Assembly (NCBI RefSeq): GCF_034355335.1 | Contig: NZ_CP136422.1 | Location: forward strand, 3,878,501 to 3,942,500 | DNA length: 64,000 bases | From: Blautia coccoides | GTDB taxonomy: Bacteria; Bacillota; Clostridia; Lachnospirales; Lachnospiraceae | Reading direction: 5' to 3' | Shown here: in pieces, positions 1-64,000 of the stretch | How positions within the stretch are numbered: the first letter of the stretch is position 1 | Layout: each line of letters starts with the position of its first letter | Notes under the pieces: generated by a model | The model's input: only the letters and a program-made list of their open reading frames with translations | What the model was told of the DNA's origin: nothing | The model's database searches: none | Translations under genes and position numbers: made by a program

Positions 1-532
1 TGAAATGCTGAGAACCGCTGTTTGTCACACTGCCGTCTATTCCCGTTTCAATGCTCACTGCTGCGTCTTTATCCACTGAGAAACATAGGGCTGCTGCAAT
101 CAGATGTTCATCCGCCAGCGATACAATTCTCTGAAACCGGGCATTTATAGTCACACCGGATGGACTTGTCCATGTAAATTCACGGATAACCTCCCCATTT
201 TTCAGGTTCATAGTTCTTTTATATGCATTCAATTCTCCCTGAGACAGATTAATTTCATGGCCATCTATCATAATTGTCATACCAGTCATATCCGCAGCAT
301 TTGGCAGCTCTGTCACTTCTTCCCTGGAAGCTTTATTAAACGTTCCTGTAATAAATGTATTTCTTACTTCTCCTGTATAAGCCTCCTCCAAAGCGTTGCG
401 GACACCGAGATAACCATTTCCCTGGGCAAAAATCGCTTCACATTTTCCCAGATATCTCTCATCAAAAGTGTTTTCCTGAATCAGCCAGTTTTTCAGTTCA
501 CCGGTTCCTGCATCGTATTTCATCATATTCAT
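1..532 (-). CDS. GH65 family disaccharide phosphorylase, N-terminal part (cut by window edge)
   Basis: The reading frame opens with ATG at 532, preceded by an AGAGGG site, and stays open to the window edge, giving about 177 residues. The visible part contains NTFDERYLGKCEAIFAQGNGY and GVRNALEE, typical of the N-terminal beta-sandwich of glycoside hydrolase family 65 enzymes (maltose, trehalose, kojibiose or nigerose phosphorylases). These are cytoplasmic enzymes that split an alpha-glucobioside with phosphate into glucose and beta-glucose-1-phosphate. The catalytic (alpha/alpha)6 barrel lies outside the window, so the substrate cannot be told. It is the last visible gene of a minus-strand sugar ABC operon, 25 bases after the second permease, so the imported sugar is probably its substrate. 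Family call is fairly safe; substrate is inference. Confidence 0.8.
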   Translation of the reverse strand, partial: MNMMKYDAGTGELKNWLIQENTFDERYLGKCEAIFAQGNGYLGVRNALEEAYTGEVRNTFITGTFNKASREEVTELPNAADMTGMTIMIDGHEINLSQGELNAYKRTMNLKNGEVIREFTWTSPSGVTINARFQRIVSLADEHLIAAALCFSVDKDAAVSIETGIDGSVTNSGSQHF

Positions 533-557
533 AAATCGACTTTACCCTCTTTCTATA

Positions 558-1391
558 TTAGCCTTTTACCCCTGAAGCCGCCACAGATGCCTGTACCTGC
601 TCCTGTGCACATACATATAGAAGAATGCCAGGAAGTACGACAATTGTCAGGGCAGCAAATAATTTTGTATAGTCATAAGAGAATGATTCCGTAAAAAACT
701 GCAGTGCCAGTGGCAGTGTTCTGTTCTTGTCAGAAGAAGTAAGCAGGGATGCATAGAAATATTCATTCCAGTTATTCAGGAACATCAGAATCCCTGCGGT
801 GGCAAGACCGCTTTTTGCCAGTGGAAAATTTATCTTCCAGAATATAGTGAAAAATCCCGCACCATCCAAAGTTGCCGCCTCATCCAGTGACTTTGGAATA
901 GCCATAAAGGTTGATTTCAAAATAAACATAGACATGGCAAGCCCCATGGACAGGTATACCAGCGTAACTCCCCAGATATTATCATACAGATTTAACTTCA
1001 TGACCAGCGAAAACAACGGCTGGGCCTTAGACTGTGCCGGAACTAGAAGAGTGATGGTAAACAGTGCAAAGATGAGACTTTTTCCAGGAAATCTGAATTT
1101 TGCTATTACATAACCGCCCATCGCAAAAACCACAAGGGAAGCAGCTGTTGATACCACACAGATCAGTGCAGAATTAATAAAGTATTGGACAAAATTATAC
1201 TTTTCAAAAATATACACAAAAGCATCAAACTTGATACTAGTAGGCAGTGAAAAGGGACTTGATAAAATCTGAGCATTTGTTTTAAAGGCAGACATGATAA
1301 CCCAGATAATAGGAAAAACAGATACGATAACTGTGAATATCATTACTGTATACATAAAAATTTTAATGATCTTCTCTTTTATTTTTTCCAT
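558..1391 (-). CDS. Carbohydrate ABC transporter permease, MalG type
   Basis: This 277-residue membrane protein has about six hydrophobic segments, starting with one at residues 11-33. It carries the EAA loop that contacts the ATPase (EAATLDGAGFFTIFWKINFPL) in its second half. Length and layout match the MalG-like permeases of CUT1 sugar importers. It follows the partner permease by 15 bases and precedes the GH65 gene, so it forms half of the membrane channel of the oligosaccharide importer. No ATPase gene is present here. CUT1 systems in Firmicutes often share one MsmK-like ATPase encoded elsewhere, and that is the likely arrangement here. Confidence 0.93.
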   Translation of the reverse strand: MEKIKEKIIKIFMYTVMIFTVIVSVFPIIWVIMSAFKTNAQILSSPFSLPTSIKFDAFVYIFEKYNFVQYFINSALICVVSTAASLVVFAMGGYVIAKFRFPGKSLIFALFTITLLVPAQSKAQPLFSLVMKLNLYDNIWGVTLVYLSMGLAMSMFILKSTFMAIPKSLDEAATLDGAGFFTIFWKINFPLAKSGLATAGILMFLNNWNEYFYASLLTSSDKNRTLPLALQFFTESFSYDYTKLFAALTIVVLPGILLYVCAQEQVQASVAASGVKG

Positions 1392-1406
1392 GATGATACT
1401 CCTTCC

Positions 1407-2303
1407 TTAATAAACACTTTCGTTCATTTTAAACACCCTGTTCACCATGGCCAAGATAACCAGTCCAAGAATAAACATGATCACACCATTGGCGTTGGCG
1501 TAGCCGTATTTCAGATCTTGAATAGATTTTACCAAAATGATTGGAAGGTTCATGGTATCATCTCCGGGGCCTCCGGCCGTGGTGAGCGCGATCTGTTCAT
1601 ACATGGCTACACGGGAAGTAATGGAGCATATCACACCTGTACCAATAGCATTCCGGCAGAGTGGAAGATGGATCATACGTGTAATCTGCCAGCCCGTTGC
1701 ACCATCCACCTTTGCCGCTTCTGTCAATTCTTCAGGAATAGCCATCAGGTCATTCAGTACGATCAGCGTGACAATAACCGCATAGAATAACCAGGTAAAT
1801 GTAACCGCCCAGAATGCATACGGCGATTCATAAAACCACTGTATGTGGAAATCCGGATTGATCTTTCGGATAATGTTGTTCAAAATACCCATGTCATCAT
1901 TGAAAATAAATCTGTATATCATGGCCCACGCCGCCGCAGAGATAACGTTAGGCACCATAAATACTGCACGAGTGAATTTCCATCCCTTTGGTTTGTGATA
2001 CAGGATGAACGCGACCAAAACGCCGAATCCCACATGAAGCGTTCCTGCGATCAGGGACCACAAAAGTATATTTTTCAGAGAGATACGGAATGCATCATTT
2101 GTAAACATATCTATGTAATTTTTTAAACCAACAAAAACCGGTGCATTAAATCCGTCCCACTTTGTCAGTGATGTATAAAATACGGTAATAATGGGTTGTA
2201 GGTAAAATATCAGAAAAATCAGAAGGGATGGAAGCAGAAAAAGATATATGCATTTATAATTTCTTCTTTCCAGCTTACTGATTTTAACTTTTTGTTTTTT
2301 CAC
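1407..2303 (-). CDS. Carbohydrate ABC transporter permease, MalF type
   Basis: This MalF/UgpA-type permease has about six membrane segments (first one YLFLLPSLLIFLIFYLQPII) and an EAA loop (EAAKVDGATGWQITRMIHLPL). I chose the GTG at 2303 because an AAGGAGAG site lies 12 bases upstream and the protein then begins KKQKVKISKLERRN, a normal start for the family. The frame stays open to 2387, but that part overlaps the hairpin upstream and does not look coding. The gene lies between the binding protein and the second permease of the sugar module, and the two permeases should form the heterodimeric channel. Confidence 0.9.
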   Translation of the reverse strand: MKKQKVKISKLERRNYKCIYLFLLPSLLIFLIFYLQPIITVFYTSLTKWDGFNAPVFVGLKNYIDMFTNDAFRISLKNILLWSLIAGTLHVGFGVLVAFILYHKPKGWKFTRAVFMVPNVISAAAWAMIYRFIFNDDMGILNNIIRKINPDFHIQWFYESPYAFWAVTFTWLFYAVIVTLIVLNDLMAIPEELTEAAKVDGATGWQITRMIHLPLCRNAIGTGVICSITSRVAMYEQIALTTAGGPGDDTMNLPIILVKSIQDLKYGYANANGVIMFILGLVILAMVNRVFKMNESVY

Positions 2304-2328
2304 CGAAAATTTTCTCTCCTTTCTTCTA

Positions 2329-2372
2329 AAACAAGCTGTCTCAAACGTAAAATCCCTTGGGACAGCTTGTTT
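2329..2372 (-). terminator. Intergenic hairpin between binding protein and permease
   Basis: A perfect 12-base inverted repeat (AAACAAGCTGTC / GACAGCTTGTTT) encloses a 20-base loop between the binding protein stop and the first permease. Such hairpins in sugar ABC operons usually protect the abundant binding-protein mRNA or partly terminate it, so that more binding protein than permease is made. That role is inferred from position. Confidence 0.6.
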
Positions 2373-2428
2373 CCTTACAGGCAGCAATCTAAAATATTAC
2401 TCTTTTCCTATTGCCCTCTTTCAAAATT

Positions 2429-3754
2429 TTACTGTTTTGCTTCCTCTGCCTTCTTTGTAAGTTCATCACAGAACTCTTCCGGTGTCAGTGTGTTGTCAAT
2501 GAGTTTTGGAAGCAGCTTGCCAAATTCTGTATCAGCTACAGATGCAGGGAATACATCCCCAAGACTTGCGCAATAGGTTGTTTCATCATTCATACTTTCA
2601 GATAATTCATATAACAAAGTAGTTTTTTTCAGCTCTGCCAAAAAGTTGTCCGAATAGGTAAGCTGAGGAGCAATTCCGCCTTCTGTCAATACCAATTTCT
2701 CGATTTCCTCCTGGGAATCACGAAATGCAAGAAATGCCTCTGCCGCTTCTTTCTCTTCATCAGTTGCTGTATTGGCTATCCAGAATTCCCCGTATGAGCT
2801 GGAGTTTGCGAATGCAATATTTCCGGGATAAATGGTTGCTTTTACATCTTCACCATTAAAACCATTGCTCCATTTATCTGCTGAGCCTTCTTCAAATTCA
2901 GGTGCCATCCAGGAACCATTACAAATGACTGCCGCATTTTTGCTCATAAATGCATTTGCTGCGTCGGCATATGCTGCACCCACAGTATTCGATGACGCAT
3001 TATTCTGAAGTATTGTCTGCAATTTTGCAACTCCGTTTACAAAAGCAGGAGCAGAGTAATCCCATAGTTTATCATTCACACTACTGTTCAGCAGTTCAAC
3101 ACCGCCCTCCTCGTTTGCGATCAGAGCTGTCAGCATTAAGGCTGTCGTCCAGCCGTTTTCTGCCGTCATGAATGCCATCTTGTTGTCTCCCAAGCTGTCC
3201 ACAAATTCATCAACCGTCATATCCCTGATATCCTTTTCCGGGGTGTACATGGAACTGTTATAATAAAGGCCTACAGGTTTGAGCACGCTCGTTGGTTTAC
3301 AAATTAATTTACCATCTACTGTACAAAATTCCCTTGATTCGGGAACCCAGTTTGCTGCTATATCTGAGTTTTCCTCTGCAAATTCTGTCAAGTCGTATGC
3401 CATGTCATTGGCCAGTACAACCTGTTTGAACCACTGCGTATCAATACCGCCTGAACCTGGAGCATGCACCAGAACAGGAAGCTTATTCTGCTGGGCAAGC
3501 TGTTTGATTTTATCTGCATAAGAGGCCTGAGGAACTTCTTCAACTGTAATTTTATACTTTCCTTCATACTTTTCATTGAAACGCTCTATTTCAGGAAGAA
3601 AGAAAGTTGCTCCCACATTTTCACCAGCAAGATATGTTGGGAACTTTAATTCGATAACTCCTTTGCTTTCTTTTGCCTCTCCACCTTCTGACGTTTCATT
3701 TTTGTTGCCGCCGCATGCCGTCAGACTAAGCACCATAACAGACGCCAATACCAA
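2429..3754 (-). CDS. Sugar ABC transporter substrate-binding lipoprotein (start codon unclear)
   Basis: The product is an extracellular solute-binding protein of the CUT1 type: a hydrophobic signal segment ends in a lipobox (LSLTACGG), an acidic linker follows, then about 400 residues of periplasmic-binding fold. It should be lipid-anchored outside the membrane and capture the sugar for the two permeases downstream. The start is odd. The expected Lys-rich signal N-terminus (KIKKVTALVLASVM) is encoded in frame up to 3775, but a TAG stop lies directly before it and no ATG, GTG or TTG precedes the lysines. The first usable codon is TTG at 3754, which would give a shortened signal peptide without positive charges and with only a weak GGAAAT upstream. 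A lost start codon, a rare ATC start at 3772, or a sequence error are all possible. Confidence 0.88.
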   Translation of the reverse strand: MVLASVMVLSLTACGGNKNETSEGGEAKESKGVIELKFPTYLAGENVGATFFLPEIERFNEKYEGKYKITVEEVPQASYADKIKQLAQQNKLPVLVHAPGSGGIDTQWFKQVVLANDMAYDLTEFAEENSDIAANWVPESREFCTVDGKLICKPTSVLKPVGLYYNSSMYTPEKDIRDMTVDEFVDSLGDNKMAFMTAENGWTTALMLTALIANEEGGVELLNSSVNDKLWDYSAPAFVNGVAKLQTILQNNASSNTVGAAYADAANAFMSKNAAVICNGSWMAPEFEEGSADKWSNGFNGEDVKATIYPGNIAFANSSSYGEFWIANTATDEEKEAAEAFLAFRDSQEEIEKLVLTEGGIAPQLTYSDNFLAELKKTTLLYELSESMNDETTYCASLGDVFPASVADTEFGKLLPKLIDNTLTPEEFCDELTKKAEEAKQ

Positions 3755-3778
3755 TGCTGTTACTTTTTTGATTTTCTA

Positions 3779-3806
3779 TTTCCAAAAACGTTTTTGGAAA
3801 ATTATA
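3779..3806 (-). promoter_or_regulatory. LacI-family operator and -10 box of the sugar operon
   Basis: A perfect 22-base palindrome with core CCAAAAACGTTTTTGG occupies 3779-3800. It directly follows a TATAAT -10 box (minus strand, 3806-3801). The palindrome would lie at the transcription start, so a bound repressor would block initiation. The CG centre and the AAAAAC/GTTTTT arms fit LacI-family operators, and the same core recurs before the adjacent lacI-type gene. No good -35 box was seen. Confidence 0.8.
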
Positions 3807-3810
3807 TTTT

Positions 3811-3834
3811 AAAAAGCAGGCTCTGCTGCTTTTT
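3811..3834 (-). terminator. Terminator after the LacI-type gene
   Basis: AAAAAGCAG and CTGCTTTTT form a 9-base stem around a 6-base loop, overlapping the regulator's stop codon, with the T-run at its 3' end on the minus strand. It would separate lacI-type transcription from the sugar operon that starts about 30 bases further on. Confidence 0.65.
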
Positions 3835-4858
3835 AAATATCTAATCTCTTTACTGAATCTCTGACAATAAGTTTGTGAGGAACAAATATCCTGTCAGAAA
3901 CCACTTCGCCATTCAACATATCATTTAAAACTTTTATCCCCACATATCCTTTTTCCCTGATATTCTGGTTTATGGTGGTAATTCCCGGTTTTATATAGTC
4001 CAGGGTATAAAGTCCATCAAATCCCGTTACAGAAAAATCTTCTGGTACAGAGTATCCACACTCACTTACTGCTCGGCAGACACCAAGAGCCATCAGATCA
4101 CTCATACAGATAAATGCGGTAGCTCTTGTTTTTTGATATTTTTCTATGTATGCTTTTGTGTTTTCAAACGCCTTTGCCTCATTAAAATGGCAGTCAAATA
4201 TTCCTATGTCATTTATATCTATTCTATGCTTTTCAACGGCTCTTTTGAATCCCAGGTAACGTTTATGTGTTACTTCCGCATCTTCTTTACCTTTTATCAA
4301 AACCACCTCTCTATGTCCCTGATCCAACACATAATCTGTGATCTCTTCAAAAGCTGCTTCATCATTCGTCATCACAGTAGCAATATTTTCCCCTTGAAGC
4401 GCTGTATCAATCGCAACACAGGGAATATCAAGTCTACCGGCTTCTATTAAATATTCATCCTGTATTTTCATACCCATAATAATAACACCCGAAAGACTAT
4501 ATTCACTGCACATATCTTCCAAAAGTTTTTCTTTCTGCATTTTCGTGCTGATTCCATAAGTTGCTACAGTGGTTCCTCTTTCATTCACATACTCATAAAT
4601 TCCCCTGAGTATATTGCCGGTAAATTCATCCATTCTATCATTTTTATACAAATCAGATATAATCAATGCCATATTTCTCTTTGACTTAGAGGATAGATTC
4701 TTAGCACTTTGATTTGGCACATATCCTAATTCGCGTACTGTCTTTTGAACCTTTTTTCTCGTTTTTTCATTTACATCCGTATAACCATTCAAGGCTCTTG
4801 AAACTGTACTTACAGATACACCGGCATTTTTAGCCACATCTTTAATAGAAACTGCCAT
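3833..4858 (-). CDS. LacI-family transcriptional regulator of the sugar operon
   Basis: The product has a LacI-type helix-turn-helix at the N-terminus (VSIKDVAKNAGVSVSTVSRALNGYTDV), the hinge (LGYVPNQSAKNLSSK) and a periplasmic-binding-protein-like effector domain of about 280 residues ending in VTGFDGLYTLDYIKPGITTI and a dimer region. I chose ATG at 4858 because a TAGGTGAT site lies just upstream and the protein then begins MAVSIKDV, as in the family; an ATG nine codons upstream would overlap the operator. It lies upstream of the binding protein-permease-GH65 genes in the same orientation. Matching palindromes in front of itself and of the binding protein gene suggest it represses both, with the imported sugar or its product as inducer. 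Confidence 0.93.
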   Translation of the reverse strand: MAVSIKDVAKNAGVSVSTVSRALNGYTDVNEKTRKKVQKTVRELGYVPNQSAKNLSSKSKRNMALIISDLYKNDRMDEFTGNILRGIYEYVNERGTTVATYGISTKMQKEKLLEDMCSEYSLSGVIIMGMKIQDEYLIEAGRLDIPCVAIDTALQGENIATVMTNDEAAFEEITDYVLDQGHREVVLIKGKEDAEVTHKRYLGFKRAVEKHRIDINDIGIFDCHFNEAKAFENTKAYIEKYQKTRATAFICMSDLMALGVCRAVSECGYSVPEDFSVTGFDGLYTLDYIKPGITTINQNIREKGYVGIKVLNDMLNGEVVSDRIFVPHKLIVRDSVKRLDI

Positions 4859-4882
4859 ATGATCACCTACAATTATAGCTTT

Positions 4883-4896
4883 CAAAAACGTTTTTG
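4883..4896 (-). promoter_or_regulatory. Second LacI-type operator, upstream of the regulator gene
   Basis: CAAAAACGTTTTTG is a perfect 14-base palindrome about 25 bases upstream of the regulator start. It is identical to the centre of the operator in front of the binding protein gene. The position suggests autorepression. Confidence 0.75.
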
Positions 4897-5256
4897 CTTT
4901 AATGCATTAAATATACTCCTTTCACATCTAAATGTCAAAGGTTTTTCTTGTGTTTTTATAAATAATAAGGCTTTTCTTACTTTTTTACAAATTATGATTC
5001 AGTCTTTTGTGCATCTTGCACAACAATTTTCTTTTTTGTCACGGACATTTTTTTATAAGATGAATGGATTTGCAAAAATATGCTGACAGGATGGTTGCTT
5101 TTGAAAGGACAAATCCTACGGTCACGTGATAAGTGTCCTCGGGTAACAATCTCTTCATGATTAATCCGGAGGAAGGTACACCTTAACTTTAGTGCTAATT
5201 GGATAGACGGCTCCCTATATAATAATGGTATAGGGGCTGTCGGTTAATCCCGGTTT
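4897..5256. other. AT-rich intergenic region without a recognisable gene
   Basis: This stretch holds the presumed promoter region of the LacI-type gene and then AT-rich sequence. I see no convincing reading frame. A small inverted repeat (CCCTATA...TATAGGG, about 5213-5236) lies near its end. Together with the following fragments it looks like decayed sequence at the edge of an accessory region. Confidence 0.5.
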
Positions 5257-5445
5257 TTAGGGTTCCACCTCCATCTTGGAATAACTGTTGCGGTCTTTCC
5301 CCATGATCTCAAAGCACTCTTTATATTCCATCAGACGATTCCCGTATTCTTCCAGTTTTTCATACAGCTTATGGATTTCGCTCTGCATCAAGTTATTCTG
5401 AAGCATTAAAATTTCAAGAGGAAAGCAATTATCAATTTCAATCAC
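5257..5445 (-). pseudogene. Fragment resembling an IS1182-type transposase
   Basis: About 60 residues are open here and include KLEEYGNRLMEYKECFEIMG followed by KDRNSYSK. This resembles the central part of IS1182-group transposases, where a coiled stretch leads into an R-N-S-Y-S-K-T-D motif before the next catalytic block. Here the similarity stops right after RNSYSK and the frame closes. No terminal repeats or remaining domains were found, so this is at best a relic. The family call rests on one motif and is tentative. Confidence 0.4.
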
Positions 5446-6090
5446 TATATTGTTTAAAAGTTTCTTATGAACTGGTTTGTCATATGTATCAATGCTTCTC
5501 TTCGTATTTCTTCATCATAGGAAAGAAAATCTCCATCTGAGAAGAATATTTTATTTTGGAATGACCCAAATGCGGCGATTAGTGAATATCATTTAAGTAG
5601 AGGACAATCAACCCGATTATGACAAAACAAAATCGTTTACACTTCAACACTTTATAAGCTGTTAAATCGGGGGGAAAGTGATATTACAGAAATTATGAAA
5701 CATACACCAGATTCTAATAAAAGGGGCCGAAGAGGTTGAACGGATAACTTGGGATGTGGGATAGCTTTCCGGTGTTGTGTCCAGATATCTTGAGGTATGC
5801 GTAGTGCCTGGCATTGTAAAGTGCCGGGACTGCGCCAGGGTCTTCAACGCCTGCAGCACAGGGCCCATACACTGGTGCTGTGATACATGTTTGCCCAGAC
5901 CGTGTTGGCTTTCCAGAATGACAGCCTTCAACACAACGGTTGTGGTAAGCTTTCTTGCACTTCTTGCTAATTTATCTATATGATTCAGCATATAAGAAAG
6001 ACAAAACGCAACCCATACAAGACAGGCCTGTATTCGGATCTGGCGTCCTAATAGAAAATTAAGGCGCTGGCAAAATCTGTACATGAGAAA
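5446..6090. other. Decayed region with short broken reading frames
   Basis: Short frames in several phases look once-coding but broken. One on the minus strand ends SYDEEIRREALIHMTNQFIRNF and one on the plus strand ends TEIMKHTPDSNKRGRRG. Neither has an intact start or a family I recognise. A 140-residue open frame on the minus strand (5662-6084) has no ribosome binding site and a composition unlike its surroundings, so I do not call it a gene. Confidence 0.45.
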
Positions 6091-6093
6091 GAA

Positions 6094-6122
6094 TAGACAA
6101 GTTAGTATAAATCTGATATAAT
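6094..6122 (+). promoter_or_regulatory. Promoter of the pabABC operon
   Basis: TAGACA (6094-6099) and TATAAT (6117-6122) are separated by exactly 17 bases, a near-consensus housekeeping promoter. Transcription would start near 6129 and give a leader of about 90 bases before pabA. Confidence 0.8.
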
Positions 6123-6162
6123 AAATTATCTCAATAATCGGTGTGCCCAGAAAATTGGAAGA

Positions 6163-6206
6163 CTGCCAAAAAAATTCCTTGAAAGGACTTTTTTGGCAGT
6201 TTTTTT
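6163..6206 (+). terminator. Terminator hairpin in the pabA leader (possible attenuator)
   Basis: CTGCCAAAAAA (from 6163) pairs with TTTTTTGGCAG (6189-6199), extended by ATTCC/GGA pairing, and is followed by seven T residues. The GGAGG ribosome binding site of pabA starts on the next base. No gene ends upstream on this strand, and a promoter lies about 40 bases before the hairpin. It is therefore best read as a conditional terminator within the pab leader. The signal that would relieve it is unknown. Confidence 0.72.
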
Positions 6207-6219
6207 GGAGGAAAAATAA

Positions 6220-6834
6220 ATGTATTTGATGATAGATAATTATGACTCATTTGTGTACAATATTGTATGTTATATGGAAGAATTAGGGGAAAAAGTAGCG
6301 TTAGTGCGTAATGATAAAATTTCTGTAGGAGAAATTGAAGATTTATTATCCCTTAAGAAAATTGAAGGATTGATTATATCACCGGGACCTAAAAACCCTG
6401 ATGACTGTGGGAACTGCAAAGAAATTGTTAATAAAATGGCGGGCAGAATTCCAATCTTAGGTGTTTGCCTGGGACATCAAATTATAGGTCATGTGTTTGG
6501 GGCTATCGTTCAAAAGGGAATAAAACCGATGCATGGTAAAGTATCTAAAATAGTGACAAATCAAAAAGAATTGTTTGCAGGACTTCCATCACATTACAAT
6601 GTAACCCGTTATCACTCTTTAATTATCAGTAAAGAAAGTTTTCCTGATGAATTGGAGATAGATGCAAGCTCAGAAGACGGAATAATTATGGGTATCCATC
6701 ACAAAGAATTCCCTATTTTTGGTGTGCAGTTTCATCCAGAAGCTGTGTTAACTGAATATGGTCACGAAATACTTCAAAATTATATTGAATTATGCAAAGG
6801 ATGGTGGAAGATAAATGAGAACCAAAATTCATAA
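6220..6834 (+). CDS. pabA: Aminodeoxychorismate synthase, glutamine amidotransferase subunit
   Basis: The product is a class I glutamine amidotransferase of 204 residues. It releases ammonia from glutamine for the PabB subunit in folate (p-aminobenzoate) synthesis. Visible motifs are the start YLMIDNYDSFVYNI, the oxyanion loop ISPGPKNPDD, the nucleophile elbow GVCLGHQ and the catalytic His/Glu pair in VQFHPEA. A GGAGG site lies 8 bases before the ATG. The pabB start overlaps its end by 20 bases. TrpG has the same fold, but the pabB and pabC neighbours make the p-aminobenzoate role far more likely. Confidence 0.94.
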   Translation: MYLMIDNYDSFVYNIVCYMEELGEKVALVRNDKISVGEIEDLLSLKKIEGLIISPGPKNPDDCGNCKEIVNKMAGRIPILGVCLGHQIIGHVFGAIVQKGIKPMHGKVSKIVTNQKELFAGLPSHYNVTRYHSLIISKESFPDELEIDASSEDGIIMGIHHKEFPIFGVQFHPEAVLTEYGHEILQNYIELCKGWWKINENQNS

Positions 6835-8170
6835 ATTGAATTTTTATGTGAAATCAGAAGATATTTTTGAGCAATTTAAAAATAGAAAAATGGCTGTTTT
6901 CTTAGATTCTTCTCTTGAAAATCAACTGGGGCAATTTTCGATTATCGGCTTAGAGCCTTATTTGATATTAAAAGAAGAGGATGGGGTTTTTTATAAAAAT
7001 GATGAACCGCAGTTTGAAACTTTTGAATATGGAATGAAAAATGCCTTGCAAAAATATCAAGAAAAAAATCCGACGAGATTACCATTGGTTTCCGGTGCAA
7101 TTGGTTACTTTTCGTATGACTATGGAAGAAAGTTTGAACATATTTCTACCCGTCATCAAAAAGAAATCCATATGCCGGAAGCTATGTTTGCATTTTATGA
7201 TTTCTTAATTATTGATGATAAAAAAGAAAAAGCACTTTATATCACTGCAAAAGGAGAAACTAAAGATGCGAAAAAAGCAATTGCAGAATTGGAAAAAGAA
7301 ATTAAATCTTGTAATCCTTCTCTAAATCCTGGTAAAAACAAACAACTTGCGTTATTTTCTCCAAATTTTACAAAGAAAGAGTACAAAAAGGCCATTGAAA
7401 AAATGATTTCATATATCATAGAGGGGGATATTTACATTGCAAATATGACACAACAATTAAAAATATACAGTCAGAAAAGGCCTTATGATGTCTATCGTTA
7501 TTTGCGTGTATATAATCCAGCTCCTTTTGGTGCCTTTTTTCAAGGAGGAGATTATCAAATTGCCTGTGCTTCACCAGAACGTTTTTTGCAGGTGAAAAAT
7601 GGGAATATAGAAACAAGACCAATCAAAGGGACCAGAAAGCGCGGAGAAACAAAAAAAGAAGATTTACAGTTAAAATTAGAATTACAACAATCTTCCAAAG
7701 ACCGTAGTGAGTTACTGATGATTGTAGATTTAGAAAGGAATGACTTAAATCATGTTTGTGAACCAGGAAGCGTGATAGTAACGGAGCATTTTGCAGTAGA
7801 AACTTATGCTACAGTGTTTCATTTAGTTACTACTATTATCGGTAAAATGAAGAAAACACTTAAGGCTATTGATTTAATAAAAGCTACTTTTCCAGGCGGC
7901 TCTATTACTGGTGCTCCCAAAATACGTGCTATGGAAATTATCGATGAACTGGAACATGATAGAAGAAATTTATATACCGGCTCTATCGGGTACTTTTCTT
8001 TTAATGGAGATTGTGATTTTAATATTGTTATACGTACCGCTGTTTATCAAAATGATACCTATTATATAGGCGTTGGAGGAGGGATTACTTGTGAATCTGA
8101 TCCAGAATTTGAATATGAAGAAACCCTGCAGAAAGCAAAGGCTATTTTGGAAGCTATTGGTGATGAATAA
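6815..8170 (+). CDS. pabB: Aminodeoxychorismate synthase, chorismate-binding subunit
   Basis: This 451-residue protein of the anthranilate synthase I/PabB family converts chorismate plus ammonia into 4-amino-4-deoxychorismate with PabA. The C-terminal chorismate-binding domain carries RPIKGTRKRG, with the Lys that separates PabB from TrpE (which has Ala there), then SSKDRSELLMIVDLERNDLN and FPGGSITGAPKIRAME. The N-terminal part matches the family's variable domain. It overlaps pabA by 20 bases, suggesting translational coupling, and is followed by pabC after a structured spacer. Confidence 0.95.
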   Translation: MRTKIHKLNFYVKSEDIFEQFKNRKMAVFLDSSLENQLGQFSIIGLEPYLILKEEDGVFYKNDEPQFETFEYGMKNALQKYQEKNPTRLPLVSGAIGYFSYDYGRKFEHISTRHQKEIHMPEAMFAFYDFLIIDDKKEKALYITAKGETKDAKKAIAELEKEIKSCNPSLNPGKNKQLALFSPNFTKKEYKKAIEKMISYIIEGDIYIANMTQQLKIYSQKRPYDVYRYLRVYNPAPFGAFFQGGDYQIACASPERFLQVKNGNIETRPIKGTRKRGETKKEDLQLKLELQQSSKDRSELLMIVDLERNDLNHVCEPGSVIVTEHFAVETYATVFHLVTTIIGKMKKTLKAIDLIKATFPGGSITGAPKIRAMEIIDELEHDRRNLYTGSIGYFSFNGDCDFNIVIRTAVYQNDTYYIGVGGGITCESDPEFEYEETLQKAKAILEAIGDE

Positions 8171-8222
8171 TGACAAAAGTTTTTATACGGTATTCCCACC
8201 TTTGGAAAAAGGCCACCTGCAT

Positions 8223-8340
8223 ATCAATACATAACGGCTGGGTGCATCAGCCATTGATACCGGAATGCCTAATTATTGAATTTACTATAACACAAAATGC
8301 TCGGCATGGAAAGTGTTTTCATGACGTTTTGTGCCTGAGC
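8223..8340 (+). other. Structured spacer between pabB and pabC
   Basis: About 180 bases separate pabB from the likely pabC start, unusually long for this operon. Two stem-loops can be drawn. ATCAAT/ATTGAT with inner GGCTG/CAGCC spans 8223-8258. GCTCGGCA/TGCC-GAGC (8299-8340) encloses or competes with CACAAAA/TTTTGTG and CATGGAAA/TTTTCATG. The frame that runs into pabC is open here, but its residues do not resemble the family. It may be an inserted small repeat or a regulatory RNA; I do not recognise it. Confidence 0.4.
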
Positions 8341-8352
8341 GAGGCGAAAGGA

Positions 8353-9108
8353 ATGGATATAAAAATGATAATAGCAGATGACGGATTTTTTTTTGGAATT
8401 GGTGCTTTTGAAACAATTGCAGTTAAAGATGGCGTTCCTATACTTCTGTCGCATCACTATGATCGGCTTTTAAATACTCTAAAATTTTTAAATCTTACGA
8501 ATATATCTATGGATGAAATAAGGAGGGAAGTAAAAAATACCTTAAAAAAGCAAGATATGCAAAAGGGAAGTAAAGTATTAAAAATTACAGTTTCAAAAGA
8601 AAATGTCCTTATTTCCACCAGGCCAAATACATACCATAAAAAAGATTATGAAAAAGGATTTAATACAGAGTATTCTGCTGTTCGGCGTAATGAAACCTCT
8701 CCTCTGACCTATCACAAAACTTTGAATTATGGAGATTGCGTAATGGAAAAAAGAAGCTTCAGGAAAAGGGGAATTCAGGAACCAATATTTTTGAATACAA
8801 AAGGAGAACTTTCAGAAGGCGCTACCACCAATATATTTTTTGTAAAGGACAAGGACATTATCGCACCACCGATGTCCTGCGGCATGCTGCCGGGAATTAT
8901 ACGAAGATATGTATATGATTCCTGCAAAATTAAGGAACGGATTTTAACTCCTGATATGATACCAGATTATGATGAGATGTTTTTGACAAATTCTCTGTTG
9001 GGTATTATGCCTGTAAAAAAGTTGGGCAGTCATTTATTTAAAAGCCAGGAAATCGGAAAAAACTTATTAAGAAAGTATTTATCAGAAACTGCGTCTATTG
9101 TAGAATAA
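8353..9108 (+). CDS. pabC: Aminodeoxychorismate lyase (PLP enzyme)
   Basis: This fold-type IV pyridoxal-phosphate enzyme splits 4-amino-4-deoxychorismate into p-aminobenzoate and pyruvate, the last step of the pathway. Motifs are DDGFFFGIGAFETI at the N-terminus, YHKTLNYGDCVMEK with the cofactor lysine, and ELSEGATTNIFFVKD in the cofactor-binding domain. I chose ATG at 8353 (MDIKMIIADDG) with GAGG eight bases upstream; the frame is open back to 8170 but the extra 61 residues have no family counterpart. Branched-chain aminotransferases share the fold, yet the pabA-pabB context fixes the role. Confidence 0.9.
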   Translation: MDIKMIIADDGFFFGIGAFETIAVKDGVPILLSHHYDRLLNTLKFLNLTNISMDEIRREVKNTLKKQDMQKGSKVLKITVSKENVLISTRPNTYHKKDYEKGFNTEYSAVRRNETSPLTYHKTLNYGDCVMEKRSFRKRGIQEPIFLNTKGELSEGATTNIFFVKDKDIIAPPMSCGMLPGIIRRYVYDSCKIKERILTPDMIPDYDEMFLTNSLLGIMPVKKLGSHLFKSQEIGKNLLRKYLSETASIVE

Positions 9109-9186
9109 TAAGTATATTGTGCTATTTTTGAGCGCATGTTCCATATCGGAAACAGTATGGATTTTTATAATTTTAAAAAATATAAT

Positions 9187-9239
9187 CACAGGCCGCTGAT
9201 ACTACAGCTGTGAGCCAGCTGCAGTATCAGCGGCCTGTG
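9187..9239. repeat. 24-bp near-perfect inverted repeat after pabC
   Basis: CACAGGCCGCTGATACT and the bases following it (9187-9210) pair over 24 positions with 9216-9239, with one mismatch and a five-base loop. There is no T-run, so it is not a classical terminator, although it lies 80 bases after pabC. The GC-rich palindrome in AT-rich surroundings resembles a REP-like or mobile palindromic unit. Confidence 0.6.
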
Positions 9240-9626
9240 CAATGGCGCATGATTTCACCAAAGGAGGGATATGCCACATTAGAATATTTTTCTAAATTGC
9301 GGCAGCGGACAGTAGAAGAAAAGAATATGACATTAAGGACCATTCTCTTATTTTTACGAACCAGAAGCCGGATTTTCTGTTTATTGGATATCCTATTACC
9401 CATTGCTGAGAGTTAAATACAAGCGGTTTATGTGTATGCTCTGCATTTAAAGCCAAGATACTGCATAATGGGGATTGGGATCAATGGCTCCATTGAACTG
9501 GAGGGCGACTATTAGAAAAGATTGGAGCCAAAGCACAATGAGGAGCTCCCCAATCAAATCGACATATATCTTTTTTTCCAAATTTTGTACACTTATCTTT
9601 CCTATAATAAAAACACCTCATTTTTT
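9240..9626. other. Intergenic stretch with coding remnants only
   Basis: One plus-strand frame reads KEYDIKDHSLIFTNQKPDFLFIGYPITHC and then stops; it looks like the end of a lost gene. Nothing else here has a start site, length and composition that would support a gene. Confidence 0.4.
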
Positions 9627-9911
9627 CTAATGTCCTTTTCTTACATCTCTCCTGAGATGCTCCTCATTCTTTTCTGCCAGTTTCTTTCTAGGTTCAGTTT
9701 CATATTTATATTCAGCGACCATTTTCGGAAACTTATCCCTTGTAAAGACTGATATGTAAGTATCCTGATCTGGCAGTATCCGTGCCTGATAGACCATTTC
9801 ATCGTCCATGTACTGCTCTATATCCCAGTACCCATTATTTCCCGTTAATATCTCTTCCGGTTTAAAACCATATATCTTTGACAATACGCATTCTTTTTTG
9901 CTTTTCTCCAT
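9627..9911 (-). CDS. Small hypothetical protein (94 residues)
   Basis: I do not recognise this family. ATG at 9911 is chosen because GAGGAG stands seven bases upstream; the frame continues open upstream without a site. The product is soluble, rich in Lys, Glu and Tyr, and has no signal peptide or membrane segment. Its end (EYKYETEPRKKLAEKNEEHLRRDVRK) is highly charged. It lies downstream of two other unassigned minus-strand genes in the accessory region and may belong to the same mobile cargo. Confidence 0.5.
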   Translation of the reverse strand: MEKSKKECVLSKIYGFKPEEILTGNNGYWDIEQYMDDEMVYQARILPDQDTYISVFTRDKFPKMVAEYKYETEPRKKLAEKNEEHLRRDVRKGH

Positions 9912-10013
9912 CGGTATGCTCCTCAATAAATATTTAATATAATAACGATAATCCTTGAACAAACGCTTACCATCAATTAAAATGATGTTGTGGATGTATG
10001 GGCCTGGAAGTGT

Positions 10014-10514
10014 TTATCTGTTGGGTCCATTTTTTATACTTCCCATATTCATAGTATGTCTTTTTTGTTCAAGCACCTCTAAACCAGCTTCCTGCTCTTG
10101 CAAAAGTTCCTGATTAACCTTTAAAATCTCCTCCCAGCTCTCTGGATCCACACCATGACATCTGCATTCTTCGCCATATTGCCTGCAGACCTCCTCCAAT
10201 GTCTCCGCATTCTCCGATAATTCCTGGATATCATAATCATAGTTATATACGTGATAACGCCACGGCATAAAAGAATCCAATGTTACCGCATACGTTCTTT
10301 CATACCAGAGAGAAGCAAAATACTCTTCATCACTGCCATTTCCCTGCCAGCCAGTCAGATCACCTATAATGGACTGAATCAGTTCCTTCGCATTATGTAA
10401 TCCAGCACGCAATCCCATCAGGGTAAGATCGCTGTATTGCTTCTCTGTCAATTCAGGTAACAAATCCTCTCTTTTCTTCCGTGTATCCAAATCCTGTTGA
10501 TCTTTACTTCCCAT
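10014..10514 (-). CDS. Hypothetical acidic protein (166 residues)
   Basis: I do not recognise this family. The product is soluble and acidic, with a helical middle part (LMGLRAGLHNAKELIQSIIGDLTGW), an aromatic stretch around WRYHVYNYDYD, and a Glu/Gln-rich C-terminus that could form a coiled coil. No catalytic motif stands out. A purine-rich site (AGGAGG, about eight bases before ATG) supports the start at 10514. It sits in the AT-rich accessory region among small genes of unknown function. Confidence 0.6.
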   Translation of the reverse strand: MGSKDQQDLDTRKKREDLLPELTEKQYSDLTLMGLRAGLHNAKELIQSIIGDLTGWQGNGSDEEYFASLWYERTYAVTLDSFMPWRYHVYNYDYDIQELSENAETLEEVCRQYGEECRCHGVDPESWEEILKVNQELLQEQEAGLEVLEQKRHTMNMGSIKNGPNR

Positions 10515-10647
10515 TTAGTATCCTCCTATATGACGATTTTTAAGAGCCTGTCCCCTTTATACACTTGGACTTTATAATTCTTAGTAACAATATGTAACAC
10601 CCTCTGGTAAAAAGGTGCCAGTAATGGCACCCTTTTACAAATGGCTC

Positions 10648-10803
10648 TTAGCAAATCTTCTTTGGTGATTTAACTTCCTGATATCCTATTGCATTTGCCG
10701 CTCTCCTGTTCCAAAATTCTGCAAGGCGTTTCCTCTCTTCTTCCGTAAGTTCTTTTATATCTACTTCTTTGTCGTTAATTATTACAATATTTCTATATGT
10801 CAT
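10648..10803 (-). CDS. Small hypothetical protein (51 residues)
   Basis: ATG at 10803 has GGGGAG eight bases upstream and gives MTYRNIVIINDKEVDIKEL followed by a basic, helical C-terminus with EERKRLAEFWNRRAANAIGY. The frame is open further upstream but lacks a start site there. Short proteins of this kind are common beside recombinase-carrying elements in Lachnospiraceae, from memory; the function is unknown. It lies 71 bases after the next small gene on the same strand, so the two are probably cotranscribed. Confidence 0.65.
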   Translation of the reverse strand: MTYRNIVIINDKEVDIKELTEEERKRLAEFWNRRAANAIGYQEVKSPKKIC

Positions 10804-10874
10804 AATCAACACTCCCCTATTTCCTTTATTCAATGTATGACCTATGGGTTGTACAACTTGCGTACCGTTATACA

Positions 10875-11048
10875 TTATGCTGTTTTAGTATCCTTATCAA
10901 ATTCTTCTTGTGTTTCCATTCCACTTATAAAAGCATTAGCCATCATGACAACCAACCCCTTCTTTTCTTTCGGGATGCTATTTAAAATTTTTATAAGTCT
11001 TTCAGCATCTGATAGTTGTTCCGGTGTATAACTTTTTTCTCGTTCCAT
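10875..11048 (-). CDS. Small hypothetical protein (57 residues)
   Basis: A short gene starts at ATG 11048, nine bases after a perfect GGAGGAGG site, and ends at TAA 10875. It encodes MEREKSYTPEQLSDAERLIK and a second helix with KEKKGLVVMMANAFISGMET. The product is helical and soluble without a known domain. The pattern, two short helices and an acidic tail, recalls small regulators of mobile elements, but that is only an impression. It is upstream of the 51-residue gene in the same direction. Confidence 0.6.
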   Translation of the reverse strand: MEREKSYTPEQLSDAERLIKILNSIPKEKKGLVVMMANAFISGMETQEEFDKDTKTA

Positions 11049-11302
11049 ATAATCCCTCCTCCTATATCATATTTATTGATTATGAAATAATTATATATTT
11101 TCAGGTCAATATTATCAATACCTTTTATTGACTATGCAATATTATGTTGACTTAGTGATACTGATAATATATAATTGTTTCTAGGAGCTTCCTGTATACT
11201 TTAAAGAGTAAAGGGAATTGACCAAAAAAATACCTCAAGTAAATTTAGATTATTACTGACAGGACAGTTGGTAAAAATCTAAAAACACGAGAGGTATCTA
11301 AG

Positions 11303-11745
11303 ATGAAATCTAAAGTAAGAAAGACAAAAAAGCAAGTAAGAATGGCGTAGGTGAAAATATTCTGGCAGGAATTCTCGCAGAGATGGGGGATATCAGCAGA
11401 TTTGATGATGTGAAAGAAATACAGAAATTAAGTGGAATAGGACTTGTATCCTGTAGTTCGGGTAAACAGAAAGGGCAGACTAAAATTAGTCATAGAGGAC
11501 GCAAAAGGCTGAGATACTGGCTGTTTCAGGCTGCAAAGTCTGCAGTTGCGCATGCAGATGAGTTCAGACAACTGCATGTGTATTATACGACACGCGACAA
11601 AAATCCACTGAAAAAGATGCAGTCACTGATTGTAATAGCGTGCAAGATACTGAGGGTGATTTATAGTATTTTAAAGACAGGGACAACATATAATCCACAA
11701 AAACTGTTGAACGATATCAAGCATCCATCAAATGTACCAGCATAG
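11303..11745 (+). pseudogene. IS110-family transposase with internal deletion
   Basis: The C-terminal transposase domain of IS110 elements is intact from about 11344: GENILAGILAEMGDISRF, KLSGIGLV, then HRGRKRLRYWLFQAAKSA and a helical tail ending at 11745. The normal N-terminus is visible only as MKSKVRKTKKQVRMA from ATG 11303, after which the frame stops at 11350. The whole DEDD (RuvC-like) catalytic domain that should lie between, roughly 250-300 residues, is missing. The element therefore cannot encode an active enzyme but keeps both coding ends. Confidence 0.85.
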
Positions 11746-12226
11746 GAAGTTGCATAAAACTGAATACAAGCAATACATTCCAGGACCTTGCCGAGCCACT
11801 GAAAGGATATCGGAGACTGGGTGGTATAGCGTCCACTGATTAAATCAGTACCACACAATAGGTGAAAGAAGGTCAGTAACAATCAAACTAAAAATAAGAG
11901 CTGTAGCTGGCATCGGTTTTTACCGTGGGGCACGACCCCGTCTAGGAGCTTGGCTAGCACTCAGTGTATGGTAGATGGTACGAAGGAAGTTGGGACACGA
12001 TCCCCATAGACACGGAAGATTCATCATCATAGTTGATCAGAGGGAAAATAGCCTTTATAAAGCAAACAAAGAGGAGGCTTTTAAAACGATACCCTTTTCT
12101 CATCTGTTCGGTACATGATACTACGATATCCATCACTATCGGCTCTGTTTTAGAGGTATAAAAAAATCGTCAAAGCCTGTAAAATCAATAAATTTAGGCT
12201 TGACAGAATAGGAAGGTATAAAAAGC
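11746..12226 (+). other. Non-coding right flank of the IS110 relic and XRE promoter region
   Basis: About 400 bases after the transposase stop have no gene-like frame. IS110 elements carry long non-coding ends, one of which encodes the guide (bridge) RNA, so part of this stretch is probably element end. Near the right side, AAGCCT...AGGCTT (about 12172-12203) can form a stem before the XRE gene. Confidence 0.5.
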
Positions 12227-12718
12227 ATGAATGAACGTATTAGAAAACTAAGGAAAACACTTGATTTAACTCAAACCATTTTCGCAGAACGAATAGGATT
12301 GAAGCAAAACTCCATAGCACTTATTGAAAGTGGTAAAAGAAATATTTCTGATCAGGCAATACTATCTATCTGCAGAGAATTTAATGTTAACGAAGAATGG
12401 CTTCGATTTGGTATAGGTGAAATGTTCAAACCGATTTCCCATAATGCCATAGATGCTCTTGTTCAACAAAATTCACTTACTGATTCTGACCGCATTTTAA
12501 TTGAAAAATTTATATTTTTGAAACCTGAATTAAGAAAAATATTTGCTGATTATATTCTGGATACTGCTAAAGCACTCCAAGCACAGCAACCCCCTACTAT
12601 AAAGCCGGTAGATCAGACAGCAATTGGTGGTGAACTACATGAAAAATGTCCAAAAACAGCTGAAGAACTTGAAAGGCGATATCCACCTTTAGATAATATA
12701 GATTTGAAAGATGCTTAG
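12227..12718 (+). CDS. XRE-family phage-type repressor
   Basis: Residues 1-65 form a Cro/CI-type helix-turn-helix (NERIRKLRKTLDLTQTIFAERIGLKQNSIALIESGKRNISDQAI) followed by FNVNEEWLRFGIGEMF, a hallmark of phage and element repressors. The C-terminal 90 residues are helical with a Pro/Gln linker and no LexA-type protease motif. A GGAAGG site lies upstream of ATG. It probably controls genes of the surrounding mobile region. Its targets are not apparent; a possible operator lies in the region just upstream. Confidence 0.85.
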   Translation: MNERIRKLRKTLDLTQTIFAERIGLKQNSIALIESGKRNISDQAILSICREFNVNEEWLRFGIGEMFKPISHNAIDALVQQNSLTDSDRILIEKFIFLKPELRKIFADYILDTAKALQAQQPPTIKPVDQTAIGGELHEKCPKTAEELERRYPPLDNIDLKDA

Positions 12719-13178
12719 AGCACCCAACCTCAGCCTTAAGATTATTTATACTGCTTTTGTTAGGTTAAAAAAATAAATATATTTGTGTAGTGCCTATGAA
12801 GTCAACATTGATGTAAATTATATTGTCAGACTGATAATAAATTGCATAAACCATTTTATTCTCATAATTTATATATTTTTTCTTCATACACTCACCTTTC
12901 TACAGGTTGGGCGCTTGAATATTATAAGATAATTTGTATTATTTTCCATTATTTACTTTTATTCCAGCAATTTAGAAAATATAAAGAAAATAAAATGCTT
13001 CTAGCAAAAGAAGGTGAAAGCTTTGATAATATCAAAGATCATTATTGACAAAGAAAATAATAATCCGGTATCCATTATTATTACTCGTAACCTTGATTTT
13101 TTATCAAGATATGATATAAATATGGGTAATAAATAATAATATCTCCTGATATACATTAAAATGAAAGGAGCTATCGCT
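12719..13178. other. AT-rich intergenic region
   Basis: I see no supported gene in this 460-base stretch. A 68-residue open frame (12842-13048) lacks a start site, and short frames near 13040-13130 (IIIDKENNNPVSIIITRNLD) look like a gene remnant. The end holds the presumed promoter and the AAAGGAG site of the Uma2 gene. Confidence 0.45.
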
Positions 13179-13724
13179 ATGCCATTATTTAAAGAAAAGA
13201 GTTATACTATAGAAGATATTTACAATCTTCCTGACGGTCAACGAGCTGAGTTAATAGATGGTCAGCTCTATAACATGACTCCCCCTGGACGTATACACCA
13301 GAAGTTGGTTTCTGAATTCACACAGCTCCTGGGACAGTATGTCAAGTCACACAACGGCTCCGGTGAGGTATATCCTGCCCCATTTGCAGTCAATTTGACT
13401 GCAGATGATAAAACTTACGTTGAGCCGGATATCAGCATTATCTGTGACAAAAACAAACTCACAGAAAAGGGCTGCAGCGGAGCACCTGATTTCATTATTG
13501 AAATAGTCTCCCCTTCCAGCCGTAAGATGGACTACTCCACCAAAAATACTCTGTATTTCGAGTCTGGTGTCCGGGAATATTGGATCGTTGACCCTGCAAA
13601 ACAACGTACGACCATATACCAATATGAGGTGGATGCTGCCCCCACAATCATTCCTTTTAACCAAGAAATTCAGGCAGGTATTTACAAAGATTTAAAGATT
13701 ATAATTGATGAACTTTTAAAATAA
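13179..13724 (+). CDS. Uma2 family (DUF820) restriction-endonuclease-fold protein
   Basis: The 181-residue product matches the Uma2 family: YTIEDIYNLPDGQRAELIDGQLY at the start, IHQKLVSEFTQLLGQYV, then VEPDISIICD and APDFIIEIVSPSSRKMDYSTKNTLYFESGVREYWIVD. The D...E-V pattern in PDISI and FIIEIVSPS corresponds to the PD-(D/E)XK nuclease core. Uma2 proteins are widespread and mostly uncharacterised. I chose ATG 13179 because AAAGGAG stands eight bases upstream. A terminator follows and the serine recombinase gene comes next, so it is likely cargo of the element. Confidence 0.9.
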   Translation: MPLFKEKSYTIEDIYNLPDGQRAELIDGQLYNMTPPGRIHQKLVSEFTQLLGQYVKSHNGSGEVYPAPFAVNLTADDKTYVEPDISIICDKNKLTEKGCSGAPDFIIEIVSPSSRKMDYSTKNTLYFESGVREYWIVDPAKQRTTIYQYEVDAAPTIIPFNQEIQAGIYKDLKIIIDELLK

Positions 13725-13778
13725 AATTGGATTGAGACGCTTCAATGCCGCACTCACTACGGCGATAAATAATACTCT

Positions 13779-13810
13779 GCCCCGAACAGTATAAAGTTCG
13801 GGGCGTTTTA
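13779..13810 (+). terminator. Terminator after the Uma2 gene
   Basis: GCCCCGAAC and GTTCGGGGC form a perfect nine-base stem with an eight-base loop, followed by GTTTTA. It separates the Uma2 gene from the recombinase gene. Confidence 0.85.
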
Positions 13811-13835
13811 CATAAAACATTGAGGGTGATTAAAT

Positions 13836-15338
13836 TTGAAAGAAATGAATGATAAAAAGATAAGCCAGGCAAAATTTGGAGCTGCATATATAAGAGTATC
13901 AACCCATATGCAGGATGAGCTGTCTCCGGACGCGCAAAAAAGACTAATTATGGATCATGCAAAAACAGATGGTGTTATAATTTCAAATGACTATGTATTC
14001 GTTGAGAAAGGAATCTCTGGAAAAAAGGCAGATAAACGGCCGGAATTTTTACGAATGATTTCTTTGGCTAAGCAAAAGCCTGCACCTTTCAAAGTGATAT
14101 ATGTATGGAAATTTTCTCGATTTGCCCGAAACCAGGAAGAGTCTATACTTTATAAATCTTTACTTAGAAAACAGTGCAATATAGAAGTTATTAGTGTTTC
14201 AGAACCTATTATAGAAGGCCCTTTTGGTAGCCTGATTGAAAGAATTATAGAATGGATGGACGAATATTATTCTATTCGCCTTTCCGGGGAAGTTTCACGT
14301 GGAATGATGGAAAAAGCGCTTCGAGGAGGATACCAAGCTCGACCTCCTCTCGGATATAAAATAGATAGAAAAGGAGAGCCTCCTGTTATAGTTCCTGAAG
14401 AGGCTGAAGTTGTTAAAATGATTTTTAACAAATATGTTAATGCAGGAATGGGATTATTCGAGATTGCTCGTGCCCTAAACGCATTAGGTTATAAAACAAG
14501 TCATAATAAACCTTTTGAGCGACGCAGTATAGAATACATTTTACAAAATCCTACTTATTGCGGTATGATCCGTTGGAATCGCACAGTAAATGAAACTAAT
14601 GAAATTCGGCCAAAAGAAGAGTGGGTTATTACTAAAGGATATCACGAGGCTATAATTAGCGAAGAATTATTCAATAAAGCTCAAGAACGATATAACACCA
14701 CCTATAAGCCCAAGGGAAAAAGACCGACATCCAGTTACCGCCATTGGTTAAGTGGGCTATTAAAATGCCCCGTCTGTGGCCGAACTATGGTTTGTAAAAA
14801 TCACTACAAAAAGAATGGAACGGTTGATACTTTTTACTATTCCTGCTATGGATATTCAAAAGGAAAATGTCTATCAAGCCTTACTTTGAGCACCCACAAA
14901 ATAGAACCTGTCTTCTTCGAGGCACTCAAAGATGCAACACGTAGTAAAAATTTAAATTTTGAAATCATAAGAAAATCGAACCAAAATCACAGTGAAGTAG
15001 ATATTTTAAAAAAGCTGTATGATAAAGTAGATATGAAAGAAAAGCGAATCAAAACAGCCTATCAAAATGGCATTGATAGTTTAGAAGAATACCGCGAAAA
15101 CAAGCTACTGCTTCAAAAAGAGCGGGAGAGTATTGCGCAAAAAATAGCCGAGCTTGATCAACCGGAATCCGAAGACTACACTCCATTAATGAAAGAACGT
15201 ATAAAAACGACATATGATATCGTCACATCTCCTAATTTTACCATAGAGCAAAAAAGTACATCTTTACAATCAATCATATCAAAAATAGTATATAATAGAG
15301 ACAATGACAGCCTAGATATACAGTATTACTATTCATAG
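13836..15338 (+). CDS. Large serine recombinase (site-specific integrase)
   Basis: This 500-residue protein has the serine recombinase layout: catalytic domain with YIRVSTHMQDE (nucleophile Ser), FSRFARNQEES and the E-helix; a recombinase domain (PPLGYKIDRKGEPPVIVPEEAEVVKMIF); a zinc ribbon with CPVCGRTM and a later Cys pair (YSCYGYSKGKC); and a C-terminal coiled coil (residues about 390-450). Such enzymes integrate and excise phages and conjugative elements at attP/attB. The start is TTG 13836 after GAGGGTG, or ATG 13845. It ends about 35 bases before a truncated chromosomal gene, the usual position of an integrase at one end of its element. Confidence 0.94.
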   Translation: MKEMNDKKISQAKFGAAYIRVSTHMQDELSPDAQKRLIMDHAKTDGVIISNDYVFVEKGISGKKADKRPEFLRMISLAKQKPAPFKVIYVWKFSRFARNQEESILYKSLLRKQCNIEVISVSEPIIEGPFGSLIERIIEWMDEYYSIRLSGEVSRGMMEKALRGGYQARPPLGYKIDRKGEPPVIVPEEAEVVKMIFNKYVNAGMGLFEIARALNALGYKTSHNKPFERRSIEYILQNPTYCGMIRWNRTVNETNEIRPKEEWVITKGYHEAIISEELFNKAQERYNTTYKPKGKRPTSSYRHWLSGLLKCPVCGRTMVCKNHYKKNGTVDTFYYSCYGYSKGKCLSSLTLSTHKIEPVFFEALKDATRSKNLNFEIIRKSNQNHSEVDILKKLYDKVDMKEKRIKTAYQNGIDSLEEYRENKLLLQKERESIAQKIAELDQPESEDYTPLMKERIKTTYDIVTSPNFTIEQKSTSLQSIISKIVYNRDNDSLDIQYYYS

Positions 15339-15374
15339 GTAAATTTAAGTTATTTAGGGGCTATCGCAATTTGG
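15339..15374. other. Probable element-chromosome junction (att site)
   Basis: Between the recombinase stop and the first recognisable codons of the broken SpoIID-like gene the sequence changes from AT-rich to GC-rich. Serine recombinases cross over at a two-base core within such a site, and GG just before ATGACACAATGGGGC is a candidate. The exact core cannot be fixed without the other junction. Confidence 0.55.
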
Positions 15375-15761
15375 ATGACACAATGGGGCTCCAAATATCT
15401 GGGCGACCAGGGCTACACCGCCATTGAAATCCTCAGGAATTTCTACGGCAGCAACATGTACATCAACACTGCTGAGGAGATTGCAGGCATTCCCATCTCC
15501 TGGCCGGGAAGCAATTTGGATATCGGCAGCTCAGGCGACAAGGTGGAACAGCTCCAGGAACAGTTAAATGCCATCCGCCAGGGCTATCCCGCACTGCCTG
15601 CCGTAACTGTGGACGGCATATACGGCGAGGGCACACAGCGGGCTGTACGGGATTTTCAGCGAATTTTCAGCCTGCCCGTTACCGGCATCGTGGATTATCC
15701 CACCTGGTATAAGATCCAGGAGATTTACGTGGGCGTCACCAGGATCGCGGAACTGGTATAA
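15375..15761 (+). pseudogene. SpoIID-like peptidoglycan-binding protein, 3' part only
   Basis: The 128 residues begin with MTQWGSKYLGDQGYTAIEIL, which corresponds to the end of a SpoIID/LytB-like domain, followed by NTAEEIAGIP and a type-1 peptidoglycan-binding domain (SSGDKVEQLQEQLNAIRQGY, VDGIYGEGTQRAVRDFQRIF). Family members from memory are about 400 residues and continue well upstream of MTQWG. No ribosome binding site precedes this ATG. The 5' part is not elsewhere in the window. It appears to have been split by integration of the element whose recombinase lies directly upstream. Confidence 0.8.
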
Positions 15762-15762
15762 C

Positions 15763-15822
15763 AAAAAGATCCGGAAAGGCCGGGTACAGATTCTTTGTAC
15801 CCAACCCTTCCGGATTTCTTTT
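15763..15822. terminator. Bidirectional terminator between convergent genes
   Basis: A long imperfect hairpin (AAAAAGATCCGGAAAGG...CCTTCCGGATTTCTTTTT, with GGGTACA/TGTACCC inside) has a T-run on each strand. It lies between the truncated plus-strand gene and the end of the minus-strand rseP operon. Confidence 0.85.
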
Positions 15823-15841
15823 TGCAGTAATGAACGATGTG

Positions 15842-17140
15842 CTAGATCCTTTTAATATCATTAAACAGGACAAACACCATGAGCAGCATCAGCAGAACGA
15901 ATCCCGCAAAATGGATCATGCCTTCCACATTTCTGTTCACCTCTTTGCCCCGTATGGCTTCTATAATGAGGAATACCAGACGCCCTCCGTCCAGTGCCGG
16001 GATCGGCAGCAGGTTCATGACGCCCAGATTGGCAGACAGAAGGATCACCCAGTACAGCATTTGCATTCCCAAAATGACAGACCCCTCCGATTTTGCCTCC
16101 TGGACAGAATCTCCGATCGCATCCACGATCCCCACAGGACCGGATAAGTCATTTACGGAAAATGTGCCTTTTATGAGAAGACCCAGGCTCTGGACCGTAC
16201 TGGAAATCCAGTAGCGGACCTCCACAGCACTGTATTTGAGCACACCTAAGAATCCTGTCTTCTCTCTGTATAGGTTATAGGCAAATCCGCTGCTGACAAC
16301 GGTACGCATCTGGGGCTTAGCCGTAACCTCCCGCTCCTTGCCGTTGCGCTCCACAGTCAGAGTTATCTCCTCACCTGTCAGCGGATGCTCCTCCATATAA
16401 GTCTGAAGTTCCTGACCATCCGATATCTTTGTTCCCGCGATGCCTGTTATGACATCACCGGCCTGGAGACCTGCCTTCATCATAGGGCTGTCAATGTAGA
16501 TCTCCATGATCTGGGCCGGCCCTTCACTGCTGTAGGTGAAGCCCAGCATCTTCTTCTCTACGCTGTCAGCGGTAAAAGAAATATCAATGATCTTTCCATC
16601 CCGCTTTACCTTCATATCAATGGCCTTATCCTGATACCCGTGCAGTGTCTGGTAAAGGCTCAGATCCCTGCCTATGGAAATATGCTTTCCATTGAATTCC
16701 GTGATCACATCACCTTCCCGCAGTCCTGCCGCTTCCGCTGCTGAACCCTCCTGCACCGCTGTAACACTGGCCGGGTCATACCCTACCACACTGGTAATGA
16801 TCATGGCGCATACAAATGCCATGATAAAGTTGAATATAGGACCTGCCGCCACCACAGAGATTCTGGCCCACACAGAGGCGTTGTTAAAGGAACCTGCACT
16901 GTTGTCATCATCATCCTCCCCCACCATCATGCAGGAACCGCCGATCGGAAACAGCTTCAGGGAATACCTGGTGCCTCCTTTCACTGTAGAGATCAGCCTC
17001 GGACCCATACCTAGGGAAAACTCTGTCACTGCAATGCCGTTTCTCTTAGCCAGCAGAAAATGCCCCAGCTCATGAAAAATGACGATCAGGGAAAAGATAA
17101 TGACCGCGATCAAAATATTTACAATTCCAGAAAAACTCAA
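15842..17140 (-). CDS. rseP: RIP metalloprotease RseP (site-2 protease)
   Basis: This membrane zinc protease cuts transmembrane segments of anti-sigma factors and signal peptides. The first membrane helix contains HELGH, the zinc site; a central region carries two PDZ-like segments (about residues 100-260); and the C-terminal helices contain NLGVMNLLPIPALDGGRL with the third zinc ligand Asp. I prefer TTG at 17140, directly after the dxr stop and preceded by AGGTGG. An earlier start at 17182 would add 14 residues overlapping dxr with no family counterpart. It is the last visible gene of the pyrH-frr-uppS-cdsA-dxr-rseP operon. Confidence 0.95.
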   Translation of the reverse strand: MSFSGIVNILIAVIIFSLIVIFHELGHFLLAKRNGIAVTEFSLGMGPRLISTVKGGTRYSLKLFPIGGSCMMVGEDDDDNSAGSFNNASVWARISVVAAGPIFNFIMAFVCAMIITSVVGYDPASVTAVQEGSAAEAAGLREGDVITEFNGKHISIGRDLSLYQTLHGYQDKAIDMKVKRDGKIIDISFTADSVEKKMLGFTYSSEGPAQIMEIYIDSPMMKAGLQAGDVITGIAGTKISDGQELQTYMEEHPLTGEEITLTVERNGKEREVTAKPQMRTVVSSGFAYNLYREKTGFLGVLKYSAVEVRYWISSTVQSLGLLIKGTFSVNDLSGPVGIVDAIGDSVQEAKSEGSVILGMQMLYWVILLSANLGVMNLLPIPALDGGRLVFLIIEAIRGKEVNRNVEGMIHFAGFVLLMLLMVFVLFNDIKRI

Positions 17141-17141
17141 T

Positions 17142-18284
17142 CTACCACCTGCCTTCAATCCATCTGTAAGTCTCCTGTTCAATGTCTGTGATCACATCTA
17201 CATCAGGATTCTTGATCACTTTATGTCTTACCATAGCTTCTTCAATTATTGAATAAATATCCAGGAAACCGATTTTTCTGTTTAAAAACATACCTACTGC
17301 CTTCTCATTGGCCGCGTTGAATACAGTTGGCATGGAACCTCCCTTTTTAGAAGCCTCCATAGCCAGAGGCAGTCCTTTAAATGTATCCATATCCGGCTCC
17401 TCAAAGGTAATGGAGCCAAGCTTTGCAAAATCCAGGCGCTCACCGGGAAGGTAACGCCTCTCACCTCCGTACAGCGCATACTGGATGGGCAGCCGCATAT
17501 CCGGAGTTCCCAGCTGTGCAATGATGCCCCCGTCCACAAACTCCACCATGGAGTGGATCACACTCTGGGGCTGCACCACAACCTGTATCTGCTCCAGATC
17601 CATGTGGAACAGCCATTTGGCCTCCATGACCTCCAGCCCTTTATTCACCAGGGTGGCGGAATCAATGGTGATCTTCTGTCCCATGGCCCAGTTTGGATGT
17701 TTCAGCGCATCCTCCACTTGGATGTTGAGAAGCTCCTCCCGCTTTTTCCCCCGGAACGGTCCGCCTGAGGCGGTGATCAGCAGCTTGTGGATCCTGGCAG
17801 GGTCCTCCCCGTTAAGAGCCTGGAATATGGCACTGTGCTCACTGTCAACCGGCAGGATCCGTACACCGTACTCTTTTGCAAGGGGCATGATAATATGCCC
17901 TGCGGTCACCAGTGTCTCCTTATTGGCAAGGGCAATATCCTTGCCGGCACGGATACCCTCCACGGTAGGCCGGATACCGATCATACCCACAATGGCTGTG
18001 ACCAGTATATCCGATTCCGGCATGGCTGCCAACATCAGAAGGCCTTCCATGCCCCCTGTCACGGTACAGTCTGTATCCGCGACTCTGCTTTTCAGTTCAG
18101 CCGCTTTTTTTTCATCCCCCACTGCCGCCAGCTTCGGATGAAAGCGCCGGATCTGTTCCTCCAGCATATCAATATTGCTGCCCGCAGCGATTCCAACCAC
18201 CTGCAGGTCCTCATTGCTCTCCACCACATCCAGGGTCTGCGTGCCGATGGATCCCGTGGAACCTAATATCGCAATTTTTTTCAT
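17142..18284 (-). CDS. dxr: 1-deoxy-D-xylulose 5-phosphate reductoisomerase
   Basis: The enzyme converts 1-deoxyxylulose 5-phosphate into 2-C-methylerythritol 4-phosphate with NADPH, the committed step of the MEP isoprenoid pathway. It has the NADPH-binding start KKIAILGSTGSIGTQTLDVV, ALANKETLVTAG, the metal site PVDSEHSAIFQ, the flexible loop ITASGGPFRG and HPNWAMGQKITIDSATLVNKGLEVMEA. The length of 380 residues is normal. It lies between cdsA and rseP, a common order in Clostridia, and its product feeds undecaprenyl phosphate synthesis by uppS in the same operon. Confidence 0.97.
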   Translation of the reverse strand: MKKIAILGSTGSIGTQTLDVVESNEDLQVVGIAAGSNIDMLEEQIRRFHPKLAAVGDEKKAAELKSRVADTDCTVTGGMEGLLMLAAMPESDILVTAIVGMIGIRPTVEGIRAGKDIALANKETLVTAGHIIMPLAKEYGVRILPVDSEHSAIFQALNGEDPARIHKLLITASGGPFRGKKREELLNIQVEDALKHPNWAMGQKITIDSATLVNKGLEVMEAKWLFHMDLEQIQVVVQPQSVIHSMVEFVDGGIIAQLGTPDMRLPIQYALYGGERRYLPGERLDFAKLGSITFEEPDMDTFKGLPLAMEASKKGGSMPTVFNAANEKAVGMFLNRKIGFLDIYSIIEEAMVRHKVIKNPDVDVITDIEQETYRWIEGRW

Positions 18285-18300
18285 GTTATCACAACCTCAT

Positions 18301-19110
18301 TTACAGCAGCACATTTGCCAGGAAATAGATGAACGGTGCCGTGAATATAACACTGTCAAAACGGTCCAGAATGCCGCCGTGTCCCGGGATCAGCCTGCCG
18401 TAATCCTTTATCTCTTTGTTTCTCTTGATCGCCGATGCCGCCAGATCACCAACCATGGAGATCAGGGCGCCCACTGCACAGATCAGGGCATACATAAGCG
18501 CTGTGTGGCCGGAAGCCGGGTTCCATTTTACAATGACCACCGCGTAAAGGGCACCCAGAAGCGCTGCACCCGCAACACCGCCTATACCGCCCTCCACAGA
18601 TTTCTTCGGGCTTAAAACAGGAGCCATTTTGTGCTTTCCGATCAGCATTCCCACACAGTAAGCACAGGTGTCGCTGCCCCAGGAGCTTATAAAGATAAGC
18701 CCCACAAGCCAGGCACCGCTCTCCAGATTCCTGGTCTTGTAGATATAAGAAAGCATGACTGTCACGTAAATGACGCCGAACATGGCAGCCATGATCTGAT
18801 CCGCATGGTATTTGGGGTATGTAAATACATACACAGACATGATGAGGACCAACGCAAATAAAATGGCAATGAGTGAGAACTCTTCCTTATCCAGCAGAAG
18901 GGTCAGATAATAGATCACTGCCCCTGCGTATCCCGCCAGTTCCAGACCGCCCACACCCTTTTCCTGTACCTTCATGGCTTTGTACAGTTCCTGCATGCCG
19001 ATCAGGGAGATAGCCGCCAGAGTGACAAAGAGCACGATCCCTCCCGGTATAATGGTGGCAAGGGCAATGATGACCAGCACAATTCCGCTTAACAGCCTTG
19101 TCTTGAACAT
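18301..19110 (-). CDS. cdsA: Phosphatidate cytidylyltransferase
   Basis: This integral membrane enzyme makes CDP-diacylglycerol from phosphatidate and CTP for phospholipid synthesis. Hydrophobic segments span nearly the whole 269 residues, and the family signature is seen near the C-terminus (SAIKRNKEIKDYGRLIPGHGGILDRFDS). A GGAGG site stands before the ATG, only two bases after the uppS stop, indicating tight coupling in the operon. Confidence 0.96.
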   Translation of the reverse strand: MFKTRLLSGIVLVIIALATIIPGGIVLFVTLAAISLIGMQELYKAMKVQEKGVGGLELAGYAGAVIYYLTLLLDKEEFSLIAILFALVLIMSVYVFTYPKYHADQIMAAMFGVIYVTVMLSYIYKTRNLESGAWLVGLIFISSWGSDTCAYCVGMLIGKHKMAPVLSPKKSVEGGIGGVAGAALLGALYAVVIVKWNPASGHTALMYALICAVGALISMVGDLAASAIKRNKEIKDYGRLIPGHGGILDRFDSVIFTAPFIYFLANVLL

Positions 19111-19112
19111 GG

Positions 19113-19820
19113 TTATACCTCCTTCACGCCGCCGTATCTGCGGTCTCTCTGATTGAATTTCTGAATGGCTTTTTCAAATTCTGCCTTGTTAAAATCAGGC
19201 CATGCCACATCGGTAAAATAAAACTCCGTGTAGGCAAGCTGCCACATGAGAAAGTTGGAAAGGCGTTCCTCCCCGCTGGTGCGGATCAACAGATCCGGGT
19301 CCGGCAGACCCTTTGTATCCAGATAACCGGATATGGTCTCCTCTGTGATCAACTCCGGGTCCAGTGCGCCCCTTTTCACGTCCCTGGCCAGCTCCTGCAC
19401 AGCCCTCTTGATCTCATCTCTGCTGCCGTAATTCAGCGCGATCTGAAAATGCAGCTCGTCAAACTGGCTGGAATACTCCTCCAGCTCCCTGATCCTTGCC
19501 TGCAGATCCTCATCAAAGACAGAAGGCTCCCCGATCACGCGGACACGCATCTTATTATCCCTGGCTATTTTCAGGCACTTTTTCATATAATTGCGGAACA
19601 GCTTCATCAGGCCGTCAACTTCATCTTTGGAACGCTTCCAGTTCTCAGTGGAAAAGGCATAGACTGTGAGATACTTCACACCCAGTTCCTTAGCTATGGA
19701 GCATATTTTTTCCAGATTCTCGCAGCCTTTCACATGCCCGTATGTCCTTGGCATCCCTTTGGCCTTAGCCCAGCGGCCGTTGCCGTCCAGGATGATCGCC
19801 ACATGATTTGGAATCACCAT
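19113..19820 (-). CDS. uppS: Undecaprenyl diphosphate synthase
   Basis: This cis-prenyltransferase extends farnesyl diphosphate with isopentenyl diphosphate to the C55 carrier lipid of cell-wall synthesis. Motifs are HVAIILDGNGRWAKAKGMPRTYGHVKGCENL (catalytic Asp and phosphate-binding region), YAFSTENWKRSKDEV, and near the end PDLLIRTSGEERLSNFLMWQLAYTEFYF. The length of 235 residues is normal. It is preceded by an AGGAGG site and sits between frr and cdsA. Confidence 0.97.
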   Translation of the reverse strand: MVIPNHVAIILDGNGRWAKAKGMPRTYGHVKGCENLEKICSIAKELGVKYLTVYAFSTENWKRSKDEVDGLMKLFRNYMKKCLKIARDNKMRVRVIGEPSVFDEDLQARIRELEEYSSQFDELHFQIALNYGSRDEIKRAVQELARDVKRGALDPELITEETISGYLDTKGLPDPDLLIRTSGEERLSNFLMWQLAYTEFYFTDVAWPDFNKAEFEKAIQKFNQRDRRYGGVKEV

Positions 19821-19842
19821 GTTTTTCTCCTCCTACGCATAA

Positions 19843-19880
19843 AAGAGGCACAATACTTTTTTCTTGTATGTGCCCCTCTT
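19843..19880 (-). terminator. Hairpin between frr and uppS
   Basis: AAGAGGCACA and TGTGCCCCTCTT form an imperfect stem with a loop of about 16 bases and T residues on the minus-strand exit side. It may partly terminate transcription after pyrH-frr, so the downstream envelope genes would be read at a lower level. Confidence 0.6.
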
Positions 19881-19888
19881 GATTCAAA

Positions 19889-20446
19889 TTATACTGTTAA
19901 GATTTCTTTTGATTTCTCTTCCACTGTCTTATCGATGTTCTTTCCGAACTTATCTGTCAGTTTCTGGATCACGTCCTCAAGTTCTTTGATCTCATCCTCA
20001 GAAACATCCTGTTTTGCCAGCTTTTTAAATGCCTCGTTGGCGTCACGGCGGATATTGCGGACAGCTACCTTGGCAGCTTCCCCTTTCTTCTTCACGTCTT
20101 TCACCAGCTCTTTTCTGCGCTCCTCGGTAAGCTCAGGCAGTACCAGACGGATAGACTTGCCGTCATTATTGGGGTTGATCCCCAGATCAGATGTCAGGAT
20201 GGCTTTCTGGATATCCTTGATCAGGGAAGACTCCCATGGCTGGATCTGGATCATTCTGGGTTCCGGCACAGTTACATTTGCCACCTGCTGCAGTGGTGTA
20301 GGGGTCCCATAATAGTCTACGGTGATTTTATCCAGAATATGCGGATTTGCACGTCCGGCACGGATGGTTCCCAGTTCTTTTACCAGGGCATCCATTGTCT
20401 TGTTCATTTTGTCTTCATATTTTGCGATTCTCTCATCAGTTGCCAT
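19889..20446 (-). CDS. frr: Ribosome recycling factor
   Basis: The protein splits post-termination ribosomes together with EF-G. The 185-residue sequence shows the family features: [38 protein letters not shown] and, later, [36 protein letters not shown] chose ATG 20446 ([11 protein letters not shown]) since GGAGG lies eight bases upstream; another ATG two codons earlier is too close to the site. It follows pyrH by 17 bases, the near-universal arrangement. Confidence 0.97.
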
Positions 20447-20463
20447 ATTCATTTCCTCCCAAA

Positions 20464-21159
20464 TTATACTAATACTTTTGTTCCTGTAAATTTACCGTGA
20501 GCGGTGTTCACAATACTGTCTTTTTCATTCAGTCCAAACACAAGCATGGGCATCTTGTTCTCCATACAGAGAATGGATGCGGTCATATCCACAACTGCCA
20601 GCTTCTTGTCTATGACCTCCTGAATACTCACCTCATCATACTTCCTGGCGTCAGGATTGCTCTTGGGATCGCTGTCATACACACCGTCCACTGCTTTTGC
20701 CAGGAAAATCATGTCAGCCTCAATCTCAACCGCACGCAGTACAGTGGCTGTGTCTGTTGAGAAATAGGGATGGCCTGTGCCGCCTGCCATAAAGACTACC
20801 ATGCCGCGGTCAAAATATTTATTGACACGGTCTTTTGAAAATAATTTCGTAAAAGAGCCGCATTCAAAGGGAGTCAGGACACTGGTCCTCATGCCTGCTG
20901 TGCGGAAGATCTCAGATACATAGATACAGTTCATGACTGTGGCAAGCATTCCGATCTGGTCTGCTTTTGTTCTGTCCATGTTCTCACTGGTGCGGCCTCT
21001 CCAGAAGTTGCCGCCGCCGATCACAATACCCACCTGAATCCCCTCATCCACCAGAACTTTAACCTGACGGGCAACCTCCATAACTGTCGCCTCATCAAAT
21101 CCGGTCTTCTTGGAACCCGCCAGCGCTTCTCCGCTCAGTTTCAGTAAAATTCTCTTCAT
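20464..21159 (-). CDS. pyrH: UMP kinase
   Basis: The enzyme phosphorylates UMP to UDP in pyrimidine nucleotide synthesis and acts as a hexamer regulated by GTP and UTP. It has the amino-acid-kinase start [14 protein letters not shown], the glycine-rich [18 protein letters not shown] loop, [15 protein letters not shown] and [19 protein letters not shown]. The length of 231 residues is typical. It lies 17 bases after the HPt gene and leads the frr-uppS-cdsA-dxr-rseP run. Confidence 0.97.
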
Positions 21160-21175
21160 CTGTCTTTCCTCTTCA

Positions 21176-21529
21176 CTATTGATTTTCTGTGATGATCTTT
21201 ATTATCTCATTGTACTGCTTTTCAATTTCGTCCATATCCTCACAGGAAGGAAGTTCGCCTCTCCTGCCTTTTTCCACTGCCGGCTGCATCTTATCGTAAA
21301 GACTGCTGAGTCCCAGATTGCCGGACACACCTTTCATGGTATGGGCTGCTTTAAAAAATTCATCTGCATCGCCCTGTGCAAAGGCTTTTTTCATTGCTCC
21401 AAAGGTTACATCCTGGGGGAACTTTTTTAAAAACTTCATGCACAGCGCTTCGTTGTTCATGAAACGCTCCAGTGTGCCGTCCATGTCACATCCCGCTTCA
21501 CGCAGTTTGGTCAACATTACATGTTCCAT
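21176..21529 (-). CDS. HPt (histidine phosphotransfer) domain protein
   Basis: The 117-residue helical protein carries the phosphorylatable histidine in FFKAAHTMKGVSGNLGL and matches a free-standing HPt domain, which relays phosphate between receiver domains. I chose ATG 21529 since AGGAGA stands seven bases upstream. No kinase or receiver gene is adjacent; it lies just upstream of pyrH on the same strand and could be cotranscribed with it. The only hybrid kinase in this window, at 34-38 kb, has its own receiver and could be a partner, which is speculation. Confidence 0.88.
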   Translation of the reverse strand: MEHVMLTKLREAGCDMDGTLERFMNNEALCMKFLKKFPQDVTFGAMKKAFAQGDADEFFKAAHTMKGVSGNLGLSSLYDKMQPAVEKGRRGELPSCEDMDEIEKQYNEIIKIITENQ

Positions 21530-21703
21530 ATACATTCTCCTATTATATACCGGAAAATATATTCTCCCGGTACAGCATCTGCTGCTGCGGCATTTACCTG
21601 TCTTTCGGATTTGTCACTGCTCCTTCTAAACCAAGAGCAGTAACCCGGATTTTTATTCTATCCCTAGTATACCTGTAAAATTTACTGATTTCAAGGGAAT
21701 TTT

Positions 21704-23071
21704 CTATAAACTCTGAAACAAACTCCAATATCCCTGCACAAATATATAAAGGACGATAACCGGCAGGATAAATGTGAGATAAACCTTTATTTTTCCGGGA
21801 AATGAGATTCCGTCTCCCGTGTTGGCCTCTTTCAGGAAGTTCTTCCATCCCCATCCGTATCTGGTCACGCAGAACAGCAGATATACAAGGGAGCCAAGAG
21901 GGAGCAGGTTATTGCTCACCAGGAAGTCCTCAAATCCCATAATATCCTTGCCGAGGATCGTAAAATCGCTCCAGACAGTCATGCCGAAAATGCAGGGCAG
22001 GGACAAGAGGAAGATCGCAATCCCATTTATGAGCGCCGCTTTTTTCACATTCCAGTTCCACAGATCCTGGGCAAAGGATATGATGTTCTGGAACACAGCT
22101 ATAATGGTGGAAAGTGCTGCAAAGGACATGAAAAGGAAGAACAAAGCCCCCCAGAACCTTCCCCCTTTCATGGCATTAAACACATTGGGCAGGGTGACAA
22201 ACACAAGGCCCGGACCTTCCCCCGGATTCACCTGGAACGCAGAGCAGGCAGGAAAGATAATAAGCCCGGCGATCAAAGCCACCATGGTATCCAGGATCGT
22301 AATACTGACAGCCTCACCGGTGAGTTTGCGTTCCTTGCCTATGTAGCTTCCGAAAATAGCCAGTGCCCCGATCCCCAGACTCAGGGTAAAGAAAGCCTGT
22401 CCCATGGCCGCGAAGATAACATCCTGAATGCCGTACTCAGACAATTTTCCGAAATCAGGCAGCAGATAGAATTTCAGCCCCTCAGACGCGCCTTCCAGTG
22501 TACAGGAACGCACAGCCAGAAGTACCATCAGCGCCAGAAGCACCACCATCATGATCTTGGTGATCTTCTCCACACCCTTCTGCAGTCCCATGGAACAAAC
22601 TGCAAAACCGATGACCACGATCAGAACCATCCAGAAGATCATCTGGGGCATATCCGTGGAAAGGCTTCCAAATGCCGCACCCACACCTTCTGTGTCAAGT
22701 CCCACAAAATCACCTTTCACCATCTTCACAAAATAAGCCAGCATCCAGCCGCCGATGGTTGTGTAGAACATCATCAGCAGGTAGTTTCCCGCCATGCCGA
22801 AATATCTGTAAATATGCCATTTGCTTCCCTTCTTCTCAAGCACATTGAAGGACACGGCAATACTTTTCTGGCTGGCTCTGCCCACTGCAAATTCCATGAC
22901 CATGATAGGCAGGCCAAGAATAAACAGAAAAAACAGGTATATCAGCACAAACGCCGCACCGCCGTACTTTCCCGTTATATAGGGAAAACGCCATACATTT
23001 CCGAGACCGATGGCACATCCTGCGGATATCAGGATAAAACCCAGTCTGGAAGAAAATTTTTCTCTTTCCAT
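21704..23071 (-). CDS. Sodium-dependent neurotransmitter-type (NSS/SNF) transporter
   Basis: This 455-residue membrane protein of the LeuT/MhsT family imports amino acids with sodium. The start SRLGFILISAGCAIGLGNVWRFPYITGKYGGAAF holds the unwound helix 1 that binds sodium and substrate. About eleven to twelve hydrophobic segments follow, consistent with the short 11-TM bacterial forms. The substrate cannot be told from sequence. A gap of about 170 bases to the HPt gene suggests it is not part of the pyrH operon. Confidence 0.92.
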   Translation of the reverse strand: MEREKFSSRLGFILISAGCAIGLGNVWRFPYITGKYGGAAFVLIYLFFLFILGLPIMVMEFAVGRASQKSIAVSFNVLEKKGSKWHIYRYFGMAGNYLLMMFYTTIGGWMLAYFVKMVKGDFVGLDTEGVGAAFGSLSTDMPQMIFWMVLIVVIGFAVCSMGLQKGVEKITKIMMVVLLALMVLLAVRSCTLEGASEGLKFYLLPDFGKLSEYGIQDVIFAAMGQAFFTLSLGIGALAIFGSYIGKERKLTGEAVSITILDTMVALIAGLIIFPACSAFQVNPGEGPGLVFVTLPNVFNAMKGGRFWGALFFLFMSFAALSTIIAVFQNIISFAQDLWNWNVKKAALINGIAIFLLSLPCIFGMTVWSDFTILGKDIMGFEDFLVSNNLLPLGSLVYLLFCVTRYGWGWKNFLKEANTGDGISFPGKIKVYLTFILPVIVLYIFVQGYWSLFQSL

Positions 23072-23162
23072 ATTTCCTCAACCTCATTATTTTTTATCCC
23101 GGAAGTTTCCTCTTCCGGCTGAAGTATTGTATCACAATGTCTGATAAAACGCCACAATTTTA

Positions 23163-24188
23163 TTAACGACTCTCAATACTTCCGATATTTTTTATGAGAA
23201 CAGAGATCGTCCCGTCAGGATTGGTGATAAATTCCACCTTATCCTTGTTATTGTACTCCTCCATGGGGATTTTTAATTCAATTCCCGTATCGGTGAGCAG
23301 GTGCTGTTTCGTAAACTTTTTGGTGGTGGTGGGATTCTGAGGCTCCACTCTTGTCTCTGCCAGGTTGTATTTTTCCAGCTTCTCCTGCACCTCCTCCCGC
23401 ATCTGGGGATGCTCCTTAAATATCTTTTCTATGACCACAGGCACATCCAAGGCTCCCTCACTGGAAAGCTCCTGATTGATGATGCTCTTGGTCTCCATCT
23501 GCACCTCAAACTGTTCAGATTCATTGTAGTATTTTTTCTGCACATCCGTCACCGCTTTATTCACAATGGAAAGCCGTGTCTTGGCGGAAAGAGAGCCTTG
23601 GCACTTTAAAAACAGCTTTGAGAAATAATTGGTCTTGATACCGTTTACATCATACTTCTTCTCCACAAGACGCACATACTTAGGCGCCCCCAGATCAAGC
23701 AGAGCCGCCTCGGAAAGCTTTTGGGTCTCCCCCGGCAGAATGGCTTTCTGCATTATGATATCGTTGTTATTGCCCCAGGGGTCCGCATTTGTCAGATGGG
23801 TGTAGGATGTACGGTAGTTCATCTTCAAAAGAGCCAGGTATTTATGTCTGTCCACCTGATATTCCGCTGTCAGAAGGTCTGCCGGCGGGATCTCAATGTT
23901 CTGGTTCATGATGGTGAAGAGCTCCTGGGCGATCTTCTTGGAAATCTCCACAAAATTCTCCGTGTCATACTCCTCTATATACTTATAAATACTGGACTCC
24001 TCCTCAGAAAAGCTGCAGCTTCGTATCTCATCACTGGTATCGATCCTGAAAATATGGGCTTTCAGAAAGTCCGCAAAATCAGAACCATAGTCAAGCACCT
24101 TGTCGGACAGCACCGGCATACCCACTGTGGAATCCAAAATATGTACGATCACCTGTCCGATATGGATCTCTTCCTTATCTGCTATCAT
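23163..24188 (-). CDS. Nucleoid-associated protein, NdpA/YejK-like
   Basis: The 341-residue soluble protein resembles the 37-kDa nucleoid-associated family (YejK/NdpA): it begins IHIGQVIVHILDSTVGMPVLSDK, has the helical region with VEISKKIAQELFTIMNQN and a middle part (LLKMNYRTSYTHL), and a C-terminal beta-rich segment (IELKIPMEEYNNKDKVEFITNPDG). Family members coat the nucleoid in Proteobacteria; in Firmicutes the role is unknown. It is divergent from carB, with about 257 bases between the starts. The family call is from pattern memory. Confidence 0.78.
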   Translation of the reverse strand: MIADKEEIHIGQVIVHILDSTVGMPVLSDKVLDYGSDFADFLKAHIFRIDTSDEIRSCSFSEEESSIYKYIEEYDTENFVEISKKIAQELFTIMNQNIEIPPADLLTAEYQVDRHKYLALLKMNYRTSYTHLTNADPWGNNNDIIMQKAILPGETQKLSEAALLDLGAPKYVRLVEKKYDVNGIKTNYFSKLFLKCQGSLSAKTRLSIVNKAVTDVQKKYYNESEQFEVQMETKSIINQELSSEGALDVPVVIEKIFKEHPQMREEVQEKLEKYNLAETRVEPQNPTTTKKFTKQHLLTDTGIELKIPMEEYNNKDKVEFITNPDGTISVLIKNIGSIESR

Positions 24189-24316
24189 GTGTCTTCACTC
24201 CTGTTCTTATGTTCTCCTGCTGTATCAGTCAGTCCTCACAGGCTTTTTGATACAGGTTTCCTGTAGAGTATACCGCAATCTGCAAATTTTATCTACTTTT
24301 TTCGAGCTATTTATAC

Positions 24317-24346
24317 TTGCGGCAAAATATATGACTATGCTATAAT
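24317..24346 (+). promoter_or_regulatory. Likely carB promoter
   Basis: TTGCGG (24317-24322) and TATAAT (24341-24346) are 18 bases apart, about 100 bases before carB. A GC-rich stem (CCGCCA...TGGCGG, about 24393-24412) lies in the leader. I saw no PyrR-type binding loop. Confidence 0.55.
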
Positions 24347-24445
24347 TGTCCCTGACTGAAGGCGTGATACACAGGCCTTCTATTATCATGTTCCGCCAAA
24401 TTAACATGGCGGAGGATTAAGCACAAAGAAAAATGGAGGATAGCT

Positions 24446-27400
24446 ATGCCAAAGAGAAATGACATTCACAAAATTCTGATTATCGGTTCCGGCCCTATCA
24501 TCATCGGACAGGCATGCGAATTTGATTATTCCGGAACACAGGCATGCAAAGCATTAAAGAGCCTTGGTTACGAAATTGTACTGGTCAATTCCAACCCGGC
24601 AACCATTATGACAGACCCGGCAACAGCTGACGTCACTTACATCGAACCGCTGAATGTAGACCGGCTTACAGAGATCATCGAAAAAGAAAGACCGGATGCC
24701 CTGCTCCCTAACCTGGGCGGACAGTCAGGACTCAATCTCTGTGAAGAGCTGTACAACGCAGGCGTTTTAGAAAAATATAAGGTAGAAGTCATCGGTGTTC
24801 AGGTTGACGCCATCAACCGCGGCGAAGACCGCATCGCATTCAAACAGGCCATGAACGAGCTGGGCATTGAGATGGCAAAGAGCGCACCGGCTTATACCGT
24901 TGAGGAGGCAGTGAAGATCGCCTCTGAACTGGGATATCCCTGCGTGATCCGTCCTGCCTATACCATGGGCGGTACCGGCGGCGGTATTGTATATAATGAG
25001 GAAGAACTCCGCAAAGTGGCAGCCCGCGGTATTGCAGCATCCATGGTAAACCAGATCCTCATTGAGGAGTCTGTCATCGGATGGGAAGAGTTGGAAGTGG
25101 AAGTTGTCCGCGATGCAACAGGCAAGAAAATCTCCATTTGTTTCATAGAAAATATTGACCCCATGGGCGTACATACAGGTGATTCCTTCTGTTCTGCCCC
25201 TATGCTGACTGTATCCCAGGAAGTACAGGACCGTCTGGAAAAACAGGCACACGCCATTGTGGAATCCATCGGCGTCATCGGTGGAACCAATGTGCAGTTT
25301 GCCCACGACCCCAAATCAGACAGGATCATCATCATTGAGATCAACCCCAGAACCTCCCGCTCCTCCGCGCTGGCATCCAAGGCTACCGGTTTCCCCATTG
25401 CCTATGTGTCCGCACTGCTGGCAGCAGGACTCACACTCTCAGAGATTCCTTATTATAAGGGAGGTTCCCTGGCAGACTACAAACCCACCGGTGACTATAT
25501 TGTGGTCAAATTCGCGCGCTGGGCATTTGAGAAATTCAAAAAAGCGGAGGATAAACTGGGCACACAGATGAAAGCTGTAGGTGAAGTGATGTCCATCGGC
25601 AAGAATTATAAGGAAGCCCTTCAAAAAGCCATCCGTTCCCTGGAAAAAGGCCGCTACGGTCTGGGATTTGCCAAAGATTTTCATGAGCTTTCTCTGGATG
25701 AACTGTACTTAAAGCTGGGAGAGCCTACCAGTGAGAGACAGTTTATTCTGTACGAAGCCATCCGAAAAGGCGCTCCTCTTTCCAAGCTTCATGAGATGAC
25801 CCATATCAAAATGTGGTTCCTGGAGCAGATGAAGGAACTGGTTGACCTGGAGGAAAAAATCCTGGCCTGCCGCGGCGGTCATCTCTCTGATGAGCTTCTG
25901 GTTCAGGCCAAGAAGGACGGCTTCTCAGACAAATATCTGGCAGAGCTTCTGGATGTTGACGAATGGGAGCTGTTCAAGAGAAGAGAATCCCTGGGCATGA
26001 ACGAGCGCTGGGATGCAGTTCCGGTAAGCGGTGTAAAAGAACCTGCCGCATACTATTACTCCACCTACAACGGGGAGGATAAAGCCCCTGTATCCGGCGG
26101 ACGAAAAGTCATGGTCCTGGGCGGCGGTCCTAACAGGATCGGACAGGGTATTGAATTTGACTACTGCTGTGTTCACGCTGCCTTTACTCTGAGAGATCTG
26201 GGATTTGAGACCATCATGGTAAACTGCAACCCTGAAACCGTATCCACAGACTACGACACCTCCGACAAGCTGTACTTCGAGCCTCTTACCGTGGAAGATG
26301 TCATGTCTATCTATAATAAAGAAAAGCCACTGGGTGTTATTGTACAGTTCGGCGGCCAGACACCGCTCAACATTGCAGCGGAACTGGAAAAACGCGGCGC
26401 TCATATCCTGGGTACTTCTCCGGCTGTCATTGATATGGCTGAAGACCGTGATCTGTTCAATGCCATGATGCAGAAGCTGAATATTCCCATGCCGGAATCA
26501 GGAATGGCTGTCAATGTGGATGAGGCGCTGGAAATCGCTCACCGCATCGGCTATCCTATGATGGTACGTCCTTCCTATGTACTGGGCGGCCGCGGAATGG
26601 AAGTGGTATATGATGACAACATGCTCCGTGACTATATGGCGGCAGCCATTGATGTGACACCGGAGCGTCCTATCCTCATGGACAGATTCCTGCAGAATGC
26701 CCTGGAATGTGAGACAGACGCTATCTCTGACGGCTCCAACGCATTTGTCCCCACTGTTATGCAGCACATTGAGCAGGCCGGCGTACACTCCGGAGATTCT
26801 GCCTGTGTGATCCCCTCCGTGGAAATCTCAGAGGAGAACAAAAAGCTCATCCGTGAATACACCACAGCTATTGCCTGTGAGATGGGTGTTGTAGGCCTGA
26901 TGAACATGCAGTACGCCATCTGTGAGGACAAGGTTTACGTTCTGGAGGCCAATCCCCGTGCATCCCGTACGGTTCCGCTGGTATCCAAGGTATGCAACAT
27001 CAACATGGCCAATATTGCCACAAAGCTTATGACATATGAACTGACAGGAGAACGCCCGGATGTAACCTCTTTCTCGGAAAAGGCACATCCCTACTACGGT
27101 GTGAAAGAAGCCGTGTTCCCGTTCAATATGTTCCCTGAGGTTGACCCTCTGCTGGGACCGGAAATGCGTTCCACAGGCGAAGTTCTGGGACTGAGTGAAT
27201 CCTTTGGCCTGGCTTACTACAAAGCCCAGGAGGCAGCAGGCGCCAAGCTTCCGCTCTCCGGCAATGCATTGGTAAGCGTCAACAAAGGCGACAGGGTTCA
27301 GGCACTGGAAGTTGCAAGACAGCTTCACGAGCTGGGCTTTACCATTGTTTCCACCGAAGGCTGCGGCCAATACTTCACCGAAAACGGTGTGCCCTGTAAG

Positions 27401-27667
27401 ATCCTCAAGAAACTGCAGGAGGGCCGCCCCAACATCTATGATGCCATGGTAAACGGCGAAGTGGATCTAATCGTAAACTCCCCTGCCGGAAAGCAGAGCA
27501 AATACGATGACTCTTACCTGAGAAAAACAGCCATCAACAAGAAAATACCTTACCTTACCACTATGTCCGCAGCTCTGGCAAGCGCCAAAGGTATTGCCGC
27601 TGTGATCCGTAAGGAAAACGGCTCCCTGAAATCCCTTCAGGAATATCATAAGAGTCTGGAACAGTAA
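24446..27667 (+). CDS. carB: Carbamoyl phosphate synthase, large subunit
   Basis: This 1,073-residue synthetase makes carbamoyl phosphate from bicarbonate, ATP and ammonia for pyrimidine and arginine synthesis. Two homologous ATP-grasp halves are visible ([25 protein letters not shown] at the start, [22 protein letters not shown] near residue 555), and the C-terminal MGS-like regulatory domain runs from about residue 930. The small glutaminase subunit (carA) that supplies ammonia is not adjacent in the window. A GGAGG site precedes ATG. The DMT exporter gene follows by 15 bases. Confidence 0.97.
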   Translation: [1073 protein letters not shown]

Positions 27668-27682
27668 AAAGGAGCTTCCTAC

Positions 27683-28627
27683 ATGACAGCGAAACAATCC
27701 AAGAATTTTCTGCTCCTGTTCACCGCTGCGGTCATCTGGGGTGTTGCCTTTGTGGCACAGAGCGTAGGCATGGACTATGTAGGTCCTTATACCTTCAATA
27801 TGGTAAGGACACTGCTGGGCGGGCTGGTCCTCATCCCCTGTATTTTCCTTCTGGGCAGAAAAAATGCCCGGAAGGACGGCAAAAAGGATCAGCCGTCAAA
27901 AGCGCTGGACCGTCCCCGTGATCTGATGATCGGCGGCGGCCTGTGCGGTATCATGCTTTTTATTTCCACCTCCCTTCAGCAAGTGGGTATTCAGTATACT
28001 ACCGTGGGCAAGGCGGGATTTATCACAGCTTTGTATATCATCATTGTGCCTATACTGGGAATCTTCCTGAAGAAAAAGCCGGGACTGCGTATCTGGATCA
28101 GCGTGGTAATCGCACTGGCAGGTCTGTATCTTCTGTGTATGACAGGAAGCCTTTCCCTGAGCAAAGGTGACTTTCTCATTTTGATCTGCTCCTTTTGTTT
28201 TTCTATCCATATAATGGTTGTAGACCACTTTTCAGAGAAGGTCAGCGGAACCAAGCTCTCCTGTATCCAGTTCTTCGTAACTGCCGTACTGTCTGCGATT
28301 CCCATGTTTCTGTTGGAAACGCCGCGTATGAGCAATATTTTACAGGCATGGCTCCCTATTCTCTATGCAGGGATACTGTCCTGCGGGGTGGCCTACACCT
28401 TCCAGATCATCGGTCAGAAAGGCTGTGACCCCACAATCGCCTCCCTGATCCTGAGTCTGGAATCCGTGGTCTCTGTTCTGGCAGGATGGGTGATCCTTCA
28501 CCAGAACCTGTCGGCAAAGGAGATCACCGGCTGTGTGCTCATGTTCGCTGCCATCATTCTGGCGCAGGTCAGCCCTAAAAAGCAGGGGACAGCAGCAGGC
28601 ACTCTGGAAGGGGAAACGGTGCGCTGA
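27683..28627 (+). CDS. EamA/DMT superfamily transporter
   Basis: This 314-residue integral membrane protein has about ten helices in two EamA repeats (LLLFTAAVIWGVAFVAQSVG at the start; PILYAGILSCGVAYTFQIIGQ in the second half). DMT carriers export or exchange small metabolites such as amino acids; the substrate is unknown here. AGGAG lies upstream of ATG, 15 bases after carB, so it is probably read with it. A strong hairpin follows. Confidence 0.92.
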   Translation: MTAKQSKNFLLLFTAAVIWGVAFVAQSVGMDYVGPYTFNMVRTLLGGLVLIPCIFLLGRKNARKDGKKDQPSKALDRPRDLMIGGGLCGIMLFISTSLQQVGIQYTTVGKAGFITALYIIIVPILGIFLKKKPGLRIWISVVIALAGLYLLCMTGSLSLSKGDFLILICSFCFSIHIMVVDHFSEKVSGTKLSCIQFFVTAVLSAIPMFLLETPRMSNILQAWLPILYAGILSCGVAYTFQIIGQKGCDPTIASLILSLESVVSVLAGWVILHQNLSAKEITGCVLMFAAIILAQVSPKKQGTAAGTLEGETVR

Positions 28628-28692
28628 ACCTGGCAGATAAATCAGAAAAGATACAATATTATTATTCTTACAAAAAAGATGCCGGCATCCAG

Positions 28693-28728
28693 GAGGGCAC
28701 TGAAAAATCATGGTTTTTCAGTGCCCTC
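28693..28728. terminator. Strong hairpin between convergent genes
   Basis: GAGGGCACTGAAAAA and TTTTTCAGTGCCCTC form a perfect 15-base stem closed by a six-base loop, nested in an outer imperfect stem (AAAAGATG...CATCTTTT). It separates the carB-DMT unit from the converging cyclase-HAD unit and can serve both. Confidence 0.8.
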
Positions 28729-28816
28729 GCATCCAGCCGACATCTTTTATTAACATGTATTGTTCATAAGTCCGATAACCGTTCCATATCTTCACAGTCA
28801 CAGACAAAAATCCTAT

Positions 28817-29398
28817 TTACACATCCAGAAGCACCGGCCGCACCGGTGAACCATCCAAATCTGCCATTTTCATGGGCTGGGCAGCCAAAAAATATGTCCC
28901 TTCCGGCACTGCTCCAAGTACAAGCCCCTCTAAGATCACAATCTCCGCTCCCAGCAGTATCCTGTGTATCTCCTTCTGGGTATCCGGGTTTCCCACAGTC
29001 TGGTCCTCCACTCCCATAAGATCCAGCTCTGCCTCGGCACACACATCTGCAGCACCCGGTGTCAGCAGGATGTCTCCTTTCAGAAGCAGCTTTTTTGTCC
29101 CGTCAGCGAGGAGCCGTTCCATGTCCTCTGCCTGCACAGTGCCTGTGATACTCACGACCTTGCACATTCCCATACATTTTTCCAGAGGGATCCTGTCCAC
29201 TCCATGCGTTCCCTGACAAAAGTGCTTTGGGGCATCCAGATGTGTCCCGCTATGGCTTCCCATGGTGAGCACTGTCAGATTACAGGCATCGCCCTTTTCT
29301 ATTTGATAATAGGGCGTTTTTCCCGGTACCGGGTCACCCGGATACGATGGAGTCGAAAAAAGCTCTTTTCCTATATCATACATTTTCTTTACTGTCAT
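28817..29398 (-). CDS. Cyclase family protein (kynurenine formamidase-like fold)
   Basis: The 193-residue protein carries the metal-binding signature SHSGTHLDAPKHF (HxGTHxD) of the cyclase/KynB family, metal-dependent amide or ester hydrolases. It begins MYDIGKELFSTPSYPGDPVP, also typical. The natural substrate is unknown; kynurenine formamidase and isatin hydrolase are the studied members. The start overlaps the end of the HAD gene by four bases (ATGA), so the two are translated together. Confidence 0.9.
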   Translation of the reverse strand: MTVKKMYDIGKELFSTPSYPGDPVPGKTPYYQIEKGDACNLTVLTMGSHSGTHLDAPKHFCQGTHGVDRIPLEKCMGMCKVVSITGTVQAEDMERLLADGTKKLLLKGDILLTPGAADVCAEAELDLMGVEDQTVGNPDTQKEIHRILLGAEIVILEGLVLGAVPEGTYFLAAQPMKMADLDGSPVRPVLLDV

Positions 29399-30081
29399 AT
29401 ATTCTCCCTCTTTTCCCTGTGGTCTGTTCCGTTCAGAAGCAGATATTCTTCCAATTCTTTTACACTCTTCACGATCTTGTCCGCTCCCGCTTCTGAAAGC
29501 TCCTCATAACTGCCATATCCGTATGTGACTCCAATACAGGAAATCCCTGCCTGTTGTGCTCCGTATACGTCCTGATTCCTGTCACCGATCATGACGGCTT
29601 CTGCTCTTCTATCCCGGTATCCCAGCCTTTCAAGGATGATCTCAATGACATCTGCCTTGGACATTTTCATCTTATTTGGATCACTGCCCACAATTTGACA
29701 GAAATATTTTTCCAATCCGAAATGTTCAAGGATCTTTTTTACCATGCCATCCGGTTTTGAGGATGCAACCCCCAGGGTGTATCCTTTCTCCCGCAGTGCT
29801 TCCAGCATCTCTTCGATATCCTCATAGGGATGATTTTCAAAAAGACCGGTCACATTATACCGCTCCCGGTAGTAATGGACGCCCTGTACCGCCTCCTCCT
29901 CAGACATTCCGCAGTAGCGCATGAATTGTTCCAGAAGCGGCGGACCTACAAATACCTCCAGAGCCTTTAGATCATCTGCCTCTCTTCCAAGCTTACGCAG
30001 AGCGTACTGGACTGATTTTGTGATTCCCTCCCCGGATGCAGTAAGCGTACCGTCCAGGTCAAACAGCAATACTTGATACAT
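29395..30081 (-). CDS. HAD-family phosphatase (phosphoglycolate phosphatase/5'-nucleotidase type)
   Basis: Motif I is YQVLLFDLDGTLTASGEGI, motif II lies in TLGVASSKPDG, and motif III/IV in VMIGDRNQDVYGAQQAGISCIGVTYGYG. A helical C1 cap lies between. These features match the PGP/PpaX/YjjG-like group of small-molecule phosphatases. I chose ATG 30081 with GGGAGAG about seven bases upstream rather than the open frame eight codons earlier. It is coupled by a four-base overlap to the cyclase family gene. The substrate is unknown. Confidence 0.9.
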   Translation of the reverse strand: MYQVLLFDLDGTLTASGEGITKSVQYALRKLGREADDLKALEVFVGPPLLEQFMRYCGMSEEEAVQGVHYYRERYNVTGLFENHPYEDIEEMLEALREKGYTLGVASSKPDGMVKKILEHFGLEKYFCQIVGSDPNKMKMSKADVIEIILERLGYRDRRAEAVMIGDRNQDVYGAQQAGISCIGVTYGYGSYEELSEAGADKIVKSVKELEEYLLLNGTDHREKRENI

Positions 30082-30308
30082 GTTATTCTCTCCCTTAGCA
30101 GTCATTTGCTGCTGAACACGGTTATCTGATTCAATGCCGTGAACAACAGCTTTATTTTTCCATTATAGACAAAAACCCCCGCAAAAACAAGAACAGGTCA
30201 AAATATTATAGCTTTTTCACCAATTATTGTATGACATTTTCAGGAAAAGCCTTTATACTGGAAGGTAACATAAAAAAATATCAAATGGATCAAGAGAGGT
30301 TTTACATA

Positions 30309-31667
30309 ATGGAAATCGCAGCATCAAGACAATCTACTTTCTATAAAGACATGTTCCGGCTGGCACTGCCTATTGTCATCCAGAACCTGATCACCACAGC
30401 AGTCAGCTCCGCCGATGTGATCATGCTGGGTTGGGTCAGCCAGACTGCCCTGTCAGCCGGTTCTCTGGCAAGTCAGATCATGTTTATCCTGAATCTGGTC
30501 TACTCCGGCATAGCATCCGGGGTTATCATGCTGGCTGCACAGTATTGGGGCAAGCAGGATACCGAGACCATCGAGCGCATCATGGGAATCGGCATGCGTT
30601 TGTCTATCCTCATATCCTCCCTGTTTTTCGTGCTGGCTTGTTTCTTTCCCAGACTGCTCATGCTGATCTTCACTTCCGACCAGGAGCTTATAACCGCAGG
30701 TATTCCATATCTCAGGATCGTGGGTATCTCTTATCTGTTCATGAGCATTTCACAGGTTTACCTGTGCACCATGCGCTCCATTGAGAGGGTCATCTTTGCC
30801 ACAGCCACCAACGCGTCTGCCTTGGGACTGAATATTTTATTGAACGCCGTCTTTATTTTCGGCCTGTTCGGACTTCCCCAAATGGGAATCGTAGGGGTAG
30901 CCATGGCAACCACCATAGCAAGAGGTGTGGAACTGGCCATCTGCCTGCTGGATGCATGTCGTTTTAAAACCATACGTTTCCGGCCGAAGACCATTATAGA
31001 ACGCCATAAACTGCTCTTTCAGGATTTTATCCGCTACTCTATGCCGGCCTTCGGAAATGAAGTTTCCTGGGGTGTGGCCTTCTCCATGTACTCAGTCATC
31101 ATGGGGCACCTGGGAAGCGACATGGTTGCCGCCAATGCAGTGGTCATTGTAGCCAGAAACCTGGGCACAGTGGTATGCTTTGGGCTTGCCAATGCAGGCG
31201 CTATCCTTCTCGGCAAATCCATAGGGGCCGGATTCATGGACACGGTAAAGGAGGATTCCACACGGTTCTGCAAGATCACATTTTTAAGCGGAATTGCGGG
31301 CGGGATCATAATTTTCCTTCTGCGTCCCCTGTTTATGAACATGGCTGACCTGACTCCAACTGCCCAGTCCTATTTGAGCACCATGCTCTATATCAACATG
31401 TACTATGTACTCGGACAGGCCATGAACACCACAGTGATCTGCGGTATCTTCCGCTCCGGCGGGGATTCCCGGTGGGGATTTCTATGTGATTTTATTGATA
31501 TGTGGCTGTTCGCCGTCCCTCTGGGCTTTATCAGCGCCTTTTTGCTGAAGCTCCCGCCTATGTGGGTATATTTTCTCATCTGCCTGGATGAATTTGTCAA
31601 AATGCCTTTTATCTACAAGCACTATAAAAGCTATAAATGGCTTCAGAATATCACCAGGGATTTCTGA
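30309..31667 (+). CDS. MATE family efflux transporter
   Basis: This 453-residue, twelve-helix cation-coupled exporter belongs to the multidrug and toxin extrusion family (LALPIVIQNLITTAVSSADVIMLGWVSQTALSA, and GMRLSILISS after the first loop). The second half repeats the pattern. I chose ATG 30309 (MEIAASRQ) because AGAGAGG is upstream; the frame is open to 30231 without a site. It stands alone. Substrates of such exporters cannot be predicted. Confidence 0.93.
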   Translation: MEIAASRQSTFYKDMFRLALPIVIQNLITTAVSSADVIMLGWVSQTALSAGSLASQIMFILNLVYSGIASGVIMLAAQYWGKQDTETIERIMGIGMRLSILISSLFFVLACFFPRLLMLIFTSDQELITAGIPYLRIVGISYLFMSISQVYLCTMRSIERVIFATATNASALGLNILLNAVFIFGLFGLPQMGIVGVAMATTIARGVELAICLLDACRFKTIRFRPKTIIERHKLLFQDFIRYSMPAFGNEVSWGVAFSMYSVIMGHLGSDMVAANAVVIVARNLGTVVCFGLANAGAILLGKSIGAGFMDTVKEDSTRFCKITFLSGIAGGIIIFLLRPLFMNMADLTPTAQSYLSTMLYINMYYVLGQAMNTTVICGIFRSGGDSRWGFLCDFIDMWLFAVPLGFISAFLLKLPPMWVYFLICLDEFVKMPFIYKHYKSYKWLQNITRDF

Positions 31668-31710
31668 TACATTGTTCTTCCCCAAACAGCCGCCTCCTGT
31701 GTATCGCAAA

Positions 31711-31736
31711 AAGAGAGTCCTGCCTGCAGGATTCTC
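31711..31736 (-). terminator. Terminator after yaaA
   Basis: GAGAGTCCTG and CAGGATTCTC form a stem with one mismatch, and on the minus strand the exit is followed by CTTTTTG. It lies 25 bases beyond the yaaA stop. Confidence 0.6.
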
Positions 31737-31760
31737 CTGCCGGGGAGCGGCGCCTGGGGC

Positions 31761-32501
31761 CTATTTCAGAAAAACCAGTTCCTTGTCAGTGGACCGGGCA
31801 GCATCAAATCCATAACCCAGGCCCGTAAACTCTTTCATCTCATCCGGTTCCGTGATATTCTTTTCAGAGAGCCAGCGCACCATCTCTCCTCTGGCCATCT
31901 TTGCCATAGTCCCCTTTACCTTTACTTTTCCATCTGAAAGCTCTCCGAAAACGCAGGTGACAAAACGCGTTTTCCGGTCTATGTATTTTTCTGCTGCCCT
32001 GCTGTATTCTATTGAAGCCAGATTCAGTAAGAAATCCTCCCCCTCTGCCAACTCCCTGTAAATCCTGTCTCCCCAGAAGGCATATAGATCCTGTGTACTG
32101 CCCATCTTTAATTTTGCCTGCATTTCCAGGCGGTATGGTATCACCCCGTCCATGGGTCTCAGCACCCCGTAAAGCCCTGACAGGATCCTCAGGTGCTCTC
32201 TCACATAATCCCACTGCTCCGCGGAAAATACCTGAGGCGCCATATACTGATACTGGATTCCCTCATAGGACAGAACAGCCGGAGTCACATTGCTGTAAAG
32301 GTCCAGTTCCTTCAGTTTCAGAAAATTTTCTTCGGCGATCTTATCGCTGCACTTCCACAGCTTTTTCAGTTCCCCATAGTCCAGTTCCTTCAGCCTGTTC
32401 CGTAAGGTATCTGCCTCCTTTATAAAGACAGGCACGGTGGTCTCAAAGGGTTCATCTGTATTAATATTCATCTTTTTTGCCGGGGAAATAATTATCTTCA
32501 T
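31761..32501 (-). CDS. yaaA: YaaA family peroxide stress protein
   Basis: The 246-residue cytoplasmic protein begins MKIIISPAKKMN and ends with KVKGTMAKMARGEMVRWL and GLGYGFDAARSTDKELVFLK, all conserved in YaaA (DUF328). E. coli YaaA lowers free iron during peroxide stress and binds DNA; the molecular role in Firmicutes is unproven. The gene is single, with its own terminator. Confidence 0.93.
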   Translation of the reverse strand: MKIIISPAKKMNINTDEPFETTVPVFIKEADTLRNRLKELDYGELKKLWKCSDKIAEENFLKLKELDLYSNVTPAVLSYEGIQYQYMAPQVFSAEQWDYVREHLRILSGLYGVLRPMDGVIPYRLEMQAKLKMGSTQDLYAFWGDRIYRELAEGEDFLLNLASIEYSRAAEKYIDRKTRFVTCVFGELSDGKVKVKGTMAKMARGEMVRWLSEKNITEPDEMKEFTGLGYGFDAARSTDKELVFLK

Positions 32502-32673
32502 ATGCAGTCCTTTCTCTGCAGCCGTTCAGTATTCCACAGTTCGCGGGACAGTGGAATGCTGAACTGTTACAGCTGCTTTTCTCTTCCTGCGAAAAGTTTA
32601 GCATATTCTTTGTTTTTGTGCTATAATGTATTTGCTTTTTTTGTCTGAGAAATATTTACAGGAGATGATAGAA

Positions 32674-33348
32674 ATGATGATAAACGCATTGATCTTTGAT
32701 ATGGACGGGCTGATGTTTGATACTGAACGCCTGATGAAGGCCGGATGGGAGGAAGCCTGCCGTGAAATGGGATTTACCCTGACAGAATACCATCTGAGCC
32801 AGATGCGCGGGGGAACAAGGGAGCGGAGCAGCCGGCTTTTTGAGGAGTGGTTCCACGGAACTGTGGATTACGACCAGGGCCGTGCTATCCGGACAAGATA
32901 TCAGAGAGATCATATAGAAAAATACGGTGTGCCTGTGAAAAAAGGCCTGATGGAACTTCTCACATACCTGAAGGAGCGGAGGATTCCGGCTGCCGTGGCC
33001 ACCTCCACTGCCAGAAAGGAAGCCTCCCGTTACTGGGATATGGCAGGGGTTACCCCCTACCTCACCGCCTCTGTATGCGGAGACGAGGTAACAAAAGGAA
33101 AGCCGGATCCGGAAATCTTTCTGACCGCCGCAAAAAAATTAAAGACACCGCCGGCGCAGTGTCTGGTCCTGGAGGACAGCTTGAACGGCATCCGCGCCGC
33201 CAAAGCCGCAGGCGCCTTATCCTGTATGGTACCGGATCTGACACCTGCAGATGACGGCATCCGTCCGTTCTGTGATATCATATGTGAAGATTTATCCCAG
33301 GTTATCCCTTATCTGGATTCCTGCGGTTCTTCTTTGCAATCTCCATGA
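32674..33348 (+). CDS. HAD-family hydrolase, beta-phosphoglucomutase/phosphatase group
   Basis: Motif I is INALIFDMDGLMFDTERL, the four-helix cap follows, motif II lies in PAAVATSTARKE, motif III is the Lys of EVTKGKPDPEIF and motif IV LVLEDSLNGIRAAKAAG. The layout (224 residues, alpha cap) fits the beta-PGM/GS1-like subgroup. I chose ATG 32674, nine bases after AGGAG. The substrate is unknown. Its 3' end overlaps the convergent Cys-rich gene by 47 bases. Confidence 0.9.
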   Translation: MMINALIFDMDGLMFDTERLMKAGWEEACREMGFTLTEYHLSQMRGGTRERSSRLFEEWFHGTVDYDQGRAIRTRYQRDHIEKYGVPVKKGLMELLTYLKERRIPAAVATSTARKEASRYWDMAGVTPYLTASVCGDEVTKGKPDPEIFLTAAKKLKTPPAQCLVLEDSLNGIRAAKAAGALSCMVPDLTPADDGIRPFCDIICEDLSQVIPYLDSCGSSLQSP

Positions 33349-33604
33349 TTTCGTTGTATTTGCCTGTAATATAGCCAAAATTATCCCTCTTGTGGGGAAG
33401 GCCGCATTTGCTGCAGTCCTTAATGCCCTCTTTTGTGTAATGAAAATTACCTCCGCACTGGTCACCCAGGGCATACAAAGGGCAGTAGCAGAAAAGGCAG
33501 TTAAAATTTTCGGGGTCATTTGTTTTATGGCAGGGAAAGTATTCACAGTCCTTATGGCTGAAAAATGCATACTGCTTCCCTTCCCAATATTTTTCTTCGC
33601 TCAT
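33302..33604 (-). CDS. Cysteine-rich small domain protein
   Basis: This 100-residue protein shows the cysteine-rich small domain (PF04071): HKDCEYFPCHK, NCLFCYCPLYALGDQCGG and DCSKCGLPHKRDNFGYI, about nine cysteines arranged to bind metal (zinc or iron). Family members occur in anaerobes, often next to cobalamin or redox genes; the function is not known. It lies upstream of nothing obvious on its strand and overlaps the end of the HAD gene on the other strand. Confidence 0.88.
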   Translation of the reverse strand: MSEEKYWEGKQYAFFSHKDCEYFPCHKTNDPENFNCLFCYCPLYALGDQCGGNFHYTKEGIKDCSKCGLPHKRDNFGYITGKYNEIMEIAKKNRRNPDKG

Positions 33605-33630
33605 TCTTCTGATCCTTTCTACAAAGCTTA

Positions 33631-33670
33631 AGAAAAGGGAGCGGGATGCCTGCCGCCTCCCGCCCCCCTT
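33631..33670 (-). terminator. Terminator after the bacteriohemerythrin gene
   Basis: AAGGG and GCGGGA pair with TCCCGC and CCCTT in an imperfect GC-rich stem, followed on the minus strand by TTTTCTT. It lies just after the bacteriohemerythrin stop. Confidence 0.6.
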
Positions 33671-33676
33671 ATCCTC

Positions 33677-34099
33677 TTACAGTCTCTCCGGATTGGAGCG
33701 CATAAACTTGTATTCAGCAACGGAACGGTCAAACCCTTTAATATGGTCATATAACCAATCCACCACATTTTTCTCCACCTGTTTTACAAAGTTCTCGGTG
33801 GGTCCTTCCTCTTCCTCCAGCATCTCCTGAAGCTCTTTCACTGCCTGGCGGAATTCATTATGTTTTTCCCTGTGCTTTTCCAGCCCCGGATATGCGATTT
33901 CCTCCTGGAGCTTTTCTTCTGCACTGAAATGAAATTCTGTGTAGTCCAGCAGATAATCCAGCATTTTGACTGCCTTTACCTTACCCTGTCCGTCCTCACA
34001 GCTCTCCAGAAGCTGGTTGATCTTACCGATCAGCTCCTTGTGCTGGGAATCAATCATGTCATTGCCGGTTACCAGTGTCTCATCAAATTCTGCTCTCAT
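33677..34099 (-). CDS. Bacteriohemerythrin
   Basis: The 140-residue four-helix protein has the full di-iron ligand set: MIDSQHKELI, EFHFSAEEKL, KHREKHNEF and DWLYDHIKGFD. Hemerythrins bind oxygen reversibly, and in anaerobes are linked to oxygen sensing, storage or detoxification. It is a stand-alone domain without chemotaxis or cyclase fusion. It follows the large hybrid kinase on the same strand by 67 bases. Confidence 0.94.
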   Translation of the reverse strand: MRAEFDETLVTGNDMIDSQHKELIGKINQLLESCEDGQGKVKAVKMLDYLLDYTEFHFSAEEKLQEEIAYPGLEKHREKHNEFRQAVKELQEMLEEEEGPTENFVKQVEKNVVDWLYDHIKGFDRSVAEYKFMRSNPERL

Positions 34100-34166
34100 T
34101 AATCAATACCTCCTGTGAATTCTATTAACTATCATCTGCATGGCAGATAAGAGTTACCAAAATAAA

Positions 34167-37100
34167 TCATTGTTTTCTGCTGCCTATGACCTTAATCAGC
34201 ATATTCAGCAGTTCCTTAAAGTCTATGGGCTTTGCCAGATGACCGTTCATGCCGCTCTCTATAGACTTTTTCATGTCCTCATCAAAAGCGTTGGCTGTCA
34301 TGGCAATAATGGGTATGGTCCTGGCATCTTCCCTTGGCAGCTTCCGGATCTCTTTTGTGGCCTCCAGGCCGTCCATGACGGGCATACGGATATCCATGAG
34401 GATCGCATCGTAATATCCCGGCTCCTTCTCAGAAAACGCCTTCACGCCCAAAAGCCCGTTGTCCGCCCGCTCCGAACGGATACCATGAAGGTTCAGGATC
34501 GAGCCGGCGATCTCTGCGTTCAGTTCGTTGTCCTCCACCACCAGAACCCTTCTGTCCCGGAGAATATCCATATCCTTTGGAGCTGCCTCTTCCTCTTCCT
34601 GCTTTGTACCATCGCTTAGAACAACCGCAAAGGAGAATTTGCTGCCTTTGCCGGGCTGGCTCTCCAGACTGATCTCACCGTCCATCATCTGCACCAGTTG
34701 ACTGCTGATGGCGAGACCCAGGCCGGTTCCGCCGAATCTGCGCGCTGTACTCTCGCCTGCCTGTTCAAAGGAATGAAAAATCCTCTTCTGATCCTCCGCA
34801 TCGATCCCGATTCCGGTATCCTCCACGGAAAAGGAAATCTCCGTCTTATCCGGTGCTGTCCGGCGCTGCTTCACCGCAAACAGGATATGTCCGTCTTTTC
34901 CCGTGAATTTCAGGGCATTTCCCAGAAGATTGATCAGCACCTGTTTCAGATGCATGGCATCTCCTACCACCCATTTCTGTTCAAAATGAGTCTCTGTGGT
35001 GTAGAGGATCCCCTTCTGGGCAGCCTGAGGAGCGATCAGATCATCAATATTCCTCACCCACTGCTCCAGATCAAAATCCAGCATTTCCAGTTTCATTTTA
35101 CCGCTTTCAATTTTGGACATATCCAGTATATCATTAATCAGCGAAAGAAGATAGTCCGAAGAGGTGCTGATTTTTTCCAGATATGTCTGTACCTTGCGGG
35201 GTACATTTTCATCCTGCATGGCTATTTCCGTCATCCCAATGATCGCATTCATAGGAGTACGGATCTCATGGGACATTCTGGAGAGGAATTCGCTTTTTGC
35301 CCTGCTGGCCTGGTCATAATGTACTTTATTCAGATTGTTCTCTATAATCTTGGCAGACTCCTGAATGTTGCTCTGCTCTTTTTTATCCCACAGAACCGCA
35401 CCTGCCTCTGCCATCAGTGTAATGGAACCTATGTATTTTCCGCCGTCAGTCATGGGAACACTGAAGCCCTGTTTTGTCTCCGGTATCATGAGAAATTTCC
35501 GCTGTTCTTTTGTCATGGTCTGCCCGTTGACTATGGAGACTTCCGTACCGTACTGCTCTGTCAGTGCCTTGAACTCCTCTGCAGTAAAACGCTTCATATC
35601 CTTTTCCTGATGATCTGCTGCGTTTTTATGCCACTGATGGGAAATATAGGCCGTATGGAAATCCCGGTCCACGGAGGTCATCAGAATATCCGTGGCCCCG
35701 TAGTAATGCCCCATCTTCACAAAGAGCACTGCCAAAATGGAATCCATATCTCCGCCTTTGTCAAAGAAATTCAGAGTAAGGGATACCATATTGAGCTGGG
35801 GACCGCTGGTTATGCTGGCTATATCGTTGATCTCTGTCAGCATATTCTCTTTGGTCTGGCTCGGGATTTCCCGATAGAAATACACCCTGCCGTCCTTTTT
35901 CTGCTTTGCAAAGGTCAGGGCACACCGCACCCTGCGCAGAAGCTGGACATATCCCAGATTGGAATTGTTTCTCATACAGGCACCTGCAGACACGTGAATG
36001 CTGAAATCGGCCTCCTGATAAAGCTGCGCGATTGCTCTTCGCACTTCATCTAAAAACACCTCTGTCTGCTCCCTGGTGAATTCTGAGAGCCAGATGAGGA
36101 TCTCATCACCACCCTGCCGCACCAGTATGATTTCCTTTTTCTCTGTCTGCTCCACCTGCTCCTTTTTTGCCAGAAGCAGGCTGCCGATCTCTTCCAGGAT
36201 CACATCCCCGAAGATAAGTCCGTAAGTTTCATTAAGGATCCGGAATTCATCCAAATCCAGAAGCACCATGCTTCCGCTTCCGCCTCTGGCCAGCACTTCC
36301 GTCAGATAACGGCGCCCCTCCCGCTGTGTACGCAGCTTTGTTATAGGGTCCCGCTTTGCCGATTCGATTTCTCTCAGCTCCTGCATCTTCTGCTCATGGA
36401 TATCACGTACGCTGCCGATGATCTTGCTCTTTCTGCCATTTTCATCCTGTATCACTTCACCTTTCAGCAGCCTCCAGCGGTACTCTTCAGTGGACTCCTT
36501 TTTTCCGCGGAACTCCGCATAGATCTCGTCTCCTCTGACAGCAAACGCTTTTTTAAGCTTATGGTAATCTTCACCAAATATATGTTCCTTAAGCAGTTCC
36601 ATATCCTCTGTTATCTTATATCTGACAGCCTGACCGCCACGATCCGGATAGTTGAACAGTTCGATTTCTTCTCTTCCCAGATCATAGGTAAAGAAAATAT
36701 CGTCGCTGCTCTGCAGCGCGATTCTGTAACGCTCCTTCTCCTCTGTCAGGCCTCTCTCTGCCTGTTCCTGACGGCTGGTCAGATTTCTCACAACGTCGTA
36801 AAGCTCATCCACCTCTGACACACCTGACGCCTTAAACTGTTCCAGGCTTTTTCCGGCGCTGCTTCGTATGCACTCTGCCAGACGCCGGATCGGGTCTGTC
36901 ACGTGATTAGCCACCAGATAGGTGCAGATAATTCCGAATACAAGGGCTACCAGGATAGCTGCCAGCACTTTCCACAGGATCTGCCGGCCGATTCCAAAAA
37001 TAGCTTCATTTTTCTGTATACCTACAAGGAACCATTCTTCCTCCTCAAAAGGTGTGTTGGTATTATAAAGATGCAGCTTTTTTGCTGATGCATAGAGTTC

Positions 37101-38102
37101 TCCGTCTGCCTTATCCTCATTCAGAATGTAGACCTGGTCAAATTTGCTGTCCTCCACATTCAGGACCGTGCCTAATGCCTTGAGCCGTTCTCCCAGGATT
37201 CCGGAGGCTACCAGAGGCCTCCACCGGTTCTTCTCTGTACTCTTCACCAGCATATAGCCGCTTTGTTCATTTTTATTCAGCTCGCTGGACGGAAGCATAT
37301 CCTGAATATGACTGCCGGACACCTCCACGCCCATGACACCATACACCACACCGTCTTTCATCAAAGGCACAGAATAGGTGATAGCCGGGTACTCACCGCC
37401 GCTCTTTCCCTCGTTCAATGAAAACGGATCGCTCCAGTATCCAAGATTTGCATAACTGGCCTTCGGATTTTCCTTGGCCGCTTCATAGGGTTTATAAAAG
37501 AAGTCATCCCTGGGATTCTGCCCCGAAGGTTGAAAAGTAAAATCTGTAGTCCAGTAGCTGTCCAGGGCAACCCCTGTCTGATGGACGATATCCCTGCCTC
37601 CGCGCTCTATGAGCACATCAGAGTAATCCGGCGAATTTGCAGACGGATCCGTGTCCCTGAAATAATATCCCTTGCAGGTCATGCTGCTATTTTCATTTTC
37701 TCCGGCCTTATTGGCTAAGACTAGAAAGGTTCCCGTCACTTCATTTTTTCTGAGCTGGTAGAGGCTGGACATGGCAGTATTCTGCAGAAGCTGTTTCTGA
37801 AGCTCACTGTTATCCATAAAGTCTTCCACTGAAATCCTGTTGGATGTCAGCAGGCTGTCCAGCTCCCTGCTAATTTTATCTTCATTTTCACTGACTTCCA
37901 TCCAGTGCTGGACCATATTATTTTCCAACGTGATTTTCCTGTTCTCCACTGTCTGTTCCATCATTCCCACAGCATAGGAGTCCAGCAGCCGCATGGTACC
38001 GCCGATCAGGACTGTTCCGTATGAAAGAATGCTTTGTATCACAAGTACCGCGATCAGAGGGATACAAAACAAAGCCAATATAGTCCACTTTCTTTTCCTC
38101 AT
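34167..38102 (-). CDS. Hybrid sensor histidine kinase with Cache, PAS, GGDEF and receiver domains
   Basis: The 1,311-residue membrane protein has a helix at 7-27, a large extracellular Cache-like sensor to about 375, a second helix near 385-408, HAMP, a PAS-like domain (about 470-590), a GGDEF domain (about 590-745; signature RQGGDEI at 662-668), a GAF-like region, HisKA with SEFLSRMSHEIRTPMNA (His945), HATPase_c (NALKF, DTGIGI, GGTGLGL) and a C-terminal receiver with AILMDIRMP (Asp1237). GGDEF domains make c-di-GMP; here the last signature residue is Ile instead of Phe, so activity is uncertain. It follows a binding-lipoprotein gene by 13 bases, suggesting that the lipoprotein presents a ligand to the Cache domain. 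Confidence 0.93.
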   Translation of the reverse strand: MRKRKWTILALFCIPLIAVLVIQSILSYGTVLIGGTMRLLDSYAVGMMEQTVENRKITLENNMVQHWMEVSENEDKISRELDSLLTSNRISVEDFMDNSELQKQLLQNTAMSSLYQLRKNEVTGTFLVLANKAGENENSSMTCKGYYFRDTDPSANSPDYSDVLIERGGRDIVHQTGVALDSYWTTDFTFQPSGQNPRDDFFYKPYEAAKENPKASYANLGYWSDPFSLNEGKSGGEYPAITYSVPLMKDGVVYGVMGVEVSGSHIQDMLPSSELNKNEQSGYMLVKSTEKNRWRPLVASGILGERLKALGTVLNVEDSKFDQVYILNEDKADGELYASAKKLHLYNTNTPFEEEEWFLVGIQKNEAIFGIGRQILWKVLAAILVALVFGIICTYLVANHVTDPIRRLAECIRSSAGKSLEQFKASGVSEVDELYDVVRNLTSRQEQAERGLTEEKERYRIALQSSDDIFFTYDLGREEIELFNYPDRGGQAVRYKITEDMELLKEHIFGEDYHKLKKAFAVRGDEIYAEFRGKKESTEEYRWRLLKGEVIQDENGRKSKIIGSVRDIHEQKMQELREIESAKRDPITKLRTQREGRRYLTEVLARGGSGSMVLLDLDEFRILNETYGLIFGDVILEEIGSLLLAKKEQVEQTEKKEIILVRQGGDEILIWLSEFTREQTEVFLDEVRRAIAQLYQEADFSIHVSAGACMRNNSNLGYVQLLRRVRCALTFAKQKKDGRVYFYREIPSQTKENMLTEINDIASITSGPQLNMVSLTLNFFDKGGDMDSILAVLFVKMGHYYGATDILMTSVDRDFHTAYISHQWHKNAADHQEKDMKRFTAEEFKALTEQYGTEVSIVNGQTMTKEQRKFLMIPETKQGFSVPMTDGGKYIGSITLMAEAGAVLWDKKEQSNIQESAKIIENNLNKVHYDQASRAKSEFLSRMSHEIRTPMNAIIGMTEIAMQDENVPRKVQTYLEKISTSSDYLLSLINDILDMSKIESGKMKLEMLDFDLEQWVRNIDDLIAPQAAQKGILYTTETHFEQKWVVGDAMHLKQVLINLLGNALKFTGKDGHILFAVKQRRTAPDKTEISFSVEDTGIGIDAEDQKRIFHSFEQAGESTARRFGGTGLGLAISSQLVQMMDGEISLESQPGKGSKFSFAVVLSDGTKQEEEEAAPKDMDILRDRRVLVVEDNELNAEIAGSILNLHGIRSERADNGLLGVKAFSEKEPGYYDAILMDIRMPVMDGLEATKEIRKLPREDARTIPIIAMTANAFDEDMKKSIESGMNGHLAKPIDFKELLNMLIKVIGSRKQ

Positions 38103-38115
38103 TTTCTATTCCGCC

Positions 38116-39657
38116 TCATTCTGCTTTATTCGCCGTATTCTGCAAAGCTGCCACAAAGGCATCATACCAGTTCGTAAAAGATTCCTCAGACACATAATCG
38201 GCACATGCCTCTTCAAGAGTCTGCCCCTGGGCGATCAGCTCCTGTACAGCCTTTCTGTCCTCAGCGGCCTTGTCAGCCAGATTATACTCCAGGATCTTCC
38301 GCGCCTCTGTTCCTCTCTCAAACGCCTTTGTCGTATAAGGTACAGCCTTCTCAAGGGTGCCAAACAGGCTGTCTAAGACATCGTAGGTCTTATCCGGGAT
38401 CTCCAGTCCCTGTTCCTCCACTACCTTGTCAACCGCAGCCAGGCTGTTTGCCTCTTTCTTCACCGGAAGATATCCCGATGCGCAGCTGAAACGGATATTA
38501 TTCTCTGATTCTGTGAACCATTTCAGGAACAGTACTGAGGCATATTCCTCCTCTTTAGTTCCCTCTGTAACCACCATTCCTGCTCCCTGCTGTACAATAT
38601 AGTCCTCTCCCTCCGCAAAAGAAGGCGCAGGCAGGACCACATAGTCAATGGGGTAAACTTCGTCCTCCTGTTCCACCTCATCCGGGAAATACATGGATGC
38701 TGTAGAGGAACCTGTAAATGCCAGGATTTCTCCTATCTTCACATCATCTGAGCGGAATTTTCCGTACGCCGTAAAGTATCCCTTTACAAGCGGTACATAA
38801 AAATTATCCCAGATTTTCTTCATGATATCCTTATCTGCCACGACGGACATCCTGCCGTTTTCCACCTGGAAGATTTCCTTTCCCAACTGCTTGGAGCCGA
38901 TAACAAAGAGATTGGCAACTGAGTCCCTGCCATAAAAAGCTTTTCCGTCCTCCGGCACATCCGGAGTCAGGGAATCTGTCCACTCGTAATATTTCTGTGC
39001 CGTTTCCGTCACCCCTTCCAGGGTGGCCAGATCATCCAGCTCGGCACCTGTTGCCTCCGCAAATTTATCCCAGTCTGTCTTATTCATCATAAAGATCTCA
39101 CTGGATTTAGCCGTTGGGAAAATACGCAGCGTATTGCCCTCACCGATCCTGCCTTCCTCAATATAGGAATCCACATATTCATCCAGCTCCTCTTTGGTCA
39201 TATAAGCAGAAATATCCGCCAGCTTTCCCCTGCTGTCCACAGTATAGGCGGCATCTGCATAGGCAGAAAAGACATTGGGCATCTCCTGGGCACCAACCTC
39301 CTCATTCAGGGATGCCATCACCGCATCTTCCAGATCATTTACGTTTCCCTGGCTGTAGCCTTTTACAAAGATGCCTTTTTCTTTTCCCACCGACTCATTG
39401 AACTCATTGACAAGCTCATCAAAAGCCACCTGCTGGGCACCGTTGTAATAATGCCATATTGTAATGGAGATTGGTTTGTCCGGATTCAGCTTGACCGCGT
39501 CCTGGGTACTGCCTTTTTCACCTTCTCCTTTTTCCTCCTGCTGATCCTGATTCTTTTCCTGTGTTCCGGCGTTCTCATTACCGCATCCTGCCATGAGGCC
39601 TGCGGTCAGTGAAGCTGCCAGCAGCAGACAGCAAATATATTTCATTCTCTTTTTCAT
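38116..39657 (-). CDS. Extracellular solute-binding lipoprotein next to the hybrid kinase
   Basis: The 513-residue protein has a lipoprotein signal (MKKRMKYICCLLLAASLTAG, lipobox LMAGCGN), a Gln/Glu-rich linker and a family 1 binding fold beginning ITIWHYYNGAQQVAFDELVNEFNE. No transporter genes are linked. The only downstream gene is the Cache-GGDEF-kinase, 13 bases away. Binding proteins paired with a sensor rather than a permease often hand their ligand to that sensor. The ligand may be a carbohydrate judging by the family. Start supported by GAGGGAG upstream. Confidence 0.92.
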   Translation of the reverse strand: MKKRMKYICCLLLAASLTAGLMAGCGNENAGTQEKNQDQQEEKGEGEKGSTQDAVKLNPDKPISITIWHYYNGAQQVAFDELVNEFNESVGKEKGIFVKGYSQGNVNDLEDAVMASLNEEVGAQEMPNVFSAYADAAYTVDSRGKLADISAYMTKEELDEYVDSYIEEGRIGEGNTLRIFPTAKSSEIFMMNKTDWDKFAEATGAELDDLATLEGVTETAQKYYEWTDSLTPDVPEDGKAFYGRDSVANLFVIGSKQLGKEIFQVENGRMSVVADKDIMKKIWDNFYVPLVKGYFTAYGKFRSDDVKIGEILAFTGSSTASMYFPDEVEQEDEVYPIDYVVLPAPSFAEGEDYIVQQGAGMVVTEGTKEEEYASVLFLKWFTESENNIRFSCASGYLPVKKEANSLAAVDKVVEEQGLEIPDKTYDVLDSLFGTLEKAVPYTTKAFERGTEARKILEYNLADKAAEDRKAVQELIAQGQTLEEACADYVSEESFTNWYDAFVAALQNTANKAE

Positions 39658-39845
39658 ATGTATTTCTCCCTCAGATATTGTAATATGATTGGTAACTGAT
39701 CAGTCCTCTCACAGTTACTATTATTCCTTTTATCATATCATTCACACCCGGGAATGTAAATCTTTTTCCTGCTTTCTTGCGTCTTTCCAAACTTTCGTAT
39801 AAAATAAACAGAGTATTTCACAAAACTATATTTGGAGGAATAGAT

Positions 39846-41012
39846 ATGATCCAATTACTGTCACGTCTTTTTATCAAAGATCATAAAAATACCGCATTAC
39901 CCGGAGTGCGCCAGGCATACGGCATTCTAAGCGGTGCGGTGGGGATTTTTCTCAATATTATATTGTTCGCCGGCAAGCTTGCCGCAGGAATGCTGAGCGG
40001 TTCCATTGCCATCACGGCTGACGCCTTCAACAACCTCTCAGATGCCGGTTCCTCTGTCATCACCCTCATCGGTTTTAAAATGTCAGGCCAGAAGCCGGAC
40101 CCGGAACACCCCTTTGGTCACGGAAGGATTGAATATATATCCGGTCTTTTCGTGTCCGTGGCTGTACTGATCATGGCCTTTGAGCTTGTGAAATCATCCA
40201 TTGGAAAGCTGCGCAGCCCCGAACCGGTGAACAGCAGTCCTCTGGTCATTGCCATCCTCTGTGTCTCTATTCTGGTCAAAATGTATATGGCATACTATAA
40301 CAAATCCCTGAGCCGGAAGCTGGACAGCGCCGCCATGTCCGCCACCGCTGCCGATTCCCTCAGTGATACCGTATCCACAGCCGTTGTACTGGCTGCCACT
40401 TTGGTTGGGCGTTTGACAGGGGTCCTCATTGACGGATGGTGTGGTATTCTGGTTGGACTTTTTATCTTTTATACCGGTATTCAGGCTTTGAGGGAAACTA
40501 TGAATCCCCTTCTCGGACAGCCGCCCAAGGAGGAGTTTGTAAAGAACATCGAATCACTCGTCACCGCCCATCCCATGGTCAAAGGCATTCACGACCTGAT
40601 CGTCCACGACTATGGTCCCGGCAGACTGATGATCTCCCTGCACGCAGAGGTGCCTGCAAACGGCAATATCCTGCAGATCCATGATGAAATAGATAATATC
40701 GAGAAAGAACTTCAGGAAAAACTAAACTGTTCCGCCACCATACATATGGACCCGGTCGTCACAGACAATGTCCATATCAATCATCTGAAAGCTGAGGTGA
40801 GCCGTATCATCGGCCAAATCTCACCCCGGCTTACTATGCATGATTTCCGTGTGGTGGAAGGCCCCACACATTCCAATCTCATCTTCGATCTGGTCATTCC
40901 CCACGATTTCTCCATGACAGAGGTGGACGTGGTAAACCGGGTCAAGGAACAGATCCGGGGACTACAGGGCAGTTACTATGCAGTTATCCAGGTAGATCAC
41001 AGTTACAGTTAA
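39846..41012 (+). CDS. Cation diffusion facilitator (zinc/iron/manganese exporter)
   Basis: The 388-residue membrane protein exports divalent metal ions in exchange for protons. Six helices include the metal site ITADAFNNLSDAGSS and HPFGHGRIEYISGL; the second site AADSLSDTVST follows, and the cytosolic C-terminal domain (IHDLIVHDYGPGRLMISLHAEV) senses metal. I chose ATG 39846 since GGAGG is seven bases upstream. An additional C-terminal stretch of about 80 residues extends beyond the usual 300. A perfect hairpin terminator overlaps the stop. Confidence 0.94.
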   Translation: MIQLLSRLFIKDHKNTALPGVRQAYGILSGAVGIFLNIILFAGKLAAGMLSGSIAITADAFNNLSDAGSSVITLIGFKMSGQKPDPEHPFGHGRIEYISGLFVSVAVLIMAFELVKSSIGKLRSPEPVNSSPLVIAILCVSILVKMYMAYYNKSLSRKLDSAAMSATAADSLSDTVSTAVVLAATLVGRLTGVLIDGWCGILVGLFIFYTGIQALRETMNPLLGQPPKEEFVKNIESLVTAHPMVKGIHDLIVHDYGPGRLMISLHAEVPANGNILQIHDEIDNIEKELQEKLNCSATIHMDPVVTDNVHINHLKAEVSRIIGQISPRLTMHDFRVVEGPTHSNLIFDLVIPHDFSMTEVDVVNRVKEQIRGLQGSYYAVIQVDHSYS

Positions 41013-41050
41013 AAAGGAGGAAAGCTGTGCGGACAGCTTTCCTCCTTTTT
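41011..41050. terminator. Bidirectional terminator, perfect 18-bp stem
   Basis: AAAAAGGAGGAAAGCTGT and its exact complement enclose a four-base loop GCGG, with T-runs on both strands. It overlaps the end of the CDF gene and serves the convergent YhhN gene too. Confidence 0.9.
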
Positions 41051-41054
41051 AACC

Positions 41055-41717
41055 TCATCCCGGCAGATATCTGCACACAGCCAGCAGGTAAACTGCCCCG
41101 TAGTACAGGACCAGAAGTATTTTATCTAATCTCCTGCTGTTTTTTTCACCCAATAGGTTCACCGCCAGTATCGTATCCGACGCCACAAACGCCGCCCCAC
41201 CAAGAGCCGCTGCTGCGCCGGCCAGTCCCGGATTTTCAAAAAACACAGTCCCTGCCATGGAGAACATAGCGCAGAGAAATGCCACATACAGCGCACCTAA
41301 GGCTGCCAGCTTACCGAGCTCTCTGATATAGGACCTGAGTATGGCAAAGAGCACTGCATATACACAGACAAATAAGAGCAGCGTAAACCGATCCGGTGAT
41401 GCCAGACACAGCATTCCCCCGATAAAGCACAGATGAGCCGCAGCAAACACAGCAGCCCCTGCCACAAAACACACCTCCAAAAATCCATCGGCAGCCATAC
41501 AACAGACAGTTCTCGCTGCTATGAGCCAGGAAACTCTGTTCTGTTCCCGAACCGCAAGACAAAGAGCCGGTATCACCGCCATCAGCGTTGCGGAGACTTT
41601 GTAACCGATTTCCTTTCTGCCTGTTTCATGCTTTTTTCTCACATACGCAGTTCCCAGAAAAACCATAAGAGCTGCCGTCGCCGGCAGCAGAAGCATATCC
41701 CATCCTCTCAAGCACAC
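41055..41717 (-). CDS. YhhN family membrane protein (lysoplasmalogenase-like)
   Basis: The product is about 220 residues, almost wholly hydrophobic with eight likely helices, and matches the YhhN/TMEM86 family. Animal members hydrolyse lysoplasmalogen, and anaerobic clostridia contain plasmalogens, so a lipid hydrolase role is plausible. Conserved acidic residues are seen in AADGFLEVCF and FVASDTILAVN. The start is GTG 41717 or ATG 41696; both lack a perfectly spaced site. Confidence 0.82.
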   Translation of the reverse strand: MCLRGWDMLLLPATAALMVFLGTAYVRKKHETGRKEIGYKVSATLMAVIPALCLAVREQNRVSWLIAARTVCCMAADGFLEVCFVAGAAVFAAAHLCFIGGMLCLASPDRFTLLLFVCVYAVLFAILRSYIRELGKLAALGALYVAFLCAMFSMAGTVFFENPGLAGAAAALGGAAFVASDTILAVNLLGEKNSRRLDKILLVLYYGAVYLLAVCRYLPG

Positions 41718-41802
41718 ACCGCCTCCCCCAGTTCCTTTACGACTTCAGAATTTACATACTCATAGTATACTATATTCCTACATCCACGTCCACGATTCCC
41801 TC

Positions 41803-43140
41803 TCAGGGAAGGTAGTGATAGGCTGATTTTTTCTTAATGGTATAGAATACTGCCAGGGCAAATGCCATAAATTCTGCTGCCAGAGACGCGCTCCAGACAC
41901 CGTTTACACCAAATAAAACAGAGAAACCGATCAAAAAAGCGACCAGAAATACCAGGGTACGCATAAAAGACAGGATTGCGGAAACCTTACCGTCTCCAAA
42001 AGCAGTAAACATGGCCGAGCTGAAAATATTGTAGCCCTTGAACAGATATCCGAAAGCGTAAACCATAAGTCCGGCAGTGGCAAGCTCATATACCCGGCTT
42101 CCCCTCTCAGCAAAAACAGATGCCAGTGTCCCGGAAAAAAGCAGGGTTCCCACGGTCATCACCACACCTACCCCCATGCAGAACCCGACGCTGATCTTAT
42201 AGAGTTTCCGCAGTTTCTGTACATGACCGCCTCCGTAATTATAGCTGAACAACGGCGCCACTCCCATGGAATAACCAAGGCTTATGGCGATCAGCACAAA
42301 GTCCAGATACAGGAGAATGGAAATTGCTGCAACACCTTCATTCCCCACCAAACGCATCATAATAATATTAAATAAAAATGTGGTGATACTTCCCGACAGA
42401 TTGCTCACCATCTCTGAGGAACCATTTGTCATGGAATTGAGCAGTACCCTCCAATCCATCTTAGGCTTTACAAAATGAAGCTGTGCCTTTCGGTTAAAGG
42501 TAAAGTAAAAAATGCTGAAAAATGCGGGAATGCAGTAGCCGATACCTGTAGCCACTGCTGCACCGGCAATCCCCATATGGAATACACCGATGAATACATA
42601 ATCCAGTATCACATTGGCCAGCCCTCCTGCCACTGTGACGGTAAGGCCAATGTGGGGCTTTCCGTTCGCCACAAAGAGGCTTTGGAATTCCAACTGCAGA
42701 ATATTGGCCGGCTGGAAGATGAGCAGAGGAAAGGCATAGGCGTAACAGTATGCGTAAATATCCTCATTTGCTCCCAGCATATAAATGATCTTTTCCAGAA
42801 AGACAAAGGAGAGGATCGTGATCACAATGCCAAGCCCTACGGCAAATAAAGTGATAAAGGTCACATTTTCATTGGCTTCCTGCTGCTTTCCCTCACCCAG
42901 CTTTCTTGAAACAATGGCTGTGATGCCGGTTCCGAACATGGTACCCAAAGCAATGACAAAGCTGAGTAAGGGGTAAACAATGTTGACGGCGGAGAAGGCG
43001 TCCGTGCCCACAAGCCTTGACACAAACATACCGTCCACCACTGTATACAGGGACATGACAACCATCATGACCATGGAGGGAAGAGCGAATTTCAGGATAG
43101 AGGGAATTGTTATTTTTCTTTCAAGTCCCTGATCAATCAT
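41803..43140 (-). CDS. MATE family efflux transporter
   Basis: The twelve-helix exporter (445 residues) of the MATE family begins IPSILKFALPSMVMMVVMSLYTVVDGMFVSRLVGTDAFSAVNIVYP. I chose ATG 43140, which overlaps the end of the upstream MarR-type gene by eight bases, with GGAGG about ten bases upstream. The MarR-MATE pair suggests ligand-inducible efflux of a toxic compound, perhaps a drug or bile component. Confidence 0.93.
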   Translation of the reverse strand: MIDQGLERKITIPSILKFALPSMVMMVVMSLYTVVDGMFVSRLVGTDAFSAVNIVYPLLSFVIALGTMFGTGITAIVSRKLGEGKQQEANENVTFITLFAVGLGIVITILSFVFLEKIIYMLGANEDIYAYCYAYAFPLLIFQPANILQLEFQSLFVANGKPHIGLTVTVAGGLANVILDYVFIGVFHMGIAGAAVATGIGYCIPAFFSIFYFTFNRKAQLHFVKPKMDWRVLLNSMTNGSSEMVSNLSGSITTFLFNIIMMRLVGNEGVAAISILLYLDFVLIAISLGYSMGVAPLFSYNYGGGHVQKLRKLYKISVGFCMGVGVVMTVGTLLFSGTLASVFAERGSRVYELATAGLMVYAFGYLFKGYNIFSSAMFTAFGDGKVSAILSFMRTLVFLVAFLIGFSVLFGVNGVWSASLAAEFMAFALAVFYTIKKKSAYHYLP

Positions 43141-43570
43141 CCTGCATGTTCCTCCATTCATATCCGCATATGGTCTTCAGCACTTCCCCAAACGTATCAA
43201 GCTGCTCTTGCGAATATTTTTCTTTCAGTTCCCTCTCTATTTTGTAAAATACCTGGTCGTATATCCCTAAAACCTGCTCCATGTGAGGGCTTAACTCCAG
43301 ATAATAAACCCGCTTGTCTTTTTCGCTCTGTTTTTTTATTACCACACCCTGCTTTACCAGTTCATTGATCTTCAGGGTCACAGCGGACTTTGTGATCTTC
43401 AGGGCATCTGCGATCTTGCTGACTGTACACTCCTTCATCTGTTCCATTACGTTGATATATAGAATGCTGTTGTAAGAAAGTCCGTTATAATAATCGTTTC
43501 CATTCATCACCTGCAGCTCATAGAGTGACATGTGATAGTAGAAATCGTTAACACCTTTTACTATATCCAT
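43133..43570 (-). CDS. MarR-family transcriptional regulator
   Basis: The 145-residue protein has a winged helix-turn-helix in the middle (CTVSKIADALKITKSAVTLKINELVKQGVVIKKQSEKDKRVYYLEL) flanked by dimerisation helices. MarR proteins generally repress an adjacent exporter until they bind a ligand. It overlaps the MATE gene and is translated first. An AAGGAGG site precedes ATG. The upstream AT-rich sequence (43575-43625) probably holds the promoter and operator. Confidence 0.93.
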   Translation of the reverse strand: MDIVKGVNDFYYHMSLYELQVMNGNDYYNGLSYNSILYINVMEQMKECTVSKIADALKITKSAVTLKINELVKQGVVIKKQSEKDKRVYYLELSPHMEQVLGIYDQVFYKIERELKEKYSQEQLDTFGEVLKTICGYEWRNMQDD

Positions 43571-43675
43571 CTGCGTCCTCCTTGTATATTAGTTTTGCAA
43601 ATTTAATTAAATTTACTTAACCATATTAACAGGAGCAAATGGTTTTGTCAACTCAAATCTTAACCGCTTTCCCAC

Positions 43676-44887
43676 TCATCCCGAATAACGCAATGCATCT
43701 ATGGGACGCTTTTTTGCCGCCTTATTGGCCGGGTACAATCCAAAGAGCACGCCGATCACTCCTGAAAATGCCACTGCTGCCCATACTACCTCCGGAGCCA
43801 TGGAAAAGTTCATCGCGTCCTGACTCACTTTTCCGATCAGCCTCAATATTCCCCAGGATGTACCGATCCCTATGAGACAGCCCATAAGACTTACCAGCAG
43901 CGCTTCTATTAGAAACTGCATCATGATACTCCCGCGGCCTGCTCCGATGGCTTTGCGGATGCCGATCTCCCTGGTCCTCTCTGTCACGGACACCAGCATA
44001 ATATTCATAATGCCTACGCCTCCCACCAACAGGGAAATAGCAGCGATACCGCCCAGCATAAGCGACAGGGTATTGGTCACACTCTCCATGGTTTCCATCA
44101 GCTCAGACTGGCTGACAATGGAAAAGGCATCCTCATCACCGCCGAACCGTTCCAGCATCATCTGTTCCATGGAAAGCTCCGCAAAATCCATGGTGTCTTC
44201 ACTGGATGCAGAGGCATAAAACTGTGTCACATACAGAATATTGTCAGCGATCCGGGTCATGGTGGAGTAGGGAATATATCCCTCCAGCATGACGCTGCTG
44301 CTCTCCTCCTCAGAACCGGCCGACATCTGTGCAGCGGAAGCTGATTCCTCCTCATCCAGGATTCCGATCACGAGAAAGCTCCTTCCGTCCAGCGCTACTG
44401 TCTCGCCTACTGCATCCGCATAGCCGAAAAGCTCTTTGGCGGAATCTTTTGTGAGGATCACCACATAGGAATTGTTCTCCACATCTGTATTCTTGATGTT
44501 CCGCCCGTATGCTAGTTCCAGATTCTGAATATCCAGGTAACTGCCCGTGGTTCCTATCAGTGTCATGGTTCCGTCCACATATCCGCTTTTGGCTGTGACG
44601 CTGGTCCTGGAAAACGGAGCAGTCTCCTCAATATTTTCATTTTCCGTAAAATCAGAAAGTTCTAAAAGGCGCAGGGGATTCTCCTTGTCATCTGTTATGG
44701 TCACGGTCAGGTAGTTGGAGCCCATACCGGATATCTGATCCGTGACTGAAGAGGTGGCCCCATCCGCAATGGACACCAACACCACCAGGGCGATCACACC
44801 GATGATGATGCCAAGCATGGTGAGAAATGTCCGCATCTTATTGGAGCAGACCGCGTTCCAGGCCATTTTCAATGACTGTATCATCAT
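43676..44887 (-). CDS. MacB/FtsX-type ABC transporter permease
   Basis: The 403-residue protein has an N-terminal helix (MRTFLTMLGIIIGVIALVVLVSIADGA), a large extracellular MacB core domain (about 45-275) and three C-terminal helices of the FtsX fold with the motif MNIMLVSVTERTREIGIRKAIGA. It couples ATP hydrolysis to mechanical export with an adaptor rather than moving substrate through the membrane. The start overlaps the ATPase stop by four bases. It is the third gene of the adaptor-ATPase-permease operon. Confidence 0.95.
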   Translation of the reverse strand: MMIQSLKMAWNAVCSNKMRTFLTMLGIIIGVIALVVLVSIADGATSSVTDQISGMGSNYLTVTITDDKENPLRLLELSDFTENENIEETAPFSRTSVTAKSGYVDGTMTLIGTTGSYLDIQNLELAYGRNIKNTDVENNSYVVILTKDSAKELFGYADAVGETVALDGRSFLVIGILDEEESASAAQMSAGSEEESSSVMLEGYIPYSTMTRIADNILYVTQFYASASSEDTMDFAELSMEQMMLERFGGDEDAFSIVSQSELMETMESVTNTLSLMLGGIAAISLLVGGVGIMNIMLVSVTERTREIGIRKAIGAGRGSIMMQFLIEALLVSLMGCLIGIGTSWGILRLIGKVSQDAMNFSMAPEVVWAAVAFSGVIGVLFGLYPANKAAKKRPIDALRYSG

Positions 44888-45555
44888 ATCCTCACCTCGC
44901 TCACTTTGCCGTCTCTGATGCAGATTTTCCGCTCTGCCTCATCTGCCACCTGATCATCGTGTGTAATTAGGACAATGGTGTTCCCTGCCTGATGAAGTTC
45001 ATGGAACAGATCCATAATCTCCTCGCCTGTGCGGGAATCCAGATTGCCTGTGGGTTCATCTGCCAGAAACAGGGAAGGTTCTGTCACCAAGGCTCTGGCG
45101 ATCGCCACCCGCTGCTGCTGCCCGCCGGACAGTTCCGTAGGGCGGTGGTGCATTCTGTGTGTCAGTTCTACTCGCTCCAGGGCCTCTCTCACCTTTCTCT
45201 TCCTGTCCGCAGCCTTTACTTTCTGGTAGATCATGGGGAGTTCCACATTTTCTTCCGCGCTCAGCCGGGGAAGAAGGTTGAAATTCTGGAAAATGAACCC
45301 GATCTTTTTATTTCTTATCCTGGCAAGTTCCGTCTCCGAATACTGCTCTATGGCGGTGCCGTCCAGGATATATGCTCCCTCATCCGCGGTATCCAGGCAT
45401 CCGATAATATTCATAACCGTGGACTTTCCGGACCCTGACGGGCCTACAATGCTGACAAATTCTCCCTTCTCAATCTCCATGGTAGCATGGTCAAGAGCAC
45501 GGACCTCACTGGTTCCCATACGGTAAATCTTAGATACATCTTTTAATATAATCAT
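44884..45555 (-). CDS. MacB/LolD-type ABC transporter ATPase
   Basis: The 223-residue ATPase has Walker [10 protein letters not shown], the signature [16 protein letters not shown], Walker [10 protein letters not shown] and the H-loop. Its start [22 protein letters not shown] is typical of the LolD/MacB group. It drives the FtsX-type permease encoded four bases into its end, and follows the adaptor gene by 12 bases. Confidence 0.96.
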
Positions 45556-45567
45556 TTCATCACCGCC

Positions 45568-48120
45568 TTAGTTCATAGACGGCGGAGACTGCATCTGTCC
45601 CTGTCCGCCGAAATCCGGCATGTTTCCCTTTCCCCCGGAACCGCTGCCCCTGTCTTCCATCACGCCGCCGCCCATACCGCCGAAATCACCGAACATACCG
45701 CCGCTCTCGCCGCCGGAACTGTTGTCAGAGGAGATTCTCTGATAATATACCGTGTCTCCTTCTGCCAGTCCCTCTGTGATTTCCACTGTACTGCCGTCAG
45801 AGAGGCCTGTTGTCACTTCTGTCTCATCGCTTGGATTTCCCTCTGCGTCCCTGCCGGTATAGACAAATGTCCTGTTTCCTTTCTCCTGAATGGCATCTAC
45901 CGGAATGGTGATGACATCCTCCCTGCTCTCCACTGTGATAGTGGCGGACGCATTCATGCCTGTCTTCATCCGGGAATCCCGGGCCACTGTAATATTCACG
46001 CTGTATTTTGCCACACCGCCGCTGGCACTTGCGCTGCTGCCCACTTTCGTAACTTCTCCTTCAAATTCCTTATCCTCGATGGCATCAAAAGTCAGTGCGG
46101 CTGTCTGGCCTTTTGACACAGAGTTAATGTCCAGTTCATCTACATTTACGGATAAAACCATATTGTCATCCGATGAAATAGTAAATGCCGCCACATCTGT
46201 ACTGTACTGGGATGCCTGTGCTGTGTCTGTGCTGTCTGAGCTGCCGCTTGATGAGCCGCTGCTGCTCAATGCAGCAGTTGATGTCCCCGAACCACTGGTT
46301 CCTGCGCCAGAACTTCCTGCCCCTGTCTCCCCAAGTCCTAACGTACCTGTACCGTTTCCGGTACTGTTGTCAGTACCGCTGGTACTACCGTCATTTCCGC
46401 CAGAGTTACTGATTCCGCCGTTATTTCCGGTGCTGCTGATTCCTGTTCCGCTGCTTCCTGTGCTGCCAGTACCTGCTCCGCTGTTTCCTGTTCCACTGTT
46501 TCCTGTGCTGCCAGTACCTGCTCCGCTGTTTCCTGTACTGCTGCTCCCTGTTCCGTCGATACCTGTTCCGCTGCTTCCTGTTCCGCTGTCGTCTCCGTTC
46601 TGGTCTGTTGTGCCTGTTCCGGAGTCATTACCGCTGTTCTTTTCTGTGGCAGGATAGGTGATGGTAAAGGAAAGTATCTTGTTATCAGATGACACTGTTA
46701 TTCCTGATACCGCACCGCTCTCAATACGGAAAATGCTGTCTACCTGAAAATACCATCCCTCATTGGCCGTAAGCTGTACCTGTGCCTGATAGACCGTATC
46801 AGCGGCAAAGGGATCATCCCCCGGCTGATATGTCACAGTTCCCGTATAACTGCCATCTGCAGCGGCAATATCTGACTGCGGCTTTTCTCCGGCTCTGGGT
46901 TCTGCCAGGGCTAAAAGAGCAGATGTACTCTCTCTTTCACCAGCTACCTCCAACTGTATTTTTGTTTCCTGTTCCGCCGCAGCCAAACGTGTTTCCGCTT
47001 CCGTACTGCTCTCTGTCAAAAAGCTGCTCTCCTCCATTTTTCCCCCGGTATCTGCCAGGGTGATTACCTCGTAGGAATAGCCCCTCATATCTGATGCCTG
47101 ATATGACATATTGCTCACCCTGCCTGATGAACTTCCTGATACAGATGCCTGAGAGACACTGCTGCTCTGACTGCTATCTGAACTGCCGGCTGATACATTG
47201 ACACTCTGAATGGTACCATCCATCTCCGCCTTGACAGAACCGCTCCCGGAAAGCTCTATTAACTTCTGCAGAGTCTCTGCATAAGCCTCCCGCTCTGCCA
47301 GAGCCTCCAAATATTTTACAGACTGCGTAGTCTCTGTCAGTGTCAGAAGCGTGGTGCCAGCACTGACAGATTCATCCTCTGACACTTTAATTTCCTCCAC
47401 CGTGCCTCCCGTAGCTGTCACAGCTAACTGCTGGTGTATGTACGCTTCTCCGCTGCCAAGGATTGTTCCCTCTGCGTCCGTAACAGATACATTTTCCCCT
47501 ATACCCACACCGCTGTCTGAAAAGGTGATCACACAGGTGCTGCCGTCAATACTCTCTATGGTTCCTGTTTTTTCACTTCCGTCCAAAAGGAGCACTGTGA
47601 CACTGTCACCTTCAGCGGCAGCACCGGTCAATTCCAGCTTTACAGCCATCTTCCCATCAATGGAAAGAAGCATGACCGCCCCGTTTTCCAACATACTGTC
47701 CGCAATGCTGCTGCCCTGGGACACATAGATCCGCTTCACTCTGCCGTCCACACTGGCTGTAAGTTCTCCGGCCTCTGTCTCATCTTTTGTCTCATTGATC
47801 TCTCCATCCAGATTTTCAATTTTCTCCTGGACATCTCTCATGGCGCTGAGCACAGAGGCGTTGTCCACAGTTGCCAGCACATCCCCTGCCGAAACATGGT
47901 CACCGCTCTCCACCTTCACCTCATCAATGACCACACCGGAGGGCACAGTCACATTTACCGGTGTGTCCGCCTCCAGGTTGCCGGTTCCCACTATGGTTTT
48001 AGAAATGCTCCCCTTCTCTGCGGACGCCTCTTTTACTGCCTGGCTTCCCATAATCGGTACACCGCTCTCATTATGGTTCCGTAGGATCACTGACCCGGAT
48101 ATGCCCACGATCACCACCAC
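45568..48120 (-). CDS. MacA/HlyD-like efflux adaptor with Gly/Ser/Thr-rich insert; 5' end out of frame
   Basis: The product is a membrane-anchored adaptor: N-terminal helix (VVVIVGISGSVIL), lipoyl/barrel segments (VVIDEVKVESGDHVSAGDVLATVDNASV and SVNVDELDINSVSKGQTAALTFDAIEDKEFEGEVTKVG), a membrane-proximal domain and a flexible Gly/Met-rich C-terminus. At about 850 residues it is twice the usual length owing to a middle low-complexity insert (about 495-640). No ATG, GTG or TTG lies in frame before the membrane helix except within it (GTG 48120). The expected basic N-terminus KKQLNIKGKWKQLPKKKKIAAGA is encoded in frame, and an ATG at 48208 would reach it if the AAAAA run at 48202-48198 were one base shorter. 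Confidence 0.9.
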   Translation of the reverse strand: MVVIVGISGSVILRNHNESGVPIMGSQAVKEASAEKGSISKTIVGTGNLEADTPVNVTVPSGVVIDEVKVESGDHVSAGDVLATVDNASVLSAMRDVQEKIENLDGEINETKDETEAGELTASVDGRVKRIYVSQGSSIADSMLENGAVMLLSIDGKMAVKLELTGAAAEGDSVTVLLLDGSEKTGTIESIDGSTCVITFSDSGVGIGENVSVTDAEGTILGSGEAYIHQQLAVTATGGTVEEIKVSEDESVSAGTTLLTLTETTQSVKYLEALAEREAYAETLQKLIELSGSGSVKAEMDGTIQSVNVSAGSSDSSQSSSVSQASVSGSSSGRVSNMSYQASDMRGYSYEVITLADTGGKMEESSFLTESSTEAETRLAAAEQETKIQLEVAGERESTSALLALAEPRAGEKPQSDIAAADGSYTGTVTYQPGDDPFAADTVYQAQVQLTANEGWYFQVDSIFRIESGAVSGITVSSDNKILSFTITYPATEKNSGNDSGTGTTDQNGDDSGTGSSGTGIDGTGSSSTGNSGAGTGSTGNSGTGNSGAGTGSTGSSGTGISSTGNNGGISNSGGNDGSTSGTDNSTGNGTGTLGLGETGAGSSGAGTSGSGTSTAALSSSGSSSGSSDSTDTAQASQYSTDVAAFTISSDDNMVLSVNVDELDINSVSKGQTAALTFDAIEDKEFEGEVTKVGSSASASGGVAKYSVNITVARDSRMKTGMNASATITVESREDVITIPVDAIQEKGNRTFVYTGRDAEGNPSDETEVTTGLSDGSTVEITEGLAEGDTVYYQRISSDNSSGGESGGMFGDFGGMGGGVMEDRGSGSGGKGNMPDFGGQGQMQSPPSMN
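46230..46640 (-). repeat. Degenerate repeat tract encoding a Gly/Ser/Thr/Asn-rich linker
   Basis: About 400 bases are built from short related units encoding SGTG, NSGAGTG, STGNSG and similar, e.g. GNSGAGTGSTG occurring twice. It lies inside the efflux adaptor gene. Such DNA can expand or contract by slippage, and the encoded linker would be extended and flexible. Confidence 0.75.
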
Positions 48121-48461
48121 AGTGACCGCCCCTGCTGCTATTTTTTTCTTTTTCGGTAATTGTTTCCATTTTCCTTTAATATTTAGTTGTTTTTTCGTTT
48201 TTATTCATTCCCTTCTGTCGTCTGTTTTGGATTTCAGTATAAAAAATCAACCTTAAATGAACCTAAAAGAACAGGTTTTTGATATGTGAAAAATCTGTGT
48301 CTCACCACATTCTTCCATTTACAGGGACAGACAGCTCTTAATTTTGTTTTTTTAAAAAATAAGTCTGGATTTTTTTGTCACTTTGTGAGAAAATGAATTG
48401 GAATAGGACGTTAAATTTCTAACGCACTTGAAGTAAATATATTCTTGAAAGGAGTTTTAAA

Positions 48462-49154
48462 ATGATTTATTCACACGAAGTAGAAACAATGTGTCAGGTA
48501 CATCAGGGTGTAAACCACGGCGCAGCTCCAATCCCGGAAGAAGCAAAATGGGTACAGGCAAAAGAAATAAAGGATATCTCCGGTTTAACACACGGTGTGG
48601 GCTGGTGCGCACCACAGCAGGGTACCTGTAAATTAACATTGAATGTAAAGGATGGTGTAATCCAGGAGGCACTGGTGGAGACGATCGGATGTTCCGGTAT
48701 GACTCACTCTGCTGCTATGGCATCTGAGATTTTACCAGGAAGAACCATTTTGGAAGCTCTGAACACTGACCTTGTATGTGATGCTATCAATACTGCTATG
48801 AGAGAATTATTCTTACAGATCGTATACGGAAGAACCCAGAGTGCATTCTCTGAAGACGGACTTCCTATCGGTGCAGGTCTGGAAGATTTAGGAAAGGGCC
48901 TTCGTTCTCAGGTTGGTACTATGTACGGTACACTGAAAAAAGGACCTCGTTATCTGGAAATGACAGACGGTTACGTTACTGGCATCGCTTTAAACGAAGA
49001 TGATGAAATCATCGGCTACAAATTCATAAGCTTCGGAAAAATGATGGACTTCATCAAAGCAGGCGATGACGCCAACACAGCATTTGAAAAAGCTCAGGGA
49101 CAGTACGGCCGCGTTGACGATGCAGTGAAGATCATTGACCCGAGAAAAGAATAA
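48462..49154 (+). CDS. NifU/IscU-like iron-sulfur scaffold protein paired with GGGtGRT protein
   Basis: The 230-residue cytoplasmic protein resembles the NifU/IscU N-terminal scaffold. It has three potential cluster cysteines or regions: WCAPQQGTC, ETIGCSGMTHSAAMASEILPG and DLVCDAIN. The middle motif corresponds to the GC..A..AS segment of IscU. The C-terminal part (about 130-230) is an extra domain, not present in IscU. An AAGGAG site precedes ATG. Its partner gene follows by 50 bases. The codon usage (AAA/GAA/GTT-rich, few rare codons) suggests high expression. The cellular role of the pair is not established. Confidence 0.88.
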   Translation: MIYSHEVETMCQVHQGVNHGAAPIPEEAKWVQAKEIKDISGLTHGVGWCAPQQGTCKLTLNVKDGVIQEALVETIGCSGMTHSAAMASEILPGRTILEALNTDLVCDAINTAMRELFLQIVYGRTQSAFSEDGLPIGAGLEDLGKGLRSQVGTMYGTLKKGPRYLEMTDGYVTGIALNEDDEIIGYKFISFGKMMDFIKAGDDANTAFEKAQGQYGRVDDAVKIIDPRKE

Positions 49155-49204
49155 TTATACATACGCTGTAAGATCTGTCATAGAAAGAATAGGAGGATAA
49201 ATTA

Positions 49205-50215
49205 ATGGCTTTATTTGAATCATATGAAAGAAGAGAAAAACAAATTCTTGCCGCTCTCAATGAATACGGCATTAACACCATCGAAGAAGCTGCTGAAGTT
49301 ACAAAAGCTGCCGGTCTCGATGTTTACAAAATGGTAGAAGGCATCCAGCCAATCTGCTTTGAGAATGCAAAATGGGCTTACACTGTAGGTGCTGCCATTG
49401 CCATCAAAAAAGGCTGTAGAAAAGCTGCTGATGCTGCTGCCGCTATCGGTGAAGGACTTCAGGCATTCTGTATCCCGGGTTCCGTTGCTGATCAGCGTAA
49501 AGTAGGTCTTGGACACGGAAACTTAGGCAAAATGCTTCTGGAAGAAGATACCCAGTGCTTCGCATTCCTGGCAGGACACGAGTCCTTCGCTGCTGCTGAG
49601 GGTGCTATCGGTATCGCTGAGAAAGCAAACAAGGTCCGCAAAGAGCCTCTGCGCGTAATCCTGAACGGTCTCGGAAAAGACGCCGCCCAGATCATCGCGC
49701 GTATCAACGGATTTACATATGTAGAGACAGAGTATGACTACACAACAGGCGAGTTAAAAGAAGTATTCAGAAAAGCTTACTCTGAGGGACTTCGTGCAAA
49801 AGTTAACTGCTACGGCGCTAACGATGTACGTGAAGGTGTTGCTATCATGTGGAAGGAAGACGTTGACGTTTCCATCACAGGTAACTCCACCAACCCGACC
49901 AGATTCCAGCACCCGGTTGCAGGTACCTACAAAAAAGAGCGTATCGAAGCCGGTAGAAAATACTTCTCCGTTGCTTCCGGCGGTGGTACAGGACGTACTC
50001 TGCATCCAGACAACATGGCAGCAGGCCCTGCTTCCTACGGTATGACTGATACCTTAGGACGTATGCACTCTGATGCACAGTTCGCTGGTTCCTCTTCTGT
50101 TCCGGCTCACGTTGAGATGATGGGTCTGATCGGCGCAGGTAACAACCCAATGGTTGGTATGACTGTTGCTGTTGCTGTTGCTGTTGAGGAAGCGGCTAAA
50201 GAAGGTAAATTCTAA
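49205..50215 (+). CDS. GGGtGRT protein
   Basis: The 336-residue protein belongs to the GGGtGRT family, named after the conserved segment seen here as SVASGGGTGRTLHPDNMAAG (about residues 253-272). Other conserved stretches are GHGNLGKMLLEEDTQCFAFLAGHESFAAAEGA and NGLGKDAAQIIARINGF. No signal peptide or membrane helix is present. It is found beside the scaffold-like protein in many anaerobes, but its reaction is unknown. AGGAGG precedes ATG. A good terminator follows. The glycine-rich loop could bind a phosphate-bearing ligand; that is only a guess. Confidence 0.92.
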   Translation: MALFESYERREKQILAALNEYGINTIEEAAEVTKAAGLDVYKMVEGIQPICFENAKWAYTVGAAIAIKKGCRKAADAAAAIGEGLQAFCIPGSVADQRKVGLGHGNLGKMLLEEDTQCFAFLAGHESFAAAEGAIGIAEKANKVRKEPLRVILNGLGKDAAQIIARINGFTYVETEYDYTTGELKEVFRKAYSEGLRAKVNCYGANDVREGVAIMWKEDVDVSITGNSTNPTRFQHPVAGTYKKERIEAGRKYFSVASGGGTGRTLHPDNMAAGPASYGMTDTLGRMHSDAQFAGSSSVPAHVEMMGLIGAGNNPMVGMTVAVAVAVEEAAKEGKF

Positions 50216-50330
50216 GAAAGACTACAAAATCAAGGATTTACAGGTTAATGAAAAGTAATACAAATTGGGTTTATGTAGGTAATTCATAGACTATTCATAC
50301 ATTACTCGTGCACCTACATTCCTACACTTA

Positions 50331-50354
50331 CCCCGGCATAAAAGCCGGGGTTTT
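50331..50354 (+). terminator. Terminator of the scaffold-GGGtGRT operon
   Basis: CCCCGGC and GCCGGGG form a perfect seven-base stem with a six-base loop, followed by TTTTG. It lies 115 bases after the GGGtGRT stop. Between the two is a stretch (50216-50330) with no gene. Confidence 0.85.
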
Positions 50355-50501
50355 GTTATGTATACAGGTTAGTATTTCCCGAATTTGTCATAGCGGCAAT
50401 TATTCATAGTCTCATCTGTTCCTTCAGGATTTCTCCTAAAATGTCTAATATTTTGTTTCTATAATTTTTTCCATAGAAATATCCAAATTAAAAAGTCCCT
50501 A

Positions 50502-50654
50502 TTAGTGGTCTTTATCTTTTAGAGTTGCATCGTCATTTTTCTTTTTAAATATAATAGCAAGTATTATTTTTTCTAAAATATCTTCTCTATGTTTGAGGAT
50601 TTCTGCTTCCATATTTGTTAGTTGTAAAATTCCTTTCTCTTTGGCTTTTTCCAA
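50502..50654 (-). CDS. Possible small protein (50 residues)
   Basis: A frame from TTG 50654 (with GAAGG seven bases upstream) to TAA 50502 encodes a Lys/Glu-rich helical peptide with LTNMEAEILKHREDILEKII. It is divergent from the HTH gene at 50763, with an operator-like repeat between them. Short length and a TTG start keep the confidence low. Sequence from 50355 to 50501 shows nothing else. Confidence 0.4.
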   Translation of the reverse strand: MEKAKEKGILQLTNMEAEILKHREDILEKIILAIIFKKKNDDATLKDKDH

Positions 50655-50689
50655 GCAATAACCTTCTTTCTAAAATTTAATATAGTAAT

Positions 50690-50716
50690 TATAGTCAATA
50701 TAATGACTATAGTCAA
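50690..50716. promoter_or_regulatory. Operator-like repeats between divergent genes
   Basis: TATAGTCA occurs at 50690 and 50709 as direct repeats, and TGACTATA lies between as the inverted copy (ATAGTCA at 50691, TGACTAT at 50704). A TATAAT box is at 50736-50741, 22 bases before the HTH gene. The arrangement suits binding by the small HTH protein to its own promoter. Confidence 0.5.
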
Positions 50717-50762
50717 GAACAAAACTATATATTATTATAATTAAAGAAAGGTTGATAAAGAT

Positions 50763-50969
50763 ATGATAACATATATGCCGTTTTGGAAGACCCTTGAAAA
50801 ATCTGGTGAGAGCACATATACTTTAATTAATTCTTATGGAATTTCAAGTGCTACCCTGCATAAATTACGACATAACAAACCTATTAATACTACAACTATC
50901 GATGATTTATGTACAATATTAAACTGTAGAATTGAAGATATAGCAGAATATATACCTTTTGATGTATAA
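50763..50969 (+). CDS. Small XRE-type helix-turn-helix regulator (68 residues)
   Basis: The product is essentially a bare Cro/CI-like HTH domain (MPFWKTLEKSGESTYTLINSYGISSATLHKLRHNKPINTTTIDDLCTILNCRIEDIAEYIP), resembling the YozG-like group. GAAAGG precedes the ATG. It is followed by a perfect terminator and converges with a second HTH gene. It is likely an autoregulator of a small mobile islet. Confidence 0.85.
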   Translation: MITYMPFWKTLEKSGESTYTLINSYGISSATLHKLRHNKPINTTTIDDLCTILNCRIEDIAEYIPFDV

Positions 50970-51006
50970 AAAAGAATATCTGGTATTATCAACCAGATAT
51001 TCTTTT
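50970..51006. terminator. Bidirectional terminator between convergent HTH genes
   Basis: AAAAGAATATCTGGT and ACCAGATATTCTTTT form a perfect 15-base stem with a short loop; T-runs occur on both strands. Confidence 0.88.
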
Positions 51007-51016
51007 CTATACGTTT

Positions 51017-51244
51017 CTATATCTTTTTAGGTTTCTTATATATCAATATATCTGATATATCACAATCTAAAGCATAACATATCCGGCTGAGTACGCCAAA
51101 ATCAATCCTGACAGCATCGTTATTACAAAGTTTATTCAATTGTTTCCGTTCCAATTGGGCCATAAAACACAATTTATTTTTGCTTAAGCAGCATTTTTCG
51201 AGCATTTCATTCAACTTTACATCTATTGTTCCATAATCCATCAT
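51017..51244 (-). CDS. Small XRE-type helix-turn-helix regulator (75 residues)
   Basis: The sequence (VKLNEMLEKCCLSKNKLCFMAQLERKQLNKLCNNDAVRIDFGVLSRICYALDCDISDILIYKK) is a single HTH domain of the same type as the convergent gene, but only distantly similar. AGGAGA lies about 12 bases upstream of ATG. The first two codons are both ATG; either may start. Role unknown; the AT-rich neighbourhood points to a mobile islet. Confidence 0.8.
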   Translation of the reverse strand: MMDYGTIDVKLNEMLEKCCLSKNKLCFMAQLERKQLNKLCNNDAVRIDFGVLSRICYALDCDISDILIYKKPKKI

Positions 51245-51356
51245 ATTTTCTCTATCTCCTAAAATAATCTTCTTGTCACTATTTATATGATATTCAATGT
51301 GATTAAATAAAAATCACTGTTACCCTATCCATAGCCACTCTACTTTATTTCGCATA

Positions 51357-51392
51357 AAAAGTGACTACCTGATAACAGATAGCCACTTATTA
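51357..51392 (-). terminator. Terminator downstream of higBA
   Basis: On the minus strand AAGTGGCTATCTG pairs with CAGGTAGTCACTT with two mismatches, followed by a T-run. It lies about 120 bases after the antitoxin stop, and the stretch between carries no gene. Confidence 0.7.
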
Positions 51393-51508
51393 ATATAGAG
51401 AACAACTTTTTTTCTTTTACGATGTGGAAAATAATCACAATGATTCCTTTTTAGTCCTCTTCCGCATTAAGATAGTAAACGGATGAGCTGCCATTACATT
51501 ATGTCTTT

Positions 51509-51808
51509 TCACGCTTTAAAGTTTGCCGTCTTTTTGGGTATAAAATCAATTTTCAAATCCATTCCCATTCCATCAGCCAACCTTTTCAAAAGTTTTAAAG
51601 ATGGATTTCTAGTGCCGTTCTCCAATTTGCTAATATCAGCCTGATCAATCCCTGTTTTGTCAGCAAGTTCTTTTTGTGTAAGGTTCTGAGAAATTCTAGC
51701 ATCAACCATTGCCCGAATAACGTCAAATTCAGGCTGAAGATTTTCGTATTCTTCTCTAAACTCTGGATCTTGTAATTGTTCGTTCAAAAATTCTTTGAAT
51801 TCACTCAT
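51509..51808 (-). CDS. HigA-like antitoxin (XRE family)
   Basis: The 99-residue protein has an N-terminal acidic helix, then an XRE HTH (VDARISQNLTQKELADKTGIDQADISKLENGTRNPSLKLLKRLADGMG). This matches antitoxins of the HigBA type, which neutralise the toxin and repress the operon. It overlaps the toxin gene by eight bases. In HigBA systems, unlike most, the toxin gene comes first, as here. Confidence 0.9.
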   Translation of the reverse strand: MSEFKEFLNEQLQDPEFREEYENLQPEFDVIRAMVDARISQNLTQKELADKTGIDQADISKLENGTRNPSLKLLKRLADGMGMDLKIDFIPKKTANFKA

Positions 51809-52160
51809 TATTTTTCACCCTTTCTATAAAATCATTTCTATACTTTTTTGCAAGATCAATCTCTTGTTTCGGCGTTTCCTGCGACTTTTTCACAAAGCCA
51901 TTTGTTAATACGATTCTTCCCTCATAATAAAAGAAATATAATATTCTAGTAATATCCGAACCAACTTTGCCGCGTATTTCAAAAATTCCATCCGATAAAT
52001 GCTTACTATATGGTTCTCTTAGCTGATTCTCCTTTTCTTCCAAAATTCCAATAATCCCCATCAGTTTAGCCCTCATTTTTGTATCAAGAGATAATAAAAA
52101 ATCTTTTGCCGGTTTATCTCCATTATCTTTAGTATAAAATTCAATATTGAATTTATCCAT
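51801..52160 (-). CDS. HigB-like toxin, RelE superfamily (phage Gp49-like)
   Basis: The 119-residue protein matches the Gp49/HigB family (PF05973): DKFNIEFYTKDNGDKPAKDFLLSL, YSKHLSDGIFEIRGKVGSDITRILYFFYYEGRIVLTNGFVKKSQETPKQEIDLAKKYRNDF. Such toxins cleave mRNA on the ribosome. I chose ATG 52160, eight bases after AAGGGG. The pair with the XRE antitoxin downstream and a perfect palindrome upstream make this a typical toxin-antitoxin operon. Confidence 0.92.
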   Translation of the reverse strand: MDKFNIEFYTKDNGDKPAKDFLLSLDTKMRAKLMGIIGILEEKENQLREPYSKHLSDGIFEIRGKVGSDITRILYFFYYEGRIVLTNGFVKKSQETPKQEIDLAKKYRNDFIERVKNNE

Positions 52161-52188
52161 TGTATATCCCCTTAGTTTTTCTATTAAT

Positions 52189-52214
52189 ATTATATGGCAT
52201 ATATGCCATATAAT
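52189..52214 (-). promoter_or_regulatory. Perfect 26-bp palindrome: higBA operator
   Basis: A perfect palindrome with centre TATGGCATATATGCCATA spans 52189-52214, about 30 bases before the toxin start. Its end forms a TATAAT box on the minus strand (52194-52189), so repressor bound here would cover the promoter. HigA-type antitoxins autoregulate in this manner. Confidence 0.8.
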
Positions 52215-52217
52215 CAA

Positions 52218-52638
52218 TAGTTTTCTTAATAATTGCTGTTTTTTATTCCTGCCGATTTAGTCAAGTCTTGGTTTCCATTCTACATGGCCCATGTGTCCTA
52301 TCCATCTATATCAGCAAGCCTCCCGTATCTACCAGAATCATCAGCCCACAAGAACTGAACCCTAACTTCTCTCTACCCGCCTGCTCATAACCAGGGTGAC
52401 GGCTCGGACACCTGTTTTACACTCTGCATTGCGGTATTTGAGTCACCTTGTAAACGTAAGAAGCTTTAGGAATACTGATATATCAAGGCATTCTTATGCA
52501 ACTTGAGTAAAAATATACAGAGACGCAGAAATTATAAATTTATATATGGAATTATAGAATGAAAAGTAGACAAAATTCCTATATATTTCATCACTATAAA
52601 TATAAAATTAAATATTATAATACAATATCATACATAAA
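52218..52638. other. Intergenic region, probably insertion-element remnant
   Basis: No intact gene is visible in this 420-base stretch. The middle (about 52260-52460) is GC-richer than its flanks and has a broken frame on the minus strand (reading LWADDSGRYGRLADIDG). It may be the end of a lost mobile element, but I cannot name it. Confidence 0.4.
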
Positions 52639-52664
52639 GAAAGACCTGCCTAAGCAAGTCTTTC
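52639..52664 (-). terminator. Terminator after the sirtuin-like gene
   Basis: GAAAGACCTGC and GCAAGTCTTTC form a stem with one mismatch, followed on the minus strand by TTTAT. It lies 30 bases past the stop of the sirtuin-like gene. Confidence 0.7.
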
Positions 52665-52692
52665 CACCATACCCCTTTTTACTTTTCCCATA

Positions 52693-53430
52693 CTACAGAC
52701 CCAATTTACTCATTACGTCCATAGCCTTTCCGTCAATAACCAGATTCGCTGTATTATCCGCATAATGATCCTGGTCATTGATGAGGATGATCTTATCCCC
52801 GTCAAAATATTTCACATATGTTTTCGCCAACTGGGAATGCATACTGCATCCCAGAAGAAGCAGGGTGTCTGCCATTCCCACCTCATCCACAGCACGTGTC
52901 AAAAGTGAATTGTTCACCATTTCTCCCCGAAGGCAAACCTCCGGTCGGATGGTTGTGCCGCATTTCGTACACTTAGGAGTCCCTGCACACTCTGCCACTG
53001 CTTTCATGGGATATTTCGCCCTGCATTTTGGGCATACATTCCGATAAATACTTCCGTGGATTTCCAATACTTTCTTACATCCTGCCCTCTTTGGCAGAGA
53101 ATAGATATCACGGGTTATGACAGCCTGCAGGATTCCTCTGTCTTCCAAACGCTTCAGAGTCTTCATGCCCTCATTGATCCTTCCTCTTTTGCTGAGGATT
53201 TCTCGTTTGTAAAAGTCGTAAAACTGGGTCACTCTCGTATTATAGAACTCAGCACTGAACATTTCCTCAGGGGAACATCCGTATCTGGTTTCAATGTCAT
53301 ACGCGTCCTGATCAGACCTCCAATTTGTGCATCCGCACTGGCTGCTCACCCGCATTCCCAACAGACATACCAGATATCTGCTGTTTTCAATGATCTCTTT
53401 TGCCCGCAGCAGCTTCTCTTCCTGTGACAT
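52693..53430 (-). CDS. Divergent Sir2 (sirtuin) family protein
   Basis: The 245-residue protein keeps the sirtuin framework: a catalytic-type histidine in KKVLEIHGSIYRNVCPKC (His125), a four-cysteine zinc ribbon (Cys133, 136, 154, 157), then TIRPEVCLRGE, LLLGCSMHSQLAKTYV and IINDQDHY-like cofactor-binding segments. Key NAD-site residues are changed: the GAGxSxxSGI loop is GMRVSSQCG (25-33) and the TQNID motif is TRDIY (106-110). It is thus unclear whether it deacylates proteins or has another NAD-dependent or binding role. It stands alone between the HigBA islet and the GntR-ABC operon. Confidence 0.85.
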   Translation of the reverse strand: MSQEEKLLRAKEIIENSRYLVCLLGMRVSSQCGCTNWRSDQDAYDIETRYGCSPEEMFSAEFYNTRVTQFYDFYKREILSKRGRINEGMKTLKRLEDRGILQAVITRDIYSLPKRAGCKKVLEIHGSIYRNVCPKCRAKYPMKAVAECAGTPKCTKCGTTIRPEVCLRGEMVNNSLLTRAVDEVGMADTLLLLGCSMHSQLAKTYVKYFDGDKIILINDQDHYADNTANLVIDGKAMDVMSKLGL

Positions 53431-53563
53431 TATCCCAACTCCTCCGTACTTTGTTGATTCAATTATTCTATCAAGAATAATGTATCACTGTACAATTTTA
53501 AAGTCAAGAAAACAATTATCGCATCTGTACGACAATGCAGAGCAAACAGAGTTCTTTTCTGAA

Positions 53564-54214
53564 TCAGAATTCCTTACTGCTGTAAATCCTGACCGATATC
53601 ACATAAGAGACTGCTAAAACCAGAATACTTACTGCCAAAGCCACTCCCACAATTATCATCTTTCCATTTGGATTCTGCAGAAGATCGATCAGCGCAGATT
53701 CCATTCTCGTCCCCTGTATTATATCTTTTATAAGCAACATCACTATAGTTGGAGCCAAAAAAAGCATCACAAAAACTACCCTTCCTTTTTCAACGCCCAG
53801 CTTATATATGACAGGAATAATAATTGCCGAATAAATGGGGATGATTATGCAGGCAGAAACGGAACTGAATATCTCCTTAGCCACATCCGCATTCAAAAGC
53901 GCAGCTGTTATCCCTGTGATTACCGCTGTAAATAGGGCAATCCCTACTGACATAACAATGACTAACAGATATCTTGCACGCACAACTGTCTTTTTTCCCA
54001 GAGGAAGGGAAGCCGCATATGTGTCCCAATGGTAATACTGGTCAGCATTAAACAGACTGAGAATTGATGTCGCAAATACCACAATACACATGACCCCCAC
54101 ATACCCCGGGCTTTTCATGATATAACCAAATATACACAAAAACAAGAATAACAAGATATACGTTTTTTGAGTAATTCTGATGCCGTATATATCCTTTAAT
54201 ATCAACCCTTTCAT
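53564..54214 (-). CDS. ABC-2 type transporter permease
   Basis: The 216-residue membrane protein begins MKGLILKDIYGIRITQKTYILLF and has six hydrophobic segments. It resembles the ABC-2 permeases in GntR-ABC operons of Firmicutes (as in YtrABC-like sets). The start overlaps the ATPase gene by four bases. The transported substrate, perhaps a lantibiotic or cell-wall-active compound, is not evident. Confidence 0.85.
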   Translation of the reverse strand: MKGLILKDIYGIRITQKTYILLFLFLCIFGYIMKSPGYVGVMCIVVFATSILSLFNADQYYHWDTYAASLPLGKKTVVRARYLLVIVMSVGIALFTAVITGITAALLNADVAKEIFSSVSACIIIPIYSAIIIPVIYKLGVEKGRVVFVMLFLAPTIVMLLIKDIIQGTRMESALIDLLQNPNGKMIIVGVALAVSILVLAVSYVISVRIYSSKEF

Positions 54215-55074
54215 GATATCACCTCACCTTTCTCCAAAAGCAGCAGAACTTCTTCGATATCCGGTGCGTCCATTATCATATCAGGATACCTGCTTAAGAA
54301 TTCCTGCCTGTCCCTCACCAAAAATTCATATCCCAAAGCTCCTCTTTTCAGCCTCATGATTCCCTTTTTATCCAGTGCACTGTAATCTTCTTTTGAACAT
54401 TTTCCCACACCGTAGTGATAGAGAAGTTCATCTTTATTTTCCATAAACAGCAGATGCCCGTTCTGGATAAATGCTATATAATCAGATACCTTCTCCAGAT
54501 CGCTGATAATATGTGAGGATAAAAGCACTGTATTTTCCTCGTCCTGAATATATTCCAGCAGAATATCCAGCAGATCATCCCTCACCAGAGGGTCAAGGCC
54601 GCTGGTGGCTTCGTCAAAGATAAGTATCTTCGCTCTGTGCGAGAGCGCCACTGCGATCTGCAGTTTCATTTTCATTCCTCTGGAGTAATCCTTGATCAAC
54701 TTTTTAGGTTCCAGTTTAAAATCACCCAGATATTTTTCGTACAGCCCCCTATCCCATTGACTGAAAATATTTTCCATGATCCTGCCTATCTGGAATGCGT
54801 TCATAGTTTCATGAAAGTTGGATTCCGCCAGTACCATGCCCACCTGATTTTTCCAGTCGTCATCCTTTTCCTCCAGTTTCTCCCCGTCCACATAAATCTC
54901 ACCGGCATCCTTCTTTATAATTCCAAGAATACACTTGATCAGAGTAGTCTTCCCGGCTCCGTTGGCTCCAACCAGTCCTACAATACTGCCCGCTGGGATT
55001 TCCATAGTGATATGATCCAGTGAAAACTTCTCATAGCTCTTCACCAGCCCCTCAATTCTGATAGCTGCTTCCAT
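54211..55074 (-). CDS. ABC transporter ATPase of the GntR-linked operon
   Basis: The 287-residue ATPase has Walker A GANGAGKTT, signature YSRGMKMKLQIAVALSH, Walker B ILIFDEATSGLDP and an H-loop (LLSSHIISDLEKV). The signature is the YSRGMK type of drug/bacteriocin-export ATPases. It follows the GntR gene by two bases and is coupled to the permease by an ATGA overlap. Confidence 0.94.
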   Translation of the reverse strand: MEAAIRIEGLVKSYEKFSLDHITMEIPAGSIVGLVGANGAGKTTLIKCILGIIKKDAGEIYVDGEKLEEKDDDWKNQVGMVLAESNFHETMNAFQIGRIMENIFSQWDRGLYEKYLGDFKLEPKKLIKDYSRGMKMKLQIAVALSHRAKILIFDEATSGLDPLVRDDLLDILLEYIQDEENTVLLSSHIISDLEKVSDYIAFIQNGHLLFMENKDELLYHYGVGKCSKEDYSALDKKGIMRLKRGALGYEFLVRDRQEFLSRYPDMIMDAPDIEEVLLLLEKGEVIS

Positions 55075-55076
55075 TT

Positions 55077-55451
55077 TTATTCCTCCTCATAGAGCATTTT
55101 AAGCATTTCCGTCAATTCATCCAATTCTACTCCGCTGATTTTACTTTTTTCAACAGCTTTTTCAAGTAAACCTTCTATTTCCTTTAACTGCTCCTCTCTC
55201 ACAAGCTCATGGTTTGTATCGGCTACAAAACTGCCCTTGCCAACCTGAGAACAAATAAATCCGTCTCTCTCTAATTCTTCGTAGGCTCTCTTTGTGGTGA
55301 TCACACTGATACGAAGTTCTTTTGCCAAAAGGCGCATGGAGGGAAGTGACTCCCCTGATTTTAGCTGGCCTCCCATAATTGCCTGCTTCATTTGCTCTGT
55401 AATTTGTTCGTATATGGGCTTGCCGCTTGTATTGCTGATTATAATATTCAT
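55077..55451 (-). CDS. GntR-family regulator, YtrA type
   Basis: The 124-residue protein has the GntR winged helix (PIYEQITEQMKQAIMGGQLKSGESLPSMRLLAKELRISVITTKRAYEELERDGFICSQVGKGSFVA) and a short C-terminal helical tail, the YtrA layout. Such proteins repress their own ABC operon until cell-envelope stress or an antibiotic appears. It is the first gene of the GntR-ATPase-permease operon, with a consensus promoter and repeated GTATATAC sites upstream. Confidence 0.93.
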   Translation of the reverse strand: MNIIISNTSGKPIYEQITEQMKQAIMGGQLKSGESLPSMRLLAKELRISVITTKRAYEELERDGFICSQVGKGSFVADTNHELVREEQLKEIEGLLEKAVEKSKISGVELDELTEMLKMLYEEE

Positions 55452-55480
55452 CTTTACTTCTCAACTTTCTGTGCACGCGT

Positions 55481-55537
55481 GTATATACATTATTTATTGT
55501 ATATACTCATTATATACATTAGATACATATTTGTCAA
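55481..55537 (-). promoter_or_regulatory. Promoter and GTATATAC operators of the GntR-ABC operon
   Basis: On the minus strand TTGACA (55537-55532) and TATAAT (55514-55509) are exactly 17 bases apart. The self-complementary octamer GTATATAC occurs at 55481 and 55499, with TATATAC again at 55511 overlapping the -10 box. The repeats are 18 bases apart. This arrangement suits autorepression by the GntR protein. Confidence 0.75.
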
Positions 55538-55770
55538 CAGCTATTTAAAAAGCGCCACGGTTTTCGGGGTGATGGAAAGTTACGGATACATATGGCCATA
55601 CAATACAGATAGATTTGATTTTGCTGTATACTCTGTCTTCGTTAAAAAATCTGATCTGCCGTATTCCCGCACGCATGATGGAGATGAAAAACAGCACCGG
55701 ACATATCTGTTTGATATGCCCGATGCTGTCTTATGAAATACTCTTTCTTATGAAATATTCTTTCTGCTGC
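55538..55770. other. Intergenic region holding only a terminator
   Basis: An open frame on the plus strand (about 55570-55736) lacks a start site and is partly made of the terminator described next. I see no gene here. Confidence 0.5.
55686..55729 (-). terminator. Terminator of the protease-surface protein operon
   Basis: ACAGCACCGGACATATC (55691-55707) pairs with GATATGCCCGATGCTGT (55713-55729) with two mismatches; on the minus strand the stem ends in TTTTT. It lies 40 bases after the stop of the surface protein gene. Confidence 0.82.
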
Positions 55771-57288
55771 TTAAATATGCCTTCTTCTGCTTCTCCACAT
55801 GAAAACCATAGCTGCTGCTGAAAGCCCTGCCAACAGGATCAGTCCTTCCACCGGTGTATCATCTCCCGTTTTTGCAGTCTTAGCCGCAGTCTTTGCAGCC
55901 GGTTTTACCGGTGCTTTTTTCTTATCATCCGGTTTGTTCACAGACACTGCCGGGAACTGCTCGTTCTTACGCACCTGCTTTGTAGTGAGAACATATGTGG
56001 AGCAATGTTCAATCTGGATGGTCACATATCCGTTCACTACCTTGATATTCTTCTGTACAGGCTCGGCAGCTTTCTTATTTGCGTTGTAATAATACAGATA
56101 AAGGTTCTGTCCGTCTTTAAAGCTGCTGCCTGCATAGATTTCAACTTCCGCCAATCCCGGGAGCTCTCCCTCATAGTCGAATTCAAGATACAGGTTCTCT
56201 GAATCTTTCGCCATAAGGCTGCCGGCATCCTTATTCTCTTTCTTTTGTACAATTCCAAAATCCATGGCAGCATCTGCGTTTGTTATTTCTGTTCCGGTAA
56301 ACTTCCATGAATACTGAAGCACTCCGTTGTCTTCTGCCATGATGGTCAATGTTCTCTCTGTTCCTTTCAGGCTCTTGAACAATGCCTTTTGCTGTTCTTC
56401 TGTCAAACCATTACCATCTTTGCTTTTAAATATCAGACTGGTCACGCTGGAATCCGCCAGCCCCTTCTCTAAATCTTCATATGTAGTGGCTGTGCATACT
56501 CCGTTCGGATAGACAGGAACATCCGGGCTGCCTGGATTCCCCGGGTTATTTGGATCATCTGGGTTGTTCGGATCATCTGGATTGTTCGGATCATCTGGGT
56601 TGTCCGGATTATCTGGATTGTTCGGATCATCTGGGTTGTCCGGATTATCTGGATTGTCCGGATCATCCGGGTTATCCGGATTCCCCGGGTTGTCTGGATT
56701 GTCCGGATTATCCGGGTTATCCGGATTCCCTGGATTGTCCGGATTATCCGGATTCCCTGGATTGTCCGGATCCGGAACTTTTTCTCCTACTGCCCAGTCA
56801 TAAGATATGCCCTGCAGTACCCCTTCATCCACAGTATTCATTTGATGACTCTGGTCAACAAACACAACACTTTTTGGCACGATGGATGCCTGAAACATTT
56901 CACTTTTCGGAGTGCCTGATATGGTACCGACCGACACATCCCGGGCCTGATCAAAAACCGTATCCGATGATGAAAAATAGATATCCAGGACACCATTTTC
57001 ATAAATATATTCCCGGATCCTGCATTTGTTCTGTATCTCTTCTGAGAAAGTAAAGGTAATATCACCGATACTTCCGCTTTCAATCTCTGTTATCTTCATT
57101 TGGATCCGGTATGTTGTAGCATGGTTTTTTATCATATCCCCATTGGGGTAGAGGGCCAGTTCCACCTGGCCCGCATCCTTTTGCTGCATTTTGATCATCG
57201 TATCATCCTGTTTGGCAGCCTGTACAGGGACATAAGCCGCAAACAGCGCCAGAACTAAAACAATACATAAGCTCTTTATTCTCTTCAT
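55771..57288 (-). CDS. Surface protein with cohesin-like N-terminus, Asn-Pro-Asp repeat and sorting-signal-like C-terminus
   Basis: The 505-residue protein begins with a signal peptide (MKRIKSLCIVLVLALFAAYVPVQA). Residues about 30-165 form a beta-rich domain (VELALYPNGDMIKNHATTYRIQMKITE..., IGDITFTFS, YENGVLDIYFSS) that resembles cohesin or related bacterial beta-sandwiches. A linker of NPDNPG/NPDDPN units covers about 171-256, and a second domain runs to about 440. The end has AKTGDDTP, a hydrophobic stretch and RSRRRHI, similar to a sortase signal but without the usual LP. Its start overlaps the stop of the M60 protease gene by one base, so the two are one operon. Cohesin identity is inferred, not certain. 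Confidence 0.78.
   Translation of the reverse strand: MKRIKSLCIVLVLALFAAYVPVQAAKQDDTMIKMQQKDAGQVELALYPNGDMIKNHATTYRIQMKITEIESGSIGDITFTFSEEIQNKCRIREYIYENGVLDIYFSSSDTVFDQARDVSVGTISGTPKSEMFQASIVPKSVVFVDQSHQMNTVDEGVLQGISYDWAVGEKVPDPDNPGNPDNPDNPGNPDNPDNPDNPDNPGNPDNPDDPDNPDNPDNPDDPNNPDNPDNPDDPNNPDDPNNPDDPNNPGNPGSPDVPVYPNGVCTATTYEDLEKGLADSSVTSLIFKSKDGNGLTEEQQKALFKSLKGTERTLTIMAEDNGVLQYSWKFTGTEITNADAAMDFGIVQKKENKDAGSLMAKDSENLYLEFDYEGELPGLAEVEIYAGSSFKDGQNLYLYYYNANKKAAEPVQKNIKVVNGYVTIQIEHCSTYVLTTKQVRKNEQFPAVSVNKPDDKKKAPVKPAAKTAAKTAKTGDDTPVEGLILLAGLSAAAMVFMWRSRRRHI
56520..56775 (-). repeat. Nine-base tandem repeat encoding (Asn-Pro-Asp/Gly)n
   Basis: About 28 copies of a nine-base unit such as GGATTATCC or GGATTGTCC (plus strand) encode NPD, NPG, DPN and DPD units in the surface protein. 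The near-identical units should allow slipped-strand length change without a frameshift. The encoded linker is rigid and acidic and would hold the N-terminal domain away from the cell wall. Confidence 0.9.
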
Positions 57289-60200
57289 CAGTTCCCCTCC
57301 TCATGTTTATCCGTCAATTGAATCGGCGGCAGCGGATTCGGCACAGCCATGGGCATTGTATCACTTACAAGACGTTCACCTTCATTTGTATGCGCATCAT
57401 CCACTCGGTATAATTCCGCCCTGACACTGGTCACACCGGATGGGATCTGATCCGGTTCCATATAATAGATCCATGTACCGGATGAAACTTCTCCCAGTTC
57501 TCCCTCAGCCGGAACCTCCGCAAAGATCAACTGGGAACCATCCAGGATATTTCCATTCTGGTCATACAATTTTACCACATTATAGGAAGGATTTCCTTTA
57601 TATTCGCCTGTGAAGATCAGGGAACCGACAGGTATCTCACCTCCGTTTTCATCATAGCTGTAATTTTTATCCAGAATACCGATACCGTTTTCCAAAAACT
57701 CAACATTGTCTCCTGTGGGGCCTAAAATATCTATCTCAGACAGAGACACTGTACTCTGCCCTTTGATCTTCAGCTTCAGATAAGCAGCATCATAGGTGTA
57801 CAGCCAGGAATCACCTTCTTTGTTGAAATAGGAAACAGCCGTATTCTCCGAGTAAGACAGACTTCCTGATTTCACAAGCGTCCACTGGTTTCCGTCCTGA
57901 CTCACATAGGCATCAAAATTCTTAACTGCTGTTTTTTCATCAGTGGCTGTGATCTTGAACGCGGCCGCCTGAAGGGTTCTGCCAAAACTGATAATGATTT
58001 CCGGAGATTTTGCTTCTCCGGTATATACATCTGTATAATCATTGTTATATATGCTGCTGATTCCCGAAACAACGGTTCCCTCCGGATTTTCCTCACTGCC
58101 GTTTTCCTGTCTGTCACTGGAGGAGGTCATATTCGTTGTTATATTCCATCCATCCTTTGCCACACTTCCGTCATTGGAAATCTTCACGGTGTCCGCTGTA
58201 ACTTTCTCTGTCTGCTGCAACAGTTTGTCATATCCCACCACTTCATAAGTAAACACTCTGTTGTTCATAGATGCAATGGTATCTGTATATGTCACAGAGC
58301 CGTCCTTAGCCTCTGCAAATCCGATCACCTTGCCATTTCTGTATATTTCATATCCCAGCATGGAGTTCTGGTCAGCCGCGTCATTGGAAAGTGTGAGGGT
58401 CACCTGAGCAGAATTAGGAACATATGTAAGCGCTGCACTTACTGCAGTCTGTCCGGCTGTACTTTCTCCGCCTTCTATGCGGTATACCCTTGCCTCATCT
58501 GTAATATAGCTGATCCTTCTCGTCTCTGCTTCAAACTGTGACGCATATGCAATGGTATCCTCGTCCGGTGTCATTCCCCACTGTTCAAAGAATTCCAGTA
58601 AGTTCTTCCCGGCAGCCGCACATGACAGCCGCATCAGGGTATTGTCCACATCTTTTGGAATCGTCAGTGCGATTCCCTCCGGAGCAGGTGCAATGGCCGT
58701 ATTCCTTGCGTACGCGTCCACTCTTGCAAAAAACAGATTGTTAAACTGCTCCTCATAAGTTTCATAAGTCTTATAATTATATCCGTCATCATAGGCCAGA
58801 TGGAGCTGCCAGTACATGGCAAGACTTGTAAACACATTTTCCGCACGGCCTTTTGTACCAGAAGTGACCTTCTTATACACATCCTCATATTTATAGCGTA
58901 CAGAATCATTTGTCTCCTTTGCCTGTGCCAGAATGGAATAATAATTGTTGGTTATCTCGGCGATGGCATAGGACGGCTGATTGATGATATGGCCTATCTC
59001 ATGGGCAATTCCCCAGCCAAAAAGCTGTCCGCTCACATATTTTCCATTATCACTTTCAACCGGTACACCGCCTGCAAGGCCGCTCACGCTGCCCCATTCG
59101 ATACCCACATGAAGCCCGCCGGCATACATAAAGGCTCCGGAAAACATTCTCATGTAACGTATGTTCAGACGGCTGGACGGCAGATTATTTTTGCTGCCAT
59201 ACTGGGCAGTCAGTGCCTTGTCTCCATTATAATCACCCAGTCCTTTGTGCTGGTAAAACAGTGTCACCATCTGTTCCATAGCTTGACAGGACTCATATAG
59301 TACCTCTGTCTGATTATCCAGATTCTTTTCTTTCCCCTGGTTTTTCAGCTTATTGTTGATGCCGTTCAGGATCTGTTCTGCCGATACCGAATACATCATC
59401 TGATCCAGCACAATGTCCGTTGCTCCCAAAATGCAGTTCTGCTTGTCATAGCTGTAATCACAACTGCTTTCTTTATTGCCTTCATGCAGTTTTTTATGAA
59501 GTTCAGAAATCTGTGGAACATATGCATTGAGTTTCTCCACATATGCCCTGACAGCTTCCCTGGCTTCAGTCTCATCCGCTGCATTGGAGATATCAAGCTT
59601 GGGTATCTCCTGTCCTCCGCTGACACGAACACTCATGTTCAGTGTATCATTATTTCCTGTAAACTCCACATAGAGACTGCCGCCGTGTTCTGTGCTCAGA
59701 CTGCTGATCTGGGGAATGGTTACCTCATTTTTGCCATTCTTCAGATTCTGCACCACAACCCTGCTCCAGCTTCCTGATTCCGCGTGATACTGTGTTGCGA
59801 TCAGGTTCAGGTTGGTATTGGCTCCCAATTCCGCGTCATCTCTGCCTACATATACAACCAGTTCTTCCCCTGCATGGGCACTAATGCCAAGAGGCTGCCA
59901 TGCATTCAGACCTCCCGAGAAGCCCAGAGCGCCGTCTTTTTTCTTGGTCACTGTTGTATCAACCTTCATGATCCTGCCGGCATTCTTGTCATTGAGAAGA
60001 TCTTTTGCATAGGCCAGATCAGAAAGCAGCAGCTCTCTTTTCGGATGGAAATCCCCGGTAACTTCATCCGGAGTGTTAGCTCTGTTCTCCAGCGCCTCTA
60101 TCGTCTCTGCAGTTACATCTTCCTGCAGTTCCACATGCATAGCATCCGCAAACAGTGCATCAACATCCTTTTCCAGGCTGTCATAATAGTAAAATTTCAT

Positions 60201-62717
60201 CTCCGCTATAGAGATTCTCCCATTCACAGGAACCCATGCCATGGCAAAGTTTATCTGTATCCGTTTTGCCTTAAAAGGCTGGGAATAATTAAATTCGTAA
60301 TATGCCTTACCGTTTACACTCTTCTTCTGCGTAAATTGACCATCTATTGTAGATATTTTTCCCTCTTCATCCCAGTATCTTGTTTTTGCATAGCCATATG
60401 CATACTGTTGTTTTTCATCAGGGACTACCACCAGCCTGTCCATCTCATAGCTCTGGTCAAAGGTAATGATAGGTGATGGCTTGCCCGAATTATAGCCGCC
60501 TGCATCCCAGGACGGCAGACTCCAGGAAGTGGTGTAATCATTATCTGCCACCGCTTCATTTATCTCCGGTCCTGATGACGGATATTCAATGGATGTAATG
60601 TGGGCGGTCAGTCCTCCCCCTTTCTGAGGCGTGTTGATCAGCTTATAATTGGATGTGACTGCAGGATCAATATCTGTTGTCTCTCCCGCATAAAGCTTTG
60701 ACTTTCCACTGGTTCCCATTTCATTTGTTCCTGTAAGGCAGATTTCATAGGTTGTGCTGTCTTTTAAGTCTGTGAGCTGATATTTATTCTGCTGGATGTC
60801 TTCTCTCTTTTCAAACTCTTCGGTTCCCTGTTCTCTGTAATAGAGTGTATAGGAATCCGTGTCTTCCATCTTCTTCCAGGTAATATCCAGTTTTCTGTAT
60901 CCCCCGGAAATGCTCACATTCTCCGGCGCATCAGGCGCTTTTGACGGCTTCGGGATCACAGACACCGTTTCCGAATAAGCACTGCTCCAGTCTCCGTTCA
61001 CGGACCTGACCTGTACTGTGTACTCCTCATTATTTTTTATTTTCTCAGTCCCAAAGCTTGTTACGAGGATACTGTTCTCTGCTGTTGGATAGACTTTGCT
61101 TTTTCCGTCTTTTTTCACCATGACTTCATATCCCGCTACATTTGTCTGGGCGTTCCAGGTCACGGTAAATTTCTTATCTCCCGGCTCTGCTTTTACCTGG
61201 TCAGGAATATTCATGACCGGTGCAGGGATCCTGTCCTCCATTCCATTGAGGAATTCCACCTTGGAGATATCCGCCAGCTTGCTTCCTCCCGTATCTGTCA
61301 CCTTGATGGTTACCTTTTTAATGGCTACCTGTTTTCCCAAGTTGATGATTATGGTTCCGTCCGGCTCAATGACTGCCTGCGCCGCAGTGAGGGCGAACAT
61401 GGATACGCTGCTTATGGGAACTTCTATGGTCTGGCTCTGTCCCACTTCATCCACATAATCCACGGTCACTGACCCTGCCTGAATGATATTACCGGAGTCC
61501 CTCGGAGGCGACAAAACCAATGCCCCTGCCTGGATATCGGTACGTTTTTCCAGATCAAGCTGCAGTTCCACCGGATTTTCCGGCGAGATTTCCCCGTCAT
61601 TCGCAGGTTTCAGGGAAACACTGCCGCCGTCTTCCAGGATACTCTCAACACTTCCCTCTGCAACCTGGGTTGTCTCGCCCACATTTGCTGATATCTCTTC
61701 CAGAATATAACTTCTTGTCACATAGGATTCCATTTTCTCGAATCCATAGCTGTAAGAAAGCCACTGCAGATCCACAAGATCCACCTTTTGATCCTGATCC
61801 AGATCAAACACGCTGTCTGTGCTCTCCAGATGAATGGCCCGGATCAGCTCTGTTTTGTCATTCTCATCAATAACACCGTCACGATTTACATCCCCATATC
61901 CGATAACACCGGGATGTCTCTCCATGTCAGAAAAATCCATGCCGGTGTAGACATCCATAAACTGCATCTTCTGATCCATTGCCTGGATCTCCACATCCTG
62001 GTCATATACGGCAAAATGGCTTCCGCTTATACGAAGATGATATTGTCCCGGTTCCAGATCCACAAAAGAGGCCTCTGCTTTTTTTGACACACTCTCCCCT
62101 TCCAACATGGAAAAAGAGGCTTCCAACTGCTGCCCTTCTCTTGTGAGGACTGCCTGCAACCCACTGTTCAGCGTCTCCGGGGCGCTGTAGGGAAGGCTGT
62201 AGATCAGACTCAGATGGAGCCGGCCTTTCTGTACTATGCTCCCATCCGCCGGCAGTGTTCCGTCTTCCTTCTGTGCTTCTGGACTTTTTAGTGACTCTTG
62301 GCTATTGCTCTGTCCCGCCTTCGCACCGGTCTGTTCTCCCGGTGTTTCTTCCTGCTTGGCCTCTCCTGCTTGTTCTCCTGTTGTACCTTCCTGCGTAGAG
62401 GCTTCTGGCTGTCCACCCGAAGCCTCTTCCCGCTTAGGCACCTCCTGCTGTTCTCCTGCAGGCTCTTCCCGCTTGGGCACCTCCTGCTGTTCTCCTGTAG
62501 CCTCTTCCTGCTTGGACACCTCCTGCTGTTCTCCTGTTATCCCTTCCTGTTTGGAAGATTCCTGCTGACCGCTGTCTGCCTCTTTGCTCTGAACCTGTCC
62601 GCCGGCTTTATAAGATTCTGTATTTTGCTCCTGTACAGCGGCAAATGCGGTAGTTCCCGGTGTCTGCAAGATCATACCGGATATGAGCAGCCAAGCGCAT
62701 AACTTTTTCATTTTCAA
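57288..62717 (-). CDS. M60-family (mucinase-type) metalloprotease with dockerin, FN3 and F5/8C domains
   Basis: The 1,809-residue secreted protein has a signal peptide (residues 1-27), a 13-residue Glu/Gln-rich repeat (about 58-129), a beta domain, a dockerin with two calcium repeats (GDVNRDGVIDENDKTELIRAI and FDLDQDQKVDLVDLQWLSY, about 272-326), a further beta-sandwich, FN3-like domains (about 500-680), a discoidin-like region (about 690-860), and the M60 catalytic domain with HEIGH at 1239-1243 and Glu1254. A second F5/8C-like domain lies at about 1545-1670. M60 peptidases cut O-glycosylated proteins such as mucins. No wall-anchoring signal is present. The start is TTG 62717, eight bases after AAGGAG, or ATG 62711. 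Confidence 0.92.
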   Translation of the reverse strand: MKMKKLCAWLLISGMILQTPGTTAFAAVQEQNTESYKAGGQVQSKEADSGQQESSKQEGITGEQQEVSKQEEATGEQQEVPKREEPAGEQQEVPKREEASGGQPEASTQEGTTGEQAGEAKQEETPGEQTGAKAGQSNSQESLKSPEAQKEDGTLPADGSIVQKGRLHLSLIYSLPYSAPETLNSGLQAVLTREGQQLEASFSMLEGESVSKKAEASFVDLEPGQYHLRISGSHFAVYDQDVEIQAMDQKMQFMDVYTGMDFSDMERHPGVIGYGDVNRDGVIDENDKTELIRAIHLESTDSVFDLDQDQKVDLVDLQWLSYSYGFEKMESYVTRSYILEEISANVGETTQVAEGSVESILEDGGSVSLKPANDGEISPENPVELQLDLEKRTDIQAGALVLSPPRDSGNIIQAGSVTVDYVDEVGQSQTIEVPISSVSMFALTAAQAVIEPDGTIIINLGKQVAIKKVTIKVTDTGGSKLADISKVEFLNGMEDRIPAPVMNIPDQVKAEPGDKKFTVTWNAQTNVAGYEVMVKKDGKSKVYPTAENSILVTSFGTEKIKNNEEYTVQVRSVNGDWSSAYSETVSVIPKPSKAPDAPENVSISGGYRKLDITWKKMEDTDSYTLYYREQGTEEFEKREDIQQNKYQLTDLKDSTTYEICLTGTNEMGTSGKSKLYAGETTDIDPAVTSNYKLINTPQKGGGLTAHITSIEYPSSGPEINEAVADNDYTTSWSLPSWDAGGYNSGKPSPIITFDQSYEMDRLVVVPDEKQQYAYGYAKTRYWDEEGKISTIDGQFTQKKSVNGKAYYEFNYSQPFKAKRIQINFAMAWVPVNGRISIAEMKFYYYDSLEKDVDALFADAMHVELQEDVTAETIEALENRANTPDEVTGDFHPKRELLLSDLAYAKDLLNDKNAGRIMKVDTTVTKKKDGALGFSGGLNAWQPLGISAHAGEELVVYVGRDDAELGANTNLNLIATQYHAESGSWSRVVVQNLKNGKNEVTIPQISSLSTEHGGSLYVEFTGNNDTLNMSVRVSGGQEIPKLDISNAADETEAREAVRAYVEKLNAYVPQISELHKKLHEGNKESSCDYSYDKQNCILGATDIVLDQMMYSVSAEQILNGINNKLKNQGKEKNLDNQTEVLYESCQAMEQMVTLFYQHKGLGDYNGDKALTAQYGSKNNLPSSRLNIRYMRMFSGAFMYAGGLHVGIEWGSVSGLAGGVPVESDNGKYVSGQLFGWGIAHEIGHIINQPSYAIAEITNNYYSILAQAKETNDSVRYKYEDVYKKVTSGTKGRAENVFTSLAMYWQLHLAYDDGYNYKTYETYEEQFNNLFFARVDAYARNTAIAPAPEGIALTIPKDVDNTLMRLSCAAAGKNLLEFFEQWGMTPDEDTIAYASQFEAETRRISYITDEARVYRIEGGESTAGQTAVSAALTYVPNSAQVTLTLSNDAADQNSMLGYEIYRNGKVIGFAEAKDGSVTYTDTIASMNNRVFTYEVVGYDKLLQQTEKVTADTVKISNDGSVAKDGWNITTNMTSSSDRQENGSEENPEGTVVSGISSIYNNDYTDVYTGEAKSPEIIISFGRTLQAAAFKITATDEKTAVKNFDAYVSQDGNQWTLVKSGSLSYSENTAVSYFNKEGDSWLYTYDAAYLKLKIKGQSTVSLSEIDILGPTGDNVEFLENGIGILDKNYSYDENGGEIPVGSLIFTGEYKGNPSYNVVKLYDQNGNILDGSQLIFAEVPAEGELGEVSSGTWIYYMEPDQIPSGVTSVRAELYRVDDAHTNEGERLVSDTMPMAVPNPLPPIQLTDKHEEGN
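61740..61904 (-). other. Dockerin segment within the M60 protease
   Basis: Residues about 272-326 show two F-hand type calcium loops, DVNRDGVIDEND and DLDQDQKVDLVD, each followed by a helix, the defining layout of a type I dockerin. In cellulosomes this module binds a cohesin on a scaffold. Dockerins are also found alone in gut bacteria, where partners are often unknown. Confidence 0.82.
62331..62546 (-). repeat. 39-bp tandem repeat encoding a Glu/Gln-rich stalk
   Basis: About five and a half copies of a 13-residue unit (consensus EEATGEQQEVPKR) follow the signal peptide of the M60 protease. Copies differ at several positions, so the array is not recent. The encoded segment is probably an extended, charged stalk. 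Confidence 0.85.
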
Positions 62718-62745
62718 TTTCTATTCTCCTTCCCCTTACAGGGCC

Positions 62746-62777
62746 AAAAAAAACGGTATCCAGGGATACCGTTTTTT
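62746..62777 (-). terminator. Expression-platform terminator of the c-di-GMP riboswitch
   Basis: AAAAAACGGTATC and GATACCGTTTTTT form a perfect 13-base stem with a four-base loop and a T-run on the minus strand. It lies between the aptamer and the protease gene, 29 bases before the start. An alternative pairing of the upstream GGTATACC palindrome (about 62797-62811) with its GGTATC could act as antiterminator. Confidence 0.88.
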
Positions 62778-62799
62778 CACAAAGACAACAGACAGACAG

Positions 62800-62895
62800 G
62801 GTATACCTGTCCATCACTGTCTGCAGCCCGGCTATCCCTCCCTTGGGACCCGTGGCTTTGCGTCACTGCCTTACGACAGTTTTGCCCCTTTATTT
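62800..62895 (-). ncRNA. Cyclic di-GMP-I (GEMM) riboswitch
   Basis: Read on the minus strand the leader contains GGGGCAAA, a hairpin CTGTCGTAAGGCAG, the diagnostic GACGCAAAGCC, a second hairpin (CGGGTCCC...GGGATAGCCG) and GCCGGGCTGC, all in the order and spacing of the GEMM-I aptamer. This RNA binds c-di-GMP. The aptamer is followed by a terminator and then by the M60 protease gene, so c-di-GMP should set its transcription. Whether ligand turns it on or off cannot be decided by eye. Confidence 0.93.
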
Positions 62896-62950
62896 TTTTA
62901 TAATGTCTGTCATTAGACACTGTCTCATTCATCAGACATATTCTAATATA

Positions 62951-62979
62951 AGAATACCTATTTTGACTATTTTAGTCAA
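62951..62979 (-). promoter_or_regulatory. Promoter of the riboswitch-controlled protease operon
   Basis: On the minus strand TTGACT (62979-62974) and TATTCT (62956-62951) are exactly 17 bases apart, just beyond the MobB-THEP1 gene stop. Transcription from about 62944 would give a leader of roughly 230 bases with the complete aptamer and terminator. Confidence 0.65.
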
Positions 62980-62984
62980 GCTTT

Positions 62985-64000
62985 TTATTTCATTTTTTTG
63001 ATATTTTTACAGATAACTTCCAGGAGGCTGTCCCTGTTTTTTTCTGTAACCTCAAAAACTTTTACGTCGGGTCTCTCTGCAACGGCCTGTGTAAACGCAC
63101 CTGTATTTTTCTGCAGGACACCGATGACAAGGCTCTGGGTATCCAGGCAGGAGAACAGTGCCTCCTGGAAACCCGGGGCATCTGCCTCCGCTTTTCCCAG
63201 CTCATCTATCACAACTGTTTTTTCAGGCATGTCCTTCACCTTTTTCATCACCGCAGTGCCCAGAGTCTCAAAGGTTTCCGGTATGGATATCTTCTTTCCT
63301 CTGCCGGTCCGTATGAGGATCGGGCTGTCATTTTCAAACTCCCCCATGGGTACCAGGCTGTGCAGGTAAAATCCTTTTTGAACACCACCGATCTCATAAG
63401 GCAGGGTTTGGTAACCCACAGGCTCTGTTCCCAATTCTTCCACAATACGGTTCAAAAGTGTACTCTTGCCGATCCCCTTTTCCCCGGTCAGGAAAATATG
63501 TTTCCGCTCAGCGCCTGAGGGATGGGCCGTGAGCTTTTTCTTACCGGCCAGCTTTTTTTCTGCCTTATGACATCCACATTGACAAAAAGCCGCCGCCTTT
63601 TGGAGCATGGGACGTTTTTTCAGCGGAAATTCCGCATCCGGCAGTGATTCCAATAAATCTGCCAGCTCACAGATCTCATGCACAGAGTGATAGACCCTGA
63701 AGCCTTCCCAGGTTTTCTTTTCCCCGGCCAATCTGCCTGCTATGGCTATGGTCTCCTCTGTCAGCCGCTCCTGCACCTCTGCGTCTTTATGTGCACAGAT
63801 GATCCTGGGCACGCAGAGTTCATATTCCCCTTCCAGTATGAGAAAATCCACAGGCAGTTTTTCATAGAAATCCCCGCTCTTGTCCGCCGGAAGCAGAATG
63901 TCTGTCTCCTTTTTTCCCTTTATGCAGACAAGATCAGCACCGGCCTCCCTGTGTCTCCATGTATTGCTGTCAGAAGTGTCCAGGGAAAATTCTGGACAGA
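62985..64000 (-). CDS. MobB-NTPase (THEP1-like) fusion protein, C-terminal part (cut by window edge)
   Basis: The frame is open from the right edge of the window to the stop at 62985, giving about 338 residues. The first visible residues (CPEFSLDTSDSNTWRHREAGADLVCIKG) correspond to the MobB P-loop domain for molybdopterin guanine dinucleotide synthesis, whose Walker A lies outside. A linker with FCQCGCHKAEKKL follows, then a second nucleotide-binding domain: HIFLTGEKGIGKSTLLNRIV (Walker A) and KTVVIDELGKAEADAPGF (Walker B), as in THEP1-type nucleoside triphosphatases. Thus two NTPases are fused. The link to molybdenum cofactor maturation is inferred from the MobB part. Confidence 0.85.
   Translation of the reverse strand, partial: CPEFSLDTSDSNTWRHREAGADLVCIKGKKETDILLPADKSGDFYEKLPVDFLILEGEYELCVPRIICAHKDAEVQERLTEETIAIAGRLAGEKKTWEGFRVYHSVHEICELADLLESLPDAEFPLKKRPMLQKAAAFCQCGCHKAEKKLAGKKKLTAHPSGAERKHIFLTGEKGIGKSTLLNRIVEELGTEPVGYQTLPYEIGGVQKGFYLHSLVPMGEFENDSPILIRTGRGKKISIPETFETLGTAVMKKVKDMPEKTVVIDELGKAEADAPGFQEALFSCLDTQSLVIGVLQKNTGAFTQAVAERPDVKVFEVTEKNRDSLLEVICKNIKKMK

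Follow-up and report, generated by a model that had tools for sequence, protein, structure and literature searches.

In the 64 kb window (the whole stretch of Blautia coccoides DNA analysed), the leader of a two-gene unit encoding a giant M60 metallopeptidase and a surface protein contains a class I c-di-GMP aptamer, preceded by a promoter and followed by an intrinsic terminator (Table 1). The leader is very probably a functional c-di-GMP switch, which would govern the two translationally overlapping genes by transcription attenuation. At low c-di-GMP, the 3′ strand of aptamer helix P3 would pair with the 5′ arm of the terminator and RNA polymerase would read through; when c-di-GMP is high, the ligand-bound aptamer would retain this strand, the terminator would form and neither protease nor anchor would be made (an OFF switch). 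The products would be a secreted, dockerin-bearing M60 glycopeptidase and a wall-anchored protein with a single cohesin domain; as cohesin and dockerin would bind, the operon would yield a surface-tethered protease. Taken as a whole, a functional OFF switch on a tethered M60 glycopeptidase operon has somewhat better than even chances of being the correct account. If so, c-di-GMP, a signal known chiefly from motility, biofilm and adhesion, would also time the cutting of host glycoproteins by gut commensals, and a testable leader is available in culturable Blautia.

A first-pass annotation made from the letters alone had placed a full GEMM-I aptamer before the M60 gene. With the RF01051 covariance model this aptamer scores a significant 67.4 bits (cut-off 35; E 1.1e-12, genome scale). 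It is the sole element in the whole window with an Rfam match above gathering score, and the three motifs quoted by the annotation are readable in the leader. In the covariance-model alignment the ligand-contact residues G20, A47 and C92 (roles in part after PMC9049102) are all present, as is the GNRA tetraloop of P2, here GUAA. The same aptamer also matches RF03167 (c-di-GMP-I-GGC; 64.3 bits, cut-off 59, E 7e-13), and clan competition in Rfam picks RF03167 for the window, both congeners and F. orotica, as would be expected of a variant with another or a relaxed ligand. However, in the consensus line of RF03167 GACGC is followed by a G; the window carries an A at this position, the canonical A47, and given this A the aptamer is not filed under c-di-GMP-I-GGC; that G at this position marks the GGC family is our reading of the family name. 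As RF01051 also scores highly here and the remaining 10 of 14 M60 leaders are assigned to RF01051, such a variant is very improbable. A scan of the genome for c-di-GMP-II gave 0 matches, but its control gave 0 matches too.

Table 1. Features of the M60 protease operon and its leader (window coordinates)
Feature	Position	Strand	Basis or detail
Sigma-70-type promoter TTGACT-17-TATTCT	62979-62951	-	Read by eye and promoter scan; aligned, conserved in two congeners
Class I c-di-GMP aptamer	62895-62818	-	RF03167 64.3 bits, RF01051 67.4 bits
Equivalents of G20, A47 and C92	62886, 62859, 62823	-	Hand-counted from covariance-model alignment
Candidate antiterminator (P3 3′ strand of the aptamer)	62840-62828	-	Duplex with 62772-62761
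Hairpin between aptamer and terminator, beginning directly after C92	62822-62783	-	MFE folds, three congeners; terminator-like in consensus scan
Intrinsic terminator hairpin and T tract	62777-62746	-	13 pairs, -14.3 kcal/mol
Pairing partner of candidate antiterminator (terminator 5′ arm and loop)	62772-62761	-	Duplex energy
M60 metallopeptidase gene	62717-57288	-	1809 codons from TTG; ATG 6 nt further in
Dockerin type I domain, residues 274-320	61898-61758	-	PF00404 24.7 bits, cut-off 22.9
M60 catalytic part, residues 1234-1381	59018-58575	-	PF13402 44.6 bits, cut-off 25.8
HEIGH residues 1239-1243, candidate third ligand E1254			Invariant in 18 homologues
Partner gene, 505 aa	57288-55771	-	ATG overlaps M60 stop codon
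Predicted cohesin domain (partner residues 30-170, approximate)	57201-56779	-	Fold
C-terminal wall-anchor-like tail KTGDDTP...RSRRRHI	55872-55774	-	By eye

The promoter and terminator proposed by the annotation were both recovered. A promoter scan of 331 nt found 3 promoter-like sites, where shuffles gave 0.7 on average. The terminator stem differs in sequence in two congeners, with its pairing kept; a consensus terminator scan picked the hairpin directly after C92, not the terminator hairpin itself. The possible antiterminator, likewise suggested previously, has partial support: it stood out in the window, where the duplex between the P3 3′ strand and the terminator 5′ arm reaches -15.8 kcal/mol (p 0.011 and 0.021, two shuffle kinds), but was no better than shuffles in congeners G252 and G256 (p 0.16-0.41) and in F. 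orotica (p 0.95/0.84). Nine leaders combined give p 0.0046/0.0008; the values of this narrower test are exploratory, because it was defined after a wider, weaker one that paired the terminator arm with the aptamer's entire 3′ half. In that wider test no leader stood out: 35 and 45 of 500 shuffles were at least as good as the window, and 120-408 as good as the other leaders (185-324 for the congeners). In folds lacking the terminator 3′ arm, an AGGG before P2 pairs with the terminator CCCU in three congeners; as a sole antiterminator this was rejected, with only four pairs and a terminator about 8-10 kcal/mol better.

If the switch is functional, its direction is probably OFF. An ON switch, in which c-di-GMP binding favours read-through or translation so that protease and anchor are made, adhesin-like, in the sessile high-c-di-GMP state, is unlikely, though several observations speak for it. 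The MFE fold without the terminator 3′ arm still keeps an intact aptamer, thus no antiterminator involving the aptamer wins at equilibrium; the operon product is a surface protein pair; class I switches of both signs are reported (Bc2 is ON, Vibrio has both directions; PMC6366702), and one C. difficile class I locus rose with c-di-GMP in RNA-seq (PMC6200980). Against this, terminator and aptamer have no base in common in 13 of the 14 leaders, unlike in pilM (PMC9262584), complementarity between the 3′ part of the aptamer and the terminator 5′ arm exceeds the control across the leader set, and the functional class I switches described in C. difficile are OFF (PMC6366702). The OFF arrangement would resemble that of the C. 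difficile OFF riboswitch Cd1 (flgB), which likewise has a separate terminator after the aptamer and in which both can coexist (PMC9262584); the antiterminator is demonstrated for Cd1, whereas it is weakly indicated in the window leader.

An M60 gene is present in 3 of 20 genomes of the genus and the aptamer leader is kept in all three, as found by the search of related M60 genes that the annotation had proposed. Among 37 further M60 matches from a sample of the class, 7 follow an aptamer on the same strand at a distance of up to 4.5 kb, against 0.035 expected; in all, 14 M60 leaders exceed the Rfam threshold. Aptamer and M60 gene are paired in other genera and families much more often than chance would give, and the proteases concerned are of the fn3-dockerin as well as the NPCBM type. 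The majority of the M60 genes inspected lack an aptamer, which counts against the account. Genome G015 was discarded as a case, having its M60 gene on one contig and an aptamer near the end of another, before a different gene of 1692 codons. Covariance model R1 has only 8 base pairs and was used purely for detection; in the 80 named loci it may have overlooked aptamers that diverge. The M60 tree has 108 rows; L040 (= L141), L150, L151b, L123, L166, six loci without an upstream end and nine that gave no alignment are outside it.

This conservation bears on whether the switch is silent, that is, whether the aptamer folds and may bind while expression is unresponsive, either through decay or through a second terminator that overrides it as in Bc1. 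Bc1 is reported to bind c-di-GMP, yet its genes do not respond (PMC11218506), and of the 12 class I elements in strain 630 of C. difficile, 5 are described without a detectable downstream gene (PMC6200980). Additionally, the closing helix P1 of the window aptamer is poor, with two of three model pairs non-standard and no local P1 in MFE folds. Retention of the leader in three species, and of the arrangement in other genera and families, nonetheless makes a silent switch improbable.

The giant M60 gene named by the annotation encodes a dockerin, two fn3 domains and an M60 domain with intact HEXXH; the PF13402 match covers profile positions 126-275 of 275, and two DxN/DxDxx(V/I)xxxD calcium loops are apparent by eye in the dockerin. 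The catalytic region aligns with the solved structures 6xsz (ZmpC, E 1.2e-20), 5kdj, 6xsx (ZmpA) and 9pks (O-glycopeptidase BcM60F). Given this resemblance to solved glycopeptidases, ‘host-glycoprotein protease’ is a reasonable description from sequence, and mucin is the predicted substrate. ZmpA and ZmpC share the aligned catalytic region and HEXXH; the window protease differs in its dockerin, two fn3 domains and separate cohesin gene.

Cotranscription with a surface protein was also noted previously. The M60 stop codon and the partner ATG overlap (TGATG), and two partner homologues are named by their sources as LPXTG-motif cell wall-anchored or Gram-positive cocci surface protein. The partner consists of a signal peptide, a predicted cohesin-fold domain, an Asp/Asn-Pro linker, a second domain and a wall-anchor-like tail, read by eye, of KTGDxxP, hydrophobic and basic segments; Pfam gives no anchor match for it, and for the L154 partner the anchor match is weak (E 0.069). 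Its best fold match is a cohesin-like module from C. perfringens. Sequence-only searches of partners found no cohesin: PF00963 matched none of 13 aligned partners or 8 partners, a PDB-sequence profile search gave no cohesin up to E 10, and with A3 only the linker was matched. As support comes from the predicted fold and not from a profile, the N-terminal domain is termed cohesin-like and is not a Pfam cohesin member. It is likely that the partner tethers the protease to the cell through the cohesin-dockerin pair. The predicted cohesin fold, the dockerin and the recurrence of the pairing in other genera and families go beyond the first-pass annotation, whose observation is confirmed and whose interpretation is supported.

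Tethering of this kind would offer a way to anchor the large M60 proteases of clostridia; a survey of M60-like proteins from 2012 reported no evidence of a feature that anchors them at the cell surface for the Clostridium and Bacillus sequences that it showed (PMC3267712). Similar elements are known from the Limousia mucinolysome, in which dockerin-bearing mucin-acting enzymes are carried on cohesin proteins, one of them sortase-anchored (PMC12997984), and from the single cohesins (X82) of C. perfringens, the source of the best fold match. The window differs from both in that a single operon pairs one protease with one single-cohesin anchor. A term search of the available text of the Limousia paper gave zero mentions of riboswitch, c-di-GMP or M60 (PMC12997984). 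We tentatively suggest, at a little under even chances, that what the switch controls in Blautia and related genomes is a cohesin-dockerin device of minimal form, a protease with its own wall anchor on one transcript.

The annotation's parallel with C. difficile is sound, as the class I switch Cdi-1-12 is reported to repress the metalloprotease ZmpI (PPEP-1) (PMC6366702, PMC6200980). In both of these gut Clostridia, the gene behind the class I c-di-GMP riboswitch encodes a zinc metalloprotease that is secreted. However, ZmpI frees the cell's own sortase-anchored adhesins, whereas the window enzyme is an 1809-residue M60 protein with a predicted glycoprotein substrate and an anchor gene in its own operon. 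M60 genes commonly form a two-gene unit of protease and anchor, whether or not they have a riboswitch.

The leader and the M60 gene, which encodes a predicted secreted M60 metallopeptidase with a dockerin, lie close to the right-hand end of the window and read on its minus strand as promoter, aptamer, hairpin, terminator and gene. The sole Rfam match above its gathering score in the 64-kb window is the aptamer, which scores 67.4 bits against the c-di-GMP-I family RF01051 (cut-off 35) and 64.3 bits against RF03167, c-di-GMP-I-GGC (cut-off 59). The full class I (GEMM-I) aptamer proposed in the first-pass annotation is thereby confirmed, and the promoter ahead of it and the terminator before the gene were likewise recovered.

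Features of the M60 leader and gene (window positions)
Feature	Position	Strand	Basis
Promoter TTGACT-17-TATTCT	62979-62951	-	read in sequence and promoter scan
Class I c-di-GMP aptamer	62895-62818	-	Rfam covariance models
Hairpin between aptamer and terminator	62822-62783	-	folds
Terminator hairpin and T tract	62777-62746	-	-14.3 kcal/mol
M60 gene, 1809 codons	62717-57288	-	ORF

Rfam clan competition assigns the aptamer to RF03167. In the Rfam alignment, GACGC is followed by A in the window and by G in the RF03167 consensus; this A is taken as the A47 position, described in PMC9049102 as conserved in class I riboswitches and as stacked between the ligand's two guanines. Equivalents of G20 and C92 were also found, and with all three present the predicted binding site is canonical. 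In our own reading, 'GGC' in the RF03167 name refers to these three positions. Judged as an RNA, the element is a predicted c-di-GMP riboswitch of the ordinary class I type. Helix P1, which closes the aptamer, is poor, with two of the three pairs of the model's P1 being non-standard in the Rfam alignment. The long hairpin that follows starts right after C92, at the place where P1 would close the aptamer, and may replace it.

A terminator-like hairpin separate from the aptamer precedes the gene in 13 of the 14 M60 leaders; that of genome G563 is weak (-4.8 kcal/mol). At the Ruminococcus sp. UBA3286 locus (L116, 225-290) the aptamer is present and no terminator was found before the M60 gene, which would mean translational control. 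In Cd1, an OFF switch in which c-di-GMP lowers expression, the aptamer and the terminator are reported to be present together, in competition with an antiterminator, whereas in the ON switch pilM they are mutually exclusive (PMC9262584). With its separate terminator, the window leader fits the Cd1 pattern and not that of pilM. A candidate antiterminator would pair the 3′ strand of P3 (62840-62828) with the 5′ arm of the terminator (62772-62761) at -15.8 kcal/mol. The possible antiterminator of the first-pass annotation is partly supported: in the window (p 0.011 and 0.021 with two kinds of shuffle), in nine leaders combined (p 0.0046 and 0.0008) and when partners are swapped among leaders (p 0.0017), but not in two congeners (p 0.16-0.41) or Faecalicatena orotica (0.95/0.84) taken singly. 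In an earlier, wider test the window did less well, with 35 and 45 of 500 shuffles at least as good, and the other five leaders tried yielded nothing. Minimum free energy folds keep the aptamer intact even with the 3′ arm of the terminator removed. On the Cd1-like layout, the mixed antiterminator p-values and these folds, OFF is the reasonably likely direction of control. Functional class I switches of Clostridioides difficile, zmpI included, are reported to be OFF (PMC6366702, PMC6200980), which supports OFF here by analogy; one C. difficile class I locus is reported to have risen with c-di-GMP in RNA-seq (PMC6200980), and Bc2 of B. thuringiensis is described as ON (PMC6366702).

Within the genus, the M60 gene is present in 3 of 20 genomes (the window's own, G252 and G256). 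The search of relatives for the same leader, proposed in the first-pass annotation, found it kept in all three carriers, with the same promoter, aptamer, terminator and signal peptide ahead of the gene. The terminator stem has changed on both arms among the three genomes, with pairing kept. Group II intron domains (RF01998, RF01999) are located shortly downstream of the M60-cohesin operon in G256 (L143 9851-10554). Elsewhere in the genus, a c-di-GMP-I-like aptamer precedes a lipoprotein that by eye resembles an extracellular solute-binding protein (L146 1286-1366, G258:C65).

Beyond the genus, a family sample of 250 genomes gave an M60 match in 24; among the 23 other than the window's, a class I aptamer occurs anywhere in 7 and ahead of the M60 gene in 1 (G162). 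The analysis of named loci took the best 80 of 483, of which 73 have a complete 5′ end preceded by 400 nt or more of sequence. A weak covariance model placed an aptamer before the M60 gene in 3 of the 80: F. orotica (L061), a Eubacteriales MAG (L078) and L116, the last lying outside the 73 with 258 nt upstream. The named and unnamed sets overlap partially, as shown by identical rows. A class sample of 391 genomes held M60 matches in 33 (38 rows), and the RF01051 search covered the 32 other than the window's (37 rows). A same-strand aptamer lies within 4.5 kb upstream in 7 of these rows, from 6 genomes, against 0.035 expected from aptamer numbers and genome sizes; seven of the 37 rows fall below the M60 cut-off, none of them aptamer-positive. 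At the seven positive loci, the earliest start codon open to the M60 frame lies 70-196 nt downstream of the aptamer. Positives carry the family codes f43, f56, f60 and f66, plus f1. In total, 14 M60 leaders in 13 genomes, the window included, exceed the Rfam gathering score, the best model being RF03167 in 4 and RF01051 in 10. Most M60 genes are without such a leader; the arrangement is therefore recurrent, not general. Additionally, an aptamer of this class precedes a protein of 1692 codons that begins like a prepilin, with GFTLVE (L144 709-795, G015:C67), and a run of three consecutive class I aptamers occurs in each of two genomes that share a genus code (G283:C29:21489-21944 and G371:C40:4912-5366).

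Most aptamer-linked M60 proteins resemble that of the window, with fn3 and M60 domains and usually a dockerin, which the domain search did not find in the L116 protein. Those of G430, G545 and G562 differ in having NPCBM, Ig-like and F5/8 domains, with FIVAR in G430 and G545, and no dockerin is among their listed domains. Two tandem NPCBM-type M60 genes in G430:C33 (L151) each carry a nearly identical c-di-GMP-I leader, a duplication that included the riboswitch. On an M60 tree of 108 rows, 12 with the aptamer, aptamer presence needs 6 changes, at least 5 of them forced by well supported branches, and the carriers form one clade in 0 of 200 bootstrap trees; gain and loss are not distinguishable by this tree. 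Over residues ~1215-1504 the catalytic region matches two glycopeptidases of solved structure, 6xsz (ZmpC, with E 1.2e-20) and 5kdj (with E 1.1e-20), and it also matches the O-glycopeptidase BcM60F (E 8e-10); on these matches, mucin or another O-glycoprotein is the natural guess for the predicted substrate.

The second gene of the operon encodes a predicted cohesin-like, wall-anchor-like partner, homologues of which carry the source names Blautia marasmi, B. hominis and B. pseudococcoides. Enough downstream sequence was available at 76 of the 80 named loci, and 73 of these have an ORF of 120 residues or more on the same strand, just downstream of the M60 gene. The partner's N-domain profile matches 63 of the 73 at E < 1e-3 (including L061, L078 and L116, themselves in the profile), so the pair is conserved with or without the riboswitch. 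No partner of this kind was seen behind NPCBM-type M60 genes, and in G563 the protein encoded after the M60 gene carries cell-wall-binding repeats.

The observation thus stands, and the analysis broadly supports the view that a c-di-GMP-I riboswitch controls the M60 operon. The new elements are the target of the riboswitch, M60, the recurrence of the pairing and the likely cohesin-dockerin tether. In a limited search, mainly of open-access papers, riboswitch and c-di-GMP were nowhere found together with peptidase M60 (or M60 as a word), nor riboswitch and cyclic di-GMP with mucinase; Blautia, c-di-GMP and riboswitch co-occur in a review of tandem riboswitches. Within this search, the closest ideas come from the C. 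difficile protease ZmpI and from the Limousia mucinolysome (PMC12997984).

The genome carrying the window consists of one contig (6,097,890 bases) and has 40 GGDEF match rows, so that c-di-GMP is very likely produced. One GGDEF domain (59.7 bits) lies in the window itself, in a 1312-codon frame about 26 kb from the riboswitch (35892-36359, minus strand; G000:C1:3914392-3914859). A search of the genome for c-di-GMP-II, run without a positive control, gave no match. One more class I aptamer is present at G000:C1:111976-112065 on the plus strand (L002 1501-1590; RF01051 77.3 bits), ahead of two ORFs of secreted or surface-bound look, the first of 205 codons with a transmembrane-like stretch and the next secreted-looking; G252 and G256 likewise have a second aptamer.
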